Shown in pieces: positions 1-64,000 of a DNA stretch of 64,000 nt. Where the stretch lies: NCBI RefSeq assembly GCF_011742165.1, contig NZ_JAAQTO010000028.1:1-64000 (forward strand), read 5' to 3'. The position numbers were made by a program, and so were the translations under genes. Numbering within the stretch: position 1 is the stretch's first letter; each line of letters starts with the position of its first letter. The stretch comes from Billgrantia bachuensis. Lineage in GTDB: Bacteria > Pseudomonadota > Gammaproteobacteria > Pseudomonadales > Halomonadaceae. The notes below the pieces were generated by a model. It had not been told where the DNA came from and searched no databases. It worked only from the letters and a program-made list of their open reading frames with translations.

Positions 1-876
1 ATCGTCATTACCCTGTCGTTCTTTCTGATGCATCTGGCACCGGGGGGACCGTTCGACGGCGAGCGCCAACTGCCGGCCGAGATCGAGGCCAACCTGCGCG
101 CGGCCTACCACCTCGACCAGCCTGTATGGCGGCAGTATCTGATCTATCTGGGCAACCTGCTGCAGGGGGATTTCGGCCCTTCCTTCCGCTACAAGGACTT
201 CACCGTCACCGAACTGATCGCCCAGGGTTTTCCGGTCAGTCTCGAGCTGGGCCTGTGGGCCATTGTCCTGGCCATCGCACTGGGGCTTCCGCTCGGCATC
301 GTGGCGGCGCTACGGCGCAATACCGGCGTCGACTACCTGGTGATGGGCACGGCGCTGGCCGGGGTCGCCATTCCCAACTTCGTCATTGCGCCGATCCTGG
401 CCCTGGTCTTCGGCGTGCTGCTGGCGTGGCTGCCGGTGGGCGGCTGGAACGATGGCCACTGGCGCAACATGGTGCTGCCGGTGGTGGCGCTGTCGATCCA
501 GCAGATCGCCTATATCGCCCGCATGACCCGGGCCAGCATGATCGAAGTGCTGGGTAGCCACTTCATACGCACCGCCCGCGCCAAGGGCCTGTCGGAGCGC
601 GAAGTGATCTGGCGCCACGCGCTGCGCCCTTCCCTGTTGCCGGTGGTCTCCTACCTGGGGCCGGCCATCGCCGGGATCATTACCGGCTCGGTGGTGATCG
701 AGCAGATCTTCGGCATTCCCGGCATCGGGCGCTACTTCGTCCAGGCCGCGCTGAATCGCGACTACACCCTGGTGATGGGCACGGTGGTGTTCTACGGCAT
801 CCTGATCGTGCTGCTCAACCTGATCGTCGACCTCCTCTATTCCGCCCTCGACCCGCAGATCCGCTATGACGACTGA
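1..876 (+). CDS. oppB: Oligopeptide ABC transporter permease OppB (5' end outside window)
   Basis: Inner-membrane permease subunit of a peptide ABC importer. The frame is open from base 1 and begins inside the first membrane helix, so only about 10-15 N-terminal residues are missing; 291 residues remain against about 306 in E. coli OppB. I see the OppB-type segment APGGPFDGER, the block GDFGPSFRYKD, and the cytoplasmic EAA loop (FIRTARAKGLSEREVIWRHALRP region, residues about 190-215) that contacts the ATPase. The sequence resembles OppB more than DppB or YejB. The stop overlaps the oppC start by 11 bp, so the two are co-translated. The substrate-binding protein, normally upstream, is outside the window. 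Confidence 0.93.
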   Translation: MVITLSFFLMHLAPGGPFDGERQLPAEIEANLRAAYHLDQPVWRQYLIYLGNLLQGDFGPSFRYKDFTVTELIAQGFPVSLELGLWAIVLAIALGLPLGIVAALRRNTGVDYLVMGTALAGVAIPNFVIAPILALVFGVLLAWLPVGGWNDGHWRNMVLPVVALSIQQIAYIARMTRASMIEVLGSHFIRTARAKGLSEREVIWRHALRPSLLPVVSYLGPAIAGIITGSVVIEQIFGIPGIGRYFVQAALNRDYTLVMGTVVFYGILIVLLNLIVDLLYSALDPQIRYDD

Positions 877-1762
877 ACATACGACGACCCACCCGGGCGC
901 CGGCGACCTGCCGGTGGGCGACAGCCTGGGACGCGACGCCTGGCGCCGCCTCAAGCAGAACCACGCCGCCATGGTCAGCCTGGTGCTGCTGACCCTCATC
1001 GCAGTGGCCTGCCTGGCGGGCCCCTGGCTCACGCCCTGGGGGCTCAACGAGGTGGACTGGGCCGCCTTCAACGCACCGCCCAGCCTCGCCGACGGCCATT
1101 ACGCAGGGACCGACGCCAACGGCCGCGACCTGCTCACGCGGACGCTCTTCGGCGGCCAGATCTCGCTCTCGGTGGCCGTGGTGGCCACCTTCGTCTCACT
1201 GGTGATCGGCGTGATCTATGGCGCCGTAGCCGGCTATCTCGGGGGGCGCGTCGACAACCTGATGATGCGCTTCGTCGACATCATGTATTCGCTGCCGTTC
1301 ATGTTCCTGGTGATCCTGCTGATGGTGGTGTTCGGCCGAAACATCCTGCTGATCTATGCCGCTATCGGCGCCGTCGAGTGGCTCGATATGTCACGCATCG
1401 TGCGCGGCCAGACCCTGGCGCTCAAGCGGCGCGAGTTCGTCGAGGCAGCCCGCGCCCTGGGCGTTCGGTCGCGCACCATCGTCATGCGCCACCTGATTCC
1501 CAATACGCTGGGGCCGGTGATCGTCTATGTCACGCTCACCGTGCCCAAGGTGATCCTGCTGGAGAGCTTCCTGTCGTTCCTGGGGCTCGGCGTACAGGAG
1601 CCAATGACCAGTTGGGGCGTGCTGATCAGCGAGGGCGTGGACATGATGCAGAGCGCCCCCTGGATGCTGCTGGTGCCGTCGATCTTCCTCGCTGTCACCC
1701 TGCTGTGCCTGAATTTCCTCGGCGACGGGCTGCGCGACGCCCTCGACCCACGCACCCGCTAA
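866..1762 (+). CDS. oppC: Oligopeptide ABC transporter permease OppC
   Basis: Second permease of the peptide importer, 298 residues (family about 300). A soluble N-terminus of about 35 residues precedes the first helix. The extracytoplasmic motif AGTDANGRDLLTR is typical of OppC/DppC, and the EAA loop (EFVEAARALGVRSRTIVMRH) lies near residue 190. The C-terminus GDGLRDALDPRTR matches OppC closely. The start overlaps the end of oppB, and 11 bp separate the stop from the ATPase gene. It should pair with OppB to form the translocation pore. Confidence 0.94.
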   Translation: MTTEHTTTHPGAGDLPVGDSLGRDAWRRLKQNHAAMVSLVLLTLIAVACLAGPWLTPWGLNEVDWAAFNAPPSLADGHYAGTDANGRDLLTRTLFGGQISLSVAVVATFVSLVIGVIYGAVAGYLGGRVDNLMMRFVDIMYSLPFMFLVILLMVVFGRNILLIYAAIGAVEWLDMSRIVRGQTLALKRREFVEAARALGVRSRTIVMRHLIPNTLGPVIVYVTLTVPKVILLESFLSFLGLGVQEPMTSWGVLISEGVDMMQSAPWMLLVPSIFLAVTLLCLNFLGDGLRDALDPRTR

Positions 1763-1773
1763 CGGAGGCCTGC

Positions 1774-3384
<1,611 letters not shown>

Positions 3385-3400
3385 GAAAGATGCAAAGCAA

Positions 3401-3424
3401 CAGGCCCGGCATGCGCCGGGCCTG
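3401..3424. terminator. Bidirectional hairpin between oppDF and fadL
   Basis: A perfect 10-bp stem, CAGGCCCGGC/GCCGGGCCTG, with an ATGC loop lies between two convergent genes, 17 bp after the oppDF stop and 33 bp before the fadL stop. The T-rich side (TTGCTTTGC) follows the stem on the minus strand, so it is a better terminator for fadL. In the plus direction it is a stem with no U-tract. Confidence 0.65.
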
Positions 3425-3456
3425 GGAAGTACTAACCACAGAGGGCTTCGATACGA

Positions 3457-4776
3457 TCAGAAGCGGTAGGTCAGCTGAGCGCCGAAGCCATGGGCTTCGT
3501 TCTTGTAGTCGGAAGCATAAGTGGAGGTCACCGGCGGCGTACCAGAGAAGCTGTCGGTGCGCTCCTGCTCGACCTGGGTGCCGCGCTCGGTCAGGTAGGA
3601 GTATGCGAAGTCCACAGTCAGGTTCTCGGTAGGCGTCCAGCCGGCACCGATGGAGAAGATCCGCCGGTCGTCGGAGGGAATCCGCACGCTGCGATACTGA
3701 TCGCTCGTCGGTGTAAAATCGAGTGTCACACCGGCACGCAGCGCCAATTGAGGATTGAGCTGGTATTCGCCACCTACGCCATAAGCCCAGGCATTGGAGT
3801 AATTCTGTACCTCGCGGGTGATCTCGGGAATGCTCTCGCCTTCGATCAGGATCTGGTCGAACCGGCTCCAGCGGGTCCAGGAGGCGCCCAGCATCAGTTT
3901 GAGCCTGTCGCTCATTTGCTGAGTCACGGAGAAATTGACGGTTTCGGGTGTCGTCAGGTCGAGCGAGGCGTTGTCCGTGACTTCTACGCCGACATCCTGT
4001 GCGACGGCGCGGAAGTCCCCCGTTAGGTTGTAATCAACCTTGGAGCGATAGGTTAGGCCAAGGGTAGTTTCCGGCACTGGTTGGAAGATGACCCCGAGAT
4101 TGTAGCCCCAACCATCATCGTCACCCTCGACGCGGGAGTCCGCTTCGGTATACACCGGCGCACCAGGCGCCCCGCCTATCAACACCGGGACCTGACGATG
4201 CAATTCACCTTCGACACGGTTGTAGGTAATACCCGCCCCGACCGACCACTGCTCATTGAAGCGGTAGGACACGGTAGGCTGAGCGCTCATTACCTTCAAC
4301 TCGGTGTAGTTGCCCAGGTTGCGCCCCAGGAACCCGTCTTCGTAGTCGGTCTTGGAACCGAAGGGGGCATATACACCAAAACCGAAGGCAAGTCGGTCGT
4401 TGACGGGATGGGCATAGAAGGCGAAGGGAATTAGCGTGCCGGGCACCATGTCTCCGTCGGTCGTGCCCGAAACAGGCACCCCCACTCCTCCTGTCAAGAC
4501 GCTACTGCGAGTCGCTTCGGCATTGCTGATCTCGCTATTGACGTTCAGATAGGTCCCGCCCGCGGTCAACTGAGCGCGGTCGAGGAAGGACATGCCCGCC
4601 GGGTTGCCGAAAACGATGGTCGCGTCGTTGATGTTGGAGCTCCGACCCGCGTGGCCATAGCCCTGGCCGCTGACGCTCTGTTCGTTGATCTGATAACCGC
4701 CGGCGTTGGCCTGGCTGGCGAAGGCGGCGGCCGCGATGGCCACGGCCCAGGTGATCTTGTTGAACTTGTTCTGCAT
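3457..4776 (-). CDS. fadL: FadL-family outer-membrane long-chain fatty-acid/hydrocarbon transporter
   Basis: Outer-membrane beta-barrel porin for long-chain fatty acids or other hydrophobic compounds (OMPP1/FadL/TodX family), 439 residues. The start at 4776 gives a clean Sec signal peptide ending ASQANA, then GGYQINEQSVSGQGYGHAG and the family NPAGM motif near residue 58. A GAGGA box lies upstream, whereas the longer open frame would add 66 unlikely residues. The C-terminus LTYRF ends in Phe, as the BAM insertion signal requires. Two PsrA-like sites lie 88-124 bp upstream. The family is broad, so the substrate (fatty acid or aromatic hydrocarbon) cannot be fixed. Confidence 0.88.
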   Translation of the reverse strand: MQNKFNKITWAVAIAAAAFASQANAGGYQINEQSVSGQGYGHAGRSSNINDATIVFGNPAGMSFLDRAQLTAGGTYLNVNSEISNAEATRSSVLTGGVGVPVSGTTDGDMVPGTLIPFAFYAHPVNDRLAFGFGVYAPFGSKTDYEDGFLGRNLGNYTELKVMSAQPTVSYRFNEQWSVGAGITYNRVEGELHRQVPVLIGGAPGAPVYTEADSRVEGDDDGWGYNLGVIFQPVPETTLGLTYRSKVDYNLTGDFRAVAQDVGVEVTDNASLDLTTPETVNFSVTQQMSDRLKLMLGASWTRWSRFDQILIEGESIPEITREVQNYSNAWAYGVGGEYQLNPQLALRAGVTLDFTPTSDQYRSVRIPSDDRRIFSIGAGWTPTENLTVDFAYSYLTERGTQVEQERTDSFSGTPPVTSTYASDYKNEAHGFGAQLTYRF

Positions 4777-4863
4777 GTCTCGACGTCCTCTTCCAGATGC
4801 GAGCTGGAGCTGGTTATTTGTTCCGCCCTCCCCGGAGCGGTGCCCTACCTGGTCAGTTTTCGC

Positions 4864-4900
4864 CAAACATCCGTTCGGTTCAAGGCCAAACGTTCGTTTT
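4864..4900. promoter_or_regulatory. Two tandem PsrA-like operators upstream of fadL
   Basis: CAAACATCCGTTCG (4864-4877) and CAAACGTTCGTTTT (4887-4900) both fit the CAAAC-N4-GTTTG type of site recognised by the TetR-family fatty-acid regulator PsrA, with 8 and 9 of 10 conserved positions. Their centres are 23 bp apart, about two helical turns. They lie in the 297-bp space upstream of fadL, which otherwise holds only AT-richer promoter-like DNA (4890-4960). The PsrA assignment is by motif resemblance only. Confidence 0.5.
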
Positions 4901-5073
4901 AATGCGAGATTTACTAATACTTTAGTTTCAATCTGCCCTAAGTCATTGAACTTTTTCATTGTGCAATGCAGCATCTCTCACTCACGGACCCCGCTAGACG
5001 CATTGACCCGCTAGGCAGGCATAGAGGTAGCACCTGCTAAGCTGAAGAACATATGGCAGAAGGAGAGAAAGCC

Positions 5074-5493
5074 ATGCCCAGACTCAACGGCGTACTGGAG
5101 ACCGCGCTCTACGTCGACGACATGGATCGGGCGCGGGTCTTCTTCGAAGGTGTGATGGGGCTCGAGCCCTTCAATGCCGACCATCGCTTCACTGCCTACG
5201 ATGTCGGCGCCGGCTCGGTGCTGCTTTTGTTCCTGCAGGGCGAGACGCTGGAAACCGTGGTGCTGCCCAATGAGATGGGTACCATACCGCCCCACGATGG
5301 CAAGGGACGAGTGCACGTTGCCTTTGCCATTGCCAAGCCAGAGCTCGCCGCCTGGGTGCGTCAACTCGACGACCACGGCATCGCCATCGAAGGCCGCACC
5401 CACTGGCCCCGTGGCGGCGAGAGTCTCTATTTCCGTGACCCCGACGGACACTTGATCGAGCTGGCAACTCCAGGCGTCTGGCCCAACTACTGA
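5074..5493 (+). CDS. VOC-family glyoxalase/dioxygenase-like protein
   Basis: Small vicinal-oxygen-chelate fold protein, 139 residues, with paired beta-alpha-beta-beta-beta modules: an N-terminal half LETALYVDDMDRARVFFEG and a C-terminal half ending FRDPDGHLIELATPG. The His in the first half typical of glyoxalases is not evident, but the C-terminal Glu in HLIELATPG is. The ATG at 5074 is preferred because AGGAG sits 8-10 bp upstream; an in-frame ATG at 5053 lacks such a site. It stands alone between divergent fadL and convergent yitT-like genes. Its substrate (lactoylglutathione, an antibiotic, a catechol) cannot be told. Confidence 0.85.
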   Translation: MPRLNGVLETALYVDDMDRARVFFEGVMGLEPFNADHRFTAYDVGAGSVLLLFLQGETLETVVLPNEMGTIPPHDGKGRVHVAFAIAKPELAAWVRQLDDHGIAIEGRTHWPRGGESLYFRDPDGHLIELATPGVWPNY

Positions 5494-5532
5494 CAGAGCT
5501 ATGCCCGTCACATTGCCGAGCGCAGCCACTTT

Positions 5533-6150
5533 TCAGCTCACGCCCATGTAGCGGCCGGGCTTGTGGTTAAGGGCAACGATCAGGTTGAGCGCCACGGCGC
5601 CCAGCACCGATAGCCCGACTCGCTCGGGCGGCAGCACCAGGAAGGCGACCAGCATGATCAGCCCATCGATGCCGAGCTGCACGTAGCCGGCACGCAGGCC
5701 GTAGCGCCCCTGCAGGTAGAGCGCGAGGATGTTGATGCCGCCGAGGCTGGTGCGGTGACGAAACAGCACCAGCATGCCGATGCCGATCAGGCTGCCGCCC
5801 ATCAGCGAGGCGTAGAGCGGATTGAGGCTATCGAAAGCGACCCACTGGCCGGTCAGCTCCGAGAACAGCGACACCAGGGCGATGGCACCGAAGGTGCGCA
5901 GCGTGAACGACCAGCCCATGCGCTTCACCGCCAGGTAGTAGAACGGAAGGTTGATCAGGAAGAACCACACGCCGAAGCGCCAGCCCGTGGCGTACTGCAG
6001 CAGGAAGGCCATGCCGGCGGTACTGCCGGTCAGCAGCAGCGCCTGAGTATAGAAGCTCACCCCGAGCGCGACGAACAGTGTGCCCACCAGCATGGCCATC
6101 ACGTCCTCGTAAGGGCGATGGGGGTCGGTGGGGAGGTCTTGTGGATCCAT
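5533..6150 (-). CDS. YitT-family multi-pass membrane protein
   Basis: Integral membrane protein of 205 residues with five or six hydrophobic segments (about residues 16-36, 44-70, 82-100, 112-130, 150-168, 172-190). The segments TQALLLTGSTAGMAFL and FRHRTSLGGINILALYL show the repeated T-G-G pattern of the YitT/DUF161 family. No transport substrate is established for this branch. It converges on the VOC gene with 39 bp between the stops and no clear terminator. The 152-bp gap at 6151-6302 upstream holds a possible -10 (TAGAAT on the minus strand) but no convincing -35. Confidence 0.8.
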   Translation of the reverse strand: MDPQDLPTDPHRPYEDVMAMLVGTLFVALGVSFYTQALLLTGSTAGMAFLLQYATGWRFGVWFFLINLPFYYLAVKRMGWSFTLRTFGAIALVSLFSELTGQWVAFDSLNPLYASLMGGSLIGIGMLVLFRHRTSLGGINILALYLQGRYGLRAGYVQLGIDGLIMLVAFLVLPPERVGLSVLGAVALNLIVALNHKPGRYMGVS

Positions 6151-6302
6151 GCGGAATACCTTGCAACTGGCAGGCGATGTTCGATTGGCCGCACCGGCCG
6201 GGCTTGTAGGTCGACCGCTGGGTAGGAAGCCGGATTCTAACGGGGTCGAGGGCTCGTCACCTTGACTCAGCTCAGCCGCAGGTATCGCGGCCGCCCCGGC
6301 GA

Positions 6303-8108
6303 TCAGCGACCAATCGGCTCGGCATACTCCACCATCAACTGCAGCGACTCCTGCCCCCGCCAGCGATTGCGATTCAGCCGGTAGGCACAGCGCAGCCTAT
6401 CTCCCAGGGCGAAGGCCGGCAGCTCGCCGGGCGTGAGGGCACGAAACCAGATCGCCTTGAGACTCGTCGGCCCGGTGGAAAGAAGCATGGAGAGGTGAGT
6501 ACCGTCGGCACCGACGGAGCGCATCGACTCGACCAGGAACTCCCCCTCGAACAGCGGCGCATCGAATTCTCGACCGTAGGGGCCCAGTGCCTCGAGTTCG
6601 CCCAGCGTGGCCAACTGGAACTGCTCGGGCGAAAGCGTCCCGTCGGTCAGCACGTGGGGAAACAGCTCGACCCCGTTCAACTGCTCGCCCACCGCCTGCA
6701 GGAAAGCCGCTCGGAAGGTCTCCAACTGATCGACCGGCACGCCAACCCCGGCCGCGCCACGATGACCGCCAAAGCGCGGCAGCGCCTCCGGGGCGAGGTC
6801 AAAGGTGCGCTGCAGCGCCTCGCGCAGGTGCAGCGCCTCGATGGAACGCCCCGAGCCGGTGAGCATACCGGGAGCCGCCGCCGGTGTCAGAACCAGCGCG
6901 GGACGGCCATAGGCCTGTACCAGGCGCGAAGCGACGATGCCCTGCACGCCCGGGTGACCGCTGTCGAGGAACACGACGAGTGCCGGCTGATCGGACTCGA
7001 GTTGCGGCAAGGCCAACGCACGGGCTTCCTCCACCATCTCCGCCTCGATCGCCTTGCGTGACTGATTGTCGTCATCGAGTGTCTGCAAGTGGCGTATCGC
7101 CGTGGCATCATCGGCTGCCAGCATGAAATGCAGCGCCGCGTAGGGATCGTCGAGGCGTGAGCGAGCGTTGATGCGCGGCCCCATCTGGAAGGCCAGGGTC
7201 TCGGCGGAGAACGGCACGCTGTCCTCACCCAGACGTGCCGCCATGGAGCGCCAGCAGGCGGCCTCCATGCGATTGATCAGCGCCAGGCCGTGGCTGACCA
7301 CGGCGCGGTTGGCCGGGCTCGCTCCCAGTGACACGCAATCGGCCACGGTGCCCAGCGCCACGTAGGAGAGCCAGGCGGAGAGCTTGGGCGTGGCCTCGGG
7401 CAATGCGCCCCATTCGACCAGCACGCTGCGCGCCAGCGACATCGTAAGCCACGCCACCATGCAACCGGCAATGGTGCGGTCGGGGTAGCCGCAGTCGTCT
7501 CGCGTCGGGTTGACGGTGGCATAGGCCGAGGCCGGCGGCCCTTCTATCGGCAGTGCATGGTGGTCACTTACCACCACGTCGATGCCCGCCGCCTTGAGCC
7601 GGGCAATACGCGGCTCATCGGAGCTGCCGCAGTCAGCGGTAATCACCAGGCTCGGCCTCGGCGTCAGCTTCAGCGTACGCTCGACCAGCGGCAGGCTGAT
7701 ACCGTAGCCGTCATGGATGCGGTGACCAATCAGGCTGTGCAAGCGCGATTCCGGCACGCCAAACAGTTCCACCAGGGTACGCCGAATGACCACGTGGGAA
7801 GTGATGCCGTCGACATCGTAGTCGGTGAGGATGCCGATATGCTCACCATCCACCACGGCCTGAGCAATACGCTCGGCGGCACGACGGCCGTCGGCCAGGC
7901 GCTCCGGGTGTTCGAGGTAGCGCAGGCTGGGCTGGGTCAGCGGTGCCAACTCGCCCTCGTAGCCGGCCAAGCGGCCAGCCAGTACGCGGGCCTGCAGCTC
8001 GGTCAGCCCCTCGGCGAGAGCGCGGGCATAGAGTGCCTCGTTGCGTGGGCGCAGCAGCAGCCTTGGCTTGAGGCGGGCGTGCAGGTCGGGCGGCGCGGTC
8101 ACGTCCAA
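6303..8108 (-). CDS. RecJ-like single-stranded-DNA exonuclease (DHH/DHHA1 phosphoesterase)
   Basis: Predicted Mn2+-dependent 5'-3' ssDNA exonuclease of 601 residues (E. coli RecJ 577). Motifs in order are DYDVDGITS (96-104, metal ligands), DCGSSDEPR (159-167), SDHHALP (181-187, the DHH motif), a DHHA1-type GGHRGAAG near 450, and a C-terminal OB-like region. The start is TTG: AGGAG lies 6 bp upstream, an in-frame TAA lies 12 bases before the start codon, and the next start would be GTG at codon 3. It differs from standard RecJ (DFDADG, DNG in place of DCGSSD), so it may be a second RecJ-type paralogue rather than the housekeeping enzyme. Nothing around it suggests a repair operon. Confidence 0.8.
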   Translation of the reverse strand: MDVTAPPDLHARLKPRLLLRPRNEALYARALAEGLTELQARVLAGRLAGYEGELAPLTQPSLRYLEHPERLADGRRAAERIAQAVVDGEHIGILTDYDVDGITSHVVIRRTLVELFGVPESRLHSLIGHRIHDGYGISLPLVERTLKLTPRPSLVITADCGSSDEPRIARLKAAGIDVVVSDHHALPIEGPPASAYATVNPTRDDCGYPDRTIAGCMVAWLTMSLARSVLVEWGALPEATPKLSAWLSYVALGTVADCVSLGASPANRAVVSHGLALINRMEAACWRSMAARLGEDSVPFSAETLAFQMGPRINARSRLDDPYAALHFMLAADDATAIRHLQTLDDDNQSRKAIEAEMVEEARALALPQLESDQPALVVFLDSGHPGVQGIVASRLVQAYGRPALVLTPAAAPGMLTGSGRSIEALHLREALQRTFDLAPEALPRFGGHRGAAGVGVPVDQLETFRAAFLQAVGEQLNGVELFPHVLTDGTLSPEQFQLATLGELEALGPYGREFDAPLFEGEFLVESMRSVGADGTHLSMLLSTGPTSLKAIWFRALTPGELPAFALGDRLRCAYRLNRNRWRGQESLQLMVEYAEPIGR

Positions 8109-8273
8109 GCGTGGCTCCTGTTACATGAGGGGGGGGGTTGCGGCCAACTTACGGAGATTGCGGCGCGGCTTCTCGAGCTGGCCTCGATGCGGGGGCGCCG
8201 GGCATCGCCCACCGCTCGGGCTAGCCCGCGGCAGGTCGACGAGGAGGCGCTGTGAACCCATCCCTGGGCGCTA

Positions 8274-8295
8274 CCGATGCCATCCCTGGCATCGG
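8274..8295. terminator. Hairpin downstream of the liu operon
   Basis: A perfect 9-bp stem CCGATGCCA/TGGCATCGG with a TCCC loop lies 60 bp after the liuD stop on the minus strand. It has no U-tract, so it may act in mRNA protection or with Rho. The rest of the 247-bp gap (8109-8355) holds the recJ-like ribosome site and a run of nine G at 8129-8137, with no other gene. Confidence 0.4.
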
Positions 8296-8355
8296 ACCCC
8301 CTCAGCGACCTGCCCCCGGCGCCGCTCATCTTGGCGCTCCCAGTCTCGTTCCAAA

Positions 8356-10398
8356 TTACTCCGCGGGAGCGAATTCCAGCAGCACATCCCCCTGGCCTAC
8401 CGTATCGCCGGCGTTGAAGTGGAAGCTTTCCACGTGGCCGTCGGCGGGGGCGGTCATGGTGTGTTCCATCTTCATGGCTTCCATGACCATCAGCGGCATG
8501 CCTTTCTCCACCTTCTGACCGGCTTCCACCAGCAGCGCGACCACGGTGCCGTGCATCGGCGCGGTGAGGGTCGATTCGGCTTCGTGGTGGCCGTGGTCGA
8601 TGGCGTCGATACGGCGCCAGAACAGACGGGTTTCGCCACGCGGATCGACCATGACGACGACGCTACCGTTGCGCCGGGCCTGCAGCCGGCGGCGGTGGCC
8701 GTTGAGGGTAACGGCCACGGCGTCGCCTTCCAGATGCTGCAGGCGGGCGGTGAGGGTCTCGCCGCCGATGGTCAGGTCCCATGGGTCCGCGCCGCTGGCC
8801 CGGGTGCCTTCCACGACCACCACGCTCGCTTCGTCCTGCACATGGGCCGGGTCGCAAAGCGAGATGCGGATGGTGTGCGGGGCGTTGAGGCGGAAGCCGT
8901 CGTGGCGGTCCCAAGGGGAGTCGCTCTCGCACTCGCGGGCAAGCTGGTTGAGGCCGATCAGGGCGGCGCCGGCGTACTCCTCGGTGGTGTACTGTTTGGG
9001 CGCGAACAGGGTAGCTTCGTTCTTCTCGATGAAGCGGGTATCCAGCTCGCAGGCCTTGAACGCGGGGTGCGTGGCCAGCCGCTGCAGGAAGGCGCGGTTG
9101 GTCACCACGCCCTGCACGTCCAGCGCGGCGAGCGCGCGGTTGAGGGTGGAGAGCGCCTGGTCGCGGTCGTCGCCGTGGACGATCAACTTGGCGAGCATGG
9201 GGTCGTAGTGCATCGAGACCGCGTCGCCGGTTTCCACGCCGCTGTCCAGGCGCACCTGGCGCGGGTCGAGTCCGGCGCCCTTGAGGTCCATGGCGAAACG
9301 CTCGAGCTTGCCGGTGGCAGGCAGGAAGTCCTGCTCCGGGTCTTCGGCGTAGAGGCGCGCCTCGAAGCTGTGGCCGGTGATGGTCAGCTCCTCCTGCTTG
9401 AGCGGAAGGGCTTCACCCATGGCCACGCGCAGCTGCCACTCGACCAGGTCCTGGCCGGTGATCATCTCGGTGACGGGGTGCTCCACCTGCAGGCGTGTGT
9501 TCATCTCCATGAAGTAGAAGGAGCCATCCGCATCCAGGAGGAATTCGACGGTCCCGGCGCCCACGTAGCCGATCTCCTTGGCGGCGCGCACGGCGGCTTC
9601 GCCCATCTCGCGGCGCAGCTCGGGCGTCATGCCGGGGGCGGGGGCTTCCTCGAGCACCTTCTGGTGGCGGCGCTGCACCGAGCAGTCGCGCTCGAACAGG
9701 TAGACGCCGTTGCCATGGCGGTCGCAGAACACCTGCACTTCGACGTGGCGCGGCTGGGTCAGGTACTTCTCGATCAGCATGCGGGTGTCGCCGAAGGCGG
9801 CCTGGGATTCGCGACGGCAGCCGTCCAGGGCGGCCTGGAACTGCTCAGGGGCTTCCACCACGCGCATGCCCTTGCCGCCGCCCCCGGCACTGGCCTTGAG
9901 CAGCACCGGGTAGCCGATCTTGTCGGCCTCGGCCTTGAGCAGGGCGTCGTCCTGGTCGTCACCGTGGTAGCCCGGTACCAGCGGCACGCCGGCGTTGGCC
10001 ATGCGCGCCTTGGCGGCGGACTTGTCGCCCATGGCGGCAATCGCCGAGGCAGGCGGGCCGACGAAGGTGATGCCGGCAGCATCCAGCGCCTCGACGAAGG
10101 CGCCGTTCTCGGAGAGGAAGCCGTAGCCGGGATGAATGGCGCCGGCGCCGGTGCGCTTGGCGGCTTCCACCACGGCTTCTACCTTCAGGTAGCTCTCGCG
10201 TGCGGCGGCCGGGCCCAGGCGCACGGCCTCGTCGGCTTCGCGCACGTGGCGTGCGTTGGCGTCGGCGTCGGAGTACACGGCCACGGTGCGCAGGCCCATG
10301 GCGCGGGCGGTGCGCATCACGCGGCAGGCGATCTCGCCGCGGTTGGCGACCAGCAGGGTGTCGAAGGGCGTGGTGCGGGAATCGTGGGTCTGACTCAT
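8356..10398 (-). CDS. liuD: 3-methylcrotonyl-CoA carboxylase biotin-carboxylase (alpha) subunit
   Basis: Carboxylates its own biotin with ATP and bicarbonate, for transfer to 3-methylcrotonyl-CoA by LiuB in leucine breakdown. It has 680 residues: biotin-carboxylase N-domain from LLVANRGEIACRVMRTA (residue 16), ATP-grasp loop KASAGGGGKGMR, the RDCSVQRRHQK motif, and a C-terminal biotinyl domain with MEAMKM (biotin Lys 643). Its place at the end of liuABC, not the domain architecture alone, separates it from propionyl- or geranyl-CoA carboxylase. The ATG overlaps the liuC stop by 4 bp. No HMG-CoA lyase (liuE) follows; the next gene is the unrelated RecJ-like gene. Confidence 0.92.
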   Translation of the reverse strand: MSQTHDSRTTPFDTLLVANRGEIACRVMRTARAMGLRTVAVYSDADANARHVREADEAVRLGPAAARESYLKVEAVVEAAKRTGAGAIHPGYGFLSENGAFVEALDAAGITFVGPPASAIAAMGDKSAAKARMANAGVPLVPGYHGDDQDDALLKAEADKIGYPVLLKASAGGGGKGMRVVEAPEQFQAALDGCRRESQAAFGDTRMLIEKYLTQPRHVEVQVFCDRHGNGVYLFERDCSVQRRHQKVLEEAPAPGMTPELRREMGEAAVRAAKEIGYVGAGTVEFLLDADGSFYFMEMNTRLQVEHPVTEMITGQDLVEWQLRVAMGEALPLKQEELTITGHSFEARLYAEDPEQDFLPATGKLERFAMDLKGAGLDPRQVRLDSGVETGDAVSMHYDPMLAKLIVHGDDRDQALSTLNRALAALDVQGVVTNRAFLQRLATHPAFKACELDTRFIEKNEATLFAPKQYTTEEYAGAALIGLNQLARECESDSPWDRHDGFRLNAPHTIRISLCDPAHVQDEASVVVVEGTRASGADPWDLTIGGETLTARLQHLEGDAVAVTLNGHRRRLQARRNGSVVVMVDPRGETRLFWRRIDAIDHGHHEAESTLTAPMHGTVVALLVEAGQKVEKGMPLMVMEAMKMEHTMTAPADGHVESFHFNAGDTVGQGDVLLEFAPAE

Positions 10399-11225
10399 GA
10401 GCGGCGCTCCGAGGAATTCGTGTTGTCGTCGGCCCAGGCGGGGCGGCGCTTCTCGAAGAAGCTGGTCAGGCCTTCCTGACCTTCGGCGCTCACGCGCAGC
10501 TCGCTGATCACGCGGCAGGTGTGCTCGCGGGTGGCCTTGCTGTCGGCGTCGCGAGCCACTTCGGCGAGCAGCGACTTGGTGGCGCGCTGGGCCTGGGGCG
10601 AGCCGGCCAGCAGGGTCTCGATCATTTCACTCACGGCCTCGTCGATATGATCGTGGCCGACGATCTGGTGGGCCAGGCCCAGTTCCAGCGCCTTGTCGGC
10701 GTCGATCACCTCGGCGGTGAGCGCGTAGCGGCGCATCTGACGCGAGCCCAGGGCGCGCTGCACGTAGGGGCTGATCACGGCGGGCGAGAGACCGATCTTG
10801 ACCTCGGAGAGGCAGAACTTGGCCTTCTCGGAAACGATCACCACGTCGCAGCAGGCGGCCAAACCTACGGCCCCGCCGAAGGCGGCCCCCTGCACGCGGC
10901 ACACGGTGGGGCAGGGCAGGGTGTCCAGGCCGTGCATCAGCTGCGAGAGCTTGCGCGAGTCGGCCAGATTGCCCTCGAAATCGTACTCCACCATGCGCTT
11001 CATCCAGTTCAGGTCGGCGCCGGCGGAGAAGCTCTTGCCCTCGGAGCCCAGCACCACCACGCGCACCTCGCCGTGGCGAGCGGCGTCGTGGAGCTTGTGG
11101 AGATGCTCGTTGAGCTCGGCGATCAGGCTGTCGTCGAAGGCGTTGTGCACCTCGGGACGGTTCAGCGTCAGCCGGGCGGCGCCGCGATCGTCGATGTTCA
11201 GGTTCGAATATGTCTGTGTGGTCAT
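10395..11225 (-). CDS. liuC: Methylglutaconyl-CoA hydratase (enoyl-CoA hydratase family)
   Basis: Hydrates 3-methylglutaconyl-CoA to HMG-CoA in the leucine pathway. It has 276 residues of crotonase fold: oxyanion-hole segment SFSAGADLNWMKRM (about 66-79) and VQGAAFGGAVGLAACCDVVI (about 110-130). The isomerase-type Glu pair is replaced as in methylglutaconyl-CoA hydratases. It overlaps liuD by 4 bp (ATGA) but is separated from liuB by an unusual 180-bp spacer rich in repeats. Its substrate is inferred from the liu gene order. Confidence 0.9.
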   Translation of the reverse strand: MTTQTYSNLNIDDRGAARLTLNRPEVHNAFDDSLIAELNEHLHKLHDAARHGEVRVVVLGSEGKSFSAGADLNWMKRMVEYDFEGNLADSRKLSQLMHGLDTLPCPTVCRVQGAAFGGAVGLAACCDVVIVSEKAKFCLSEVKIGLSPAVISPYVQRALGSRQMRRYALTAEVIDADKALELGLAHQIVGHDHIDEAVSEMIETLLAGSPQAQRATKSLLAEVARDADSKATREHTCRVISELRVSAEGQEGLTSFFEKRRPAWADDNTNSSERRS

Positions 11226-11261
11226 GTCACTGTCCTGATGGCTGCGAGCCCGAGGAAGAGT

Positions 11262-11404
11262 GCGGCTGCGCCGCTATAAGAGGGAAGAACGGCGCTGCGC
11301 GCCTTGAAGAGGGAAGAACCCCTATCTTGCCTTCCTTCTTCTGTATTCTTCACTCTTACATCTTCTCTCTTCCTTCTTACCTCTTCCTTCTCGCGCAACG
11401 CGCG
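11262..11404. repeat. Intercistronic repeat block: three short hairpins, a duplicated 13-mer and a heptamer tandem array
   Basis: Between liuB and liuC lie hairpin GCGGC-TGC-GCCGC (11262-11274), AAGAGGGAAGAAC (11278-11290), hairpin GGCGC-TGC-GCGCC (11291-11303), the same AAGAGGGAAGAAC (11307-11319), then seven consecutive heptamers of form NNNTCTT (11344-11392, last copy imperfect), and hairpin CGCGC-AAC-GCGCG (11392-11404) next to the liuB stop. On the transcribed strand the array reads as purine-rich AAGANNN units resembling repeated ribosome-binding sites. Its composition differs sharply from the flanking genes. Confidence 0.8.
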
Positions 11405-11405
11405 G

Positions 11406-13013
11406 CTACATCCGGAAGACGCCGAACTTGGTTTCCTGTACTTCCGCATTCATCGCCGCGGCGAGCGACAGCCCCAGCACGTCGCGGGTCTGGGCCGGGT
11501 CGATCACGCCGTCGTCCCACAGCCGCGCGCTGGCGTAGTAGGGGTGGCCCTGGTGCTCGTACTGCTCGCGGGTGGGCTGCTTGAAGGCTTCCTCCTCCTC
11601 CTTACTCCACTCGCGGCCTTCGCGCTCGTACTGTTCGCGCTTGACCTGGGCCAGCACGCCGGCGGCCTGTTCGCCGCCCATTACCGAAATGCGCGCGTTG
11701 GGCCACATGAACAGCAGGTTGGGTTCGTAGGCGCGGCCGCACATGCCGTAGTTGCCGGCGCCGAAGCTGCCGCCGATCAGCACGGTGAACTTGGGCACCT
11801 TGGCACAGGCCACGGCGGTGACGAGCTTGGCGCCGTGCTTGGCGATGCCTTCGTGCTCGTACTTGGAGCCGACCATGAAGCCGGTGATGTTCTGCAGGAA
11901 CACCAGCGGGATCTTGCGCTGGGCGCACAGTTCGATGAAGTGGGCACCCTTCACCGCGGATTCGGAGAACAGCACACCGTTGTTGGCGACGATACCCACC
12001 GGGTAGCCGTGGATGTGGGCGAAGCCGGTGACCAGGGTGTCGCCGTAGTAGCGCTTGAATTCGTCGAAGTCGGAGTCGTCGACGATACGGCCGATCACCT
12101 CGCGCACGTCGAACGGCTTCTTGAGGTCGGTGCCGACGATGCCGTAGATCTCGCTGGGGTCCAGCCGCGGGGGCTTGGGCTCCTGCATCTTGAGCTGGCC
12201 GCGCTTCTGCCAGTTCAGCCGCGACACACAGGCGCGGGCGAGCTGGAGGGCGTGGGCGTCGTTCTCGGCGTAGTGGTCGGCCACGCCACTCTTCTTGGCG
12301 TGCACGTCGGCGCCGCCCAGGTCCTCGGCGCTGATGCTCTCGCCGGTAGCGGCCTTCACCAGCGGCGGGCCGCCGAGGAAAATGGTGCCCTGCTGCTTGA
12401 CGATGATCGACTCGTCGGCCATGGCTGGCACGTAGGCGCCGCCCGCGGTGCACGAGCCCATCACCACGGCGATCTGCGGGATGCCTTCGGCTGAGAGGGT
12501 GGCCTGGTTGTAGAAGATGCGCCCGAAGTGGTCGCGGTCGGGGAACACTTCGTCCTGGCGGGGCAGGAAGGCACCGCCGGAGTCGACCAGGTAGATGCAC
12601 GGCAGGCGATGCTTGCGGGCGATCTCCTGGGCGCGGATGTGCTTCTTCACCGTGAGCGGGTAGTAGGTGCCGCCCTTGACGGTGGCGTCGTTGGCGACGA
12701 TCACGCACTCCACGCCACTCACACGGCCGATGCCGGTGACTACGCCGGCGGCGGGTACGTCGCTTTCGTATACCTCATGGGCGGCCAGCGCCGAGAACTC
12801 GAGGAAGGGCGAGCCTTCGTCGATCAAGTGGTCGATGCGGTCGCGCACGAACAGCTTGCCGCGGGATTCGTGCCGGGTGCGGGCCTTCTCGCCGCCGCCC
12901 TGGCTGATCGCCGCGGTCAGCTCGCGCAGTTTCATCACCTCGTGGCGCATGGCCTTTTCGTTGGCCTGGAAGCCGTCGCTGCGCGGGTTGACCTGGGTGT
13001 TCAAAATCGCCAT
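11406..13013 (-). CDS. liuB: 3-methylcrotonyl-CoA carboxylase carboxyltransferase (beta) subunit
   Basis: Transfers carboxyl from LiuD biotin to 3-methylcrotonyl-CoA. It has 535 residues with two crotonase-like halves: the N-terminal part has [20 protein letters not shown] and [12 protein letters not shown]-type CoA contacts, and the C-terminal part has [20 protein letters not shown] and [16 protein letters not shown], all characteristic of MCCase beta rather than propionyl-CoA carboxylase. The ATG follows GGGGAG and lies 11 bp after liuA. The gene is followed by the repeat spacer before liuC. Confidence 0.93.
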
Positions 13014-13024
13014 CGGGGCTCCCC

Positions 13025-14194
13025 TTACTTGGACTCGTTGAAGAGTTCGCGGCCGATCAGCATACGGCGGATTTCACTGGTGCCGGCGCCGATCTCGTAC
13101 AGCTTGGCGTCGCGCAGCAGGCGCCCGGTGGGGTACTCGTTGATATAGCCGTTGCCACCGAGCAGTTGGATGGCGTCCAGCGCCACCTGGGTGGCCTTCT
13201 CAGCGCAGTAGAGGATCACGCCGGCGGCGTCCTTCCGGGAGGTCTGGCCGCGATCGCAACCGGCCGCCACGGCATAGAGATAGGCGCGGCAGGCGTTCAG
13301 CGTGGTGTACATGTCGGCGATCTTTCCTTGTACCAGCTGGAACTCGCCGATTGACTGGTCGAACTGCTTGCGCTCGTGGATGTAGGGCACCACGACATCC
13401 ATGGCGGCCTGCATGATACCGATGGGGCCGGCGGCGAGCACGGTGCGCTCGTAGTCCAGGCCGCTCATCAGCACGCGCACGCCTTTGCCTTCCTCGCCCA
13501 GCACGTTCTCGATCGGCACTTCGCAGTCCTGGAATACCAGCTCGCAGGTGTTGGAGCCGCGCATGCCGAGCTTGTCGAGCTTCTGGGCGGTGGAAAAGCC
13601 CTTGAAGTCCTTCTCGATGATGAAGGCGGTGATGCCCTTGGAGCCGGCTTCCGGGTCGGTCTTGGCGTAGACCACCAGCACGTCGGCGTCGGGGCCGTTG
13701 GTGATCCACATCTTGTTGCCGTTGAGCACGTAGTGGTCGCCTTCGCGACGCGCACGCAGCTTCATCGAGACCACATCGGAACCGGCGCCCGGCTCGGACA
13801 TGGCCAGCGCGCCAACGTGTTCGCCGCTGATCAGCTTGGGCAGGTACTTGGCTTTCTGTTCGGCACTAGCGTTGATCTTGAGCTGGTTCACGCACAGGTT
13901 GGAGTGCGCGCCGTAGGAGAGACCCACTGAGGCGCTGGCGCGGGAGATTTCCTCCATGGCGATGCAGTGCGCCAGGTAGCCCATGCCGCTACCGCCATCC
14001 TCTTCCGGCACGGTGATGCCGAGCAGGCCCATGTCGCCGAACTTGCGCCACAGATCGTTGGGGAACTCATTCTTCTCGTCGATCTCGGCGGCGCGCGGGG
14101 CGATCTCGTCGCGGGCGAAGGCATTCACATGGTCGCGCAGCATGTTGAGTTCGTCATCGAGGCCGAAGTCGAGGGGCTTGTAGGACGTGAACAT
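13025..14194 (-). CDS. liuA: Isovaleryl-CoA dehydrogenase
   Basis: FAD acyl-CoA dehydrogenase oxidising isovaleryl-CoA to 3-methylcrotonyl-CoA, the first gene of the liu operon, 389 residues. I see acyl-CoA dehydrogenase signatures [17 protein letters not shown] and [22 protein letters not shown] plus [18 protein letters not shown] at the C-terminus. The start [11 protein letters not shown] at 14194 is preferred over the longer open frame because GGGAG lies 10 bp upstream and homologues begin here. The promoter region carries a perfect 16-bp palindrome about 110 bp upstream. Confidence 0.92.
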
Positions 14195-14300
14195 GGCGGC
14201 GGAACTCCCTAGTGTCAGTGGTAGACCAGCTGTCTGGTGATGCGGGCCGCGCAGGCGCAACCCGCAGTGCTATTTACGAATGGTACTAGACTAGGCGAGG

Positions 14301-14316
14301 TTTACGTTAACGTAAA
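14301..14316. promoter_or_regulatory. Perfect palindrome, probable LiuR operator of the liu operon
   Basis: TTTACGTTAACGTAAA is a perfect 16-bp inverted repeat 107 bp upstream of liuA. It fits the kind of site described for the MerR-family regulator LiuR in gammaproteobacteria. On the minus strand TTTACG within it could serve as a -35, with TAGTCT 17 bp downstream as a weak -10. No liuR gene is in the window, so the regulator would act from elsewhere. Confidence 0.6.
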
Positions 14317-14412
14317 GTGCAGCTTCCGGGGGTGCGACGAATGTCGAAGATGGAGAGCGGGAAGGGACGTAGAACAGGGGCTAAAGGGAAGCGTGGCAGA
14401 AGGTTGGGATGG

Positions 14413-14441
14413 GCGCCACCGGTCGGTATGGCCGGTGGCGC
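14413..14441 (-). terminator. Hairpin after the sbtA-like gene
   Basis: A 10-bp perfect stem, GCGCCACCGG/CCGGTGGCGC, with a 9-base loop lies 21 bp downstream of the sbtA-like stop on the minus strand. It has no real U-tract. It separates this gene from the liu promoter, so termination here is plausible but unproven. Confidence 0.45.
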
Positions 14442-14461
14442 AGCGCCAGGCTCAGCTTGAC

Positions 14462-15400
14462 TCAGCCCAGCCACATGGCGAGCTGGTGGTAGATGGGGAT
14501 GCCCACGATCACGTTCAGCGGGAAGGTAAAGCCGAGCGAGGCCAGCATCGCCAGGCCGATGTTGGCCTGGGGAATGGCGGTGCGCATGGCGGCCGGGGCG
14601 GCAATGTACGAGGCGCTGGCAGCGAGGGCGGTGAGGATCATCAGCGAGCCGGTCGGCAGGCCCAGCAGCAGCCCGACCGCGAGACCGGCCATGGCCAGCG
14701 CGAACGGCGCTGCCAGGGCGAAGGTAAGCAGGCGCCAATGGAACCAGGGAATCGGGCGCAGGGTTTCCGCCGCGGTCAGGCCCATCTGCAGCAGGAACAG
14801 GGCCAGCACGGCATGGAAGGCGCCGGTGAGCAGGTCGGTGACGTTGGCGCCTTCGGCAGGGCCGTACATGGCGCCGATCACCGCGCCGCCGGCCAGCAGG
14901 ATCACGCCGCGGTTGGTCAACGTCTCGTGCCAGATGCCTTGCAGCGCTTCGCTGGAGTCCTTGCCCGAGTGGCGGCGAAACAGCGCGATGGCGACCATGA
15001 TCGCCGGTAGCTCCATCATCACCAAGTAGAGGGTGACCTCGGCGCCGATGGGCAGGGCGCGGCTTTCGGCGAAGGCCAGCGCCACGGCAAAGGTGCCGGC
15101 GCTGACCGAGCCGTAGTGGGCGGCAATGCTGGCGCTATCGGCCGGCGATAGCCGTACCAGGCGACGCAACACCGGCATCAGGGCCAGCGGGATCAGCCCG
15201 CCCAGGGCGGCTACGGCGAGCAGTTCGGGTATCAGCGACCAGCTGAGGTTGCCGTACAGGGACATGCCACCCTTGAGGCCGATGGTCAGCATCAGCAGCA
15301 GGCTCAGGGTGTCGTAGGCGGCCTTGGGAATGGTGAGATCGGATTTCACGACGCCGGCGAGCAGGCCGAGCAGGAAGAACATCACGACGATGTCGGGCAT
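14462..15400 (-). CDS. SbtA-family sodium-dependent bicarbonate transporter
   Basis: Inner-membrane protein of 312 residues with about ten hydrophobic segments in two inverted halves, the layout of the SbtA (DUF897) family. Family-like segments are LTIGLKGGMSLYG, AAHYGSVSAGTFAVALAF and SASYIAAPAAMRTAIPQAN. Cyanobacterial SbtA is a Na+/HCO3- symporter of the carbon-concentrating mechanism. In a heterotroph it may feed carboxylases, two of whose subunits are in the adjacent liu operon. The start at 15400 (MPDIVVMFF) is preferred over an upstream one that would add an Arg-rich decapeptide. It is divergent from a LysR gene. No SbtB (PII-like) partner is seen. Confidence 0.85.
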   Translation of the reverse strand: MPDIVVMFFLLGLLAGVVKSDLTIPKAAYDTLSLLLMLTIGLKGGMSLYGNLSWSLIPELLAVAALGGLIPLALMPVLRRLVRLSPADSASIAAHYGSVSAGTFAVALAFAESRALPIGAEVTLYLVMMELPAIMVAIALFRRHSGKDSSEALQGIWHETLTNRGVILLAGGAVIGAMYGPAEGANVTDLLTGAFHAVLALFLLQMGLTAAETLRPIPWFHWRLLTFALAAPFALAMAGLAVGLLLGLPTGSLMILTALAASASYIAAPAAMRTAIPQANIGLAMLASLGFTFPLNVIVGIPIYHQLAMWLG

Positions 15401-15492
15401 GGGCTCTCTTCTTCTGGAACGCAATGGCAAGGTAGTCGCGGATTGTGAGGAATGCCTGGTATTGATTCCAATTGAATGTCATGACAATTAGT

Positions 15493-15508
15493 ATAGATAT
15501 TTATCTAT
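15493..15508. promoter_or_regulatory. LysR-type operator candidate between sbtA-like and lysR genes
   Basis: ATAGATA-TT-TATCTAT is a perfect inverted repeat with a 2-base centre, in an AT-rich stretch of the 131-bp divergent gap. It fits the T-N11-A type symmetrical site of LysR regulators and lies 24 bp before the lysR start, so it could serve autoregulation and control of the transporter. Confidence 0.55.
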
Positions 15509-15531
15509 GAAAGCTGTTTCGGAGCTGCGCC

Positions 15532-16494
15532 GTGAACGTACGCCATCTGACGTTTCGCCTGCTGCAGGTGTATGTTGCCGTGGTGCGAACGGGCTCGGTC
15601 AGCGAGGCCGCACGGCAGCTTCACCTGACCCAGCCCACCGTTTCCCAGCAGCTCAAGCGGCTGGTCGAAGCAGTAGGGGAACCGCTGCTGCAAAGCGGCC
15701 ATGGGCGATTGACCACAACGCAAGCAGGCCAGGAACTCTACCGCGCCAGCCGCGAGGTGCTGGGCCGCTTCGACGACTTCCAGGATTACCTCACCGCACT
15801 GCGCGGCGGCGAGCGGGGGCGCTTCAGCATCGCCCTGGTCAATACCGCCCAGTACGTCCTGCCGCGCCTGCTCGGCCCCTACAGCCAGGCCTTCCCCGAT
15901 GTCGACGTGACCCTGCACATCGGCAACCGCCGCCAGATGCTCACGCGCTTCGAGCGCCAGGACGACGATCTCTACGTGTTCAGCCACCCGCCCTCGCTGG
16001 CCCATGCCCTGGCCGGCCGCTTCCTGCGCAACCCCCTGGTGGTGGTCGCGCCACAGGGGCACCCCCTGGCGGATCGCGACCGTATCGCCATGAGGGAGCT
16101 GCTTGGGGAACGCTTGCTGCTGCGCGAACCGGGCTCGGCGACGCGCATGATGTTCGAGGGCTGGCTCCAGGAGCATGGCCTGTCGCTGGGCCCCACGCTG
16201 CAGATGGCCAGCAACGAGGCGATTCGTGTCGGCGTGGCGGCCGGGCTGGGCCTGGCCGTGCTATCCGAGCACGTGCTGCCACCGGAACACCCCGATATCG
16301 CGATCCTCCCAGTGACCGATTTCCCCATCGAGAGCCACTGGCAGTTCATCGTGCGCCGCGACCGCCGCCTGCCCCATGCCGCGCTGGGATTCCTGCGCTT
16401 CGCCTCGGAGCATCTCGACGAGTGCGTGGAGCCGCGCTTCGTGGCCAATGAGTTGGAGGTGATGCTGGGGCGGCGGTTGGAAGACTCCTCATGA
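15532..16494 (+). CDS. LysR-family transcriptional regulator (divergent from sbtA-like gene)
   Basis: 320 residues: an N-terminal winged helix-turn-helix (AARQLHLTQPTVSQQLKRL, residues about 26-44) and a C-terminal periplasmic-binding-like effector domain (LysR substrate domain, about 95-300). The start is GTG with GGAG 7 bp upstream. Divergence from the bicarbonate transporter and a palindrome between them suggest it controls that gene, as CmpR/CbbR-type regulators do for carbon uptake; that role is inferred. It converges on tctA with only 5 bp between the stops. Confidence 0.88.
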   Translation: MNVRHLTFRLLQVYVAVVRTGSVSEAARQLHLTQPTVSQQLKRLVEAVGEPLLQSGHGRLTTTQAGQELYRASREVLGRFDDFQDYLTALRGGERGRFSIALVNTAQYVLPRLLGPYSQAFPDVDVTLHIGNRRQMLTRFERQDDDLYVFSHPPSLAHALAGRFLRNPLVVVAPQGHPLADRDRIAMRELLGERLLLREPGSATRMMFEGWLQEHGLSLGPTLQMASNEAIRVGVAAGLGLAVLSEHVLPPEHPDIAILPVTDFPIESHWQFIVRRDRRLPHAALGFLRFASEHLDECVEPRFVANELEVMLGRRLEDSS

Positions 16495-16499
16495 AGGTC

Positions 16500-18005
16500 T
16501 CAGGCAGCTTGATCCTGCGACTGGCGACGATGACGCAGCGTCTTCCACAGCTGCGAGAGCAGCACCACGGCCAGCAGAGCGATGATGCCCAGCGAGATGG
16601 GGCGGGTGAACAGCACCGTCCAGTCGTTCTGGGCAATCAGCATGGTCAAGCGGAAGTTCTGCTCCGCCATGGGGCCCAGCAGCACCCCCAGCACCACGGG
16701 CGCCAGCGGGAAACCAAGCCGGTTCAGCAGGTAGCCGGCCAGGCCGAAGGCCAGCATCACGTAGAGATCCGTGACGTTGCCGTTCACGGTGTACACGCCC
16801 ACCGCCATCAGCACCAGGGTGGTGGGCACCAGCAGCGCGGAGGGCATGCGCAGCACCTGGGCGAACAGGCGCGTCGCCACCATGCCGCCGAGCAGCAGCA
16901 ACAGCATGGCCGTCAGCAGCATCTGCCACATGAAGCCGAATGCCACGTCGGGGGAGCGGGTGAACAGCTGCGGACCGGGTTGCAGCCCATGGATCATCAG
17001 TGCGCCCAGCACCAGTGCCGCAACCAGGTTGCCGGGAATGCCCAGCGTCAGCGAGGGGATCATGGCTGCCGCGTTGTCGGCGCTGTTGCCGGACTCCGCC
17101 GCGGCGACGCCGACCGGATTGCCGCTGCCGAAGGTCTCGGGGTCCGGCGCCTTGCGCTTGGCCTCGTTGTAGCTGAGCAGGGCGGCCAGGTTGCCGCCGG
17201 CGCCCGGCAGGATGCCCACGGCCACACCGATCAGCGAAGAGCGGCTCCAGGTACGCCAGTGGCGGCGCAGCAGGCCCAGGCTGCCACCGCTCGGCTTGGC
17301 GCGAAAACTGTCGCTGTTGAAGTAGGATTCGTTGCGCTTTTCCGCCATCTCGAGCACGGGCGGCACGGCATACAGCCCGATCAGTACGATGAGTAGCTCG
17401 AAACCGCCTGACAGATAGAGCGAATCGAAAGTGAAGCGCTCTTCCCCGCTGATGGTATCGATACCCACCAGGCCGATGATGACGCCGAGCAGGGCGCTGA
17501 GCATGCCCTTGCTGACATCCTGGCCCACCAGCACGGCGATGCTGACGAGGCCGAATACGGCCACCCAGAAGTACTCCGCCGGGCCGAACGCCAGGGTTAC
17601 CTTGGCCAGCATGGGGGCCAGCGTCATCAGGGCCAGGGCGCTGACGATACCGCCGATGGCGGACGACCAGCAAGCCGTCTTCAGGGCCAGCCCGCCTTCG
17701 CCCTTGCGTGTCATCGGGTAGCCGTCGAAGGTGGTGGCGATGGCAGCGGGCGTGCCGGGAATGTTGAGCAGGATGGCGGGAATGGCGCCGCCGTACATGG
17801 AGCCGTTGTAGATCCCGGCGACTAGCCCCAGGGCAATGATGGGGTCGAAGCCGTAGGTCAGCGGCAGCATCAGGGCAATGGCCATGACCGGATTCAAGCC
17901 GGGCAGCGCACCGATCAGGATACCGATCAGCGTGCCGACGAACAGGCTGATCAGCGAGCCGAGCTGCAGGGCCACCGGGAGCGCATTCAGGAGCGATTCG
18001 AACAT
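16500..18005 (-). CDS. tctA: Tripartite tricarboxylate transporter large membrane subunit TctA
   Basis: Large permease of a TTT-family secondary importer, 501 residues with about 12 membrane helices. The conserved GALPGLNPVMAIALMLPLTYG (first residues 34-54) and the second copy GVAVGILPGAGGNLAALLSYNEAKR mark TctA. The gene is last in a tctC-tctB-tctA unit, 14 bp after tctB. It should work with TctC as the periplasmic receptor; substrates in the family are citrate-like carboxylates and aromatic acids. Confidence 0.93.
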   Translation of the reverse strand: MFESLLNALPVALQLGSLISLFVGTLIGILIGALPGLNPVMAIALMLPLTYGFDPIIALGLVAGIYNGSMYGGAIPAILLNIPGTPAAIATTFDGYPMTRKGEGGLALKTACWSSAIGGIVSALALMTLAPMLAKVTLAFGPAEYFWVAVFGLVSIAVLVGQDVSKGMLSALLGVIIGLVGIDTISGEERFTFDSLYLSGGFELLIVLIGLYAVPPVLEMAEKRNESYFNSDSFRAKPSGGSLGLLRRHWRTWSRSSLIGVAVGILPGAGGNLAALLSYNEAKRKAPDPETFGSGNPVGVAAAESGNSADNAAAMIPSLTLGIPGNLVAALVLGALMIHGLQPGPQLFTRSPDVAFGFMWQMLLTAMLLLLLGGMVATRLFAQVLRMPSALLVPTTLVLMAVGVYTVNGNVTDLYVMLAFGLAGYLLNRLGFPLAPVVLGVLLGPMAEQNFRLTMLIAQNDWTVLFTRPISLGIIALLAVVLLSQLWKTLRHRRQSQDQAA

Positions 18006-18019
18006 GAGCTGGACCCTAT

Positions 18020-18520
18020 CTAGGAGGCGAGGAAGAACTCGACGGGAAGGGGGCGCTTGAGCACCACGGCGAACAGGGCGTACAGCAGCGTGATGAAGCC
18101 CAGGGTAATGCCCGCCACCACGGCGGGGCGCCGCTCTCCCAGCAGCACGGCCAGCAGCGTGATGAACAGGGCGCTGGTGGTATAGAAGCCGACGATCGGC
18201 AGGGCCGTGTAGTACACCAGACAGCAGCCCAGGGTTGTGGTGAAGCGCGGCGCGTGATCGACCAGGGCGGGAGCCGGGTGGGGCGTCGTGTGGCGGCCGG
18301 CGGCGGTCGTGGTTCGCGCGGCCAGCACGCTCTTCATGCCTCGCCAGATCAGGGGCAGGGAGAACGCGCCCATCAGGGTGCCGACCCCGATGGGAACGTA
18401 GGCGGCATCGGCAAAGAAGCCCTTCCCCATCCAGACGGTGGTGACGCCAATGATGAGGAAGGCAATGCCAGAGAAGAGATCTCTGTAGTTCATGGTCTTA
18501 TCGATGCCTTTGCCGGTCAC
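18020..18520 (-). CDS. tctB: Tripartite tricarboxylate transporter small membrane subunit TctB
   Basis: Small membrane subunit, 166 residues with four hydrophobic segments (about 14-34, 42-60, 86-105, 118-160), the TctB layout. The GTG at 18520 overlaps the tctC stop as GTGA, a coupling arrangement; an ATG nine codons later (18493, MNYRDLFSGI) is an alternative start. It sits between tctC and tctA as in known TTT operons. Sequence conservation in this family is low, so the call rests largely on size, topology and order. Confidence 0.85.
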   Translation of the reverse strand: MTGKGIDKTMNYRDLFSGIAFLIIGVTTVWMGKGFFADAAYVPIGVGTLMGAFSLPLIWRGMKSVLAARTTTAAGRHTTPHPAPALVDHAPRFTTTLGCCLVYYTALPIVGFYTTSALFITLLAVLLGERRPAVVAGITLGFITLLYALFAVVLKRPLPVEFFLAS

Positions 18521-19476
18521 TGTTGCTTGAGGCCGAGGTTTTCCAGGGTCTCGCCGATGGCCTGGGTTTCCTGTTTCAGGCGTTCGCGCAGTTCTTCACC
18601 ACGAACCAGGTTGAGGGTTTCGCCCTGGGCGGCGAGGAATTCCTGGAACTCCGGGTGCTCCACGGCGCGGGCCACGGCATCGGCGACCGCTTCGGCGCGC
18701 TCTTCCTCCATGCCTTCGGGGCCCAGCATCATGCGCCAGAGCACGGTCTCGAGCTCGGGATGGCCCAAGGCGGCGAGTCCGGATGCCTGGGGCAAGGCTT
18801 CGTTGTCATCGGCAGAGGTGACCAGCAGGCACTTGGCCTGGCCTTCCTCGACATAGGGCAGCACCGGCGTGATGGAGCCGCCGTAGATGTCGACGTGGCC
18901 GCCGAGGAAGTTCTGCAGGGTCTCGCCGGCACCGCCGAAGGGAATCGGGCGGGCGGTGATGTCGTAGGCTTCGAAGATCCGCTCCGCCGCCAGGCGCATG
19001 GTGCCGCCGACGCCATCGTTGCCATAGGTATACTTGCCGGGGTTGGCTTGCAGCTCGGCAAGGAACTCCTCGCCGCTCTCGGCGGGGAAGTCGGGCGCGA
19101 CGCAGAGGGTATAGGCGCTCTGCGAGGTGCTGGTAATGGGGGTCAGCGTCTCGTAGGAGTACTGCACACGCTGCATGTGCGGCACCGTGGTGATGGGGCT
19201 GTTCCAGGTGGAAAGCAGGGTATAGCCATCGGGGCGCGCGCGGGAGAACTGGTTGACGCCGATGGCGCCGCCGCCGCCCGCCACGTTGAGCACGGCGACG
19301 GGCTGGCCCAGTTCCTCCTCGAGGTACTGGTTGAGCATGCGCGCCACGTTATCGGTGCCGCCGCCTGCGGGTGCCGGCACGATGAGCTCGATGGGGCGGT
19401 CCGGATAATCGGCCATGGCCGGGGTGAAGGCAAGGGCCGATACGGTGGCGGTGGTGAGGAGCAGCGTGGTTTTCAT
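18517..19476 (-). CDS. tctC: Periplasmic solute receptor TctC (Bug family)
   Basis: Extracytoplasmic receptor of the TTT importer, 319 residues. The start at 19476 gives a signal peptide ending TPAMA, followed by DYPDRPIELIVPAPAGGGTD, the Bug-family N-terminal motif with the ligand-contacting P-x-GGG-D loop. The open frame extends 160 codons upstream but that part is shadow. A 55-bp gap separates it from the upstream GntR regulator gene on the same strand, so the regulator may be co-transcribed. The ligand is unknown; the neighbouring LigI-like hydrolase hints at a carboxylated lactone or aromatic-derived acid. Confidence 0.92.
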   Translation of the reverse strand: MKTTLLLTTATVSALAFTPAMADYPDRPIELIVPAPAGGGTDNVARMLNQYLEEELGQPVAVLNVAGGGGAIGVNQFSRARPDGYTLLSTWNSPITTVPHMQRVQYSYETLTPITSTSQSAYTLCVAPDFPAESGEEFLAELQANPGKYTYGNDGVGGTMRLAAERIFEAYDITARPIPFGGAGETLQNFLGGHVDIYGGSITPVLPYVEEGQAKCLLVTSADDNEALPQASGLAALGHPELETVLWRMMLGPEGMEEERAEAVADAVARAVEHPEFQEFLAAQGETLNLVRGEELRERLKQETQAIGETLENLGLKQQ

Positions 19477-19531
19477 TTGTCGTACCTGTTGTTGGAGTCG
19501 TTGGGACATGGGGCGGGCATCGAGGCCCGCT

Positions 19532-20290
19532 TCAGGCGTTTTGCTCGCCAAGGGTGACGCGATAGCGGAAACGCTCGGGTCGGCCATGCACGAGTCGATA
19601 CTCGATGACGCGGCCCACGGGGTTGCGCGCGATGCGCTCGATGACGGCAACCGGCGAATTGGCAGGCAGTTCCAGGTGCCTGGCGCTTGCCTGGGTGGCG
19701 GTGCCGAACGAAAGCTCATCCGTCGCTGACGTGATGAGAATCCCGAACTCCTGAAGGAAGACGGGGTAGAGCAGCGGTCCCATGTCCTTGGGATCGAGCG
19801 CCAGCAGCCCTTCGAAATCGGGCAGGCGCAGGTAAACCTCCTCGAACAGCATCGGTTCGCCGGACCACAGGCGAACGCGCTCGAGCTTGATGCAGCGCGT
19901 CGCGTCCGGCTCGCCGAAGGCCAGTCGGACCTCGGCGGGCGTTTCGACTTCCTCACGGCTGAGAATGCGGCTCTCTGGAATCATGGAGCCGTCGGGATCG
20001 TCGGCATCGTGCACATGGAAGAAGCGGAACAGGTCGGCGCGAAACGCCGGCTGCTTGACGAAGGTGCCGGTGCCGCGGCGACGCTCCAGCAGGCCTTCGT
20101 CCACGAGCTGCTTCAGCGCCATGCGCATGGTGGCCAGCGCCACGCCGTACTCTTCGGCCAGGCGGTTCTCCGAGGGGATCGTGTCGCCCGGCGACCACTC
20201 CCCATTGGCGATCCGCGACGCCAACTGGTCGCGCAGCCGGGCATAGAGGGGAAGGCGCCCGTCGGCTTGGGGCATGCGCAGTGCACACAT
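19532..20290 (-). CDS. GntR/HutC-family (UTRA) transcriptional regulator
   Basis: 252 residues with an N-terminal winged HTH (PSENRLAEEYGVALATMRMA, about 38-57, then LERRRGTGTFV wing) and a UTRA ligand-binding domain (about 90-245). The start at 20290 (MCALRMPQ) is supported by AGGAG 9 bp upstream. It precedes tctCBA on the same strand and is divergent from a TIM-barrel hydrolase gene, so it probably represses both until the substrate or a product binds. Two overlapping palindromes in the divergent gap are its likely operator. Confidence 0.88.
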   Translation of the reverse strand: MCALRMPQADGRLPLYARLRDQLASRIANGEWSPGDTIPSENRLAEEYGVALATMRMALKQLVDEGLLERRRGTGTFVKQPAFRADLFRFFHVHDADDPDGSMIPESRILSREEVETPAEVRLAFGEPDATRCIKLERVRLWSGEPMLFEEVYLRLPDFEGLLALDPKDMGPLLYPVFLQEFGILITSATDELSFGTATQASARHLELPANSPVAVIERIARNPVGRVIEYRLVHGRPERFRYRVTLGEQNA

Positions 20291-20358
20291 GGGTTCGTTC
20301 TCCTGGATTCGCTGCCTTGTTGCTGTCACTAAAGACCAGTGTATACTTCTAGTCAACC

Positions 20359-20388
20359 AGTTCTCTAGAGAACTAGACTTAAGTCTAG
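20359..20388. promoter_or_regulatory. Twin overlapping 16-bp palindromes, probable GntR operator
   Basis: AGTTCTCTAGAGAACT (20359-20374) and CTAGACTTAAGTCTAG (20373-20388) are both perfect inverted repeats and share two bases, so their centres are 14 bp apart. A related CTAG half lies at 20349-20352. They sit in the 176-bp gap between the divergent regulator and hydrolase genes, the usual place for an autoregulatory operator. Confidence 0.6.
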
Positions 20389-20466
20389 GCAAGGCACCCT
20401 CGAGTATTCAGCAAAGGGCCAGGCGATGGGGAAGCCGGGTGAGGAAACCAGGATGAGGAAACCAAG

Positions 20467-21285
20467 GTGGGAGCCAAAGTGAAGCAAGGATTCGACTGTC
20501 ACGCCCATGTCTATCCGCAGGTGGATGAGATCGAGGGCTCCAACTATCGTCCGTCGCGGCCGGCGCCCTTGCATGAGTGGCAGGCACATCTGGAGGCATG
20601 CGAGCTTCGCGGTGGCGTGCTGGTGCAGCCGAGCTTCCTCGGCCACGTCAATCGTGAGCTTTTGCTTATCCTCGGCGAACTGGGGGGAAACTACCGCGGA
20701 GTGGTCCAGCTTCCCAAGGAGGCCAGCTTGACCGAGATGCGCCAGCTCGATGCGGCCGGCATCGTCGGCGTGCGCTGGAACCTGATCGAACGGCGCCGCG
20801 AACTTCCTGACCTGGATGATCCGCAATGGATCGATTTCCTCGACCGGCTGAAGGCGCTGGACTGGCACCTGGAGCTGCACCTCGAGGGAGATCGCCTGCC
20901 CGAACTCTTCCCCGCGCTGCACGAGCATGGCGTCACCCTGGTGATCGATCACCTGGGTCTGCCCGTCGAGGCCGATCCTGGCGCCGATGCCGGTTTCCGC
21001 CTGTTGCTGAAAGCCGGCCGGTACGGCCACACCTGGGTCAAGCTGTCGGCACCTTATCGCTCCCCGGTGCGCGACCTGCGCCCCCATGTGCGCGAGTTGC
21101 TGAGCGAGCTGGGGCGCGAGCGGCTGGTGTGGGGCAGCGACTGGCCCTGGACCCGCCATGAGGGCAAGCATAGCTACCGGGACACCTTCGACTGGCTGGC
21201 CGGTTGGATCGGCGATGAAGACGACCGTCGTTATATCCTGGAGGAATCGCCACAAGCTCTCTTTCGGTTGGGCGACGTTACCTGA
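20467..21285 (+). CDS. LigI-like TIM-barrel metal-dependent hydrolase (amidohydrolase superfamily, COG3618)
   Basis: 272 residues with the superfamily metal motif FDCHAHVY near the N-terminus, a middle barrel with LVIDHLGLP (about 158-166) and VWGSDWPW with the catalytic Asp near 224. This matches 2-pyrone-4,6-dicarboxylate lactonases and related sugar-lactone hydrolases. It is divergent from GntR-tctCBA, which points to hydrolysis of an imported carboxylated lactone. The GTG at 20467 follows GAGG; a second in-frame GTG at 20479 (after GGGAG, spacing 5) is equally plausible. The upstream sequence holds a 14-bp-period duplication, TGAGGAAACCA at 20440 and 20454. Confidence 0.82.
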   Translation: MGAKVKQGFDCHAHVYPQVDEIEGSNYRPSRPAPLHEWQAHLEACELRGGVLVQPSFLGHVNRELLLILGELGGNYRGVVQLPKEASLTEMRQLDAAGIVGVRWNLIERRRELPDLDDPQWIDFLDRLKALDWHLELHLEGDRLPELFPALHEHGVTLVIDHLGLPVEADPGADAGFRLLLKAGRYGHTWVKLSAPYRSPVRDLRPHVRELLSELGRERLVWGSDWPWTRHEGKHSYRDTFDWLAGWIGDEDDRRYILEESPQALFRLGDVT

Positions 21286-21311
21286 CTGGGGAAGGACCGA
21301 ATGATAGAGAG

Positions 21312-21352
21312 GGCCCCGCCGCTCAGTGCGAGCGGCTGGGGCCTGGGGTTTT
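21312..21352. terminator. Strong terminator hairpin between convergent genes
   Basis: GGCCCC-GCCGCTC, loop AGTGC, GAGCGGC-t-GGGGCC: 13 paired bases with one bulged T, followed by GGGG then TTTT at 21349-21352. It lies 26 bp after the hydrolase stop and 10 bp before the monooxygenase stop on the other strand. Confidence 0.75.
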
Positions 21353-21361
21353 GGGTAGCCG

Positions 21362-22618
21362 TCAGGCGAAGGCGTCGTGACGCCGTCCTGCCGTGGCCAA
21401 CCAGCCCGCAAGGTGGAGACTCAGGTCGCGGGCATCGTCGTCGGCGCCGTGAATGGCGCCCGACTTGCGCCGACGCATGAAGGGCAGGCCCATGGCGTAG
21501 AGGCCTGGCGCCACTATGCCGCCCTCGTGCCGCAGGCGTCTGCGGGCATCGAATACCGGTGCGTCCAGCCAACTGAAGTCTGGCTTAAAGCCGGTGGCCC
21601 ACAGCACCGTGCGGATTTCGCCGCTGGCGAGGTCGAGCCCGAGGCAGGGCCGCTGCGGTACCCGCGTAGGGGGCAGGCGTTCCGGGGCGGGCAGGGCGTC
21701 GTGCCAGCCGTGGGTGATGGCCCAGGCATCCAGGTTCTCGAGCAGCCGCCCCAGCTTGAGGTCCGCCGCCGTGGCGTGCATGGCAAGCGAGCCTGAAAAC
21801 TGCAGCTGGGTGCCGGCCAGGCCTGCCAGACGACCGACCAGACGAACGCCGCGCTCGCTCAGAGCGTTGAGGTCCAGGTCCTGCGGCTCGACGCTGCCCA
21901 GCAGCTGCGGCGAGGGCTGGCGCCGGGCGCGGGCCAGGTCGTCCACCTCGTCGAAGCGCTGGTCGAGCATTCCCGCTCGTTCCAGCCACCACTGGATGTC
22001 ACGGCCGCGGTAGCGCCGCGGCAAGCGCAGGTGTTGCCCCACGGCAAGCGTCACGGGGCGGCCGCTGCGCTGGATCTCGTCGGCCAGCTGCACGCCGGTG
22101 GCCGAGGCGCCCACCACCAGTACGCCGCCCGGCGGCAACTGCTCCGGGCGACGATACGCATGGGGCGTAAGGCTTTCGATCCAGGGCGGTAGGGCCTCGG
22201 CCATGGCGGGCACGACGGGAAGCTGGCAGGCGCCGGTGGCGATCACTACCGCCCGGCAGTGCCAATTGCCCCGGTTGGTCACTACCCGGTAGCCGCCATC
22301 AGAGGGCCATACCGCTTTCACCTCGGTGCCCGTATGCAGCGGGGCCGAGAGGCCCCGTGCATAGCGGTCGAGCAAGGCGACCAGTTCCGGCACGCCCATG
22401 AAGCCTTCCGGATCCGGTCCGCCGTAGGCCTGGTCGGGCAGCCGCGTCTGCCAGTTGGGCGTGAGCAGGCGCAGCGAGTCCCAGCGTTCATTGCGCCAAG
22501 CATTGGCCACTTCGCCGCGCTCCAGGATCACATGGTCGATGCCACGTCGCGCCAGATGGTGGCTCATGGCGAGCCCGGCGTGTCCCGCGCCGATGACCAC
22601 GGTGGTCACGGCCTTCAT
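21362..22618 (-). CDS. Flavin-containing monooxygenase-like FAD/NAD(P)H oxidoreductase
   Basis: 418 residues with two dinucleotide folds: FAD-binding VIGAGHAGLAMSHHLA (residues 8-23) and NAD(P)-binding VVGASATGVQLADEI (about 166-180). A C-terminal ATGFKPDFSWL carries the conserved ATG motif of FMO and Baeyer-Villiger type flavoproteins. The classic BVMO fingerprint is not seen, so the reaction (N- or S-oxygenation, or ketone oxidation) is open. Its ATG overlaps the OsmC stop (TAATG), so the two are translationally coupled. It is last in a run SARP-DUF4242-OsmC-monooxygenase. Confidence 0.85.
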   Translation of the reverse strand: MKAVTTVVIGAGHAGLAMSHHLARRGIDHVILERGEVANAWRNERWDSLRLLTPNWQTRLPDQAYGGPDPEGFMGVPELVALLDRYARGLSAPLHTGTEVKAVWPSDGGYRVVTNRGNWHCRAVVIATGACQLPVVPAMAEALPPWIESLTPHAYRRPEQLPPGGVLVVGASATGVQLADEIQRSGRPVTLAVGQHLRLPRRYRGRDIQWWLERAGMLDQRFDEVDDLARARRQPSPQLLGSVEPQDLDLNALSERGVRLVGRLAGLAGTQLQFSGSLAMHATAADLKLGRLLENLDAWAITHGWHDALPAPERLPPTRVPQRPCLGLDLASGEIRTVLWATGFKPDFSWLDAPVFDARRRLRHEGGIVAPGLYAMGLPFMRRRKSGAIHGADDDARDLSLHLAGWLATAGRRHDAFA

Positions 22619-23178
22619 TACTTCACCTCGACCTTCACGTGGGTGGGGTTGGTGAGCAGGTCGTAGACCGCCGAGCGCTTCTGCGACTGGGCCACCAGTG
22701 CCTCGATGTCGGCGCGGCTGGCATCGGCGTCGATCTCGAACATCACGCGGATGTCGTCGAAGCCGTTGCGGACGTCGGGGTCCATACCGAGGATGCCCTG
22801 GATGTCCATGCCGCCTTCCACCATGGCCTTGACCGAGTGCAGCTGAATGCCGCGATGCTGGGCCACGGCGGCGACGCCGGCGGTGAGGCAGGCGGCCAGG
22901 CCGACCAGCACGTACTCCACCGGGGTGGGGCCGTGATCCTCGGAAGCGAACACCTCGGGGTGGTCCGCCTCGAAGGTGAAGCGTGAGCGGTGCTGCTGCG
23001 CTTCGCCCAGGCCATGGAAGTCCTCGACGGCGATGCGGCTGTGGGTGCCACGGACCCAGTCGCAGTGAGCGCGCCAGGTGAAGCGCGCGGCGGCGGGGGC
23101 CTGGGCCAGCGCCTCGCGGGCGCCCAGCAGGGCGGTGACGTTGACACCGTTGTCGATCGGTTGGGTGGCGGTGTGCAT
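22618..23178 (-). CDS. OsmC-family protein
   Basis: 186 residues of OsmC/Ohr fold. The central helix motif GPTPVEYVLVGLAACLTAGVAAVA carries the family Cys (residue about 96). The second Cys expected in the Cys-Pro motif near the C-terminus is absent; the region reads KRSAVYDLLTNP. The protein may therefore not be a two-Cys peroxidase and could use another thiol or have a binding role. AGGAGAG lies upstream of the ATG. It is coupled to the monooxygenase gene and preceded by a hairpin in the 109-bp gap after the DUF4242 gene. Confidence 0.87.
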   Translation of the reverse strand: MHTATQPIDNGVNVTALLGAREALAQAPAAARFTWRAHCDWVRGTHSRIAVEDFHGLGEAQQHRSRFTFEADHPEVFASEDHGPTPVEYVLVGLAACLTAGVAAVAQHRGIQLHSVKAMVEGGMDIQGILGMDPDVRNGFDDIRVMFEIDADASRADIEALVAQSQKRSAVYDLLTNPTHVKVEVK

Positions 23179-23215
23179 CTTACTCTCCTCGTCGTCTTGT
23201 TTTATCTCGTCAGGG

Positions 23216-23235
23216 GTTGACCGTCAGCGGTCAAC
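23216..23235. promoter_or_regulatory. Perfect hairpin/palindrome upstream of the osmC-like gene
   Basis: GTTGACCG-TCAG-CGGTCAAC is an 8-bp perfect stem with a tetraloop in the gap between the DUF4242 stop and the OsmC start. It has no U-tract, so an internal regulatory or RNA-processing element is as likely as termination; it could also be a protein site for an OsmC-monooxygenase promoter. Confidence 0.4.
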
Positions 23236-23287
23236 GGCGAGATTCGGCGGGCGAGGTGTAAGCCAGCGTGGGAGAGGGCGTGGTTTT

Positions 23288-23839
23288 TCAGATGAGTGGT
23301 GTGGAATCCACCACGGGGGCGATGCGCTGAAAGGCCCAGACGTGGGTGACCGGCATGCCGGCCTGATGCTGGGCCAGGCGTACCGATTCGGCATCCGGGG
23401 CCTGGTAGAGGCAGAGCATGCGCTGCCGGTCGAGCGAGAAAATAGTACGCACGAAGCGCACCTGATGATTGTCCAGACACGCGGATCCGGCCTCTTCCAG
23501 GGCCTGGATCGCCTCGAAGGTCACCGCCGCGGCGAAGCGGCGCTCCACCATGACGTTGGCAGCCGCCAGGTCCGTGATACCCAGGCTGGGGGCGTCGTGC
23601 ACGCTGCCGCCCCACAACGAGCTGATGTCGGCGCCGGCCTGGCGCAGGCCGATGCGTGCCGATTCCACGTCGGGGGCCTGGAAATGGCAGACCAGACGGC
23701 GTCCATCCCGTGCCAGCAAGCTCTCCTGCCATTCAATCCGATGCAGGTGGAAGCAGGGCTGGGCCGCCTCGCTCAGCGAGCGAACCAGTTGCGATTCGAG
23801 GGGGCGGTCGAAGCCGCGCTCCAGGATGACGTCGATCAT
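23288..23839 (-). CDS. DUF4242 domain protein with two internal repeats
   Basis: 183 residues made of two related halves: RRLVCHFQAPDVESARIGLR followed by QAG, and QRMLCLYQAPDAESVRLAQH followed by QAG. Each carries the APD-ESVR pattern and a conserved Cys, as in the DUF4242 family (ferredoxin-like fold; one actinobacterial member binds nickel). The duplication suggests a pseudo-dimer. The ATG overlaps the SARP stop by 4 bp, indicating a shared function. No enzymatic activity can be claimed. Confidence 0.7.
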   Translation of the reverse strand: MIDVILERGFDRPLESQLVRSLSEAAQPCFHLHRIEWQESLLARDGRRLVCHFQAPDVESARIGLRQAGADISSLWGGSVHDAPSLGITDLAAANVMVERRFAAAVTFEAIQALEEAGSACLDNHQVRFVRTIFSLDRQRMLCLYQAPDAESVRLAQHQAGMPVTHVWAFQRIAPVVDSTPLI

Positions 23840-26091
23840 GCCTCATCCTCGGCTGCGGGCTGGGCCAGAAGCGCTTGCCAGCGTCGTCGGGCCCAGCCGG
23901 CGACGGGCTCCCGTGCCAGTGCTTCGGCGGCCTGGGCATGTTGATGCCGGCCGGCCGTGTCGCCAAGGCGTCGGGCGCACTCGGCCAGCAGTGCATGGGC
24001 CAGCAACTGCTCGCTGCGACGCTCCAGCACCCGGGCGTGCTCCAGGGCTTCGGTGGCGCGATGCTTGGCGCTTTCAGCTCTCATGCGGGCAAGGTCGAGC
24101 CGGGCCGCCTGTAGCAGCAGAACGGCCAGGCGATGGCGGGCGTCGGCGTGGCGCAGGGTGACGAGAGCGACGCCGAAGGGGCCGGGGTCGTCTTCCAGGG
24201 CGTAGTGGCACAAGGCTTCGGCAGCGGCGGCATAGGGGGCCTCGCTGCCGTCGCGCAAGCGTTTGCCGAGTTCGCGCAACTGGGCGCAACGATCACGGGC
24301 CGGGGCGTATTCGTCACGCTCGAAGTCCATCAGCAGCAGTGTCTCCTGGGCCTGGAATTCGCCCAGCTTGTCGCCCATGGCCTTGCACAGGGTGCGGGCT
24401 TCCTTGAAGTAGGATTCCGCTTGATCGAAGCGATCCTCATGCAGGCTGAGCAGGCCCTGGGCCAGAGGAATGGCGGGATGGCCGATATTGTGCTGGATGG
24501 CCAGTTCAAGAGCCTGGGCCAGCAGCTCGGCCGCCTGGTGCAGGTCGCGCTCGAGCATGGCCAGGCAGCGGGCGGTTTCGGCCATGGCAATCACCTGCTC
24601 ACGTCTTTCGCCGCAGCGGGTCGCGCGTTCCGCCTGCAGGGTCTGCTCATGGGCGTCGCTCCACTGACCGTGGGCCCAGCGAATATGGCTGGCCAACTGG
24701 TAGCCGAGCCGCGCATGGGCCAGGGCGCCATGCTCCAGGGCTTGCTCGGCAAGCGCGACCACTTCGCCGGCACCGGCCTCCCAATCCGCCAAGGGCGCGG
24801 CACTGTAGAGAAGGTCATGGAGCTCGAGGGCCAGGCATACGCGCCGGGTACCGGTCATGTCGTCGATCAGCGCCAAGCCTCGCTGGGCAAAGTGTTGGGC
24901 TTCTTGGTTGGCGAAGATACGCAGGCAGAAACGGCCGGCTTCGACCAGTGCCCGAGCGGCCAGTTCGATGTCGCCGCTGGCGTGGGCGTGGTGGGCCAGG
25001 CTGCTGGCCTGGTGCATGTCGTTGAGAGGCCCTTCGGCCAGCCATTCGGCAACGCGACGATGCATGGCCTGGCGCCTAAACGGGGAAATTGCCTCATACA
25101 GCTCGGTAGCCACTTCGCTGCGTGTGAAGCGCAGCCCCTGGGGGCCGGTGGTGAGCCACTGGTGCCGTTCGGCCACTTCCAGGGCCATGCCGATACGGTT
25201 GGTGTCGAGCCCCGAGACCCGACCCAGAGTGGCGGGGTCGAGCTCGGGAGCCAGCAGCGCCGCCCAGCGCATCACTTCGAGGGTATCGCCCTCCAGCACC
25301 GAGGGGCGTTCATTGTCGGTTGGGCGTGGCGGTATCGCCGTGTGGGTACTTGGCTCCAGCGGGCCTTGAGCGAGCTTGGGTTCGCGCCAAGCACGCAGCA
25401 ACTGGCCGTTGAGCGGCAGGCCCGCCTCGCGAATGAGTCGCGTACCCAGCTGCAGCTGTCGTTCGGCTTCTCGCGGCCGGTGCAGGGCCAGCAGCAGACG
25501 CACCAGCCAGGCGCGTGCCGCCTCGTCGAAGGGGGCGAGGCGCACCCAGGCATGGGCGTGGGGCAAGGCGCGTTCCGGTTTATCGGCGAGTCGCCCGACC
25601 AGCGTCGTCAGCAGGTTCGTCTGGGCGCGCATGGCAGCTTCCCGCTCGGTCAGGCACCAGGCGTGGAAGTCGGGAAACCTGTCCAGCTCCAGGCCTTCCA
25701 GGAAGGGGCCGCGGTACCGACAAGCGGCATACTCGAGCACTTCGATGTCGGCCGTCGCCAAGCCCTCTTGGCATAGCGCATGCAGGTCGATCACGTCGAT
25801 GTCGATGTCCGTGGTATCCAGGCTCACGCCCAGCCGGTCCGCCTTTAATCTGCTCCTGTCTGCATCGTTGACCAGGCGGCGCAGCTTCGACAGGCTCCAG
25901 CGCAGCGAGCCGCGCGGGTCGTCGGGCAATTCCCACAGCAGATCGCACAGGTGTTCACGACTCAGGGGGCGGGAGTGGCGGGCCAGATAGGCGAGCAGCG
26001 CACGGGTTTTCCTTGAGGGCGGCAGCGCCAATACCTGCCCGTCCCGAATCACTTCGAGATCGCCGAGCAGGTTGAGGGCCAGCGCATTCAT
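23836..26091 (-). CDS. SARP-type transcriptional regulator with BTAD and TPR-like repeats
   Basis: 751 residues. The N-terminus is an OmpR-type winged helix (SRKTRALLAYLARHSRPLSR, then LRWSLSKLRRLV; about 1-95). Next comes the BTAD all-helical domain (about 95-235), then some 500 residues of helical TPR-like repeats rich in Ala and Leu. I see no P-loop, so it lacks the NB-ARC of large SARPs. This architecture is commonest in actinobacteria but occurs in proteobacteria beside oxidative enzymes. It heads the DUF4242-OsmC-monooxygenase run and is divergent from the CysK-glutaredoxin gene, so it is a likely activator of one or both. Confidence 0.82.
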   Translation of the reverse strand: MNALALNLLGDLEVIRDGQVLALPPSRKTRALLAYLARHSRPLSREHLCDLLWELPDDPRGSLRWSLSKLRRLVNDADRSRLKADRLGVSLDTTDIDIDVIDLHALCQEGLATADIEVLEYAACRYRGPFLEGLELDRFPDFHAWCLTEREAAMRAQTNLLTTLVGRLADKPERALPHAHAWVRLAPFDEAARAWLVRLLLALHRPREAERQLQLGTRLIREAGLPLNGQLLRAWREPKLAQGPLEPSTHTAIPPRPTDNERPSVLEGDTLEVMRWAALLAPELDPATLGRVSGLDTNRIGMALEVAERHQWLTTGPQGLRFTRSEVATELYEAISPFRRQAMHRRVAEWLAEGPLNDMHQASSLAHHAHASGDIELAARALVEAGRFCLRIFANQEAQHFAQRGLALIDDMTGTRRVCLALELHDLLYSAAPLADWEAGAGEVVALAEQALEHGALAHARLGYQLASHIRWAHGQWSDAHEQTLQAERATRCGERREQVIAMAETARCLAMLERDLHQAAELLAQALELAIQHNIGHPAIPLAQGLLSLHEDRFDQAESYFKEARTLCKAMGDKLGEFQAQETLLLMDFERDEYAPARDRCAQLRELGKRLRDGSEAPYAAAAEALCHYALEDDPGPFGVALVTLRHADARHRLAVLLLQAARLDLARMRAESAKHRATEALEHARVLERRSEQLLAHALLAECARRLGDTAGRHQHAQAAEALAREPVAGWARRRWQALLAQPAAEDEA

Positions 26092-26251
26092 GTCAGGACC
26101 CTATGGGAGAACGCTAGCAGTATAGTTCGCGATCGTACCGGGCCGTCCGACCATTTTTTTACTTCTTTGGCAGGAAAACCACGCTGGTTTACACGCCGGC
26201 TCCCTCGGCATGGGCCAACGCTGTCGGTCTACTCACCCGAGGAGACTCACC

Positions 26252-27748
26252 ATGACCCGCTACGCCAGCATATTGGAAACCATCGGCCGCACGCCGCTGG
26301 TACGGCTTGCCCGGCTCGCCCCGCCGGACATCAACGTGCATGTGAAGGTGGAAGCCTTCAATCCCATGGGCTCGGTGAAGGACCGCATGGCGTTGGCAGT
26401 GATCGAGGCGGCCGAGCGCAGCGGCACCTTGCACCCGGGCCAGACGGTGATCGAAGCCACTAGCGGCAATACCGGTATCGGCCTGGCCATGGTGTGCGCC
26501 CGCAAAGGCTACCCGCTGGTGGTGACCATGGCCGAGAGCTTCAGCCTGGAGCGGCGGCGTCTGCTGCGCTTCCTCGGTGCCCGGGTCGTGCTCACGCCGG
26601 CCTCCGAGAAGGGCAGCGGCATGCTGGCCAAGGCGATCGAACTGGCCGAAACCCATGGTTACTTCCTGTGCCGCCAGTTCGAGAACGAGGCCAATGCCGA
26701 AGTGCACAGCCGCACCACGGCGCGGGAGATCCTCGACGACATGCAAGGGGAGCCGATCCATGCCTGGGTGACCGGCTTCGGCACCGGCGGGACGCTCAAG
26801 GGCGTCTCCCGGGTGCTGAAAGCCGCCGATCCGGCGACCCGCGTGGTGGTCGCCGAGCCCGACAATGCCCCGCTGCTGGCCAGTGGCGAGGTCCAGCCGG
26901 CAGGTAGGAGCCACACGCGTTTCCGCCCCCACCTGATGCAGGGCTGGAGCCCCGATTTCATCTCGGCACTGACCCAGCAGGCGGTGGCTGCCGGCATGGT
27001 GGACGACGTCGTGCCGGTGGCGGGAGAGGATGCGCTGCGCCTGGCCCGCGAGCTGGCCCGCAAGGAGGGCATCTTCGTCGGCATTTCTGCTGGCGCGACC
27101 CTGGCCGCGGCTTTGCAGGTGGCTCGGCAGGCGCCGGCCGGCAGCCATGTGGTCTGCATGTTGCCCGACACCGGCGAGCGCTATCAGTCAACGCCGCTGT
27201 TCGAGGGCATCGAGGACGAGATGAACGAGGAGGAGCTGGCGCTGTCGCGCTCCACGCCCGGTTGCCGCTTCGACACGCCCGCGCCCACTCCCCAGCCAAC
27301 TGCCGTGCCCGCGGCACGAGTCACCGCAGCACAGGAAGCGGTGAAGGATGCTGAAGCCGAGCGCCGGCTCGATGACTGCCTGGCTCAGTCCCCGGTGGTC
27401 ATGTTCGCCCTGGCCTGGTGCGAGTTCTGCTGGGCGGCGCGCAAGCTCTTCGCCCGGCTGGGGGTCGATTACCTGAGCGTGGATCTCGATTCGCCTGACT
27501 ATCAGGCCGACGACATGGGCGTGCGCCTGCGTCCTGTGCTGGCGCGGCGCACCGGGGCGCCTACCATTCCGCAGATATTCATCGGCGGCGAGCCGCTGGG
27601 CGGCTGCGGTGAGCTGTTCGAGGCCTGGGCCGACGGCAGCCTTGGCGAACGCCTTGCAGCCTGTGGCGTCGCTTTCGACAGCGGGGCGAGGATCGATCCC
27701 GAACTCCTGCTGCCGGCCTGGCTGCATCCACGCTCCACCACGGCCTGA
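26252..27748 (+). CDS. Cysteine synthase (CysK-like) fused to a C-terminal glutaredoxin domain
   Basis: 498 residues. Residues 1-315 are an O-acetylserine sulfhydrylase fold: PLP Lys 43 in GSVKDRMA, TSGNTGIGLA (70-79), GTGGTLKG near 180, GISAGATL near 275. A Pro/Ala-rich linker (about 325-370) leads to a glutaredoxin domain with active-site CEFC (390-393), the cis-Pro TIPQIFIGG and GGCGELFEAW. The ATG at 26252 follows AGGAG. The fusion suggests that cysteine formation, or a related PLP reaction on a persulfide or thiol, is tied to disulfide or glutathione exchange. A gene for an AhpD-like protein follows 16 bp later. The exact sulfur donor is not readable. Confidence 0.88.
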   Translation: MTRYASILETIGRTPLVRLARLAPPDINVHVKVEAFNPMGSVKDRMALAVIEAAERSGTLHPGQTVIEATSGNTGIGLAMVCARKGYPLVVTMAESFSLERRRLLRFLGARVVLTPASEKGSGMLAKAIELAETHGYFLCRQFENEANAEVHSRTTAREILDDMQGEPIHAWVTGFGTGGTLKGVSRVLKAADPATRVVVAEPDNAPLLASGEVQPAGRSHTRFRPHLMQGWSPDFISALTQQAVAAGMVDDVVPVAGEDALRLARELARKEGIFVGISAGATLAAALQVARQAPAGSHVVCMLPDTGERYQSTPLFEGIEDEMNEEELALSRSTPGCRFDTPAPTPQPTAVPAARVTAAQEAVKDAEAERRLDDCLAQSPVVMFALAWCEFCWAARKLFARLGVDYLSVDLDSPDYQADDMGVRLRPVLARRTGAPTIPQIFIGGEPLGGCGELFEAWADGSLGERLAACGVAFDSGARIDPELLLPAWLHPRSTTA

Positions 27749-27764
27749 ATCGGAGGAAGCCGAC

Positions 27765-28361
27765 ATGAGCTACATCGATACGATTGCCCCGGAACTGGCC
27801 GAGGGCGAGGTCAGGGAGATGTACCGGCGCCAGGAGGCCCACTTCGGATTCTTGCCCAACTATGCCCGCGTGTTTTGTCACCGCCCCGAGGTAATGAAGT
27901 GCTGGGCGGCGCTGATTGCGACTATCCGCCGGCCCATGGAGTCACGTCGGTATGAGCTGGTAACGCTCGCCGCCGCCCGGGCCCTGGGCAACACTTACTG
28001 CTCGCTGGCCCATGCCAAGGCGCTGTCGCAGCTCATGGGCATGGAGGCCGCCCAGGCCATGCTGGCGGGCGAGGCGGGGCCGCTCAGCGAGGCGGAACGC
28101 ATAATGATGGAATTTGCCGCCAAGGTGGCCTGCCGTGCCCAGGAGGTCGGCGCCGAGGATATCGAAGCGCTACGGGCTCACGGCTTCGCCGACGACGAGA
28201 TCTTCGACATCGTTGCCGTCGTGGCGGGGCGCGCCTTCTTTACGCGCATTCTCGACGGCCTCGGGGCCGAGGCCGATACCGTCTTTCGCCAGCTCCCCCC
28301 CGGACTGGTGGAGCCGCTCAGCGTGGGCAGGCCGATAGCACGTGACACAGCGCAGGCCTGA
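27765..28361 (+). CDS. AhpD-like/carboxymuconolactone decarboxylase-family protein (peroxidase-related)
   Basis: 198 residues of helical AhpD fold. The catalytic region NTYCSLAHAKAL holds Cys 79 and His 83 in a C-x-x-x-H arrangement; the second Cys of the AhpD CxxC is replaced (YCSLAH), as in the uncharacterised peroxidase-related subfamily. The start MSYIDTIAPE is supported by GGAGGAAG upstream, 16 bp after the CysK-glutaredoxin gene. Co-transcription with a glutaredoxin fusion suggests a thiol redox role; the substrate is unknown. Confidence 0.82.
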   Translation: MSYIDTIAPELAEGEVREMYRRQEAHFGFLPNYARVFCHRPEVMKCWAALIATIRRPMESRRYELVTLAAARALGNTYCSLAHAKALSQLMGMEAAQAMLAGEAGPLSEAERIMMEFAAKVACRAQEVGAEDIEALRAHGFADDEIFDIVAVVAGRAFFTRILDGLGAEADTVFRQLPPGLVEPLSVGRPIARDTAQA

Positions 28362-28396
28362 ACCGTCGACGAACTACGCCGAAACGGATCAGGGGG

Positions 28397-28750
28397 CTAG
28401 CGTTCGGACATATCGGGCATGTTACGGGTGCGCGCCACGCCCGGGAGCCGCCGACGCAGGGCGGCCTTGCCCAGCATGTGGGCGCTGACCGGGGCGGTGA
28501 CGAACAGGAAGATCGTCACCAGCGCCTCCTGGAACGAGACGCCGCCCTGCTGGTAGCTGTAGTAGAGCAGCGAGCCGATCAGGGTGCAGCCGACGCCCAG
28601 GGTGCTGGCCTTGGTCGGGCCATGAAGGCGCGTGTAGAAATCGGGCAGCTTGGCCAGCCCCCAGGAGCCGATCAGTGCCACCAGCGCACCGAACAGCAGG
28701 AATGTGGCGACGACGAGCTCCAGGTACCACGGCATGTCGATAGTGGTCAT
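28397..28750 (-). CDS. mrpG: Mrp Na+/H+ antiporter subunit G
   Basis: 117 residues with three membrane helices; the segment GLAKLPDFYTRLHGPTKASTLG is the MrpG/MnhG/PhaG signature. It is the last gene of the operon and its ATG overlaps the mrpF stop by 4 bp. 35 bp separate its stop from the convergent AhpD-like gene, without a visible terminator. It is needed for complex assembly. Confidence 0.93.
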   Translation of the reverse strand: MTTIDMPWYLELVVATFLLFGALVALIGSWGLAKLPDFYTRLHGPTKASTLGVGCTLIGSLLYYSYQQGGVSFQEALVTIFLFVTAPVSAHMLGKAALRRRLPGVARTRNMPDMSER

Positions 28751-29016
28751 TCGATGACGTCCCCCCGTAGCAGGTACTTGCTCATGGCGACGGTACTGAC
28801 GAAGCCCATCAGCGCGATCAGCAGGGCCAGCTCGAACAGCACACCCAGCCCCATCCGGATGTCCGCCAGCACGATCAGCGCGATGCTGTTGACCATCAGG
28901 GTGTCCAGCGCCAGGATCCGGTCGACGATATCCGGTCCGACGGTCAGCCGGTAGAGATTGAGCAGGGCGGCAATGGCGAAGAGCGTCATGGCGACCGTGA
29001 TGACGGTGGCGATCAT
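28747..29016 (-). CDS. mrpF: Mrp Na+/H+ antiporter subunit F
   Basis: 89 residues with three helices and the MrpF core NLYRLTVGPDIVDRILALDT. It starts at ATG 29016, overlapping the mrpE stop by 4 bp, and overlaps mrpG by 4 bp. Longer open frames in this region are shadows of neighbouring subunits. Confidence 0.92.
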   Translation of the reverse strand: MIATVITVAMTLFAIAALLNLYRLTVGPDIVDRILALDTLMVNSIALIVLADIRMGLGVLFELALLIALMGFVSTVAMSKYLLRGDVIE

Positions 29017-29522
29017 CGGAAGATCTCCTCGAGCGGCTGCTCGTAGCGTTCGCGAATGGTGGCGATGGCCTCGGCTTCGTCCTCCAGGTGCAGGGCGTGG
29101 ACCAGCAGGGTGTTGGCCTTCGCATCGTAGTGGATCGAGACGGTGCCTGGCGTCAGTGAGATGGTGCTGGCCAGGATGGTGATGGCGAAGTCGTCGTCCA
29201 GGGTCAGTGGGTAGAGGAAGAAGCCCGGCTGCAGGTGCCTGGCGGGGCGCAGGATGCGAATGGCCACCACCAGGTTGGAGCGCAGGATGTCCACCAGCAG
29301 TACCAGCAGGTAACGCAGCAATGGCAGGGGGCGCTTGATCTTCGCCTCTTCGGCCCAGAAGGCGTGGGTCACGAAGGGAATGGCCACGCCCAGGGCCAGT
29401 CCCAGCAGGGCATGGGCCACGCTGAAGTCGTTGACCATCAACAGCCACAGCAGTGCCAGGAACAGCGAGAACAGTGGATGCGGCAGCCAGAACTGCCGCG
29501 AGCGGAACGGCGACGGCGTCAT
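29013..29522 (-). CDS. mrpE: Mrp Na+/H+ antiporter subunit E
   Basis: 169 residues. Two or three N-terminal helices (about 15-60, 70-90) precede a cytoplasmic domain with FAITILASTISLTPGTVSI, the MrpE signature. It overlaps both mrpD and mrpF by 4 bp, so the operon is tightly coupled. Confidence 0.93.
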   Translation of the reverse strand: MTPSPFRSRQFWLPHPLFSLFLALLWLLMVNDFSVAHALLGLALGVAIPFVTHAFWAEEAKIKRPLPLLRYLLVLLVDILRSNLVVAIRILRPARHLQPGFFLYPLTLDDDFAITILASTISLTPGTVSIHYDAKANTLLVHALHLEDEAEAIATIRERYEQPLEEIFR

Positions 29523-31042
29523 GGGGCGATCTCCTGTGCCGCAGCGTTGGCCTGCGGCAGCACGGCGGCAATATAGGCCTGTGGGTCGAGCAGCTGATCC
29601 GCGGTCAGCTCGAGATAACCCATCACCGGCTCGCCGAATGCCGCCAGCAGCCCATTGAGGCCGACCATGACGGACACCAGGGCCAGCGGGCCGCGCTCGA
29701 GCGGGTATGGCTTGGCCATGTCCTCGGGTCGCCAGAACCAGTTGCTGCCGGTGCGGCTGAGGGCGATCAGGGTCAGCAGCGCGGCGGTGAGCAACACGCC
29801 CCACAGCCACAGCCCCTGGGGCTCCTGCGAACTCGCCTGAAGGATCCACGCCTTGCTGACAAAGCCGCTGAACGGCGGCAGGCCCGCCATGGCGATGGCG
29901 GCGACGAAGAACAGAGTGCCCAGCAGCCAGCGATGGCCGATGGGGCCGATCGCCGAGAAGCGGTCGTAGCCCGCCTCGCGCTGCCGGCCCAGCAGGTCGG
30001 CGAGCAGGAAGAAAACGGCGGTCATGCCGGTACTGTGGATCAGGTAGAAGAGCGCGGCGCCTAGCGAGTCTGGGGTGACAAAGCTGATGATGGCCAGCAG
30101 GGTGCCTACCGAGAGGATTACCAGATAGGCGGTCAGGGTGCGCAGGCTGTTCGAGCCCAGCACCCCGACGCCGCCCAGCGCCAGGGTCAGCAGCGCCAGC
30201 GGCCACAGCCAGGCCCAGGCGGTCGCGTTGACCGGCGCTTCGCCCAGCGCGAAGACCAGCAGGAAGACCCGCAGGATGGCGTAAACGCCGACCTTGGTCA
30301 TGATGGCGAAGAGCGCGGCCACCGGCGCACTGGAGGCCGAATAGGCGCGGGGCAGCCAGAACAGCAGCGGCAGGATGGCGGCCTTGATGCCGAACACCAC
30401 CAGCAGGATCAGACTGGCGGCGGCGAGCAACGGCGCATCTTCCGGCGGTGCCTCCGCCACGCGCAAGGCCAGGTCGGCCATGTTGAGGGTGCCGGTGAGG
30501 CCATAGAGGGTACCCAGGGCGATCAGGAACAGCGCGGAGCCCGCCAGGTTGATGACCACGTAGTGCAGCCCGGCGCGGCTGCGGGCACGGCCGCCCCCGT
30601 GAAGCAGCAGGGCATAGGAAGCGATCAGCAGAATCTCGAAGAACACGAAGAGGTTGAACAGGTCACCGGTCAGGAAGGCGCCGTTGAGGCCGGCCAGCTG
30701 GAACTGGAACAGAGCGTGGAAGTGCGCGCCGCGCCTGTCGGCGCCGCTGCTGGCATAGAGCAAGCAGCAGAAGCCCAGCACGGCGGTCAGCGCCAGCATG
30801 ATGGCGGAGAGTCGGTCGAGCACCAGCACGATGCCGAAAGGCGCGGGCCAGTCACCGGCGTGGTAGAGCTGGTACTCCCCCGAGCCGGCCATGGCCAGCC
30901 CCCACACCCCCAGCAGTACCAGGCCCAGGGTACTGGCGACACCCACCAGGCGCTGTACGCCGAAGGGCAGCCGGTAGAGCAGCAGCTGGCTCGCTCCGGT
31001 GACCAGCGGCAGCAGTATCGGCAGGATCAGGGCGTGGTTCAT
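29519..31042 (-). CDS. mrpD: Mrp Na+/H+ antiporter subunit D
   Basis: 507 residues with about 14 helices, homologous to the NuoL/M/N proton-translocating subunits (proton-conducting membrane transporter family). Conserved Lys and Glu sites of that fold are visible in FFEILLIASYALLLHGG and AILPLLFWLPRAYSASSAPV. It overlaps mrpC and mrpE by 4 bp. With MrpA it forms the ion-translocation part of the antiporter. Confidence 0.93.
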   Translation of the reverse strand: MNHALILPILLPLVTGASQLLLYRLPFGVQRLVGVASTLGLVLLGVWGLAMAGSGEYQLYHAGDWPAPFGIVLVLDRLSAIMLALTAVLGFCCLLYASSGADRRGAHFHALFQFQLAGLNGAFLTGDLFNLFVFFEILLIASYALLLHGGGRARSRAGLHYVVINLAGSALFLIALGTLYGLTGTLNMADLALRVAEAPPEDAPLLAAASLILLVVFGIKAAILPLLFWLPRAYSASSAPVAALFAIMTKVGVYAILRVFLLVFALGEAPVNATAWAWLWPLALLTLALGGVGVLGSNSLRTLTAYLVILSVGTLLAIISFVTPDSLGAALFYLIHSTGMTAVFFLLADLLGRQREAGYDRFSAIGPIGHRWLLGTLFFVAAIAMAGLPPFSGFVSKAWILQASSQEPQGLWLWGVLLTAALLTLIALSRTGSNWFWRPEDMAKPYPLERGPLALVSVMVGLNGLLAAFGEPVMGYLELTADQLLDPQAYIAAVLPQANAAAQEIAP

Positions 31043-31377
31043 GCAAGGTCCTCGTCCGGATTCTCGCCGTCGACGTGGTCGTTGCGCAGCTCCACCGCCG
31101 CCTTGAGAGCCAGCACTACCACGAAGGCGGTCATGGCGAAGCCAATGACTATGGCGGTCAGCACCAGGGCCTGGGGCAGCGGGTCCGCCGTTCGTTCGCT
31201 GTAGCCGACGATGGCCGGCGCGCCGGCGACCAGGCGGCCCGAAGCGAACAGGTAGAGGTTGACGGCGTGGGAGAGCAGAGTGAGCCCCAGGATGACCGTA
31301 AAGGTGCGCGCCCGCAGCAACAGATAGATTCCGCAGGTGGTCAGCACGCCCAGGGTTATCGCATAGAGCAGTTCCAT
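31039..31377 (-). CDS. mrpC: Mrp Na+/H+ antiporter subunit C
   Basis: 112 residues, three helices, NuoK-like, with ILGLTLLSHAVNLYLFASG typical of MrpC/MnhC. The ATG is 1 base inside the mrpA stop region, and the stop overlaps mrpD by 4 bp. Confidence 0.93.
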   Translation of the reverse strand: MELLYAITLGVLTTCGIYLLLRARTFTVILGLTLLSHAVNLYLFASGRLVAGAPAIVGYSERTADPLPQALVLTAIVIGFAMTAFVVVLALKAAVELRNDHVDGENPDEDLA

Positions 31378-34169
31378 CAGCCGATCTCCTTGCCGGGGCC
31401 CGCCACGGTCATCAGCTTGCCGAGGTTGGCCAGTATCAGCAGCGTTGCCCCGACCACGGTGGCATAGACCCCGAGGTCGAAGAGCATCGCGGTGGCCAGC
31501 TCGAAGTCGCCGATCAGCGGCAGGTGCATGTGGCCATGGGCCGAGGTGAGGAAGGGGTAGCCGAACAGCCAGCTGCCGAGGCCGGTGAGCACGGCGATGA
31601 GGATGCCGGCGCCGATCAGTGGCCGGAAAGCGGTCAGCATGCGCGCCTGCGCCCAGACCAGCCCGCCCGCCATGTACTGCAGCGTCAGCGCCACGGCGGT
31701 GATCAGCCCGGCGATGAAGCCGCCGCCCGGCAGGTTATGGCCGCGCAGGAAGATATAGGCCGAGACCAGCAGGGCGATCGGCAGTACCAGCCGAGCCACG
31801 GTGCCGAGCATGATCGGGTGCGGCTCGGCGACCCAGTGCTCGGGGTTGGTGTCGACCACCCGCTCCTTGAGGTGCAGGTCACGGGTGAAGGCGAACACCG
31901 CCACCGCCGCGATGCCCAGCACGGTGATCTCGCCCAGGGTATCGAAGCCGCGGAAGTCCACCAGAATCACGTTGACCACGTTGGTGCCGCCGCCGCCGGG
32001 CAGGCTGTTGGCGAGGAAGAAGTCGGAGATGCTCTGCTGCGGCCGGGTCAGGATGGCGAAGCTGAAGGCAGCCACGCCGACGCCCATCAGGCCGGCGATG
32101 GCGAGGTCCCGTCCCATCCTGAAGCGCGTGGCTTCCCTGGGCGATTGTTGGGGCAGGAAGGAGAGCGCCAGCATCATGATCACTACCGCCATCACTTCCA
32201 CCATCAACTGGGTCAGGGCGAGGTCCGGCGCCGAGAAGCGGGCGAAGGCGACGGTGACGAAGAGCCCGGTCACCCCGAGCAGCAACAGGGCCGGCAGCCG
32301 ATAGTGGTGGAAGACCACCACGCCGATGGCTGCCAGGCAGAGCAGGATGGCGGCCAGCACGGTCAGCGGGTCGAGAGGTGCCAGCGGCACGCCGCCGTTC
32401 CAGCGCGCCACGGCGAGCAGTTCCACGCCGACCAGCACCACGACGGTAACCATGATGAAGGTCAGGTAGCGCTGCTGCGAGCCGTTCTCGAGCTGGAAGA
32501 CGCGCTGCTGGGAGAAAGCGATGATGCGCAGCATGATCCAGTCGAAGATCTCCTTGGCATCCACCTCGGGCAGCCGGGCGTGGAGGCGGAACAGCGGATC
32601 GCGAATCATGTAGAAGAGCGCGCCGCCTGCCAGCGCGACAAGGCTCATGAGCATGGGCAGGGTGCCGCCCAGTGTGGAGAAATCGTAGGCGGAGAGTTCG
32701 GCCTGGCGCGAGGCGAGGAACGCGGGGTGGACCAGTAGTGCGTTGAGTCCTGCCGGTGCCAAGCCTACGTAGAGCGTGGCCAGGGCCAGCAGTGCGATGG
32801 GCGTCAGGGCCGCCAGGCGGGGTTGCCTGGGCGGCCAGACGGGCAGATCGATGGGCCTGCCATTGAAGTAGACGTTGTGGAAGATGCGAATCGAGTAGGC
32901 CACCGAGAACAGCCCGGCCAGGGTCACCCAGACGGGGATTACCACAGTCGCCCAACTGGGCGTCGTTACCAGCAAGCTTTCGCCGAACAGCATCTTCTTG
33001 CTCAGGTAGCCGCTCATCAGCGGCAGGCCGGCCATGGCGGCGGCGGGGATCGCCGACAGCACCATCAGCACCGGCATGAAGCGCCACATACCGTTGATCT
33101 GGCGCATGTCGCGGGTACCGGTCGCACGGTTCACGTAGCCCGCCATCATGAACAGCGGTGCTTTGAACAGCGCGTGGCACACCAAGTGGAATAGCGCCGC
33201 CGCCACCGCCATGGGCGTGCCCAGGCCCAGCAGGAGCATGATCAGCCCCAGGTGCGAGACCGTGGAGTAGGCCAGCAGCCCCTTCATGTCGTGCATGAAC
33301 ATGGCCACGAAGGCACCCACCATCAGCGTCAGCATGCCGGTCGGGGTGACCAGGTGGAACCACAGTTCGGTCTCCGCCAGGGCAGGATGCAGCCGGGCGA
33401 GCAGGAACAGCCCCGCCTTGACCATGGTGGCGCTGTGCAGATAGGCGGAGACCGGTGTCGGCGCGGTCATGGCGTGGGGCAACCAGAGATGGAAGGGAAA
33501 CTGGGCCGACTTGGTGAAGGCTCCGAGCAGGATCAGGTTGAGCATCAGGGCGTAGTGCTCATGGGCGCGGATTCGCTCGCCGGCCTCGAGCACCACCGAG
33601 AGTTCATAGCCGCCGGCGGCCTGACCCAACAGCACGATGCCGCCCAGCAGCAGAAGTCCGCCGCCGCCGGTGATCACCAGCGACATCCGTGCGCCCAGCC
33701 TGGAGGCATGACGGTCGCTGTGAAAGCCGATGAGCAGGAACGACACCAGGCTGGTCAGCTCCCAGAACACCAGCATGAACAGCAGGTTTTCGGATAGCAC
33801 GATGCCCAGCATGGCCGCCATGAACAGCAGCATCAGGATGTAGAAACGCGCGACCGAAGCGCTGCCTTCGAAGTAGTAGCGGGCATACAGCAGGATCAGG
33901 CAGCCAATGCCGGTAATCAGCAGGGCGAACAGCAGGCCCAGGCCGTCCAGGCGCAGCGCCACGTTCAATCCCAGCGAGGGCAGCCAGCTCAGTTCGAGAA
34001 TGACGGTCTCGCCGCTCGAGACTCGCGGCAGCCAGCTCAGCAGCAGGGCGAGACTCGATATCGCGGGAAAGGCGGCGAGAGTCGCCAGCTGCCGGGACGA
34101 GCCGCCCTGGCGAAGCGCTGGCAGCAACGCTCCCAGCAGGGGCAGCAGGATCACGAGGGCAAGGGACAT
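31377..34169 (-). CDS. mrpA: Mrp Na+/H+ antiporter subunit A with fused subunit B domain
   Basis: 930 residues, the large NuoL-like subunit. The antiporter core (about 1-620) contains FWELTSLVSFLLIGF and the K/H-bearing LNLILLGAFTKSAQFPFHLW, TPVSAYLHSATMVKAG and YSTVSHLGLIMLLLG. A C-terminal MrpB-like region (about 780-925) has LRGHNLPGGGFIAGLITAVA and DLGVYATVVGATLLILANL, so A and B are one chain as in other gammaproteobacterial pha/mrp operons. The start is taken at 34169 because homologues begin near MSLALVILLPLLG, although its ribosome site is weak and an in-frame ATG at 34316 exists. The operon should exchange Na+ for H+ under salt and alkali stress. Confidence 0.9.
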   Translation of the reverse strand: MSLALVILLPLLGALLPALRQGGSSRQLATLAAFPAISSLALLLSWLPRVSSGETVILELSWLPSLGLNVALRLDGLGLLFALLITGIGCLILLYARYYFEGSASVARFYILMLLFMAAMLGIVLSENLLFMLVFWELTSLVSFLLIGFHSDRHASRLGARMSLVITGGGGLLLLGGIVLLGQAAGGYELSVVLEAGERIRAHEHYALMLNLILLGAFTKSAQFPFHLWLPHAMTAPTPVSAYLHSATMVKAGLFLLARLHPALAETELWFHLVTPTGMLTLMVGAFVAMFMHDMKGLLAYSTVSHLGLIMLLLGLGTPMAVAAALFHLVCHALFKAPLFMMAGYVNRATGTRDMRQINGMWRFMPVLMVLSAIPAAAMAGLPLMSGYLSKKMLFGESLLVTTPSWATVVIPVWVTLAGLFSVAYSIRIFHNVYFNGRPIDLPVWPPRQPRLAALTPIALLALATLYVGLAPAGLNALLVHPAFLASRQAELSAYDFSTLGGTLPMLMSLVALAGGALFYMIRDPLFRLHARLPEVDAKEIFDWIMLRIIAFSQQRVFQLENGSQQRYLTFIMVTVVVLVGVELLAVARWNGGVPLAPLDPLTVLAAILLCLAAIGVVVFHHYRLPALLLLGVTGLFVTVAFARFSAPDLALTQLMVEVMAVVIMMLALSFLPQQSPREATRFRMGRDLAIAGLMGVGVAAFSFAILTRPQQSISDFFLANSLPGGGGTNVVNVILVDFRGFDTLGEITVLGIAAVAVFAFTRDLHLKERVVDTNPEHWVAEPHPIMLGTVARLVLPIALLVSAYIFLRGHNLPGGGFIAGLITAVALTLQYMAGGLVWAQARMLTAFRPLIGAGILIAVLTGLGSWLFGYPFLTSAHGHMHLPLIGDFELATAMLFDLGVYATVVGATLLILANLGKLMTVAGPGKEIG

Positions 34170-34526
34170 GCGGTCGCTTGCGGCTATCGTGGGGAGGCGT
34201 GCTGACGGCTGGACCGCCTCAGGCGCCGGCCCGGAGGCGCGGGTTGACTCGCATATGGGTGTGGATACCGGTGAATGATCCCTCGCATGTCGCCCCCTGA
34301 AGCCTGAGAACTTCATCGCATCGCCGCGGCGTCGCCAGTGACGGGGCTGGCGTCGCCTGCCGGAAGATGTCGTCAACGGCATCAATATAGTGGGCTTTGG
34401 CGGCCCGTTCCTTGGCTCGTGTCAACGCTGGGCGAGGTTTCCGATCCTCGCAGGCGAGCGCTTGGCCAGCGACACCTTGGCATGTCGGCGCACGGTGATA
34501 TCTGCCCGGCCCTGGCTCCGGGCATT
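34170..34526. other. 357-bp non-coding gap between mrpA and the acoR-like gene
   Basis: It should hold the mrp promoter, since both neighbours are read on the minus strand and mrp is downstream of the acoR-like gene. I see TATATT near 34383-34388 (minus strand) and TTGACA near 34418-34423, but their 30-bp spacing does not form a standard promoter. A CGCCTC/GAGGCG stem lies near 34213-34237. No gene or repeat is evident. Confidence 0.5.
34503..34524 (-). terminator. Hairpin at the acoR-like 3' end
   Basis: TGCCCGG, 8-base loop, CCGGGCA: 7-bp stem 2 bp past the stop of the acoR-like gene. There is no U-tract on the minus strand; TTT follows on the plus strand. Confidence 0.35.
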
Positions 34527-36515
<1,989 letters not shown>

Positions 36516-36823
36516 GGCGTGCCTCTGCCGCTAACGGCGTGCTTTCAAGTTTATTGTTTTCCTTTCTTCAAGGTACGAAGAGCGTGTCCGGCATGAGATA
36601 CGACCTTCGTCGCCCCTCGTTACACCTGCGTTCGCCCACCTGTCAACGAAACTGTCACGCCGCGCCTGATTCACGGCTGGCTGGCTCCTTGTGGATTTGA
36701 AAAATATCAAGACTAACAGTGGCTTGGAATGATTGTTCGTCGAGCTGGCACGGAAGCTGCCTTGGTTGGAGCGTGGCCGCCATCGCGAATGGCGGATTCC
36801 AACAACAATCGAGGATTCACACC
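36516..36823. other. 308-bp regulatory gap between acoR and the GMC/aco operon
   Basis: This divergent intergenic region holds the sigma-54 promoter at 36746-36761. Two CTGTCA copies (36640-36645 and 36652-36657), 12 bp apart, and an inverted GTTACA/TGTCAAC pair just upstream are possible activator sites about 100 bp from the promoter. An AT-rich stretch at 36698-36716 could be bent by IHF. The minus-strand promoter of acoR should be within 36530-36580, where I see AT-rich sequence only. Confidence 0.5.
36746..36761 (+). promoter_or_regulatory. Sigma-54 (-24/-12) promoter of the GMC dehydrogenase/aco operon
   Basis: TGGCACGGAAGCTGCC matches TGGCACG-N4-TTGCA, with GG at -24 and GC at -12 separated by exactly 10 bases. 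It lies 63 bp before the first start codon. The neighbouring divergent gene encodes a sigma-54 activator, so the promoter and its activator are both present. Confidence 0.85.
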
Positions 36824-37333
36824 ATGACCACGCCTCTCGAGGCGACACTGAGTCGCCGCCGCTTTCTCACCTTCACCGGTGCCCTGGCAGGCGCAGGCCT
36901 GACGCTGGGCATGAGCTCCCTGTGGCCGCGCTGGGCACAAGCCGAGCCGGACCTTGCCGGGCGCCTGTTGCGCCTGGGGCGTGACATCTACCCCCACGCA
37001 GCCATCGAGGATCGTTACTACCTGGCGCCGCTGACGCCGCTGCTCGAGGAACGCCACGAGCTGATCGTCGCCGGACTCGATGACCTGGATCGTCGCGCGC
37101 ACGAGGCGCATGGCCGCGACTACACCGCCATCGAGAGCGCCACCGAGCGCGAGGCGCTGCTGCGCCAGATCCAAGATGGCGAGTTCTTCCAGGCCGTACG
37201 CAACACCTTGGTGGTGGGGCTCTACGACACGCCCGAACTGTGGCAAGCCCACTTCGGCTACGAGGGCTCCTCGTGGGAGCAGGGCGGCTATGTCGGCCGC
37301 GGCTACAACGATCTGGTGATCGACTGGCTGTGA
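36824..37333 (+). CDS. Gluconate 2-dehydrogenase subunit 3-like protein (Tat-exported small subunit)
   Basis: 169 residues with a twin-arginine signal SRRRFLTF (about 10-17), a hydrophobic stretch and a cleavage-like site near AQA. The mature part (IYPHAAIEDRYYL, YDTPELWQAHFGYEGSS and WEQGGYVGRGYNDL) matches the gamma subunit of FAD-dependent gluconate and related GMC dehydrogenases, which carries its partner out through the Tat system. It is the first gene after the sigma-54 promoter, 52 bp before the GMC gene. The usual third subunit, a cytochrome c, is absent here. Confidence 0.85.
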   Translation: MTTPLEATLSRRRFLTFTGALAGAGLTLGMSSLWPRWAQAEPDLAGRLLRLGRDIYPHAAIEDRYYLAPLTPLLEERHELIVAGLDDLDRRAHEAHGRDYTAIESATEREALLRQIQDGEFFQAVRNTLVVGLYDTPELWQAHFGYEGSSWEQGGYVGRGYNDLVIDWL

Positions 37334-37385
37334 CGCACGCGCGCCACGCACCACAACAACAAACGCTGCAATGAGGAGACACGCC

Positions 37386-38966
37386 ATGAGTACCCGATTC
37401 GAGCATGACGACGACGGGGTGGTGGTGATCATCGGCTCCGGTGCCGGCGGCGGCACCCTGGCCCACGCCCTGGCCCGCAAGGGCATCAAGAGCGTGGTGC
37501 TGGAAGCCGGCAAGCGCTATGCCCTGGAGGATATCGAGAACGACGAGTGGGCCATGTTCGAGAAGATATCCTGGCTCGACGAGCGCATTACCGCCGGTCC
37601 GCGCCAGCTGACCGAGACCTTTCCCAACCTGCCGGCGTGGATCGTCAAGGGCGTGGGCGGTAGCACCATTCACTGGGCCGGGGTGGCGCTACGCTTCCAG
37701 CCCCACGAGTTCCGCCTGCACAGCGAGGTGGGTGACATCGCCGGCGCCAACCTGCTGGACTGGCCCCTCTCGTATGAGGAGCTCGAACCCTACTACGTCC
37801 AGGCCGAGCGGCACATGGGCGTGACCGGCGAGGCCTCGGGCATGCCGCTGCACGACTGGAACAACAACTTCATGGTACTGGCCGAGGGGGCCAGGCGGGT
37901 GGGCTACGAGAAGCTGCGCGCCGGCCCAATGGCGATCAACACCCGGCCTTACGACGACCGCCCCCAGTGCATGCAGGCGGGCTTCTGCATGCAGGGCTGC
38001 CGCTTCGGCGCCAAGTGGTCGACGATGTACACCGACATTCCCCGCGCCGAGGCCACCGGCTACTGCGAAGTCCGCCCCGACGCCATGGCGCTCACCATCG
38101 AGCACGACGAGCGCGGCCGGGTCAACGCCGTGGTCTACGCCGATGCCGAGGGCAACCGGCAGCGCCAGCGGGCTCGGGCAGTCTGCGTGGCCGGCAACTC
38201 CATCGAGTCGCCCAGGCTGCTGCTCAACTCACACTCCGCGCTGTTCCCGGACGGCCTGGCCAACTCCTCCGGCCAGGTGGGGCGCAACTACATGACCCAC
38301 GCCACCGCCTGTGTCTTCGCCGAAATGCCCAAGCCGGTGAACATGCACCGCGGCACCACCTTCGCCGGCATCATCTCCGACGAGGCGCGGCTCGACCGCT
38401 CCCGCGGCTTCGTCGGCGGCTACACCCTCGAAGTGATGTCGCTGGGCCTGCCGTTCTTCGCCAAGTTCATGGACCCCGCCAACGGCGGCTGGGGGCGCGA
38501 TTACGCCGCGATTCTGGAGAAGTACGACCACCTCTCGGGAGTGTGGATCTGCGGCGAAGACCTGCCCATGGAGGAGAACGGCATCACCCTCCACGACACC
38601 CGCAAGGATCAGTACGGCCTGCCGGTACCCATCGTCTACAAGGGCGATCACCCCAACGACGAGGCCCTGCGCCGCCACGGCCAGCAGCAGGCACGGAGCT
38701 GCTACGAAGCGGTGGGCGCGGTGCGGGTGTTCGACGTGCCGGACTTCCCCACCAGCCACAACGTGGGCACCAACCGCATGAGCGCGCGCCCCGAGGACGG
38801 CGTGGTGAACCAGTGGGGGCAGGCCCACGACATCGACAATTTGTTCGTCTCCGACGGCAGCCAGTTCACTTCGAGCGGCGCCGAGAACCCCACCCTAACC
38901 ATCGTCGCCCTGGCCCTGCGCCAGGCCGATCACATCGCCGAGCGCATGTCGCGCGGCGAACTCTGA
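37386..38966 (+). CDS. GMC-family FAD-dependent dehydrogenase (large subunit)
   Basis: 526 residues: FAD-binding VVIIGSGAGGGTLAHALARK (residues 13-32), VGGSTIHWAGVALRF motif near 90, and the C-terminal block DGSQFTSSGAENPTLTIVALAL with SHNVGTNRMS preceding it, which holds the active-site region. It resembles flavoprotein subunits of gluconate, sorbitol or similar dehydrogenases. With the Tat-signal small subunit it should oxidise an alcohol or sugar acid on the periplasmic face and pass electrons to the respiratory chain. The start MSTRFE follows GAGGAG. The substrate is unknown; context suggests a C4 diol, hydroxyketone or related compound. Confidence 0.88.
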   Translation: MSTRFEHDDDGVVVIIGSGAGGGTLAHALARKGIKSVVLEAGKRYALEDIENDEWAMFEKISWLDERITAGPRQLTETFPNLPAWIVKGVGGSTIHWAGVALRFQPHEFRLHSEVGDIAGANLLDWPLSYEELEPYYVQAERHMGVTGEASGMPLHDWNNNFMVLAEGARRVGYEKLRAGPMAINTRPYDDRPQCMQAGFCMQGCRFGAKWSTMYTDIPRAEATGYCEVRPDAMALTIEHDERGRVNAVVYADAEGNRQRQRARAVCVAGNSIESPRLLLNSHSALFPDGLANSSGQVGRNYMTHATACVFAEMPKPVNMHRGTTFAGIISDEARLDRSRGFVGGYTLEVMSLGLPFFAKFMDPANGGWGRDYAAILEKYDHLSGVWICGEDLPMEENGITLHDTRKDQYGLPVPIVYKGDHPNDEALRRHGQQQARSCYEAVGAVRVFDVPDFPTSHNVGTNRMSARPEDGVVNQWGQAHDIDNLFVSDGSQFTSSGAENPTLTIVALALRQADHIAERMSRGEL

Positions 38967-38979
38967 CAGGAGCCATCCC

Positions 38980-39966
38980 ATGCAACCGACAGCCGACCAG
39001 CGGCGCTGGATGTACCGCCACATGGTACTCAGCCGCTACCTCGAGGAGCGCATCGAGGCGCTCTACATGGAGGGCAAGACCCCGGTCTTCAACATGGCCA
39101 AAGGGCCGATTCCCGGCGAGATGCACCTCTCCAACGGCCAGGAGCCCTGTGCGGTGGGCGTCTGTGCGCATCTCGACGCTGACGACATCGTCACCGCCAC
39201 CCACCGGCCACACCACATCGCCGTGGCCAAGGGCGTCGACCTCGACGCCATGGTCGCCGAGATCTTCGGCAAGGCCACCGGTCTCGCCGGCGGACGCGGC
39301 GGCCACATGCATCTGTTCGACGCCGCGGTGAACTTCTCCTGCTCGGGCATCATCGGCGAGGGCCTCGGCCCGGCGGTGGGCGCCGCACTGTCGAGAAAGA
39401 TGCAGGGCAAGCCGGGCGTGGCGGTGGCCTTCATGGGCGAGGGGGCGGCCAACCAGGGCGCCTTCCACGAGGCGCTCAACCTCGCCGCGGTATGGCAGCT
39501 GCCGGTGGTGTTCGTCATCGAGGACAACGCCTGGGGCATCTCGGTGGCCAAGCAGGCCTCCACCGCGGTGCCGCGCAACGACCTGCGCGCCGCCGCCTAC
39601 GGCATCCCCGGCCACCACGTCGCCGACAACGACGTGGAGGGCGTATTCGCCGCCGCCGGCGAAGCCATCGCCCGGGCGCGAGAAGGGCAGGGGCCGAGCC
39701 TGATCGAGATCGAGACCGCACGGCTCGCCGGCCACTTCATGGGCGACGGCGAGGACTACCGGCCCGAGGGCGAGAAGGAGGGGCTCAAGGCCCGCGACCC
39801 GATCCCGCGCTACCGCCAGGCGCTGCTCGACGCCGGCGTGCTCGACGAGGCCGGCGACGCCGCGCTGGTGGCCGAGGCCCACGCGCGGGTCGAAGCGGCC
39901 ATTCGCTTCGCCCAGCAGAGCGAGTTCCTGCCGCCCGAGGCGGCGCTCGAGGCTGTATTCGCTTGA
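38980..39966 (+). CDS. acoA: Acetoin/2-oxo acid dehydrogenase E1 component, alpha subunit
   Basis: Thiamine-diphosphate enzyme subunit, 328 residues. The ThDP motif starts MGEGAANQGAFHEALNLAA and ends VFVIEDNAWG, and RGGHMHLFD and GPSLIEIETARLAGHF are typical E1 alpha elements. It resembles AcoA of acetoin dehydrogenase and PDH E1 alpha. Its ATG lies 13 bp after the GMC gene with AGGAG upstream. Together with the next gene it should cleave a C4 hydroxyketone or 2-oxo acid and pass an acyl group to the lipoyl protein. Confidence 0.87.
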   Translation: MQPTADQRRWMYRHMVLSRYLEERIEALYMEGKTPVFNMAKGPIPGEMHLSNGQEPCAVGVCAHLDADDIVTATHRPHHIAVAKGVDLDAMVAEIFGKATGLAGGRGGHMHLFDAAVNFSCSGIIGEGLGPAVGAALSRKMQGKPGVAVAFMGEGAANQGAFHEALNLAAVWQLPVVFVIEDNAWGISVAKQASTAVPRNDLRAAAYGIPGHHVADNDVEGVFAAAGEAIARAREGQGPSLIEIETARLAGHFMGDGEDYRPEGEKEGLKARDPIPRYRQALLDAGVLDEAGDAALVAEAHARVEAAIRFAQQSEFLPPEAALEAVFA

Positions 39967-39982
39967 CGCGAGGAGAAGAAGC

Positions 39983-41014
39983 ATGACGACTACTACCAAG
40001 AGTTCCACACGCAAGCTCACCATTGCCCGGGCCATGGCCGAGGCCACGGCCCAGGAGATGCGCGTCGATCCACGGGTCTTCGTGATGGGCGAGGACGTCG
40101 GCCCCCTGGGCGGCGTGTTCGGCAACACTCGCGGGCTGTTCGACGAGTTCGGCGCCGAGCGGGTGCGCGACACGCCGATCTCCGAGACCGCCTTCATCGG
40201 CGCCGCGGTGGGTGCCGCCTCCGATGGCATGCGCCCCATCGTCGAGCTGATGTTCGTGGATTTCTTCGGCGTGTGCATGGACGCCATCTACAACCTGATG
40301 GCCAAGAACACCTACTTCTCCGGCGGCAAGGTCAAGGTGCCGATGGTGCTGATGACCTCCACCGGGGGCGGCTACTCCGACGCCGGCCAGCACTCCCAGT
40401 GCCTCTACGCCACCTTCGCTCACCTGCCAGGCATGAAGGTGGTGGCGCCGAGCAACGCTTACGATGCCAAAGGACTGATGACCGCAGCGATCCGCGACGA
40501 CAATCCGGTGGTGTTCATGTACCACAAATCGCTGCAGGGCATGGGCTGGCTGGGCACCGAGAAGGGCGCCACCGTGCCGGTTCCCGAGGAATCTTACACG
40601 GTGCCCATCGGCAAGGCCGCGGTGGTGCGCGAGGGCCACGACGTGACGCTGGTCAGCCTTGCTGCCGGTGTGCACCACTGCCTGCGCGCGGCCAAGGTGC
40701 TGGAAGAGGAGGGCTTTTCCGCCGAAGTCGTCGACCTGCGCAGCCTGGTGCCGCTGGACCGCGAGACCGTACGCACCTCGGTGGCCAAGACCGGACGCCT
40801 GATCGTGGTCGATGAGGACTACCACAGCTACGGCGTCAGCGGCGAGATCATCGCCACCGTCGCCGAGCATGTCGCCTGCCGACTCAAGGCCGCACCGAAG
40901 CGCGTGGCCTACCCCGACATTCCGATTCCCTTCGCGCCGACCATGGAGCAGTGGGCGCTGCCCAATGCCGACAAGATCGTCGCCGCCTTTCACCAGATGA
41001 TGCGAGACCAGTGA
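39983..41014 (+). CDS. acoB: Acetoin/2-oxo acid dehydrogenase E1 component, beta subunit
   Basis: 343 residues of transketolase-type E1 beta: GEDVGPLGGVFGNTRGLFDEFG, VRDTPISETAFIGAAVGAA and a C-terminal transketolase domain (VVDLRSLVPLDRETV, IVVDEDYHSYGVSGEI). ATG after AGGAGAAG. It is 16 bp after acoA, and the lipoyl-domain gene follows 10 bp later. Confidence 0.88.
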   Translation: MTTTTKSSTRKLTIARAMAEATAQEMRVDPRVFVMGEDVGPLGGVFGNTRGLFDEFGAERVRDTPISETAFIGAAVGAASDGMRPIVELMFVDFFGVCMDAIYNLMAKNTYFSGGKVKVPMVLMTSTGGGYSDAGQHSQCLYATFAHLPGMKVVAPSNAYDAKGLMTAAIRDDNPVVFMYHKSLQGMGWLGTEKGATVPVPEESYTVPIGKAAVVREGHDVTLVSLAAGVHHCLRAAKVLEEEGFSAEVVDLRSLVPLDRETVRTSVAKTGRLIVVDEDYHSYGVSGEIIATVAEHVACRLKAAPKRVAYPDIPIPFAPTMEQWALPNADKIVAAFHQMMRDQ

Positions 41015-41024
41015 GGAGACCTGC

Positions 41025-41261
41025 ATGACGAACGATATCCGTGTGCCCGATGACCTGTGGGAAGGCGACACCGTGGGCGTCATCACCGCCTGGTTGGTCA
41101 GCGACGGCGCCGAAGTCGCCCAGGGGGACCTCGTCGCCGAGGTCATGGTGGAGAAGGCACAGTACGAGATCGAGGCGCCGCTCTCGGGCAAGCTCACCAT
41201 CGCCAAGGAGGAGGACGAGGTGGTGGAGAAGGGCAGCGTGATCGCCACGCTGGAGAGCTGA
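41025..41261 (+). CDS. Free-standing lipoyl-domain carrier protein
   Basis: A 78-residue protein that is only a biotinyl/lipoyl domain. The lipoylation site is Lys 44 in VMVEKAQYEIEAP, between the two beta-hairpins. It replaces the N-terminal lipoyl domain usually fused to E2 (AcoC), so the E2 of this operon is split into two chains. It is 10 bp after acoB and 11 bp before the E2 core gene. It should shuttle the acyl group between E1 and the E2 core and must be lipoylated by a ligase, one of which is encoded two genes downstream. Confidence 0.85.
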   Translation: MTNDIRVPDDLWEGDTVGVITAWLVSDGAEVAQGDLVAEVMVEKAQYEIEAPLSGKLTIAKEEDEVVEKGSVIATLES

Positions 41262-41272
41262 GGAGAGCAGCC

Positions 41273-42079
41273 ATGAAACTCGATAGCACGACACGACTCG
41301 ACACGACCCGCCCTGTGGGGGCGGGTCCGTTGTCGGCCCGAGCGGGCGACGAACCACTGAGCGAGGCCACGGCGAGAGAGATACCGCTGAAGGGCATGCG
41401 TGGCATGATCGCCTCGAAGATGCTGCAGAGCCTGCAGACCTCGGCGCAGCTGACCCATCATGCCAGCGCGTGCCTGGAAGCGCCGCAGGCGCTGAGAGCG
41501 CACTGCCGGCAGCAGAGGCTCGCCGTGCCCTCGCTGCAGGACCTGTTGCTGCGCCTGGTGGTACAGACCCTGGCCGACTTCCCTGCGCTCAATGCCACAC
41601 TGGAGAAAAACCGAATCGTCGAGCATGGTTCGGTGAACCTAGGCCTGGCGATACCGCTGCCCGACGACCTGCTGGTGGCACCGGCCCTGTTCGGTGCCGA
41701 ATCGCTGGGCCTGGGCGAGCTGCCCGCAGCGCGGCGCACGCTGACGGCCAAGGCCCAGGCGGGCCGGCTCGGCGTGCGCGAGCTGACCGGCGCTACCTTT
41801 ACGGTGTCCAACCTGGGGCGCTCGCGGGTGCACCACTTCACGCCGATACTCAATGTGCCGCAGGTGGCCATCCTGGGTATCGGTGGGATCGAAACGCGCC
41901 CTGTGCCACTATCCGATGGCTGGCGGGCGGCTGATTTCATCGGCCTCTCGCTGACGTTCGACCATCGTGCCGTCAACGGTGCACCGGCGGCGGCATTTCT
42001 CGATGCGCTGTGCGAGCGCATCGAGACGCTGTCCCCGGATGCCTTCGATCATGAACTCGGCGAGACATCGAGCTCCTAG
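41273..42079 (+). CDS. Dihydrolipoyl acyltransferase (E2) catalytic-domain protein without lipoyl or subunit-binding domain
   Basis: 268 residues, consisting of the CAT-like catalytic core with PLKGMRGMIASKM (38-50) and the C-terminal active site DHRAVNG (His 231). The canonical HRxxxDG Asp is replaced by Asn 235. There is no lipoyl domain and no clear peripheral-subunit-binding domain in the ~35-residue N-terminus, so how an E3 would dock is unclear. ATG after AGGAG. It should transfer the acyl group from the free lipoyl protein to CoA. Confidence 0.85.
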   Translation: MKLDSTTRLDTTRPVGAGPLSARAGDEPLSEATAREIPLKGMRGMIASKMLQSLQTSAQLTHHASACLEAPQALRAHCRQQRLAVPSLQDLLLRLVVQTLADFPALNATLEKNRIVEHGSVNLGLAIPLPDDLLVAPALFGAESLGLGELPAARRTLTAKAQAGRLGVRELTGATFTVSNLGRSRVHHFTPILNVPQVAILGIGGIETRPVPLSDGWRAADFIGLSLTFDHRAVNGAPAAAFLDALCERIETLSPDAFDHELGETSSS

Positions 42080-42115
42080 CGAACTTCGAGAGCCCTTGGA
42101 GAGAGGAAACCTGCC

Positions 42116-42832
42116 ATGACCGCCGTGCCGCCCATCGACGGAAACGGCCTGCAGCGGCTCAGTGTGGAAGCCGGCCTGGCTGCGGAGGAGGCCCGGCTGG
42201 AGGCAATCTGCCAGGGCGAGAGCCAGTTCGAACTGCTGGCCTGGCAGCCGCTGGATCGCGCCCTGGTGATGCCGCGCCGCCACGAGCGCAACGAAGGCTT
42301 TCCCGAGGCGCGCCAGGTCCTGCGCAAGCTGGGCTGGCCGATCCTGTTCCGCGCCACGGGCGGCACGCCGGTGCCGCAATGCGCCTCGGTGGTCAATGTG
42401 GCGTTGGCGCTGCGCTGTCGGGTGGGCAGCTCCGCGGCGCATCTCGAGTGGGGTTACCATCGCCTGGGTGAGCCCTGGTGCGAGTGGCTGGCCTCGCTCG
42501 GGGTCGAGGGGGCCGATCTGGGCGAAGCGCCGGGCGCATACTGCGACGGTCGCTTCAACGTGCGTATCGGCGGGCGCAAGCTAGTGGGCACGGCTCAGCG
42601 CTGGCGTCGGGTACGCGGCTGCCGCGACATGGCGATGCTGGTCCACGGTGCCATGCAGGTGAGCGGCGATCCGGCTGAGCTCGTCGGTGTCGTCAATGCC
42701 TTCCAGGAAGCCATCGACGATCCCCAGCGCTTTCTGGCCGCGAGTCACGTCGCGCTCACGCAGGCGCTGCCCGGGGTGGACATCGGGACGGCGCTGCCCG
42801 ATCTGCTATGGCGTCTGGCCAACGCGCCATGA
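42116..42832 (+). CDS. Lipoate-protein ligase A-family protein
   Basis: 238 residues of the biotin/lipoate ligase fold. The motif GRFNVRIGGRKLVGTAQRWR carries the catalytic Lys 155 in the KLVG-AQ pattern of lipoate ligases. It is the last gene before a terminator, 36 bp after the E2 core, and so probably lipoylates the free lipoyl protein of the same operon. It is shorter than E. coli LplA (338 residues) and lacks the C-terminal domain, so it may be a transferase or a ligase needing a partner. Confidence 0.82.
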   Translation: MTAVPPIDGNGLQRLSVEAGLAAEEARLEAICQGESQFELLAWQPLDRALVMPRRHERNEGFPEARQVLRKLGWPILFRATGGTPVPQCASVVNVALALRCRVGSSAAHLEWGYHRLGEPWCEWLASLGVEGADLGEAPGAYCDGRFNVRIGGRKLVGTAQRWRRVRGCRDMAMLVHGAMQVSGDPAELVGVVNAFQEAIDDPQRFLAASHVALTQALPGVDIGTALPDLLWRLANAP

Positions 42833-42878
42833 GTCGGCGATGACATGACCTTGAACCGCTGGGCCTGATCGTATCGAT

Positions 42879-42907
42879 AGCGGCGCCGACATGGCGCCGC
42901 TGTTTTT
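42879..42907 (+). terminator. Rho-independent terminator of the GMC/aco operon
   Basis: AGCGGCGCC-GACAT-GGCGCCGCT, a 9-bp perfect stem with a 5-base loop, followed by GTTTTT. It lies 46 bp after the ligase gene. The same stem is also close to the convergent VOC gene stop at 42910. Confidence 0.9.
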
Positions 42908-42909
42908 AC

Positions 42910-43494
42910 TCAATGGCGCGGATCCCACAGCCGGCTGCCGGTTTTGGCCTCGTAACCCATGCCATGCGGTGAACTGACCAGCTCCAGCTGCATGCCCCAG
43001 GGTGCCATGAAGTAGACCCAGGTCAGCCCGCTCATGGGGCCTTCGGTAAAGGTCTTGGGTTCGCCGAGCACATCGAGCCCCTGTGACTCGAGATAGGCCA
43101 CGGCTTCGTCCATGTCATCCACGTAGAAGGCGATGTGATGGCCGCCGATATCGCTGTTGCGCGGTTGTTCAGTACGTTGATCGGGCGCGGTGTACTCGAA
43201 GATCTCGAGGTTGGTGCCGTTGCCGCAGCGCACCAGGTGGGCGGCAGGAATGGTCGCCTCTGCATGCACGTCGAGGTTTTCCGTCATCCAGTCGTTCCCG
43301 AAGGGACCGAAGGGGCCGATGGTAAAGAAAGCTTCGCAGCCCATGACGTCGACGAAGAAATCTACCGCCACCTGTCGATCGGGTACGGTAAAGCCGAAAT
43401 GCTGCGTGCCGCGCATGCCCGGCAGTTCTGCGTGTGCGGTGTGGCTGGTCAGCAGCGCTGCAAGGGCGGGCCCCACCCATTTGGTCTTGTTCAT
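42910..43494 (-). CDS. Secreted VOC-family protein
   Basis: 194 residues with a Sec signal peptide (cleavage after TAHA, residue 22) and a mature VOC/glyoxalase fold. Metal-ligand-like positions are His 32 in TQHFGFTVPD, His 118 in GGHHIAFYVDD and Glu 169 in MQLELVS. Most VOC enzymes are cytosolic, so periplasmic export is unusual. Its promoter region carries a CRP-like palindrome 158 bp upstream. No substrate can be assigned. Confidence 0.8.
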   Translation of the reverse strand: MNKTKWVGPALAALLTSHTAHAELPGMRGTQHFGFTVPDRQVAVDFFVDVMGCEAFFTIGPFGPFGNDWMTENLDVHAEATIPAAHLVRCGNGTNLEIFEYTAPDQRTEQPRNSDIGGHHIAFYVDDMDEAVAYLESQGLDVLGEPKTFTEGPMSGLTWVYFMAPWGMQLELVSSPHGMGYEAKTGSRLWDPRH

Positions 43495-43651
43495 GGCATG
43501 ACTCCTTGTTGTTGCCGTTTTTTGGCGGCTTGTTTGCCACCGAAGTTATGACGGCAAGGAGCATGCCAAGGCGGTACAGAAAATAAGCTCCTGTTTTTCC
43601 ATGTCAGGGAGGCGGAAACACGAGGCCTGGGTGTACTCCACGATACAGCCA

Positions 43652-43667
43652 TGTGACAGCTGTCACG
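43652..43667. promoter_or_regulatory. CRP-like palindrome TGTGA-N6-TCACG
   Basis: TGTGACAGCTGTCACG contains a perfect 14-bp palindrome and matches TGTGA-N6-TCACA in 9 of 10 conserved bases. It lies 17 bp past the stop of the GltS-like gene and about 160 bp upstream of the secreted VOC gene, on whose promoter it most likely acts. The surrounding 190-bp gap holds nothing else convincing. Confidence 0.45.
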
Positions 43668-43683
43668 TTACGCTCATGAGCCG

Positions 43684-45144
43684 TCACCACCTGCCACGTC
43701 CTCGCTCCGGCACCATGCGGCCGAAGTAGAGCAGCCCGAAGGCCAGCCAGGCCACGGTGAGTACCAGCGTCAAACCGAGGATGGTGAGCGGGCCGAACTG
43801 GGCGATCAGCGGGAGCGAGGCGGCGGTGAACAGGCCGCCGCCGACCACCGGTTCGAACATCAGTTGCTTGTAGCCGAAGCTTTCGAAGGCGCCGGAGCGG
43901 TTCTTGGGGTCGGCCATGCGCATCAACAGCAAGCCGGTGACGGTGACGCCCATCGACTGGCCGAAGTCGCCGATGCCGCGCTCGAACCAGTTCTCGGGAA
44001 TCACCCGCGGGGCGATCACGATCAGTACGAACAGGCACCAGCCGATGCCGGCCGCGGCCAGCAGCAGGAAAGGAATGAGATATTCGCCCAGGGCGGTGAG
44101 CGACAGCGTGGCCAGGGCCGCGACGATGGTGAAGTCCAGCGCGGTGCCGGCGATACGCGCCATGGTGCGGCTCGAGACGTGGGGCTCCAGGCCGAAGCGG
44201 GTAACACACAGCTGCACGATCACGCCGCCGATCATGGCGAGGGGAAACAGCGGCACATGAGCGAGGATTTCGATTCCGCCGTCGCTGGCCCAGGTCTGTT
44301 GCTCGACCCACTGCAAGGCACTGAGGATCAGCCAGCCAATGACGATGGCGATGCCCACCAGGCCGATGTGCAGGCTCAAGGGATCGGCCGTTTCCTCTTC
44401 CTGGGCCAGATCCTTCTTGAACTCGGCGTAATCCTCGGTAGAGGGCAGCTCACTCTCCTGCTCGCTATCGATCTCCTGGGCCTGGCGTTGGCTACGGGGT
44501 GTCTCGACCTTCTCCTCCAGTTTGATCACCCCGCGCCGGGCGGCCAGGTTGATCATCAGCGTGCCGATCAGCACGCCCGATACGATACCCACGGTAGCCA
44601 GCCCCAGGGCCAGGTCGGCACCCTCCTCGAAGCCAAGCTCGTCGAAGGTATCCGCCATGCCAGCCGCCGTGCCGTGGCCGCCTTCGAAGCCGATCTCGAT
44701 CAGCGCGCCGGCCATGGGGTTCATGCCGAACACGGGAGCCAGGACCAACAGCGCCAGCGAGAGGCCGACCACGTACTGGCCCCAGGCCATGGTCTGGCCG
44801 ACCACCACCTGTGGTCCGGCACGCAGCCAGATGGTGCGCAGGCCGGGGATCGGACGGCCGATGAAGAGTGCCGCGAACACCACGTTGATCAGCAGGCCGG
44901 GCAGGGCGGCCCAGCTTTCGTGAACGAAGGCGGGAAACAGCCCTGCTGGTTCTTCGAAGGGCAAGGGCACGACCTGGCCAAGCGCATCGGGCCCGAGCAA
45001 CAACAGGATCAGGCCGCCTATGACGGAGCTTGGCAGGAACAGGCGCCGCAGCATGGCGGAGTGCGACAGAACGACATTGCTCGCCAGCAATGCCAGTGAG
45101 ATCAGCATCAACGCGACGAACAGCTCGCCTACGGAAAACGACAT
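43684..45144 (-). CDS. GltS-like sodium:glutamate symporter family protein
   Basis: 486 residues with about 12 membrane helices in two halves, longer than E. coli GltS (401). The family element EIGFEGGHGTAAGM (the GGHGTA pattern) lies near residue 155, and a hydrophilic, acidic insertion (about 235-290) separates the halves. The start MSFSVGELF follows AAGGAG, whereas the longer open frame has none. It is divergent from corA with 185 bp between. Its substrate may be glutamate or another amino or organic acid. Confidence 0.83.
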   Translation of the reverse strand: MSFSVGELFVALMLISLALLASNVVLSHSAMLRRLFLPSSVIGGLILLLLGPDALGQVVPLPFEEPAGLFPAFVHESWAALPGLLINVVFAALFIGRPIPGLRTIWLRAGPQVVVGQTMAWGQYVVGLSLALLVLAPVFGMNPMAGALIEIGFEGGHGTAAGMADTFDELGFEEGADLALGLATVGIVSGVLIGTLMINLAARRGVIKLEEKVETPRSQRQAQEIDSEQESELPSTEDYAEFKKDLAQEEETADPLSLHIGLVGIAIVIGWLILSALQWVEQQTWASDGGIEILAHVPLFPLAMIGGVIVQLCVTRFGLEPHVSSRTMARIAGTALDFTIVAALATLSLTALGEYLIPFLLLAAAGIGWCLFVLIVIAPRVIPENWFERGIGDFGQSMGVTVTGLLLMRMADPKNRSGAFESFGYKQLMFEPVVGGGLFTAASLPLIAQFGPLTILGLTLVLTVAWLAFGLLYFGRMVPERGRGRW

Positions 45145-45329
45145 GAACGACTCCTTCCTTGGACTGTCTGGGTGCCATTCGAGGCAGCTTGTCTCAGCGT
45201 AGACGAATCCCTCCTCTGTCCCGAGCAGTGCCGAAGCAACGATGACCATGGTGGGCGCGAGAGGCGGATGCGCGGCATGGCCCGAACATGTCAGTATTGG
45301 AGCTGGCCGTTCTTGCAAGGAAGCCATTC

Positions 45330-46373
45330 ATGACCCGACTGTTCCAGAAGCACTATCACCCGGCCGGCACGGCGCCCGGCACGCTGCGCGACCTGTCCCT
45401 CGAACAAGTCGCCCTGCAGGGGCCGGCGACGTTCCTGCTGGCACGACGCGAGGGCGGCCGCTGGGGCGAGATGCGCGAGATCGTGTCCGAAGCGATCCCC
45501 GAAGTGTCGGCGGAAGGGCCGCTGTGCTGGCTAGACGTGCAGGGCATGCCGACGACCGAGGAGCTCGAACTGTTCGGCGAGCGGGTGGGACTGCATCCGC
45601 TGGCCCAGGAGGACATCCTCAACGGCGGCCAGCGGCCCAAGGTCGAGCGCTTCGAGGAATCGTTGGTGGTCACCCTCGGCATCCCCGAGGTGGACGACGA
45701 AGGTAACCTGAACCTCTACCAACTGACCCTGTTCATGGCCGGCAACATCGTCGCCAGCGTCATGGCCGAAACGTTGGATCCGTTCGTCGAGGTGCGGCGT
45801 CGGCTCAAGGAGCGCGGCGGGCGCGCCTTGGGAGAGCCGGACGACCTGCTCTATGGCCTGCTCGATGCCGCCGTAGACCACGCCTTCCCGGTGCTGGATG
45901 AAGTGGGCGAGCGCATCGAGGAGCTCGAGATGGAAATCCTCAATCAGCCCGACAACTCGACGCTGGAGCGCCTGCACGGGCTGAAGCGCGACCTGATCAT
46001 GCTGCGCCGCGACCATGACGACCTGTTCACGCCCGATACGCGCTTGTGGATGCGAGACGTCTACGACCATACCGTGCAGGTGCTGGACCTGGTGGAAAGC
46101 TATCGCGACATGACCGCAAGCCTGCTCGACATCTATCTCTCCAGCATGAGCCATCGGCTCAACGAGAGCATGCGTAAGCTCACCATCGTCGCCACCGTGT
46201 TCATGCCCCTGACCTTCATTGCCGGCGTGTACGGCATGAACTTCTCTCATCCCACCAGCCCCTTCGCCATGCCCGAGCTGGGCTGGTATTGGGGCTATCC
46301 TATGGTGTGGGGCCTGATGGTCGCCGTCGCCATCGGCATGGTGGTGTGGTTCAAGCGCAAACACTGGTTCTAG
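45330..46373 (+). CDS. CorA-family magnesium/divalent cation transporter
   Basis: 347 residues: a large N-terminal cytoplasmic domain, long helices (about 200-280) and two C-terminal membrane helices with the YGMNF signature loop (GMN) between them. The start MTRLFQKHYHPAG is preceded by AAGGAAG. The stop is one base before the next gene's ATG. It may carry Mg2+, Co2+ or, if ZntB-like, Zn2+; I cannot separate these. Confidence 0.9.
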   Translation: MTRLFQKHYHPAGTAPGTLRDLSLEQVALQGPATFLLARREGGRWGEMREIVSEAIPEVSAEGPLCWLDVQGMPTTEELELFGERVGLHPLAQEDILNGGQRPKVERFEESLVVTLGIPEVDDEGNLNLYQLTLFMAGNIVASVMAETLDPFVEVRRRLKERGGRALGEPDDLLYGLLDAAVDHAFPVLDEVGERIEELEMEILNQPDNSTLERLHGLKRDLIMLRRDHDDLFTPDTRLWMRDVYDHTVQVLDLVESYRDMTASLLDIYLSSMSHRLNESMRKLTIVATVFMPLTFIAGVYGMNFSHPTSPFAMPELGWYWGYPMVWGLMVAVAIGMVVWFKRKHWF

Positions 46374-46374
46374 C

Positions 46375-47175
46375 ATGGGGTCTGACACTCTGGAACGTCC
46401 GGTTGTCGAGGCGCGACGCTACCCCGATCGCGTGCTGAGCGACCGTCATGATTACCACCAGCTGCTGCTGGGGCTCGACGGTGCGTTGGAGCTCGAGTCG
46501 GCCGGCCAGCTCATGCACGTGACCCGCGGCATGCTGACCCCGGTGGCGAGCGGTGACGTTCACTACTACCTGGCGCCTGGCGACAACCGCGTGCTGGTGC
46601 TCGACCTGCCCGAGGCGTGGTGCGAAGCGCTGGCCTTCGAGGGAATGTTCGACAGACAGGCCCGACGCCTGCCCGAGGCGCTGGTGAGCCGGGGCGAAAC
46701 CTTGTGTGAAGACCTGGATAAACGGGAGCTGGGAAAGACGAGCCAGGCGCTGGCCCACTGGCTTGAGCTGGCGTTCGCTGCCGGTGGCCGGCGCGCGGTA
46801 CCGCCGCGGCTGAAACTGCTCGAGCTGCTGCCCACCGTGCGTGCCGAGCTGGCGTACCCATGGCGTGTCGCCGACATGGCCCGGCGTTGCCACCTGGCCG
46901 AGGCCGTATTCGCCCGGCAGTTCCGAGCCTTGACCGGCCTGTCGCCCCACGCGTGGCTGGTCCGTCAGCGGTTGGCTCACGCCTGTGAGCTGCTCAAGGT
47001 CGGCGGTGCCTCGCTCACCGAGGTGGCCCTGGCCAGCGGCTTTGCCGACAGCGCCCACTTTTCGCACAGCTTCCGACGCCGACATGGTGTCTCGCCGAGC
47101 GAATGGCGGCGGCTGCAGGCCTCGGGCGGCAACCCGTCAAGAGGTCAGGATTCGACAAGCCTCGCCGCGCCCTGA
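46375..47175 (+). CDS. AraC-family transcriptional regulator (before EamA exporter)
   Basis: 266 residues: an N-terminal cupin-like sensing part and a C-terminal double HTH (RVADMARRCHLAEAVFARQF about 162-181 and SLTEVALASGFADSAHFSHSFRR about 210-232). The ATG follows the corA stop by one base, so it may depend on read-through translation. It sits 41 bp before an EamA-family exporter gene and likely controls it. Confidence 0.85.
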   Translation: MGSDTLERPVVEARRYPDRVLSDRHDYHQLLLGLDGALELESAGQLMHVTRGMLTPVASGDVHYYLAPGDNRVLVLDLPEAWCEALAFEGMFDRQARRLPEALVSRGETLCEDLDKRELGKTSQALAHWLELAFAAGGRRAVPPRLKLLELLPTVRAELAYPWRVADMARRCHLAEAVFARQFRALTGLSPHAWLVRQRLAHACELLKVGGASLTEVALASGFADSAHFSHSFRRRHGVSPSEWRRLQASGGNPSRGQDSTSLAAP

Positions 47176-47216
47176 GACCCATGCTGTGGCCTCGACAACG
47201 CTGACGAGGTCTCATC

Positions 47217-48119
47217 ATGTCCGCTCCGACCCGACGCCAGGCCACGTCCATTGGCGCCACCACCATTCTCAACTGGGCGCTGCTCGCTACCCTGACCCAG
47301 CTCTCGGGGCCGGTACCGCCATTCCTGCTGACCGGCCTGGCCTTCGGCATCGCCTTTTTCTGCTTTCTCGCCTGGAACCTCGTACGGGGCGAGTCGTTTA
47401 TCGCGCCGCTACGCCAGGCTACTTCGGTCTGGGCGCTGGGGGTCGGTGGGCTGTTCGGCTATCACGCGCTCTACTTCGTCGCCCAGCAAAATGCGCCGCC
47501 GGCCAACGCCGGGCTGATCAGCTATCTGTGGCCGTTGTTCATCGTGCTGCTCGTCGGTCTGTTGCCGGGCGAGCGCCTGCTAGCCAGGCACGTGGTCGGC
47601 GGGCTGTTGGGCTTCGCCGGGGCGGCGCTGTTGATCGGCGGCGACCTGAGCGGTGGTGGCAGCGCACTGGGCTATGGAGCCGCTTTCGCCTGTGCCTTGG
47701 TGTGGAGCGGTTACTCCGTGCTGTCGCGGACCAAGAGGGCGGTACCTACGGCGACGGTGGGCGGTTTCTGTCTGGTAACGGCGTTGCTGGCCTTCGTCTG
47801 CCATGGGTTTTTCGAGGCGCCGCGCTGGCCCCAGGGCATGCAATGGCTGGGCGTGATCGGCCTGGGTCTGGGGCCGGTGGGCAGCGCTTTCTTCACCTGG
47901 GACATCGGCGTCAAGCACGGTGACCTGCATCTGCTTGGGCTGCTGGCCTACGCTACGCCGCTGCTCTCCACGGTAGTACTGATCGTGGCCGGCCATGCCG
48001 AGGCCACGCCGCTGCTGGCGCTGGCGGCCGGTGTGATCACGTTGGGCATGCTGGTCGGCAGCGGTGCGCTGGGCCGACGCCGGAAGCGGGAGACGCCGGC
48101 GCGCACCGATCCCGCCTGA
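47217..48119 (+). CDS. EamA-family (DMT) amino-acid/metabolite exporter
   Basis: 300 residues with ten predicted helices in two EamA halves (QQNAPPANAGLISYLWPLFI in the first, TWDIGVKHGDLHLLGLLAYA in the second). The topology resembles YddG-type aromatic amino-acid exporters. It is downstream of an AraC gene on the same strand. It converges on the patatin gene with 27 bp between the stops. Confidence 0.83.
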   Translation: MSAPTRRQATSIGATTILNWALLATLTQLSGPVPPFLLTGLAFGIAFFCFLAWNLVRGESFIAPLRQATSVWALGVGGLFGYHALYFVAQQNAPPANAGLISYLWPLFIVLLVGLLPGERLLARHVVGGLLGFAGAALLIGGDLSGGGSALGYGAAFACALVWSGYSVLSRTKRAVPTATVGGFCLVTALLAFVCHGFFEAPRWPQGMQWLGVIGLGLGPVGSAFFTWDIGVKHGDLHLLGLLAYATPLLSTVVLIVAGHAEATPLLALAAGVITLGMLVGSGALGRRRKRETPARTDPA

Positions 48120-48146
48120 GGTCGGGGTGGCCTGGCCGGTGTGCGG

Positions 48147-49217
48147 TCATGCATTGTCCGGTCGATCGGCAGAGCGAGAAACGGGGCGGAACGTGTCGCT
48201 GAACACGGCATCTAGATCGAAAGTGGAGTGGTGGCCCAAGGCGTCGAAGTTCTCCGCGAGCCAGAGATCGGCCCAACCTCGGCCCTGGCGATACAGCCGC
48301 GAGACGAAGTCCCACTGGGCGTTGAACTTGCTCGATGCTGAGAGCTCTTCCACCTCCTGTTCGGCGTGGATCAGGTGCAGGCGCATGGAGCGGTAACGCT
48401 CCACGTCGAGACCTTCGGCATCGATCAGCTGCTGCAGTAGCTGGATGCTGCGCAGTTCCTTGATCAGGCTGGTGTTGAAAGTGATCTCATTGATGCGATT
48501 GATGATATCCCGGGCGCTGTCGGGCAGCCGCTGACGTACCAGCGGGTTGACCTGCACCACCACCAGATCCTGGCAATCCATGTCGTCGACCAGCGGGAAA
48601 AGTGCCGGGTTACCGCTGTAGCCGCCGTCCCAGTACGCTTCGCCATCGATTTCCACTGCAGGGAACATGAACGGCAGGCAGGCCGACGCCATTACCGTAT
48701 CCACCGAAATCTCCGGTTGGCGAAACACCTTGGCGCGCCCGGTCCTGACATTGGTGGCGGTGACGTATATCTTGGCCCTGCGGCAGGCGTTGACGCGCTC
48801 GAAATCCACCAGCTTGCACACCAGATCCCGTAGCGGATTGATCTTCAGCGGATTGAGCTTGGCGGGGGCGATGAGCTGGGTGAGGCTCTCGAACATCAGG
48901 TAGCTGGGCGAATGATCGAGGCTGCCGCTACCGGTCAGCCACTCCCATGGCGTCGGTTGAATGGGCGAGAATCGAGCCGCTTTGCTGACGCCGCGCCAGA
49001 AGGCATGGAGCGCTTCGCGCGCCCCGTCGCGGCCGCCGCGGTGCAGCCCGTCGGCCAGTACCACAGCGTTCATCGCACCGGCGCTGGTACCGCTTACGCC
49101 GTCGATTTTCAGACGTTCCTCCTCCAGCAGCCTGTCCAGCACGCCCCAGGTCAGCGCGCCGTGGGAGCCGCCTCCCTGCAGGGCGAGATCGATGTGCTTG
49201 CGTTCTCCCTTGGGCAT
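48147..49217 (-). CDS. Patatin-like phospholipase
   Basis: Lipid acyl hydrolase with a Ser-Asp dyad, 356 residues from ATG 49217. It has the oxyanion glycine loop LQGGGSHG (13-20), nucleophile GTSAG (Ser 45), and the Asp in DGGYSGNPAL near 197. The start at 49217 is preferred over ATG 49238 because AGGAG sits 5 bp upstream. The C-terminal part (about 260-356) is helical and charged. Its membrane or lipid target is not known. Confidence 0.88.
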   Translation of the reverse strand: MPKGERKHIDLALQGGGSHGALTWGVLDRLLEEERLKIDGVSGTSAGAMNAVVLADGLHRGGRDGAREALHAFWRGVSKAARFSPIQPTPWEWLTGSGSLDHSPSYLMFESLTQLIAPAKLNPLKINPLRDLVCKLVDFERVNACRRAKIYVTATNVRTGRAKVFRQPEISVDTVMASACLPFMFPAVEIDGEAYWDGGYSGNPALFPLVDDMDCQDLVVVQVNPLVRQRLPDSARDIINRINEITFNTSLIKELRSIQLLQQLIDAEGLDVERYRSMRLHLIHAEQEVEELSASSKFNAQWDFVSRLYRQGRGWADLWLAENFDALGHHSTFDLDAVFSDTFRPVSRSADRPDNA

Positions 49218-49324
49218 GCCATCTCCTGTGTCATTCATGCTGCAATGCAGTGTAGTCCTCTTGTGGGCGTACCCGATACCGGTGCCTTCTTTATCTGCGT
49301 TACAGAATGCCTGCCACTTGCCGT

Positions 49325-49933
49325 TCAGGAGCCGCTCGGGGAATCGGTAGCTTGCAGCTTGATCAAGGTGGTCACCAGACGCTGGCAAAGCGCATCGAGC
49401 CGCTGCTGCTGGCTCTCGTCCACCAGTTCGCCGTTTTCGCCGAAGGCCTGGGCGGCGCGGGGAACGGCCAGCGGGTTGGGCAGCACGGTCACTCCGAGGT
49501 TGCCGAGCAACTGGCGGATCAGCGCCAGGCTGCGCATGCCGCCAAGCGCACCCGGCGAAGCGGAAACCACGGCTGCCAGCTTGTCGGCGAACAGCGTCAG
49601 GCCGCTGCGATCGCCGTCCGAGCGCGACAGCCAGTCGAGGGTGTTCTTCATCAATGGTGTAATGAAGCCGTTGTACTCCGGCGAGGCCAGCAGCAGGCCC
49701 TGATGCTCGGCAAGCAAGCCCTGCAGGCTTCGAGCGCTGGCCGGCAGGCCCTCCCGACCCTCCAGGTCGCCGTCATAGAGGGGGAGCGGGTAGTCGCGCA
49801 GGTCGACGAAGGTCGCCTGGCCACCGACCCGGTCGAGCCGCTCGGCGGCCAGGCGGGCGAGGCGCTTGTTGTGGGAATCCTCTCTGGCACTGCCGGCGAA
49901 TACCAGAATGCGCGGTGGCTTATGTAGCGTCAT
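49325..49933 (-). CDS. NAD(P)H-dependent FMN reductase
   Basis: 202 residues, flavodoxin-like. FMN-binding elements are FAGSAREDSHNKRLA (about 12-26) and LASPEYNGFITPLMKNTLDW (about 82-101). This family reduces quinones, chromate or free flavin. The ATG at 49933 is taken; a TTG two codons earlier is possible. It is last in a minus-strand series with two pirins, an ABM protein and an isochorismatase-like hydrolase. Confidence 0.87.
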   Translation of the reverse strand: MTLHKPPRILVFAGSAREDSHNKRLARLAAERLDRVGGQATFVDLRDYPLPLYDGDLEGREGLPASARSLQGLLAEHQGLLLASPEYNGFITPLMKNTLDWLSRSDGDRSGLTLFADKLAAVVSASPGALGGMRSLALIRQLLGNLGVTVLPNPLAVPRAAQAFGENGELVDESQQQRLDALCQRLVTTLIKLQATDSPSGS

Positions 49934-49980
49934 GGGCAATGGTTCCTCTCGTCAGTGGTCGCTGAAGTCGCTTAGTGCTG

Positions 49981-50922
49981 TCAGGCTCGCCAGGGCAGTG
50001 GTGGTGGCATCAGGCGTTCTCCCTGAAACTCGGGGATATCACCGAAGCGCTTACTGCCGACTTCCCAGTCACGCTGGGCCTCGATGATCTCGGCCTTGCT
50101 GTGGCCGACGAAGTTCCACCAGATCAGAATCTCTTCGCCGAGCGGTTCGCCACCCACCAGGATGGCGCGCCCTCCCTCCGGTAGTTCGAGATCGACTTGG
50201 CTGCGCCCGCGCCCTAGGTAGGCTAGTTCGTTGACGCTGAAGCGTTCGCCCTCGATGGCGAGCTCACTTTCCAGCGGTAGCAGGCCGTATTCGAAGTCCT
50301 CGCGCAGCGGCAAGGTCAGCGAGCGGGCCGTCGTCGCTCGCAGGTCCAGACCCACCAGCGGCGAGAAGGCCAGCGTCGGGGCGCGGTGGCCGGCGAATTC
50401 GCCGGTCAGCAGGGTGAGTTCGAAGTCTTCTTCGCGCCACTGCGGTAGCTGCGGATAGTGGTCGAAGCGCGGGTCGGTGCAACGCTGGGCCTCGGGCAAG
50501 GCGATCCACAGCTGGGCGGCATGCAGGTGCGTCTCGCCCGGTACCGACTCCTCGGTGTGGCTGATACCGCGGCCGGCCGTCATCAGATTGACCTGGCCGG
50601 GGCGAATCACCTGCTCGTTGCCCAGGCTGTCGCGATGGAGGACTTCCCCCTCGATCATCCAGGTGAAGGTCTGCAGGCCGATGTGCGGGTGAGGGCCGAC
50701 GCGAAGCCCGCTGGCGCCACCCTTGAACACGGCGGGGCCGGCATGATCCAGGAAGCACCAGGCGCCGATCAGGCGGCGCTGGCGCGAGGGCAATACCCGG
50801 TTGACGGGAATGCCGCCGACATCGGCCGTGCGCGGCGCGACATGCTGTACCTGGCGCTTGCCTTCGACCACCGGGCAATCGAGCGAGGAGGTGAGATCGG
50901 CGTCGTTGACGAGGTTGCTCAT
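49981..50922 (-). CDS. Pirin-family protein
   Basis: Bicupin protein of 313 residues. The N-terminal cupin has the metal-site motif HPHIGLQTFTWMIEGEVLHRD, and GISHTEE supplies the third His and Glu. Pirins of this kind can oxidise flavonoids or act in quinone stress. The ATG at 50922 has AGGA 8 bp upstream, better placed than for the ATG at 50928. Confidence 0.87.
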   Translation of the reverse strand: MSNLVNDADLTSSLDCPVVEGKRQVQHVAPRTADVGGIPVNRVLPSRQRRLIGAWCFLDHAGPAVFKGGASGLRVGPHPHIGLQTFTWMIEGEVLHRDSLGNEQVIRPGQVNLMTAGRGISHTEESVPGETHLHAAQLWIALPEAQRCTDPRFDHYPQLPQWREEDFELTLLTGEFAGHRAPTLAFSPLVGLDLRATTARSLTLPLREDFEYGLLPLESELAIEGERFSVNELAYLGRGRSQVDLELPEGGRAILVGGEPLGEEILIWWNFVGHSKAEIIEAQRDWEVGSKRFGDIPEFQGERLMPPPLPWRA

Positions 50923-51020
50923 TGTCATTTTCCTGAGAAGATCGAAGTAGGCAGGGCGGCCAAGCTTGTTTCAGCATAGGCTCTCGCAATTCGCATCGCC
51001 TGCCGGCAAGTGGCCATGCC

Positions 51021-51596
51021 TCAACGAAACAGCCAGGGTGCCACCAGTTTCACCACCCGGGGCATGATGACGTAGACCACCAGGCCCACAATGGTGGCGG
51101 CGACCAGGCCGTGACGAATGCCCCAGGTGTCCAGCGCCGGTAACAGGCCGAAGAGCGGCAGCCACAGCAGCGGCACGATCATGGTCAAGGGCCAGATCAC
51201 CGCCGTGGTCACCAGCCACTGCTTCCAGCGCGTCGGCTGCCTGCTGGCGGGGGTGGGCGGGGTGAACCAGTAGTCGATGCCGCTGACGATCTCCACCCGC
51301 TCGTCCTGCTGCAGGTCGGGCTGGATGGCTCCCATCAGCTCATGGCGCTCGTGGGACTCCCGCCAGCGCCGGGCGTCGGCGTCGCTGGCGAAGCGCACGG
51401 CGATCTCGTAGTCGTGATGGCCTTCGGGCGGACGCAGGATATGTACCCCCTGATGGCCGGGAAAGCGCCCGGCAGCCTCGATGATCTGGCGCAGCCAGGT
51501 CTCGTAGCGATCCATGGTCTCGGGCCTGACCCGATGATGGATGCGGATGGTGGCTCCCTCGCGATGGACTGAGGGGGCGGGTTCGGGGCGAGTCAT
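51021..51596 (-). CDS. Antibiotic-biosynthesis-monooxygenase (ABM) domain protein with C-terminal membrane segments
   Basis: 191 residues: an N-terminal ferredoxin-like ABM domain (about 15-95, with the RWRESHERHELM helix) and a C-terminal part with two hydrophobic segments (WLVTTAVIWPLTMIVPLLWL and GLVAATIVGLVVYVIMP). This domain-plus-membrane layout matches a small conserved proteobacterial family of unknown function. It lies 98 bp before the pirin gene and 63 bp after the isochorismatase-like gene. Confidence 0.75.
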   Translation of the reverse strand: MTRPEPAPSVHREGATIRIHHRVRPETMDRYETWLRQIIEAAGRFPGHQGVHILRPPEGHHDYEIAVRFASDADARRWRESHERHELMGAIQPDLQQDERVEIVSGIDYWFTPPTPASRQPTRWKQWLVTTAVIWPLTMIVPLLWLPLFGLLPALDTWGIRHGLVAATIVGLVVYVIMPRVVKLVAPWLFR

Positions 51597-51659
51597 GGAG
51601 CCTCCGTGGCGGTCGGGTGGCCAGTGGATAGAGCCCGGCAGCAGCCGGGCCCCGTTTCC

Positions 51660-52292
51660 TCAACGCTTGTGCGCCAGGCTCTGCTGCTCGTAGCTCTGGA
51701 TCAGGTTGGCGTAGGCGGGCAGGTGGCCGGCCAGCAGGCCGCCGAAGCCCTCGATGTCGTTGCGCCAGTCGCGGTGCAGCTCGCCGCCGACGGCGAACCA
51801 GGTCATCAGTTGGGCACCGGCCTGCGACATGCGATCCCAGGCGGCGTCCCGCGTGGTCTGGTTGAAGGTGCCGGAAGCGTCGGTGACCACGAATACCTCA
51901 TAGCCTTCTTCCAGGGCCGAGAGTACCGGGAAGGCCACGCACACCTCTGTTACCACGCCGGCGATCAGCAGCTGCTTCTTGCCGGTGGCCTTGACCGCTG
52001 CGACGAACTCTTCGTTGTCCCAGGCGTTGATTTGCCCGGGGCGGGCGAAGTAGGGCGCATCGGGGAAGGCTGCCTTGAGCTCGGGCACCATGGGCCCGTT
52101 GGGGCCGTCCTCGAAGCTGGTGGTGAGGATGGTCGGGATATCGAAAAACTTGGCAATGTCGGCCAGGGCCAGCACGTTGTTCTTGAAGTCGTCGGGGCTG
52201 AAGTCGCGCACCAGCGAGAGCAGGCCGGACTGATGGTCGACCATCAGCAGGGCGACATCGTCCTTGTTCAGGCGATTGTAGACATAGGACAT
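51660..52292 (-). CDS. Isochorismatase-family hydrolase (YcaC-like)
   Basis: 210 residues. The cysteine hydrolase site is Asp 19 (MVDHQSGLL) and Cys 118 in VVTEVCVAF; position 84 (YFARPGQ) is Arg where many family members have Lys. Overall it resembles YcaC of Enterobacteria and Pseudomonas. The ATG at 52292 follows AAGGAG; the longer open frame is shadow. It lies between a pirin and the ABM gene. Confidence 0.85.
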   Translation of the reverse strand: MSYVYNRLNKDDVALLMVDHQSGLLSLVRDFSPDDFKNNVLALADIAKFFDIPTILTTSFEDGPNGPMVPELKAAFPDAPYFARPGQINAWDNEEFVAAVKATGKKQLLIAGVVTEVCVAFPVLSALEEGYEVFVVTDASGTFNQTTRDAAWDRMSQAGAQLMTWFAVGGELHRDWRNDIEGFGGLLAGHLPAYANLIQSYEQQSLAHKR

Positions 52293-52365
52293 CTCGTTTC
52301 TCCTTGGCTTTCTCGAGTGAAGCGCCCGGCAGCGAGACCGGGCGCGGTTGGGCGCGGCGGATCCG

Positions 52366-53235
52366 CTAGCCCTCCAGGCGGCCGAACTTGCCGGCCTGGA
52401 AATCGGCAAAGGCTTGGTGAATGTCAGCCTCGCTGTTCATCACGAAGGGGCCGTATCCCACCACCGGCTCGTTGAGGGGGGTCCCCGCGAGCAGCAGCAG
52501 CTTGGCGTTGTTGTTGGCCTCCAGGCGTATCTCGTCGCCCTGGCGTTCGAAGCACACCAGGCCGGTGTCGCGTACCACGGCGTCGCCGTTGACCTGCACG
52601 GTCCCTTCGAGTACCACAAGCAGCGTGGTGTGGCCTTCGGGAACTTTCAGGGTGGTTTCGGCGCCCGGTTCAAGCCGCAGGTCCCAGACTTCGATCGGTG
52701 TGAAGGTGTGAGCCGGGCCTCGATGTCCGCGATACTCACCGGCAATCACCCGCAGCTCCCCGGCCCGTCGCGGAAGCGCGACCCGCGGAATATCGGCATC
52801 GAGCAGTGTCTGGTAGGCCGCGGGGGCGGACTTGTTCTCGGCCGGCAAGTTGACCCACAGCTGCACCATTTCCAGGGTGCCGCCTTGCGCGGTGAAAGCG
52901 GGCGAATGGAACTCTTCGTGCACGATGCCCGCCCCGGCGGTCATCCATTGGACGTCGCCTTCTCCGATGCGCCCGCCGCTGCCGGTGGAGTCGCGATGCT
53001 CCAGTTCGCCCTGGTAGACCAGGGTCACGGTCTCGAAGCCGCGGTGCGGGTGAGCACCGACGCCGCGCGGCCGGCTGGCCGGGGCGAAGTCATACGGGCC
53101 GGCATGGTCGAGCAGCAGGAAGGGGCTCAGGTGGTCGGCGCCCAGGCGGTCGTAGGCAAATAGCGAGCGTACGGGAAAGCCATCGCCCACCCAGTGGCTG
53201 CGGGGGGCACCATAGATGCCGAGAATCTTTTTCAT
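52366..53235 (-). CDS. Pirin-family protein (first gene of the stress cluster)
   Basis: 289 residues, a second bicupin, distinct in sequence from the pirin at 49981. It has the motif AHPHRGFETVTLVYQGELEH (about 61-80) and GIVHEEF. It resembles YhhW-type quercetin-degrading pirins. It is divergent from a LysR regulator, so it is likely the first gene controlled by that regulator. Confidence 0.87.
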   Translation of the reverse strand: MKKILGIYGAPRSHWVGDGFPVRSLFAYDRLGADHLSPFLLLDHAGPYDFAPASRPRGVGAHPHRGFETVTLVYQGELEHRDSTGSGGRIGEGDVQWMTAGAGIVHEEFHSPAFTAQGGTLEMVQLWVNLPAENKSAPAAYQTLLDADIPRVALPRRAGELRVIAGEYRGHRGPAHTFTPIEVWDLRLEPGAETTLKVPEGHTTLLVVLEGTVQVNGDAVVRDTGLVCFERQGDEIRLEANNNAKLLLLAGTPLNEPVVGYGPFVMNSEADIHQAFADFQAGKFGRLEG

Positions 53236-53328
53236 AGTGTGGCTCCAGCATGTTTGGCCTTTCGGTCATTACAAAAAGAGCCTAATGCGGCAACACTATT
53301 GCCGGTAGAGGGTGAAATTCGTACTCTT

Positions 53329-53346
53329 CGTTCTAGAAATAGAACG
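53329..53346. promoter_or_regulatory. LysR-type inverted repeat in the pirin/lysR divergent gap
   Basis: CGTTCTA-GAAA-TAGAACG, a perfect 7-bp inverted repeat with a 4-base centre, lies 9 bp before the lysR ATG. It fits an autoregulatory LysR site. The gap is 119 bp and includes AT-richer promoter-like sequence at 53265-53280. Confidence 0.6.
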
Positions 53347-53354
53347 ACAAAGGC

Positions 53355-54326
53355 ATGCCCATGCAGGACCTCAACGATCTCTACTACTTCGTCCAAGTGG
53401 TGGACCACGGTGGTTTCGCCCCGGCGGGACGTGCGCTCGGGCTGCCCAAGTCGAAGCTGAGCCGGCGCATCGCCCAGTTGGAGGAGCGGCTGGGTACCCG
53501 GCTGATTCACCGCTCGACGCGCCATCTCTCGGTCACCGAACTGGGCCAGGCCTACTACCGCCACTGCGCGGCGATGCTGGTGGAGGCGGAAGCCGCCGAG
53601 GAACTGATCCAGCGCAACCTGGCATTACCGCGCGGCACGGTGCGGCTGAGCTGCCCGCCGAGCCTGCTGCACTACCTGATCACCCCGCTGTTGGTGCGCT
53701 TCCTGGCGCAGTGCCCCGACGTTGAGGTGCAGGTGGAGGCCACCAGCCGCCGCGTGGACGTGATCAGGGAGGGCTTCGACATGGCCATCCGGGTGCGCTT
53801 TCCGCCGCTCGAGGACAGCGATCTCTCGATGAAGGTACTGTCGCGCAGCCCTCAGCGCCTGGTGGCCGCTCCCGCGTTTTTCGAGGCGTGGCCGATGCCA
53901 CGTGCGCCGGGCGATCTGGCCGGGCTGCCGAGTCTCGACTTCGATCAGGTGGGCAGGCAGCACGACTGGGCGCTCGACGGCCCCGAGGGTGCGACAGCTG
54001 AGATTCGTCATCACCCCCGTCTGGTGACCGACAACGCCGAGACGCTGCATCAGGCCGCGCTGGCAGGACTGGGTGTGGTCAAGCTGGCGCTGCTGGTGGC
54101 AGGGCAGGACCTGCAGGCGGGGCGTCTCGTCGACGTGCTACCCGGCTGGGAGCCGCGGGGAGGGATCCTGCACGCCGTCTTTCCGTCGCGTCGCGGCGTC
54201 CTTCCCGCGGTGCGGGCATTGCTCGACTTCCTGGCCGAGAACATCGACGAGATCGATTTCGCCAGCGAAACTGCCTGGGCAGTGGCGCAAGGCGAGAGCG
54301 AGACACGTGAAACGAGTCAGCCATGA
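53355..54326 (+). CDS. LysR-family transcriptional regulator of the pirin cluster
   Basis: 323 residues: HTH at the N-terminus (AGRALGLPKSKLSRRIAQLE, about 25-44) and a C-terminal effector domain. The start could be codon 1 or codon 3 (ATG 53361). It is divergent from the pirin gene with an inverted repeat between, and followed after 10 bp by a TfoX-domain gene. It probably regulates the pirin-isochorismatase-ABM-pirin-reductase run. Confidence 0.88.
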   Translation: MPMQDLNDLYYFVQVVDHGGFAPAGRALGLPKSKLSRRIAQLEERLGTRLIHRSTRHLSVTELGQAYYRHCAAMLVEAEAAEELIQRNLALPRGTVRLSCPPSLLHYLITPLLVRFLAQCPDVEVQVEATSRRVDVIREGFDMAIRVRFPPLEDSDLSMKVLSRSPQRLVAAPAFFEAWPMPRAPGDLAGLPSLDFDQVGRQHDWALDGPEGATAEIRHHPRLVTDNAETLHQAALAGLGVVKLALLVAGQDLQAGRLVDVLPGWEPRGGILHAVFPSRRGVLPAVRALLDFLAENIDEIDFASETAWAVAQGESETRETSQP

Positions 54327-54336
54327 GGCAAACTGC

Positions 54337-54669
54337 ATGAGCGACTACACGGACTACTTGCAGGATGTCTTCGCGCAGTTCGGGCCGGTGTCCGTGCGCC
54401 GCATGTTCGGCGGTCACGGCATTTATCATCAGGGCTTGATGTTCGCCCTGGTGGCCGACGACATGCTTTATCTGAAGACAGACGACGGCAACGTGGGCGA
54501 TTTCGAGCGCAAGGGGCTGGAGCCGTTCTTTTATCACAAGGCTGGCCGCGAGGTGAGAATGTCCTACTACCGCGCACCTGAGGCAATCTTCGAGGATCAG
54601 GAGCTGGCGGCGAAGTGGGCGGACGCTGCCTTCGCGGCGGCGTTACGAGCCAAGGCGGGCAAGCACTAG
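54337..54669 (+). CDS. TfoX N-terminal domain protein
   Basis: 110 residues matching only the N-terminal TfoX/Sxy domain (VRRMFGGHGIYHQGLMFALV, residues about 20-39). It lacks the C-terminal domain of competence regulators, so a role in DNA uptake is not implied. It directly follows the LysR gene. Confidence 0.83.
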   Translation: MSDYTDYLQDVFAQFGPVSVRRMFGGHGIYHQGLMFALVADDMLYLKTDDGNVGDFERKGLEPFFYHKAGREVRMSYYRAPEAIFEDQELAAKWADAAFAAALRAKAGKH

Positions 54670-54676
54670 GAACGTA

Positions 54677-54802
54677 TCAGCACAGCCGCGTGCCGAGCAG
54701 TAGCAGTGAGGCGTCGGCCGCCTGCCAGCCCCACCATGCCAGTGCCAGTGCTGCGCCGAGAGTGAGCAGCACGGCGAGTCTCACCGATTGAATTCGGCTC
54801 AT
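54677..54802 (-). CDS. Small membrane protein coupled to the MFS gene (hypothetical)
   Basis: 41 residues with one or two hydrophobic segments (AVLLTLGAALALAWWGWQAA). Its ATG overlaps the MFS stop as ATGA, which is the arrangement of a translated, coupled gene and supports its reality. No family is recognised. Longer upstream open frame in the same phase is shadow of the MFS gene. Confidence 0.55.
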   Translation of the reverse strand: MSRIQSVRLAVLLTLGAALALAWWGWQAADASLLLLGTRLC

Positions 54803-56007
54803 GCCTGAACCTCCCTGGGTGCTGGGCGTTTGACGGGCGCCTCGCTGATGAACCAGTGCAGCAGGGCGGCCGCTACTGAAAGCAGGATGGCGAGCTTCCA
54901 TACCACATCATAGTCGCCATGCAGGTCGTAGAGCATGCCGCCCAGCCACACGCCGGTGAACGAGCCGACCTGGTGGAACAGGAAGACAATGCCGCCGAGC
55001 ATGGAGAGGTGGCGTACGCCGAACACCGAGGCCACGATGCCGTTGGTCAGCGGCACCGTGGAGAGCCACAGCAGGCCGATGGCGATGCCGAACAAGTAGG
55101 CGCTGGCGGGGCTCAACGGCAGAAACACGAAGGCGGCGATCACCGCGCCGCGGGTCAAGTAGAGCCAGCTGAGCAGACGCGGCTTGGAGTAGATGCCCCC
55201 CAGCCAGCCGGCAGTGTAGGTGCCGAAGATGTTGAACAGCCCGACCAGCGCCAGCGTGGTACTGCCCACCTGCACGGCCAGGCCGTTATCGAACAGGTAG
55301 CCGGGCAGATGTACGCCGATGAACACCACCTGGAAGCCGCATACGAAGAAGCCCAGGCACAACAGCCAGAAGCCGCGGTGCCCGGCGGCTTCGTCCAGCG
55401 CCGCGCGCAACGAGAGATCCGTGGCTTGGCGAGCGGAGGGGCGGTCCTTCAGCATGGCACCGAGCGGCACCATCATGGCGGCCAGGGCGCCCATTGCCAG
55501 CAGCGCGGCCGACCAGCCGAGCCAGCCGAGCAAGCCCAGGGTGCCCGGCAGCATGGCGAACTGGCCGAACGAACCCGCCGCACTGACGATGCCCATGGCC
55601 ATACTGCGCTTCTCGGGTGCCACGGCACGGCCCACGGCGCCGAGGATCACCGAAAAGGTAGTACCCGAGAGCCCCAGGCCGATCAGCACCCCAGCCGAGA
55701 GCGACATGCCCAGCGCCGATTCGGAAAGGCCCATGAACAGCAGGCCCAATGCGTAGAGGACACCGCCGACCGCCACCACGCGGGCCGCGCCGAAACGGTC
55801 CGCCAGTGCCCCGGTGAACGGCTGGGCAAATCCCCAGATGAGGTTCTGCAATGCCAAGGCAAAGGCGAATACCTCACGCCCCCAGCCCAGCTCTCTGCTC
55901 ATCGGCTCGAGGAACAGACCGAAGCCGTGGCGCAGACCCATGGCCAGCGAGATGACCAGACTGCCGAGCAGGATCAGCAGTAGCGTATGGCGGCGAAGGG
56001 CGTCCAT
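54799..56007 (-). CDS. MFS transporter (monocarboxylate/OFA-like)
   Basis: 402 residues with 12 predicted helices. An N-terminal RHTLLLILLGSLVISLAMG helix and the loop GALADRFGAARVVAVGG (helix 2-3 MFS motif) are visible. Its resemblance is to MCT/OFA-type carboxylate transporters. It is divergent from a lipoprotein gene; a small coupled gene follows. Confidence 0.82.
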   Translation of the reverse strand: MDALRRHTLLLILLGSLVISLAMGLRHGFGLFLEPMSRELGWGREVFAFALALQNLIWGFAQPFTGALADRFGAARVVAVGGVLYALGLLFMGLSESALGMSLSAGVLIGLGLSGTTFSVILGAVGRAVAPEKRSMAMGIVSAAGSFGQFAMLPGTLGLLGWLGWSAALLAMGALAAMMVPLGAMLKDRPSARQATDLSLRAALDEAAGHRGFWLLCLGFFVCGFQVVFIGVHLPGYLFDNGLAVQVGSTTLALVGLFNIFGTYTAGWLGGIYSKPRLLSWLYLTRGAVIAAFVFLPLSPASAYLFGIAIGLLWLSTVPLTNGIVASVFGVRHLSMLGGIVFLFHQVGSFTGVWLGGMLYDLHGDYDVVWKLAILLSVAAALLHWFISEAPVKRPAPREVQA

Positions 56008-56169
56008 GGTAGTCGTCCAGTTTGCAGGCTAACGAGCATGCACTATCGCGCTTTCTCCATGGGCTGGCAATGTCACTGATTGGCGACACTTGTGTAGCCG
56101 GTGTGCCACATGTGTAAAGGCGCTGTACTCCGCTATCATGAACACTGTTCGTCAACTTGGAGATACGTC

Positions 56170-56349
56170 ATGTCACGGCGCCTGTTGTTTCCTTTCGTTC
56201 TGATGCTTGCCGCCATGTTGGTGGCGGGTTGTAGCTACCAGCCGGCACGTATCAAGTCCGAGCCGCTGATCGTCATCGATGATGGCCACGGTGGGCATCA
56301 TGGGGGTGGCTTCTGTCCTCCGGGGCAGGCGAAGAAAGGGCGCTGCTGA
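56170..56349 (+). CDS. Small His/Gly-rich lipoprotein 1
   Basis: 59 residues. The lipobox LVAGC gives a mature protein of about 40 residues starting CSYQPARIKSEPLIVIDD, then GHGGHHGGGFCPPGQAKKGRC. The final motif, with two further Cys, also ends the next gene, so the two are paralogues. It is divergent from the MFS gene (162-bp gap). Its function is unknown; the His and Cys could bind metal at the outer membrane. Confidence 0.75.
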   Translation: MSRRLLFPFVLMLAAMLVAGCSYQPARIKSEPLIVIDDGHGGHHGGGFCPPGQAKKGRC

Positions 56350-56458
56350 GTCAGCACTCTCCACAGGCGCGCTAGACTGACTAGAGTCGTAGCCATAACG
56401 ACTTCGAACGGGAACCGGAAGGGGCGTCTGGAGTTCTTGCACTTGCGAGGTACATGCC

Positions 56459-56743
56459 ATGAGAACGTCCCGCTTGCTCACCCTGGCCATCTTGCCCCTC
56501 ATGTTGGCCCTGGCCGGCTGCAGCTATTCGCCGGCGCGGATCACGCCCGAGCCTCTGGTCGTGGTCGATGGCTCCCATCGTCACTATCACGGTGACAGGC
56601 ATGATCATCACCGCGAGCGCTACGCGAAGCGCCACTATTATCGTGACGGCCACCGATATTACGACGATCGCCGTTATCGGAACCGACACCGTCATCGTGG
56701 CGGCTTCTGTCCACCCGGGCTGGGTATGCAGGGCCGTTGCTGA
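56459..56743 (+). CDS. Small His/Arg/Tyr-rich lipoprotein 2 (paralogue)
   Basis: 94 residues with lipobox LALAGC. The mature N-terminus CSYSPARITPEPLVVVDG and C-terminus GGFCPPGLGMQGRC match lipoprotein 1, while an inserted basic middle (residues about 39-80) is rich in His, Arg, Tyr and Asp. It is 109 bp downstream of lipoprotein 1 in the same direction. The pair looks like a tandem duplication followed by insertion. Confidence 0.75.
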   Translation: MRTSRLLTLAILPLMLALAGCSYSPARITPEPLVVVDGSHRHYHGDRHDHHRERYAKRHYYRDGHRYYDDRRYRNRHRHRGGFCPPGLGMQGRC

Positions 56744-56768
56744 TAGGTAGCGGGCCGGTTTCAAGATG

Positions 56769-56810
56769 CCGCTCGGCAGGGTAGTGTAGGAGTTTCCCTG
56801 ACCGAGCGGG
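56769..56810. terminator. Long hairpin between lipoprotein 2 and the AraC gene
   Basis: CCGCTCGG-CAGGG, 14-base loop, CCCTG-A-CCGAGCGG: 13 paired bases with one bulge. It lacks a U-tract and lies 15 bp before the araC start codon. It may end the lipoprotein transcript or attenuate the araC leader. Confidence 0.4.
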
Positions 56811-56825
56811 CGTCAAGAAACCGTC

Positions 56826-57596
56826 ATGTCTCTACTCGACCTGCGTGCCTCCAACCTGGGCCAGGAACATGTCGCCCATGCCCATACGCATCACCAGTTG
56901 ATCCTGGCGACTTGCGGTGTCACCGAACTCGATATCGAGGGCATCGGCGATCGCGTGACCGGTGGGCGTGGTTGCCTGATTCCCTGTGCGAGTCACCATG
57001 AGTACGAAGGTGATGGCCGCAATCGCACGCTGGTGCTCGACGTGCCACTGGCCGCGCTGGACGGCATGCGCGACGGTGAGGACCTGCAGCGTCTGTTCGA
57101 GCGGCCGCGTTTCTTTCCCGTATCGACCCGCCTCAATCATCTTGCCGTCACGCTGATGGCCCAGCTCGAACAGTTCCCGGCGCTGCACAGCGAGATCGCT
57201 GCGCTGCTGCTGCGCGCGCTTTATCTGCAGCTCAAGGACGAGGCGCCGAGTACGGCTCCATTCGGCCGCCACGCCAGTGAGCGTATCGACCTCGACAGTC
57301 TTGATGTCTGGATCGACCGGCATCTTGCCGACGAGATCCGCGTCGACCAACTGGCGGCGCTGTGTGCCCTGAGTCCAGGGCATTTCCATGCACTGTTCCG
57401 TGAACTCACCGACGCCACGCCCTTGGCCTACGTGCAGCAGCGCCGGCTCGAGCATGCCCGGGCGCTGGTTCGGCACAGTCGCCTGAGCCTGGGGCATATT
57501 GCCAGCCTGGTCGGCTTTTGCGATCAAGGCAGCTTCAGCCGCGCCTATCGGCGTCATTTCGAGGTTTCCCCTTCCAGCGAGCGTCGCCATTGCTGA
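56826..57596 (+). CDS. AraC-family transcriptional regulator (before the TRAP operon)
   Basis: 256 residues: N-terminal cupin with HAHTHHQLILATCG (about 17-30) and a C-terminal double HTH (IRVDQLAALCALSPGHFHALF about 181-201 and SLGHIASLVGFCDQGSFSRAYRRHF about 220-244). The cupin His could sense a ligand. The stop codon lies inside the first of two 21-bp-phased direct repeats that precede the TRAP operon, so it is the likely activator of that operon. Confidence 0.87.
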   Translation: MSLLDLRASNLGQEHVAHAHTHHQLILATCGVTELDIEGIGDRVTGGRGCLIPCASHHEYEGDGRNRTLVLDVPLAALDGMRDGEDLQRLFERPRFFPVSTRLNHLAVTLMAQLEQFPALHSEIAALLLRALYLQLKDEAPSTAPFGRHASERIDLDSLDVWIDRHLADEIRVDQLAALCALSPGHFHALFRELTDATPLAYVQQRRLEHARALVRHSRLSLGHIASLVGFCDQGSFSRAYRRHFEVSPSSERRHC

Positions 57597-57629
57597 GTCT
57601 GGGGCAAGAAGAGGTGAGTCAGGGGCAAG
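57594..57629. promoter_or_regulatory. 21-bp-phased direct repeat, AraC-type operator for the TRAP operon
   Basis: TGAGTC-N-GGGGCAAG occurs at 57594-57608 and 57615-57629, 14 of 15 bases identical with a period of exactly 21 bp (two helical turns). A degenerate third GGGGCGCAAG lies at 57631-57640. The first copy overlaps the TGA of the AraC gene. It is 69 bp before the dctP start, the place of an activator site upstream of a -35. No strong sigma-70 boxes are evident. Confidence 0.7.
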
Positions 57630-57697
57630 CGGGGCGCAAGGTCTCCTCTTAGGCTTGATGTGGAAATCCATAAAACACAATCATAATGAGGTGGATC

Positions 57698-58771
57698 ATG
57701 ACCCCGAAGTCGCTGACCCGTCTGGCAGCGCTCGCCGCACTACCGCTGGCCATTGCCAGCGCCAACGTCCAGGCGCAATCCCACGAAATGGCCATCGCCA
57801 CGCTGTTGCCCGAGGACATGAGCAACAACGAGGTCTACCCGGCGCTGGTGCACTTCAAGAACCTGGTCGAGACCCGCACCAACGGTGAGGTAGAAGTCGT
57901 GATCTTCGGTGGCGGCCAGCTCGGTTCCGAAGTGGAGACCGCCTCCGAAGTGCAGGGCGGGCGGACGCTGCAGTCGACGATCATCACCACGGGTGCGATG
58001 TCGTCCTTCTACGACGACTACCAGCTGATGACCGCCCCGTTCCTGTTCGACAACTGGCGCCAGGCCTGGGCATTCTTCGATAGCGAATGGTTTGCCGATT
58101 TCATGTCCGGCACCATCGAGGAAGCCAACATGCGCTACCTCGGCACCTTCGACGATGGCGGCGGTTTCGTGGCGTTCACCAACAATGAGCGCTTGATCGA
58201 GACGGTGGAGGACCTGGAAGGGCTCAACATTCGCACCGAGGAGAACCCGGGGCACGTGGCGATCATGAAGGCACTGGGGGCCTCGGCCACGCCGCTGCCA
58301 TGGGGCGAATTGATCACGGCACTGGAGACCGGCCTGGCCGATGGCCAGTTCAATGCGCCGGTGCTCAATACGACCTTCAACTTCGACGAGGTAACCGACT
58401 ACACCACGCTCACCGGCCACGTCTACAACAGTGCCGCCTGGCTGATTAGCGAAGACTGGTTTCAGGAACTGAGTGAGGAGCAGCAGGTAGCCGTCGTCAC
58501 CTCGGCGCGCGAGGCCATCGAGCTCTCCCACGGTATGTCGGGGGCACTGGCTACCGCCAGTTGGGAGGAGTCCTGCGAGCGTTTCGAAGCGTGCCATATC
58601 ATGCCCACGGAAGAGCGTGAGCGGATGGCGGACATCGCCCGGCCGGCGTGGAAGGAGTGGATAGTCGGTGACTTCGGCATCGAGGAAGAGCGTGTCGATG
58701 CCTTCCTCGCGGAAGTGTCCCGAGTCGGGGAGGAAGTGGCCGAGTCGGACGCGGCGGTCTATGGCCAGTAG
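57698..58771 (+). CDS. dctP: TRAP transporter substrate-binding protein DctP
   Basis: Periplasmic receptor of a TRAP importer, 357 residues with a signal peptide (MTPKSLTRLAALAALPLAIASANVQA). DctP motifs FGGGQLGSEVETASEVQGG and MRYLGTFDDGG and the conserved Asn/Arg region of the ligand site (FDEVTDYTTLTGH) are visible. The start at 57698 has AGGTGG 5 bp upstream; the ATG at 57686 does not. Its ligand is unknown: TRAP systems usually bind carboxylates, so an N-acyl amino acid or carboxylated amine is plausible here. Confidence 0.9.
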   Translation: MTPKSLTRLAALAALPLAIASANVQAQSHEMAIATLLPEDMSNNEVYPALVHFKNLVETRTNGEVEVVIFGGGQLGSEVETASEVQGGRTLQSTIITTGAMSSFYDDYQLMTAPFLFDNWRQAWAFFDSEWFADFMSGTIEEANMRYLGTFDDGGGFVAFTNNERLIETVEDLEGLNIRTEENPGHVAIMKALGASATPLPWGELITALETGLADGQFNAPVLNTTFNFDEVTDYTTLTGHVYNSAAWLISEDWFQELSEEQQVAVVTSAREAIELSHGMSGALATASWEESCERFEACHIMPTEERERMADIARPAWKEWIVGDFGIEEERVDAFLAEVSRVGEEVAESDAAVYGQ

Positions 58772-58801
58772 CCCACGGTTCGCTTGCGTGCCCAACGTCG
58801 C

Positions 58802-58828
58802 CCCTCGGCCGGTAAGGCCGGTCGAGGG
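58802..58828 (+). other. Intercistronic hairpin between dctP and dctQ
   Basis: CCCTCGGCCGG-TAAGG-CCGGTCGAGGG, 11 bp with one G-T wobble, lies 17 bp before the dctQ start and has no U-tract. Such a stem after a binding-protein gene typically stabilises the dctP message relative to the membrane genes. Confidence 0.6.
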
Positions 58829-58845
58829 CCCTTCGAGGTGAACCG

Positions 58846-59406
58846 ATGCAACTCCTTCGGCCCTTGCGCCGCCTGAGCAACGTGGTCAATCAGGTGGCGA
58901 TCGTGATCTGTGTGGCCTGCGTGCTGATCATGCTGGGCATTTCGTTCACGGCGTTTCTCTATAAGCTGATCACGGGCAGCTCGCTGAGCTGGACCTATTC
59001 GCTGGCGCGGCTGTTCCTGCCCTGGATCGGCTTTCTCTCGATGACCATCTCGCTGCGCTACGGTGAGCACGTAGCCATGACGCTGCTGGTACGCAGCCTG
59101 CCGCGTGCGCTGCTGCAGTTCGCCGCGGGCTTGTGCCTGGCGGTGATCGGCCTGTTCGGTGCGTTGCTGCTGTGGTACGGCTGGGATTACTTCCTGGGCG
59201 CTTCCCAGGTCTACATGGTCTCGGATCGAATCCAGATTCCCGGCAAGTTCACCGCCATCGTGATGCCTATCAGCGGTGCTGTCATCCTGCTTCACCTGGT
59301 ACAGGGCTTCGCCCTGCTCGAGCACTTCATCGATGACGAGACGGTCATCGACGAGCTGATCGAGACCATCGACACCGAAACCATCGAAACGGAGAAGCGC
59401 ACATGA
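58846..59406 (+). CDS. dctQ: TRAP transporter small membrane subunit DctQ
   Basis: 186 residues with four hydrophobic helices (about 14-34, 44-65, 82-103, 126-150), the size and layout of DctQ. Its acidic C-terminus (DDETVIDELIETIDTETIETE, in two parts) may be a cytoplasmic tail. The stop overlaps dctM by 4 bp. Confidence 0.9.
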   Translation: MQLLRPLRRLSNVVNQVAIVICVACVLIMLGISFTAFLYKLITGSSLSWTYSLARLFLPWIGFLSMTISLRYGEHVAMTLLVRSLPRALLQFAAGLCLAVIGLFGALLLWYGWDYFLGASQVYMVSDRIQIPGKFTAIVMPISGAVILLHLVQGFALLEHFIDDETVIDELIETIDTETIETEKRT

Positions 59407-60680
59407 CGCCTGCTATCGTGACCTTCGTCGTGCTGCTGCTGATTGGTGCTCCGGTGGCGGTGGTGATGGCGCTTTCCGGCCTGGCCGGCGGCTTTGCCAT
59501 GGGCGGCGAGCGCATGCTCGGGATCATCGCCGATCGCATGTTCTCCGGCGTCTCCGGTTTCCTGCTGATCGCCGTTCCCTACTTCATCTTCACCGCCGAG
59601 CTGATGAACCAGGGCGGACTGACCCACAAGCTGATCGCCTTCAACAATGCCCTGTTCGGGCGCGTGCGCGGGGCGCTCTCTCACGTTAACGTCTCGGTGT
59701 CGGTGTTCTTTGCCGGCCTGACCGGAGCAGCGATTACCGATACCGTGGCCATCGGCAAGATCATGATTCCCGAGATGAAGCGGCAGGGCTACGACGCGGA
59801 ATATGCAGCCGCGATCACAGCCTGCTCTTCAATCATCGGGCCCATCATCCCGCCCAGCGTGGTGATGGTGGTCTATGCCACGTTGCTGCGCGACATCTCG
59901 GTGATCGACCTGTTCGCCGGCGGCATCATACCCGGGCTGTTGATGGCACTGGCCCTGCTCGGCGTCAGCTTCTTCCTGGCCTGGAAACGGGGATATCCCA
60001 AGCAGGCGCCGACGCCCTTCAAGGTGGCGGTCTTTTCGTTCCTGGCGGCGCTGCCGGCGATGATCGTGCCGCTGATCATCCTGGGGGGCATTCTTTCGGG
60101 CCTGACCACCATTACCGAGGCGTCCGGGTTCGCCGCCGTCTATGCCATTGCGATCGGCGTGTTGCTCTATCGCAACCTTAGCTGGCAAAAGATCTGGCAC
60201 TCGCTGGTGGTGACGGTGCGCTTCTCGGGCGTGGTGTTCTTTCTGCTTGCCACCTCGGCAGTGCTCGGCTGGTTCGTGACGCGTTCCGGAATCGCACGAG
60301 ACGCGGCGGGCCTGATCACCACCTTCAGCGACTCGGCCTTCCTCCAGCTGATGCTGGTTTGTGCGCTGCTGATCATGATCGGCACCGTGATGGACGTACT
60401 GCCGGCGCTGGTGGTGGTGGCGCCGGTCCTGGTACCGGCGATGATTCAGCTGGGGTTCGATCCGCTACACTTTGCCATCCTGATGATCGTGGTGCTCAAT
60501 ATCTCCAATGTGACGCCGCCGGTAGGAATGACCCTGATGACGGCGGCGCGCATCGCCAACGTGCCGTACGAACGGGCGATCGTCGCTTCGCTGCCGTTCT
60601 ACGTGGCGTTCCTGGTGGTCATCGTGCTGCTCGCGGCCTTTCCGGCGCTCTCCACCTGGATCCCTTCGCTGCTCGACTGA
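59403..60680 (+). CDS. dctM: TRAP transporter large membrane subunit DctM
   Basis: 425 residues with 11 to 12 helices. Family features are SVFFAGLTGAAITDTVAIGK, SIIGPIIPPSVVMVVYATL and NISNVTPPVGMTLMTAARIA. The ATG follows the overlap with dctQ. It forms the Na+-coupled channel for the DctP ligand and is followed by HDAC-like, RidA and OCD genes in the same direction. Confidence 0.93.
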   Translation: MTPAIVTFVVLLLIGAPVAVVMALSGLAGGFAMGGERMLGIIADRMFSGVSGFLLIAVPYFIFTAELMNQGGLTHKLIAFNNALFGRVRGALSHVNVSVSVFFAGLTGAAITDTVAIGKIMIPEMKRQGYDAEYAAAITACSSIIGPIIPPSVVMVVYATLLRDISVIDLFAGGIIPGLLMALALLGVSFFLAWKRGYPKQAPTPFKVAVFSFLAALPAMIVPLIILGGILSGLTTITEASGFAAVYAIAIGVLLYRNLSWQKIWHSLVVTVRFSGVVFFLLATSAVLGWFVTRSGIARDAAGLITTFSDSAFLQLMLVCALLIMIGTVMDVLPALVVVAPVLVPAMIQLGFDPLHFAILMIVVLNISNVTPPVGMTLMTAARIANVPYERAIVASLPFYVAFLVVIVLLAAFPALSTWIPSLLD

Positions 60681-60707
60681 GGAACGCTGAATGCAAGGAA
60701 CGATACG

Positions 60708-61742
60708 ATGAAGTTCTTCTACCATCCCGACCAGGAGTACCACGCACCTGCCAGCTTTCTGGTGCGTGGCCAGCTCACGGCCTCCCCGGAGGGGCCGGTG
60801 CGCGCCGAGATGCTGTCCCAGGGATTGGCCGCATCGGGCTTTACCTTGAGCGAGCCGGAAGAGGTCGATACCCCGCGCCTGCGCAGCCGACTGGCCCAGA
60901 TCCACACGCCGCGCTACCTCGACTTTCTCGAGACCATCCACGCCCGCTGGCGCGAGCTGCCCGGGGCTTCCGAACTGGTGATGCCCAACATTCACCCGTG
61001 CGGCGGCGGCCACCACTATCCGCGCCACCCGGTGGGGCAGGCAGGCTGGCACTTGCACGACATGGCATGCCCCATCGGCGCCGACAGTTTCCGCGGCATT
61101 CTGGCCAGTGCGGCCACCGCCCAGGCCGCAGCCGAGGCATTGCTCGCCGGCCACGGTACCACCTATGCGCTGTGCCGCCCGCCGGGCCACCACGCCGGGC
61201 CGGACCGGGCAGGGGGTTTCTGCTGCCTCAACAACTCGGCGCTGGCGGCCACGGTGCTGCGCGAGCAGTTCAAGCGCGTGGCGATCCTCGACGTGGACCT
61301 GCACCACGGCAACGGTACCCAGGACATCTTCTACTACCGGGGCGATGTCTGGACCGGTTCGCTGCACGTGGACCCGGCCGACTTCTATCCCTTCTTCTGG
61401 GGCGGTGCCAACGAGGAGGGCATGGGTGAGGGGCTCGGCGCCAACGTCAACCTGCCGCTGCCGCTGGGCAGCGACGGCACCGTCTTTCTCGATGCTCTGG
61501 AGACGCTGGTTGAACGCATGCAAGCTTTCCGCCCCGAGGCGGTGGTGATCGCGCTGGGGCTGGATGCCCATCGCGACGATCCGCTGGCCGGCATGACCCT
61601 CGAGACCGAGGATTTCGCCGTGGTTGGCCAACGCCTGCGTCGGTTGGGACTGCCCACCGCGCTGGTACAGGAGGGCGGTTATCCTACCGAGCACCTGGAT
61701 GCCAACCTGGCCGCCTTCATGCAGGGTTTCACCGGCGGCTGA
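60708..61742 (+). CDS. Histone-deacetylase-family amidohydrolase 1 (acetylpolyamine-type)
   Basis: Zn-dependent deacylase of class II HDAC/acetylpolyamine amidohydrolase type, 344 residues. RPPGHHAGPD with the catalytic His pair is near 157, the zinc motif DVDLHHGNG near 193, and LGLDAHRDDPL and VQEGGYPTEH complete the site. It is the first enzyme gene after DctM (27-bp gap). In bacteria this fold removes acetyl or other acyl groups from polyamines, lysine or small amines; the substrate here is unknown. Confidence 0.88.
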   Translation: MKFFYHPDQEYHAPASFLVRGQLTASPEGPVRAEMLSQGLAASGFTLSEPEEVDTPRLRSRLAQIHTPRYLDFLETIHARWRELPGASELVMPNIHPCGGGHHYPRHPVGQAGWHLHDMACPIGADSFRGILASAATAQAAAEALLAGHGTTYALCRPPGHHAGPDRAGGFCCLNNSALAATVLREQFKRVAILDVDLHHGNGTQDIFYYRGDVWTGSLHVDPADFYPFFWGGANEEGMGEGLGANVNLPLPLGSDGTVFLDALETLVERMQAFRPEAVVIALGLDAHRDDPLAGMTLETEDFAVVGQRLRRLGLPTALVQEGGYPTEHLDANLAAFMQGFTGG

Positions 61743-61823
61743 CGCCACTCTCGCAACGTGCAAATATCCTCAATCTGCAGTATCGACTGTTCCCGACATC
61801 CAACATCATCGAGAGAGACCGAC

Positions 61824-62189
61824 ATGATCGACATGAGCGTTCATTACCATGAAAGCAACTCCCGCATGAGCCAGATCGCCGTACATAACGGCACTGTCTA
61901 CCTGGCGGGCCAGGTGCCGAGTGACGCCACCGCTGACATGCGCGGCCAGACCGAGCAGGTGCTGGCGCGAATCGACGAGCTGCTGGCCCAGGCCGGCACC
62001 TCCAAGCGGAACCTGCTGTCAGCCCAGGTCTGGGTGACCGACATGGCGGAGTTCGGCCAGATGAATGAGGCCTGGGAGGCCTGGGTGGTACCGGGCCGCC
62101 CGCCGGTGCGCGCCGCGCTCGAGGCCAAGCTGGCCAAGCCCGAATGGAAGGTCGAGATCATGGTAGTCGCGGCCCTGCCGGAGGCCTGA
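61824..62189 (+). CDS. RidA-family protein
   Basis: 121 residues of YjgF/RidA fold (IAVHNGTVYLAGQVPSD; PPVRAALEAKLAKPEWKVEI). The conserved Arg 96 is present, but the last Glu of the archetypal RidA pocket appears as Met in VEIMVVA, so classical imine deaminase activity is uncertain. ATG after GAGAGAGAC. It lies between the first HDAC and the OCD gene, so it may clear reactive imines made by the pathway. Confidence 0.85.
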   Translation: MIDMSVHYHESNSRMSQIAVHNGTVYLAGQVPSDATADMRGQTEQVLARIDELLAQAGTSKRNLLSAQVWVTDMAEFGQMNEAWEAWVVPGRPPVRAALEAKLAKPEWKVEIMVVAALPEA

Positions 62190-62190
62190 G

Positions 62191-63132
62191 ATGCGAATCG
62201 TCACAGCCGAGGAAGTGGCCGGCGCACTGCCCTGGCCGGCGCTGGTCGAACGCCTGGCGCTGACGTTCCGCGAGGGCGTGGAATCACCGCCGCGCCATCA
62301 TCACGCCATGCATCGGCCGGATGGCGAGGCCACCATGCTGCTGATGCCGGCCTGGGAACGGGCCGGTTACATCGGCGTGAAGATGGTCAATGTCTTTCCC
62401 CAGAACGCCGACCACGGCCTGCCGGCCATTGCCGGCGTCTACCTGCTCAGCGAGGGCGCCCATGGGCGCCCATTGGCTTGCCTCGATGGCAGCGAGCTGA
62501 CCCGGCGCCGCACCGCGGCGGCCTCGGCCCTGGCGGCTCGCGAGCTGGCCCGGGAGGACGCCGAGAGCCTGTTGGTGGTTGGCACCGGCAAGCTGGCCCC
62601 GATGGTGATCGAGGCCCACGCCGCGGTGCGTCCGGTCAAGCGTGTACGGATCTGGGGGCGGAACCCGGAGAAGGCGCGGCGCCTGGCTGCCGAATACGCC
62701 GATCGTTTCGACTGCGAAGCGGTGGAAGATCTCGAAGCGGCCGTGCGCGAGGCCGATCTGATCAGCTGCGTGACGCTCTCCACCGAGCCGCTGGTTCGCG
62801 GTGAATGGCTTGTGCCGGGTACCCATCTCGACCTGGTCGGGGCGTTTCGCCCGACCATGCGCGAAACCGACGCCGAGTGCCTGCGCCGCGGCGAGGTGTT
62901 CGTCGATACCTATACCGGCGCCCAGGGTGAAGCGGGCGACATACTCCAGGCCATCGAGGAGGGGGCGTTCGCCCTCGACGACATCGCTGCCGAACTGAGC
63001 GAGCTGATGCGCGGCGACAAACCCGGTCGCAGCTCGGCCGAGGCCATCACCGTCTTCAAGTCGGTGGGTGCGTCGCTGGAGGACTTGGCGGCCGCCATCG
63101 AAGTCTGGGAGCAACTGGAGGGGTGTGCATGA
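62191..63132 (+). CDS. Ornithine cyclodeaminase/mu-crystallin-family dehydrogenase
   Basis: NAD(P)-dependent enzyme of 313 residues. Substrate-site Lys 64 lies in IGVKMVNVFPQN, the Rossmann loop GTGKLAP near 132, and a conserved GAFRPTMRETD near 216. Family members include ornithine cyclodeaminase, alanine dehydrogenase, ketimine reductase and the EutC-like ectoine enzyme, so the reaction is open. It starts 1 base after the RidA stop and overlaps the next HDAC start by 4 bp. Confidence 0.85.
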   Translation: MRIVTAEEVAGALPWPALVERLALTFREGVESPPRHHHAMHRPDGEATMLLMPAWERAGYIGVKMVNVFPQNADHGLPAIAGVYLLSEGAHGRPLACLDGSELTRRRTAAASALAARELAREDAESLLVVGTGKLAPMVIEAHAAVRPVKRVRIWGRNPEKARRLAAEYADRFDCEAVEDLEAAVREADLISCVTLSTEPLVRGEWLVPGTHLDLVGAFRPTMRETDAECLRRGEVFVDTYTGAQGEAGDILQAIEEGAFALDDIAAELSELMRGDKPGRSSAEAITVFKSVGASLEDLAAAIEVWEQLEGCA

Positions 63133-64000
63133 GGAATAGTGGCAGGACCGGCTTCTTCTGGCACGAGCGCTGCTTCTGGCACGACCCCGGAGCCATCGGA
63201 GTGTTCTCAGGGCCGGGAGAGTTCCTGCAGCCGCAACCCGCTTCGGAGAGCCCCGAGAGCAAGCGCCGGCTGAAGAACCTGCTCGAGGTCTCGGGGTTGA
63301 TCGACGAGCTCGACGTACGCAAGGCCCCGCCGGCCAGCCGCGAGGACCTGGCGCGCTTCCATACCGGCCGTTATCTCGACGAGCTGGAGGAAGGCGACAT
63401 GACCCGAGGCGGCGACGCCGGTGAATGCGCTCCCTATACGCCGGGCAGCCTGGCCGCAGCCCGCCAGTCGGCGGGGCTGGCGATTGCCGCGGTAGAGGCG
63501 GTAGCCAGCGGCGAGCTGGCCAACGCCTATGCCCTGTGCCGGCCGCCGGGGCATCATGCGGAGGCCGACCGCGGCCGCGGTTTCTGCCTGCTGGGCAACG
63601 TCCCGGTGGCGGTGATGCGCGCCCGGGCGAAGGGACAGGCCAAGCGCGTGGCGATACTCGACTGGGACGTGCACCACGGTAACGGCCAGCAGGCAGCGTT
63701 CTACGACGACCCCGACGTACTCACCGTGTCGATTCATCAGGCCGGCAACTATCCGCTGGACAGCGGCGATTTCGACGAACTGGGCGAGGGGGCGGGGTAT
63801 GGCGCCAACCTCAACCTTCCGCTGCCGCCTGGCAGCGGCATCGGCGCCTACCGCTATGCGATGCAGGAACTGGTACTGCCCGCCATCGGCGGCTTCGCCC
63901 CGGACCTGATCGTCGTGGCCAGCGGCTATGACGCTTGCGCCAAGGACCCGCTGGGCAAGATGATGCTCAACAGTGCCGCCTTCGCCGCCATGACCCAGCA
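63129..64000 (+). CDS. Histone-deacetylase-family amidohydrolase 2 (3' end outside window)
   Basis: A second class II HDAC-like deacylase, open from ATG 63129 to the window end (290 residues seen; these proteins are usually about 370). Motifs are RPPGHHAEADRGRGFCLLG near 138, DWDVHHGNGQQ near 178, and VVASGYDACAKDPLGKMM near the end. It differs clearly from the first HDAC in its N-terminus (TGFFWHERCFWHDPG), so the two are not recent duplicates. Its ATG overlaps the OCD stop by 4 bp. Confidence 0.85.
   Translation, partial: MRNSGRTGFFWHERCFWHDPGAIGVFSGPGEFLQPQPASESPESKRRLKNLLEVSGLIDELDVRKAPPASREDLARFHTGRYLDELEEGDMTRGGDAGECAPYTPGSLAAARQSAGLAIAAVEAVASGELANAYALCRPPGHHAEADRGRGFCLLGNVPVAVMRARAKGQAKRVAILDWDVHHGNGQQAAFYDDPDVLTVSIHQAGNYPLDSGDFDELGEGAGYGANLNLPLPPGSGIGAYRYAMQELVLPAIGGFAPDLIVVASGYDACAKDPLGKMMLNSAAFAAMTQ

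Follow-up and report, generated by a model that had tools for sequence, protein, structure and literature searches.

A heptamer-array element between liuB and liuC of Billgrantia bachuensis: a candidate member of a family of modular gene-end repeats in Halomonadaceae

What fills the one wide gap in the liu operon of Billgrantia bachuensis? The window analyzed here, 64,000 nucleotides of one contig, carries four genes that we take, from gene order and background knowledge, to be liuA, liuB, liuC, and liuD; one of the four Liu proteins passed an NCBIfam cutoff, its match being a biotin carboxylase subfamily model. A sequence-only reading of the window had remarked on an unusual block between otherwise tightly packed genes, and the packing is indeed tight, with 11 bp between liuA and liuB and a 4-bp overlap of liuC and liuD. 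Going by the ORF bounds, the liuB-liuC gap measures 180 bp (11226-11405), all of it occupied by a repeat element. In our best reading, this block is a single copy from a family of modular repeats placed at gene ends in Halomonadaceae. Its parts are as follows.

11406-13013, minus strand: liuB
10395-11225, minus strand: liuC
11226-11405, minus strand: the whole liuB-liuC intergenic region, a repeat element (from the ORF bounds; a near-identical element lies in the same gap of Billgrantia saliphila)
11392-11404, minus strand: stop-proximal mini-hairpin, CGCGC-GTT-GCGCG on the mRNA strand, its loop not G-N-A on either strand
11347-11385, minus strand: AAG arm, with six exact heptamers that read AAGANNN on the mRNA strand and TCTTNNN on the plus strand
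11340-11392, minus strand: degenerate extension of the array seen in the sequence, a TCTG unit before and a TCTC unit after it in the plus-strand reading
11313-11322, minus strand: GGGGTTCTTC, start of the CTT stretch, resembling by eye GGGGTTTCTT of other copies
11307-11319, plus strand: 13-mer AAGAGGGAAGAAC, copy 2
11278-11290, plus strand: 13-mer AAGAGGGAAGAAC, copy 1
11291-11303, minus strand: GGCGC-GCA-GCGCC, a mini-hairpin with a G-N-A loop, within the CTT stretch
11262-11274, minus strand: GCGGC-GCA-GCCGC, a mini-hairpin with a G-N-A loop, within the CTT stretch
11254-11311, plus strand: 29-bp unit of hairpin plus heptamers, in tandem (11254-11282, 11283-11311); the 29-bp spacing of hairpin units recurs in genome G139, contig 6
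11233-11236, minus strand: AGGA, the likely Shine-Dalgarno sequence of liuC, outside the array

Read along the mRNA, the liuB stop is followed by a hairpin, the AAGANNN heptamers, a spacer, GGGGTTCTTC, and CTTC units with two hairpins. Seven exact NNNTCTT units had been claimed for 11344-11392; six TCTT cores keep the exact 7-bp spacing (11347-11385, plus strand), but the seventh unit reads CCT-TCTC. The six-core pattern has one match in the window and none in 100 dinucleotide shuffles. The reported duplication of a hairpin and a 13-mer was borne out, as two 29-bp copies that are 72% identical, each with a 13-nt triloop hairpin; a scan of the whole window found no third occurrence of AAGAGGGAAGAAC at up to one mismatch. 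Two features come in addition to that earlier description: the third hairpin (11392-11404), beside the liuB stop codon and with a non-G-N-A loop, and the pairing of the two halves of the block. In the predicted fold, the purine-rich left half pairs with the pyrimidine-rich right half, with a z score of -3.35 as DNA (0 of 200 shuffles fold equally well) and -2.20 as RNA (5 of 200). The second (CTT) arm of this copy is interrupted by the hairpins and has no run of three units. No Rfam covariance model matched across 11226-11405 at E values up to 1, and no intrinsic terminator (GC hairpin plus T tract) was matched on the minus strand between 10200 and 13200. The block is real, is not a product of chance, and is not unique. 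Elsewhere in the window, a 14-bp tandem repeat, GATGAGGAAACCAG, lies in 2.9 copies at 20425-20464, just ahead of a called gene start at 20467.

Looking for the array and the 13-mer across the genome and its relatives, as had been suggested, showed the repeat to be dispersed in both. The 13-mer AAGAGGGAAGAAC has 18 matches at up to one mismatch in its own genome, 3 of them exact, and the 180-bp block matches at 10 places with E below 1e-3, itself included. Many of the 14 own-genome stretches that we inspected share its anatomy; two (L017 and L021) are bare 13-mer matches without it. Some arrays are one-armed (L045, L075). A LiuB homologue search listed at least 80 loci, 61 from Halomonadaceae and 19 from outside the family; among the matches listed, the best six are Billgrantia, at 99 to 97% identity. 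The B. saliphila gap holds the same element with an identical array, differing by three substitutions, one 1-bp indel, and a stop-codon change. Across 151 family genomes, the number of five-unit AAG matches runs from 0 to 516. The extremes are G139, with 516 in 2.8 Mb, and G115, with 415 in 3.3 Mb; contig 6 of G139 also shows three hairpin units at 29-bp spacing. Order-wide, AAG arrays occur in 115 of 293 genomes, 12 family members included, in a count made without a period-8 control. The layout of stop, AAG arm, core, and CTT arm was also seen, in a CAAG flavor, in other families of the order (L167, L169, L170).

Where do the copies sit? Of the 16 own-genome arrays examined (in 15 gaps), 14 come after a gene of the same orientation; the distance from its stop codon is at most 24 nt for 13 of these, with a median of 8 nt over all 14. 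Eight of the 15 gaps are convergent, 7 co-directional, and none divergent. The base rate in 227 own-sample gaps of at least 60 bp is 25 convergent, 139 co-directional, and 63 divergent (Fisher P = 0.0002 for the convergent and 0.014 for the divergent gaps), a sample biased, like the own-sample run census, by the partial placement of its 20 stretches over known matches; the whole-genome counts are separate from it. Genes were called with a home-made caller, which probably overlooked one in an 848-bp gap (L003/L181). Among 33 arrays in 29 array-selected family loci, 3 are in called genes, 1 is in a divergent gap, 8 are antisense, and 21 are sense, 17 of the last within 50 nt of a stop. Anchoring to stop codons is thus strong in the own genome and looser elsewhere.

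Period 7 is specific. Five AAG cores at spacing 7 match the own genome 22 times, with overlaps, at 11 places; at spacing 8 there are no matches. Because GAAG reads both ways, a backward pattern is an unclean control for AAG arrays, and period 8 was used instead, at the family level only: period-7 arrays occur in 99 of 151 genomes (19 of 24 genera), compared to 38 of 151 (15 of 24) for period 8, where the matches listed are mostly perfect simple repeats. One period-8 repeat, AAGCGGCC, is dispersed in a few family genomes (G052, G145, G032, G092). Among the matches listed, the 61 Halomonadaceae LiuB loci (451,675 bp) hold 33 period-7 runs of at least four AAG, at 15 loci and all intergenic, and a single such run for periods 5, 6, and 8 to 12 pooled; the 19 LiuB loci from outside the family gave no AAG period-7 runs. 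The sequence-only reading had named a general low-complexity stretch found in many genes as grounds for refutation; instead, period-7 runs within called genes number 0 in two census samples and 3 of 33 in the family loci. When 396 gaps were scanned blind to the letters, 69 windows showed period 7, compared to 9 in Markov-resampled sequence (observed/resampled for the other periods: 5, 55/52; 6, 29/12; 8, 2/1; 9, 2/0; 10, 3/0; 11, 0/0). In 86 degenerate arrays, the differences between units are not evenly spread over the heptamer positions: phase concentration is 5278, compared to 5012 by permutation (sd 25), and 41 of the 86 conserve the triplet AAG/CTT or AGC/GCT. This goes beyond plain slippage, under which the differences would spread evenly.

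Many copies have a second array of reverse-complement units some 20 to 80 bp beyond the first. We compared the arms of 28 two-arm elements, a set in which two places are counted in two frames (L080, L159) and from which the window copy was left out because its second arm has no run of three. The bases flanking AAG match between arms at 73% and 80%, while the two middle bases are only 28% and 38% identical, and so the unit is best written [GT]AAG[AC]NN. Non-core positions pair at 66%, compared to 51% when arms are swapped between elements (sd 3.8; highest of 1,000 swaps, 62%). Pairing of the two middle bases was considered separately and, judged by eye from the counts, is no better than expected. 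Selection for pairing would at most be limited to AAG and its neighbors, and homogenization of the arms could also produce such matches.

Alignments of nine species bear on the same point. In the liuA-liuB gap, the arms are paired in the consensus fold, and at two of the pairs both partners change, from U-A to G-C; in the liuB-liuC gap, such changes fall at 6 of 25 pairs, two of them in the small stop-proximal hairpin. The RNAalifold covariation terms are small (-0.2 and -0.44, values that carry no shuffled-alignment baseline). More broadly, the RNA fold z score has a median of -3.0 in 37 array gaps (31 of 37 below -2), compared to -0.8 in 60 others (19 of 60).

Intrinsic bidirectional terminators sit at gene ends and between convergent genes. 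The repeats resemble them in both respects, although the window copy has no terminator match. One own-genome copy (L186) encloses a full terminator, with the GGGGTTTCTT core in other copies, and many convergent gaps of the own sample use, by eye, ordinary GC hairpins. A TTT or TTTC tract stands at the inner end of 18 of 123 runs and at the outer end of 3 of 123; as a general feature of the inner arm end, this minority was rejected.

Taken together, the best explanation, to which we give a probability of about 0.48, is a modular gene-end repeat that evolves by slippage, whose transcript can form a long imperfect hairpin, and which may have a role at transcript ends or between cistrons. We lowered this estimate slightly, from 0.50, because stop-anchoring is looser in the family loci. 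We infer that the arms expand and contract through replication slippage, with gene ends as the sites where such insertions would do least harm. Lying inside transcription units, the arms would be transcribed, and the AAG arm could then pair with the CUU arm to give a long imperfect hairpin behind the stop codon. Such a hairpin might slow or partly stop RNA polymerase, block 3′-to-5′ decay, or both. In the liu operon, the element would loosen expression of liuC and liuD from that of liuA and liuB; between convergent genes, it might work from both sides.

Slippage itself, proposed by the sequence-only reading, finds support at an orthologous convergent site, C9:27406-27526, for which 41 genomes of the genus were searched, giving 30 loci, 26 with both flanks. 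Three relatives have the same element there. Their exact AAG units number 7, 2, and 2, compared to 6 in the own genome, and the lengths, stops included, are 132, 96, and 74 bp, compared to 125 bp. Copy number here thus varies by whole units, as in a simple slippage repeat: in the two nearest relatives, the AAG arm differs by +7 and -28 bp. The third lacks the first hairpin module as well, and in G456, one of the three, the differences go beyond heptamers. Two other genus members have differently lettered heptamers behind the same stop (AAGCGCC in L246, AAGCTGG in L253), and the other 20 loci have, by eye, unrelated or very short sequence. Arrays seem to change by slippage, apparently arising repeatedly at gene ends.

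The same observations would fit a neutral or selfish repeat, with arrays that owe their origin and spread to slippage and chance and that persist at gene ends, without function, because they are tolerated there. From the sequence evidence, this is nearly as likely as the 3′-hairpin reading, and we regard it as a serious possibility. Presence is patchy at both kinds of site examined, the arrays behind one stop codon can be differently lettered, as just described, and copy number ranges from 0 to 516 matches among genomes. Among the matches listed, the liuB-liuC gap of 59 resolved Halomonadaceae (2 more are unresolved) holds arrays in 13, only 4 to 19 bp in 38, REP-like elements in 4, and other sequence in 4; the liuA-liuB gap of 60 (1 more unresolved) holds arrays in 16, is short in 29, and has REP-like elements in 7 and other sequence in 8, the REP-like class in each case resting on a loose GTAGGAG/GTGGGAG pattern. 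The sequence-only reading had suggested that the block could set the LiuC/LiuD to LiuB ratio; with 38 of 59 relatives having a 4- to 19-bp liuB-liuC gap, the block is not needed there. Gaps in this catabolic operon can be opened by different repeats at the same places, which also suits a neutral origin. Against it, the conserved core phases, the matching flavors of the two arms, and the G-N-A preference described below exceed what plain slippage would give, although homogenization could mimic the first two. The REP-like repeats were seen between liuB and liuC in L040, L074, L076, and L086 and between liuA and liuB in L040, L042, L043, L046, L082, L089, and L090.

The mini-hairpins of the element have stems of 5 to 7 bp and mostly G-N-A loops on the CTT strand. 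Counting stems of at least 5 bp in gaps that were not hairpin selected (the own sample and the LiuB loci listed), 38 array gaps hold 37 hairpins with three-base loops, 29 of them G-N-A or its complement; loops of 4, 5, and 6 bases account for only 3, 12, and 4. In 345 gaps without arrays, there are 80 with three-base loops (20 G-N-A), with 107, 97, and 105 for the longer loops. Twenty-five gaps chosen by arrays alone hold 7 (4 G-N-A), with 8, 7, and 8 for the longer loops, so the hairpins are not tied to every array. A wider set of 93 hairpins includes loci L194 to L223, which were selected with a pattern that itself contains G-N-A; 17 of the 93 cannot be oriented, and on the local CTT strand the other 76 comprise 55 G-N-A (4 of them liuB ribosome-site hairpins), 4 T-N-C, and 17 other loops. 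In the part of PMC4686876 available to us, which draws on work by Hirao and Yoshizawa, closing a G-N-A loop with G-C pairs gives a DNA mini-hairpin of exceptional stability; the loop and its closing pair are those found here, although there they serve as an aptamer tool, not as a genomic repeat module.

The modules are also removable. At one heptamer junction of the liuB-liuC alignment, 3 of 9 species carry an exact 15-bp hairpin module that the other 6 lack. Among the 151 family genomes, 45 (from 9 of 24 genera) have a 20-base hairpin unit, whose reversed pattern gave no matches; in the order-wide draw, the unit occurs in 4 of 12 family genomes and in none of 281 others. The pattern matched in six viral contigs too, none of the matches adjoining an AAG array, and so the 20-base pattern alone can occur outside the element.

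REP/BIME elements, with their RAYT transposases, are dispersed intergenic hairpin repeats built on a single palindrome unit. A mobile origin had been suggested for the block, and one can envision a nonautonomous element recognized through single-strand mini-hairpins, in the way that RAYT transposases recognize REPs: similar copies are dispersed, the triloop hairpins have strand-specific G-N-A loops, and the 15-bp module is exactly present or missing at one junction. Nevertheless, we think this unlikely. The transposase domain Y1_Tnp (PF01797) has no match in the own genome, and over the 151 genomes its presence is unrelated to that of the hairpin unit (15 of 45 genomes with the unit, 41 of 106 without). 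Neither constant ends nor target duplications were seen by eye in the own-genome copies inspected. Unlike REP/BIME elements, the copies carry heptamer arrays instead of a single palindrome unit. A GTAG-type tetranucleotide beside the hairpin is not, by eye, constant among own-genome copies; the GTAG beside the third hairpin of the window is the liuB stop region, and B. saliphila has GTAA there.

That the purine-rich AAGA units on the mRNA act as several weak ribosome sites in a row, or provide liuC with a standby site, is very improbable: 122 nt separate the array from the liuC start, liuC has its own AGGA, 8 of the 15 own array gaps are convergent with no following start on the AAG strand, other flavors (AAGCTCG, TAAGCTG) do not resemble Shine-Dalgarno sequences, and placement at stop codons speaks against ribosome sites for a following gene.

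How do these repeats relate to those already described? According to the portions of PMC4679880 and PMC4692102 that we could consult, heptameric repeats are overabundant in bacteria, with slippage proposed and function left open; the former cites Mrazek (2007), where heptamers are reported to form the largest class of long simple repeats in most genomes, with polymerase slippage proposed as their origin. The nearest known kind appears to be the GGGNATC heptamer family of Xanthomonas and Nostoc (Rehm et al. 2015, PMC4692102). In the text available, those repeats are mostly noncoding, favor sense-strand positions no more than 50 bp from stop codons, and are underrepresented between divergent genes; their unit number varies between relatives, and inverted pairs are mentioned. 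The Halomonadaceae arrays share the heptamer period, the proximity to stop codons, the rarity in divergent gaps, and the variation in unit number. However, their core is AAG rather than GGG, and a second arm and G-N-A mini-hairpin modules, common here, set them apart from the GGGNATC repeats as that text describes them. Four GGG tracts are, by eye, absent from the window array and present in some AGAGGGA copies (L019; G458 = L235); the G-quadruplex as a common principle was rejected, many copies having no GGG at all.

The TAACTGA repeats of marine Beggiatoaceae (MacGregor 2015, PMC4679880), as far as the accessible text goes, are likewise intergenic heptamer direct repeats with a patchy distribution. 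Unlike the Halomonadaceae arrays, they lie mostly upstream of start codons, keep an exact unit, and are described there with no inverted arm or hairpin module. A search for literature on such repeats in Halomonas returned nothing relevant; most subscription journals fell outside it, and we do not claim that such reports are absent from print.

The repeats described here add to the gene-end heptamers a type whose core is different, which often has two arms and whose mini-hairpins are removable, spread over a bacterial family with many sequenced species. They allow a direct question, whether 7-bp gene-end arrays are by-products of slippage or devices of the 3′ end. A more far-reaching idea, which we consider doubtful, is that AAG-core heptamer arms with strand-specific G-N-A mini-hairpins make up an undescribed, structure-selected class of gene-end element, one that would offer folding or binding sites to a dedicated cellular factor working on single-stranded DNA or RNA at gene ends and whose two-arm layout would repeatedly have emerged or spread across several families of the order.

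A last observation concerns the start of liuB in relatives. At about positions 2984 to 3000 of L051, L068, L077, L078, and L088, the likely liuB Shine-Dalgarno sequence, GGAG, overlaps the GGA loop of a hairpin (for example, CATCTC-GGA-GAGATG) just before the start.
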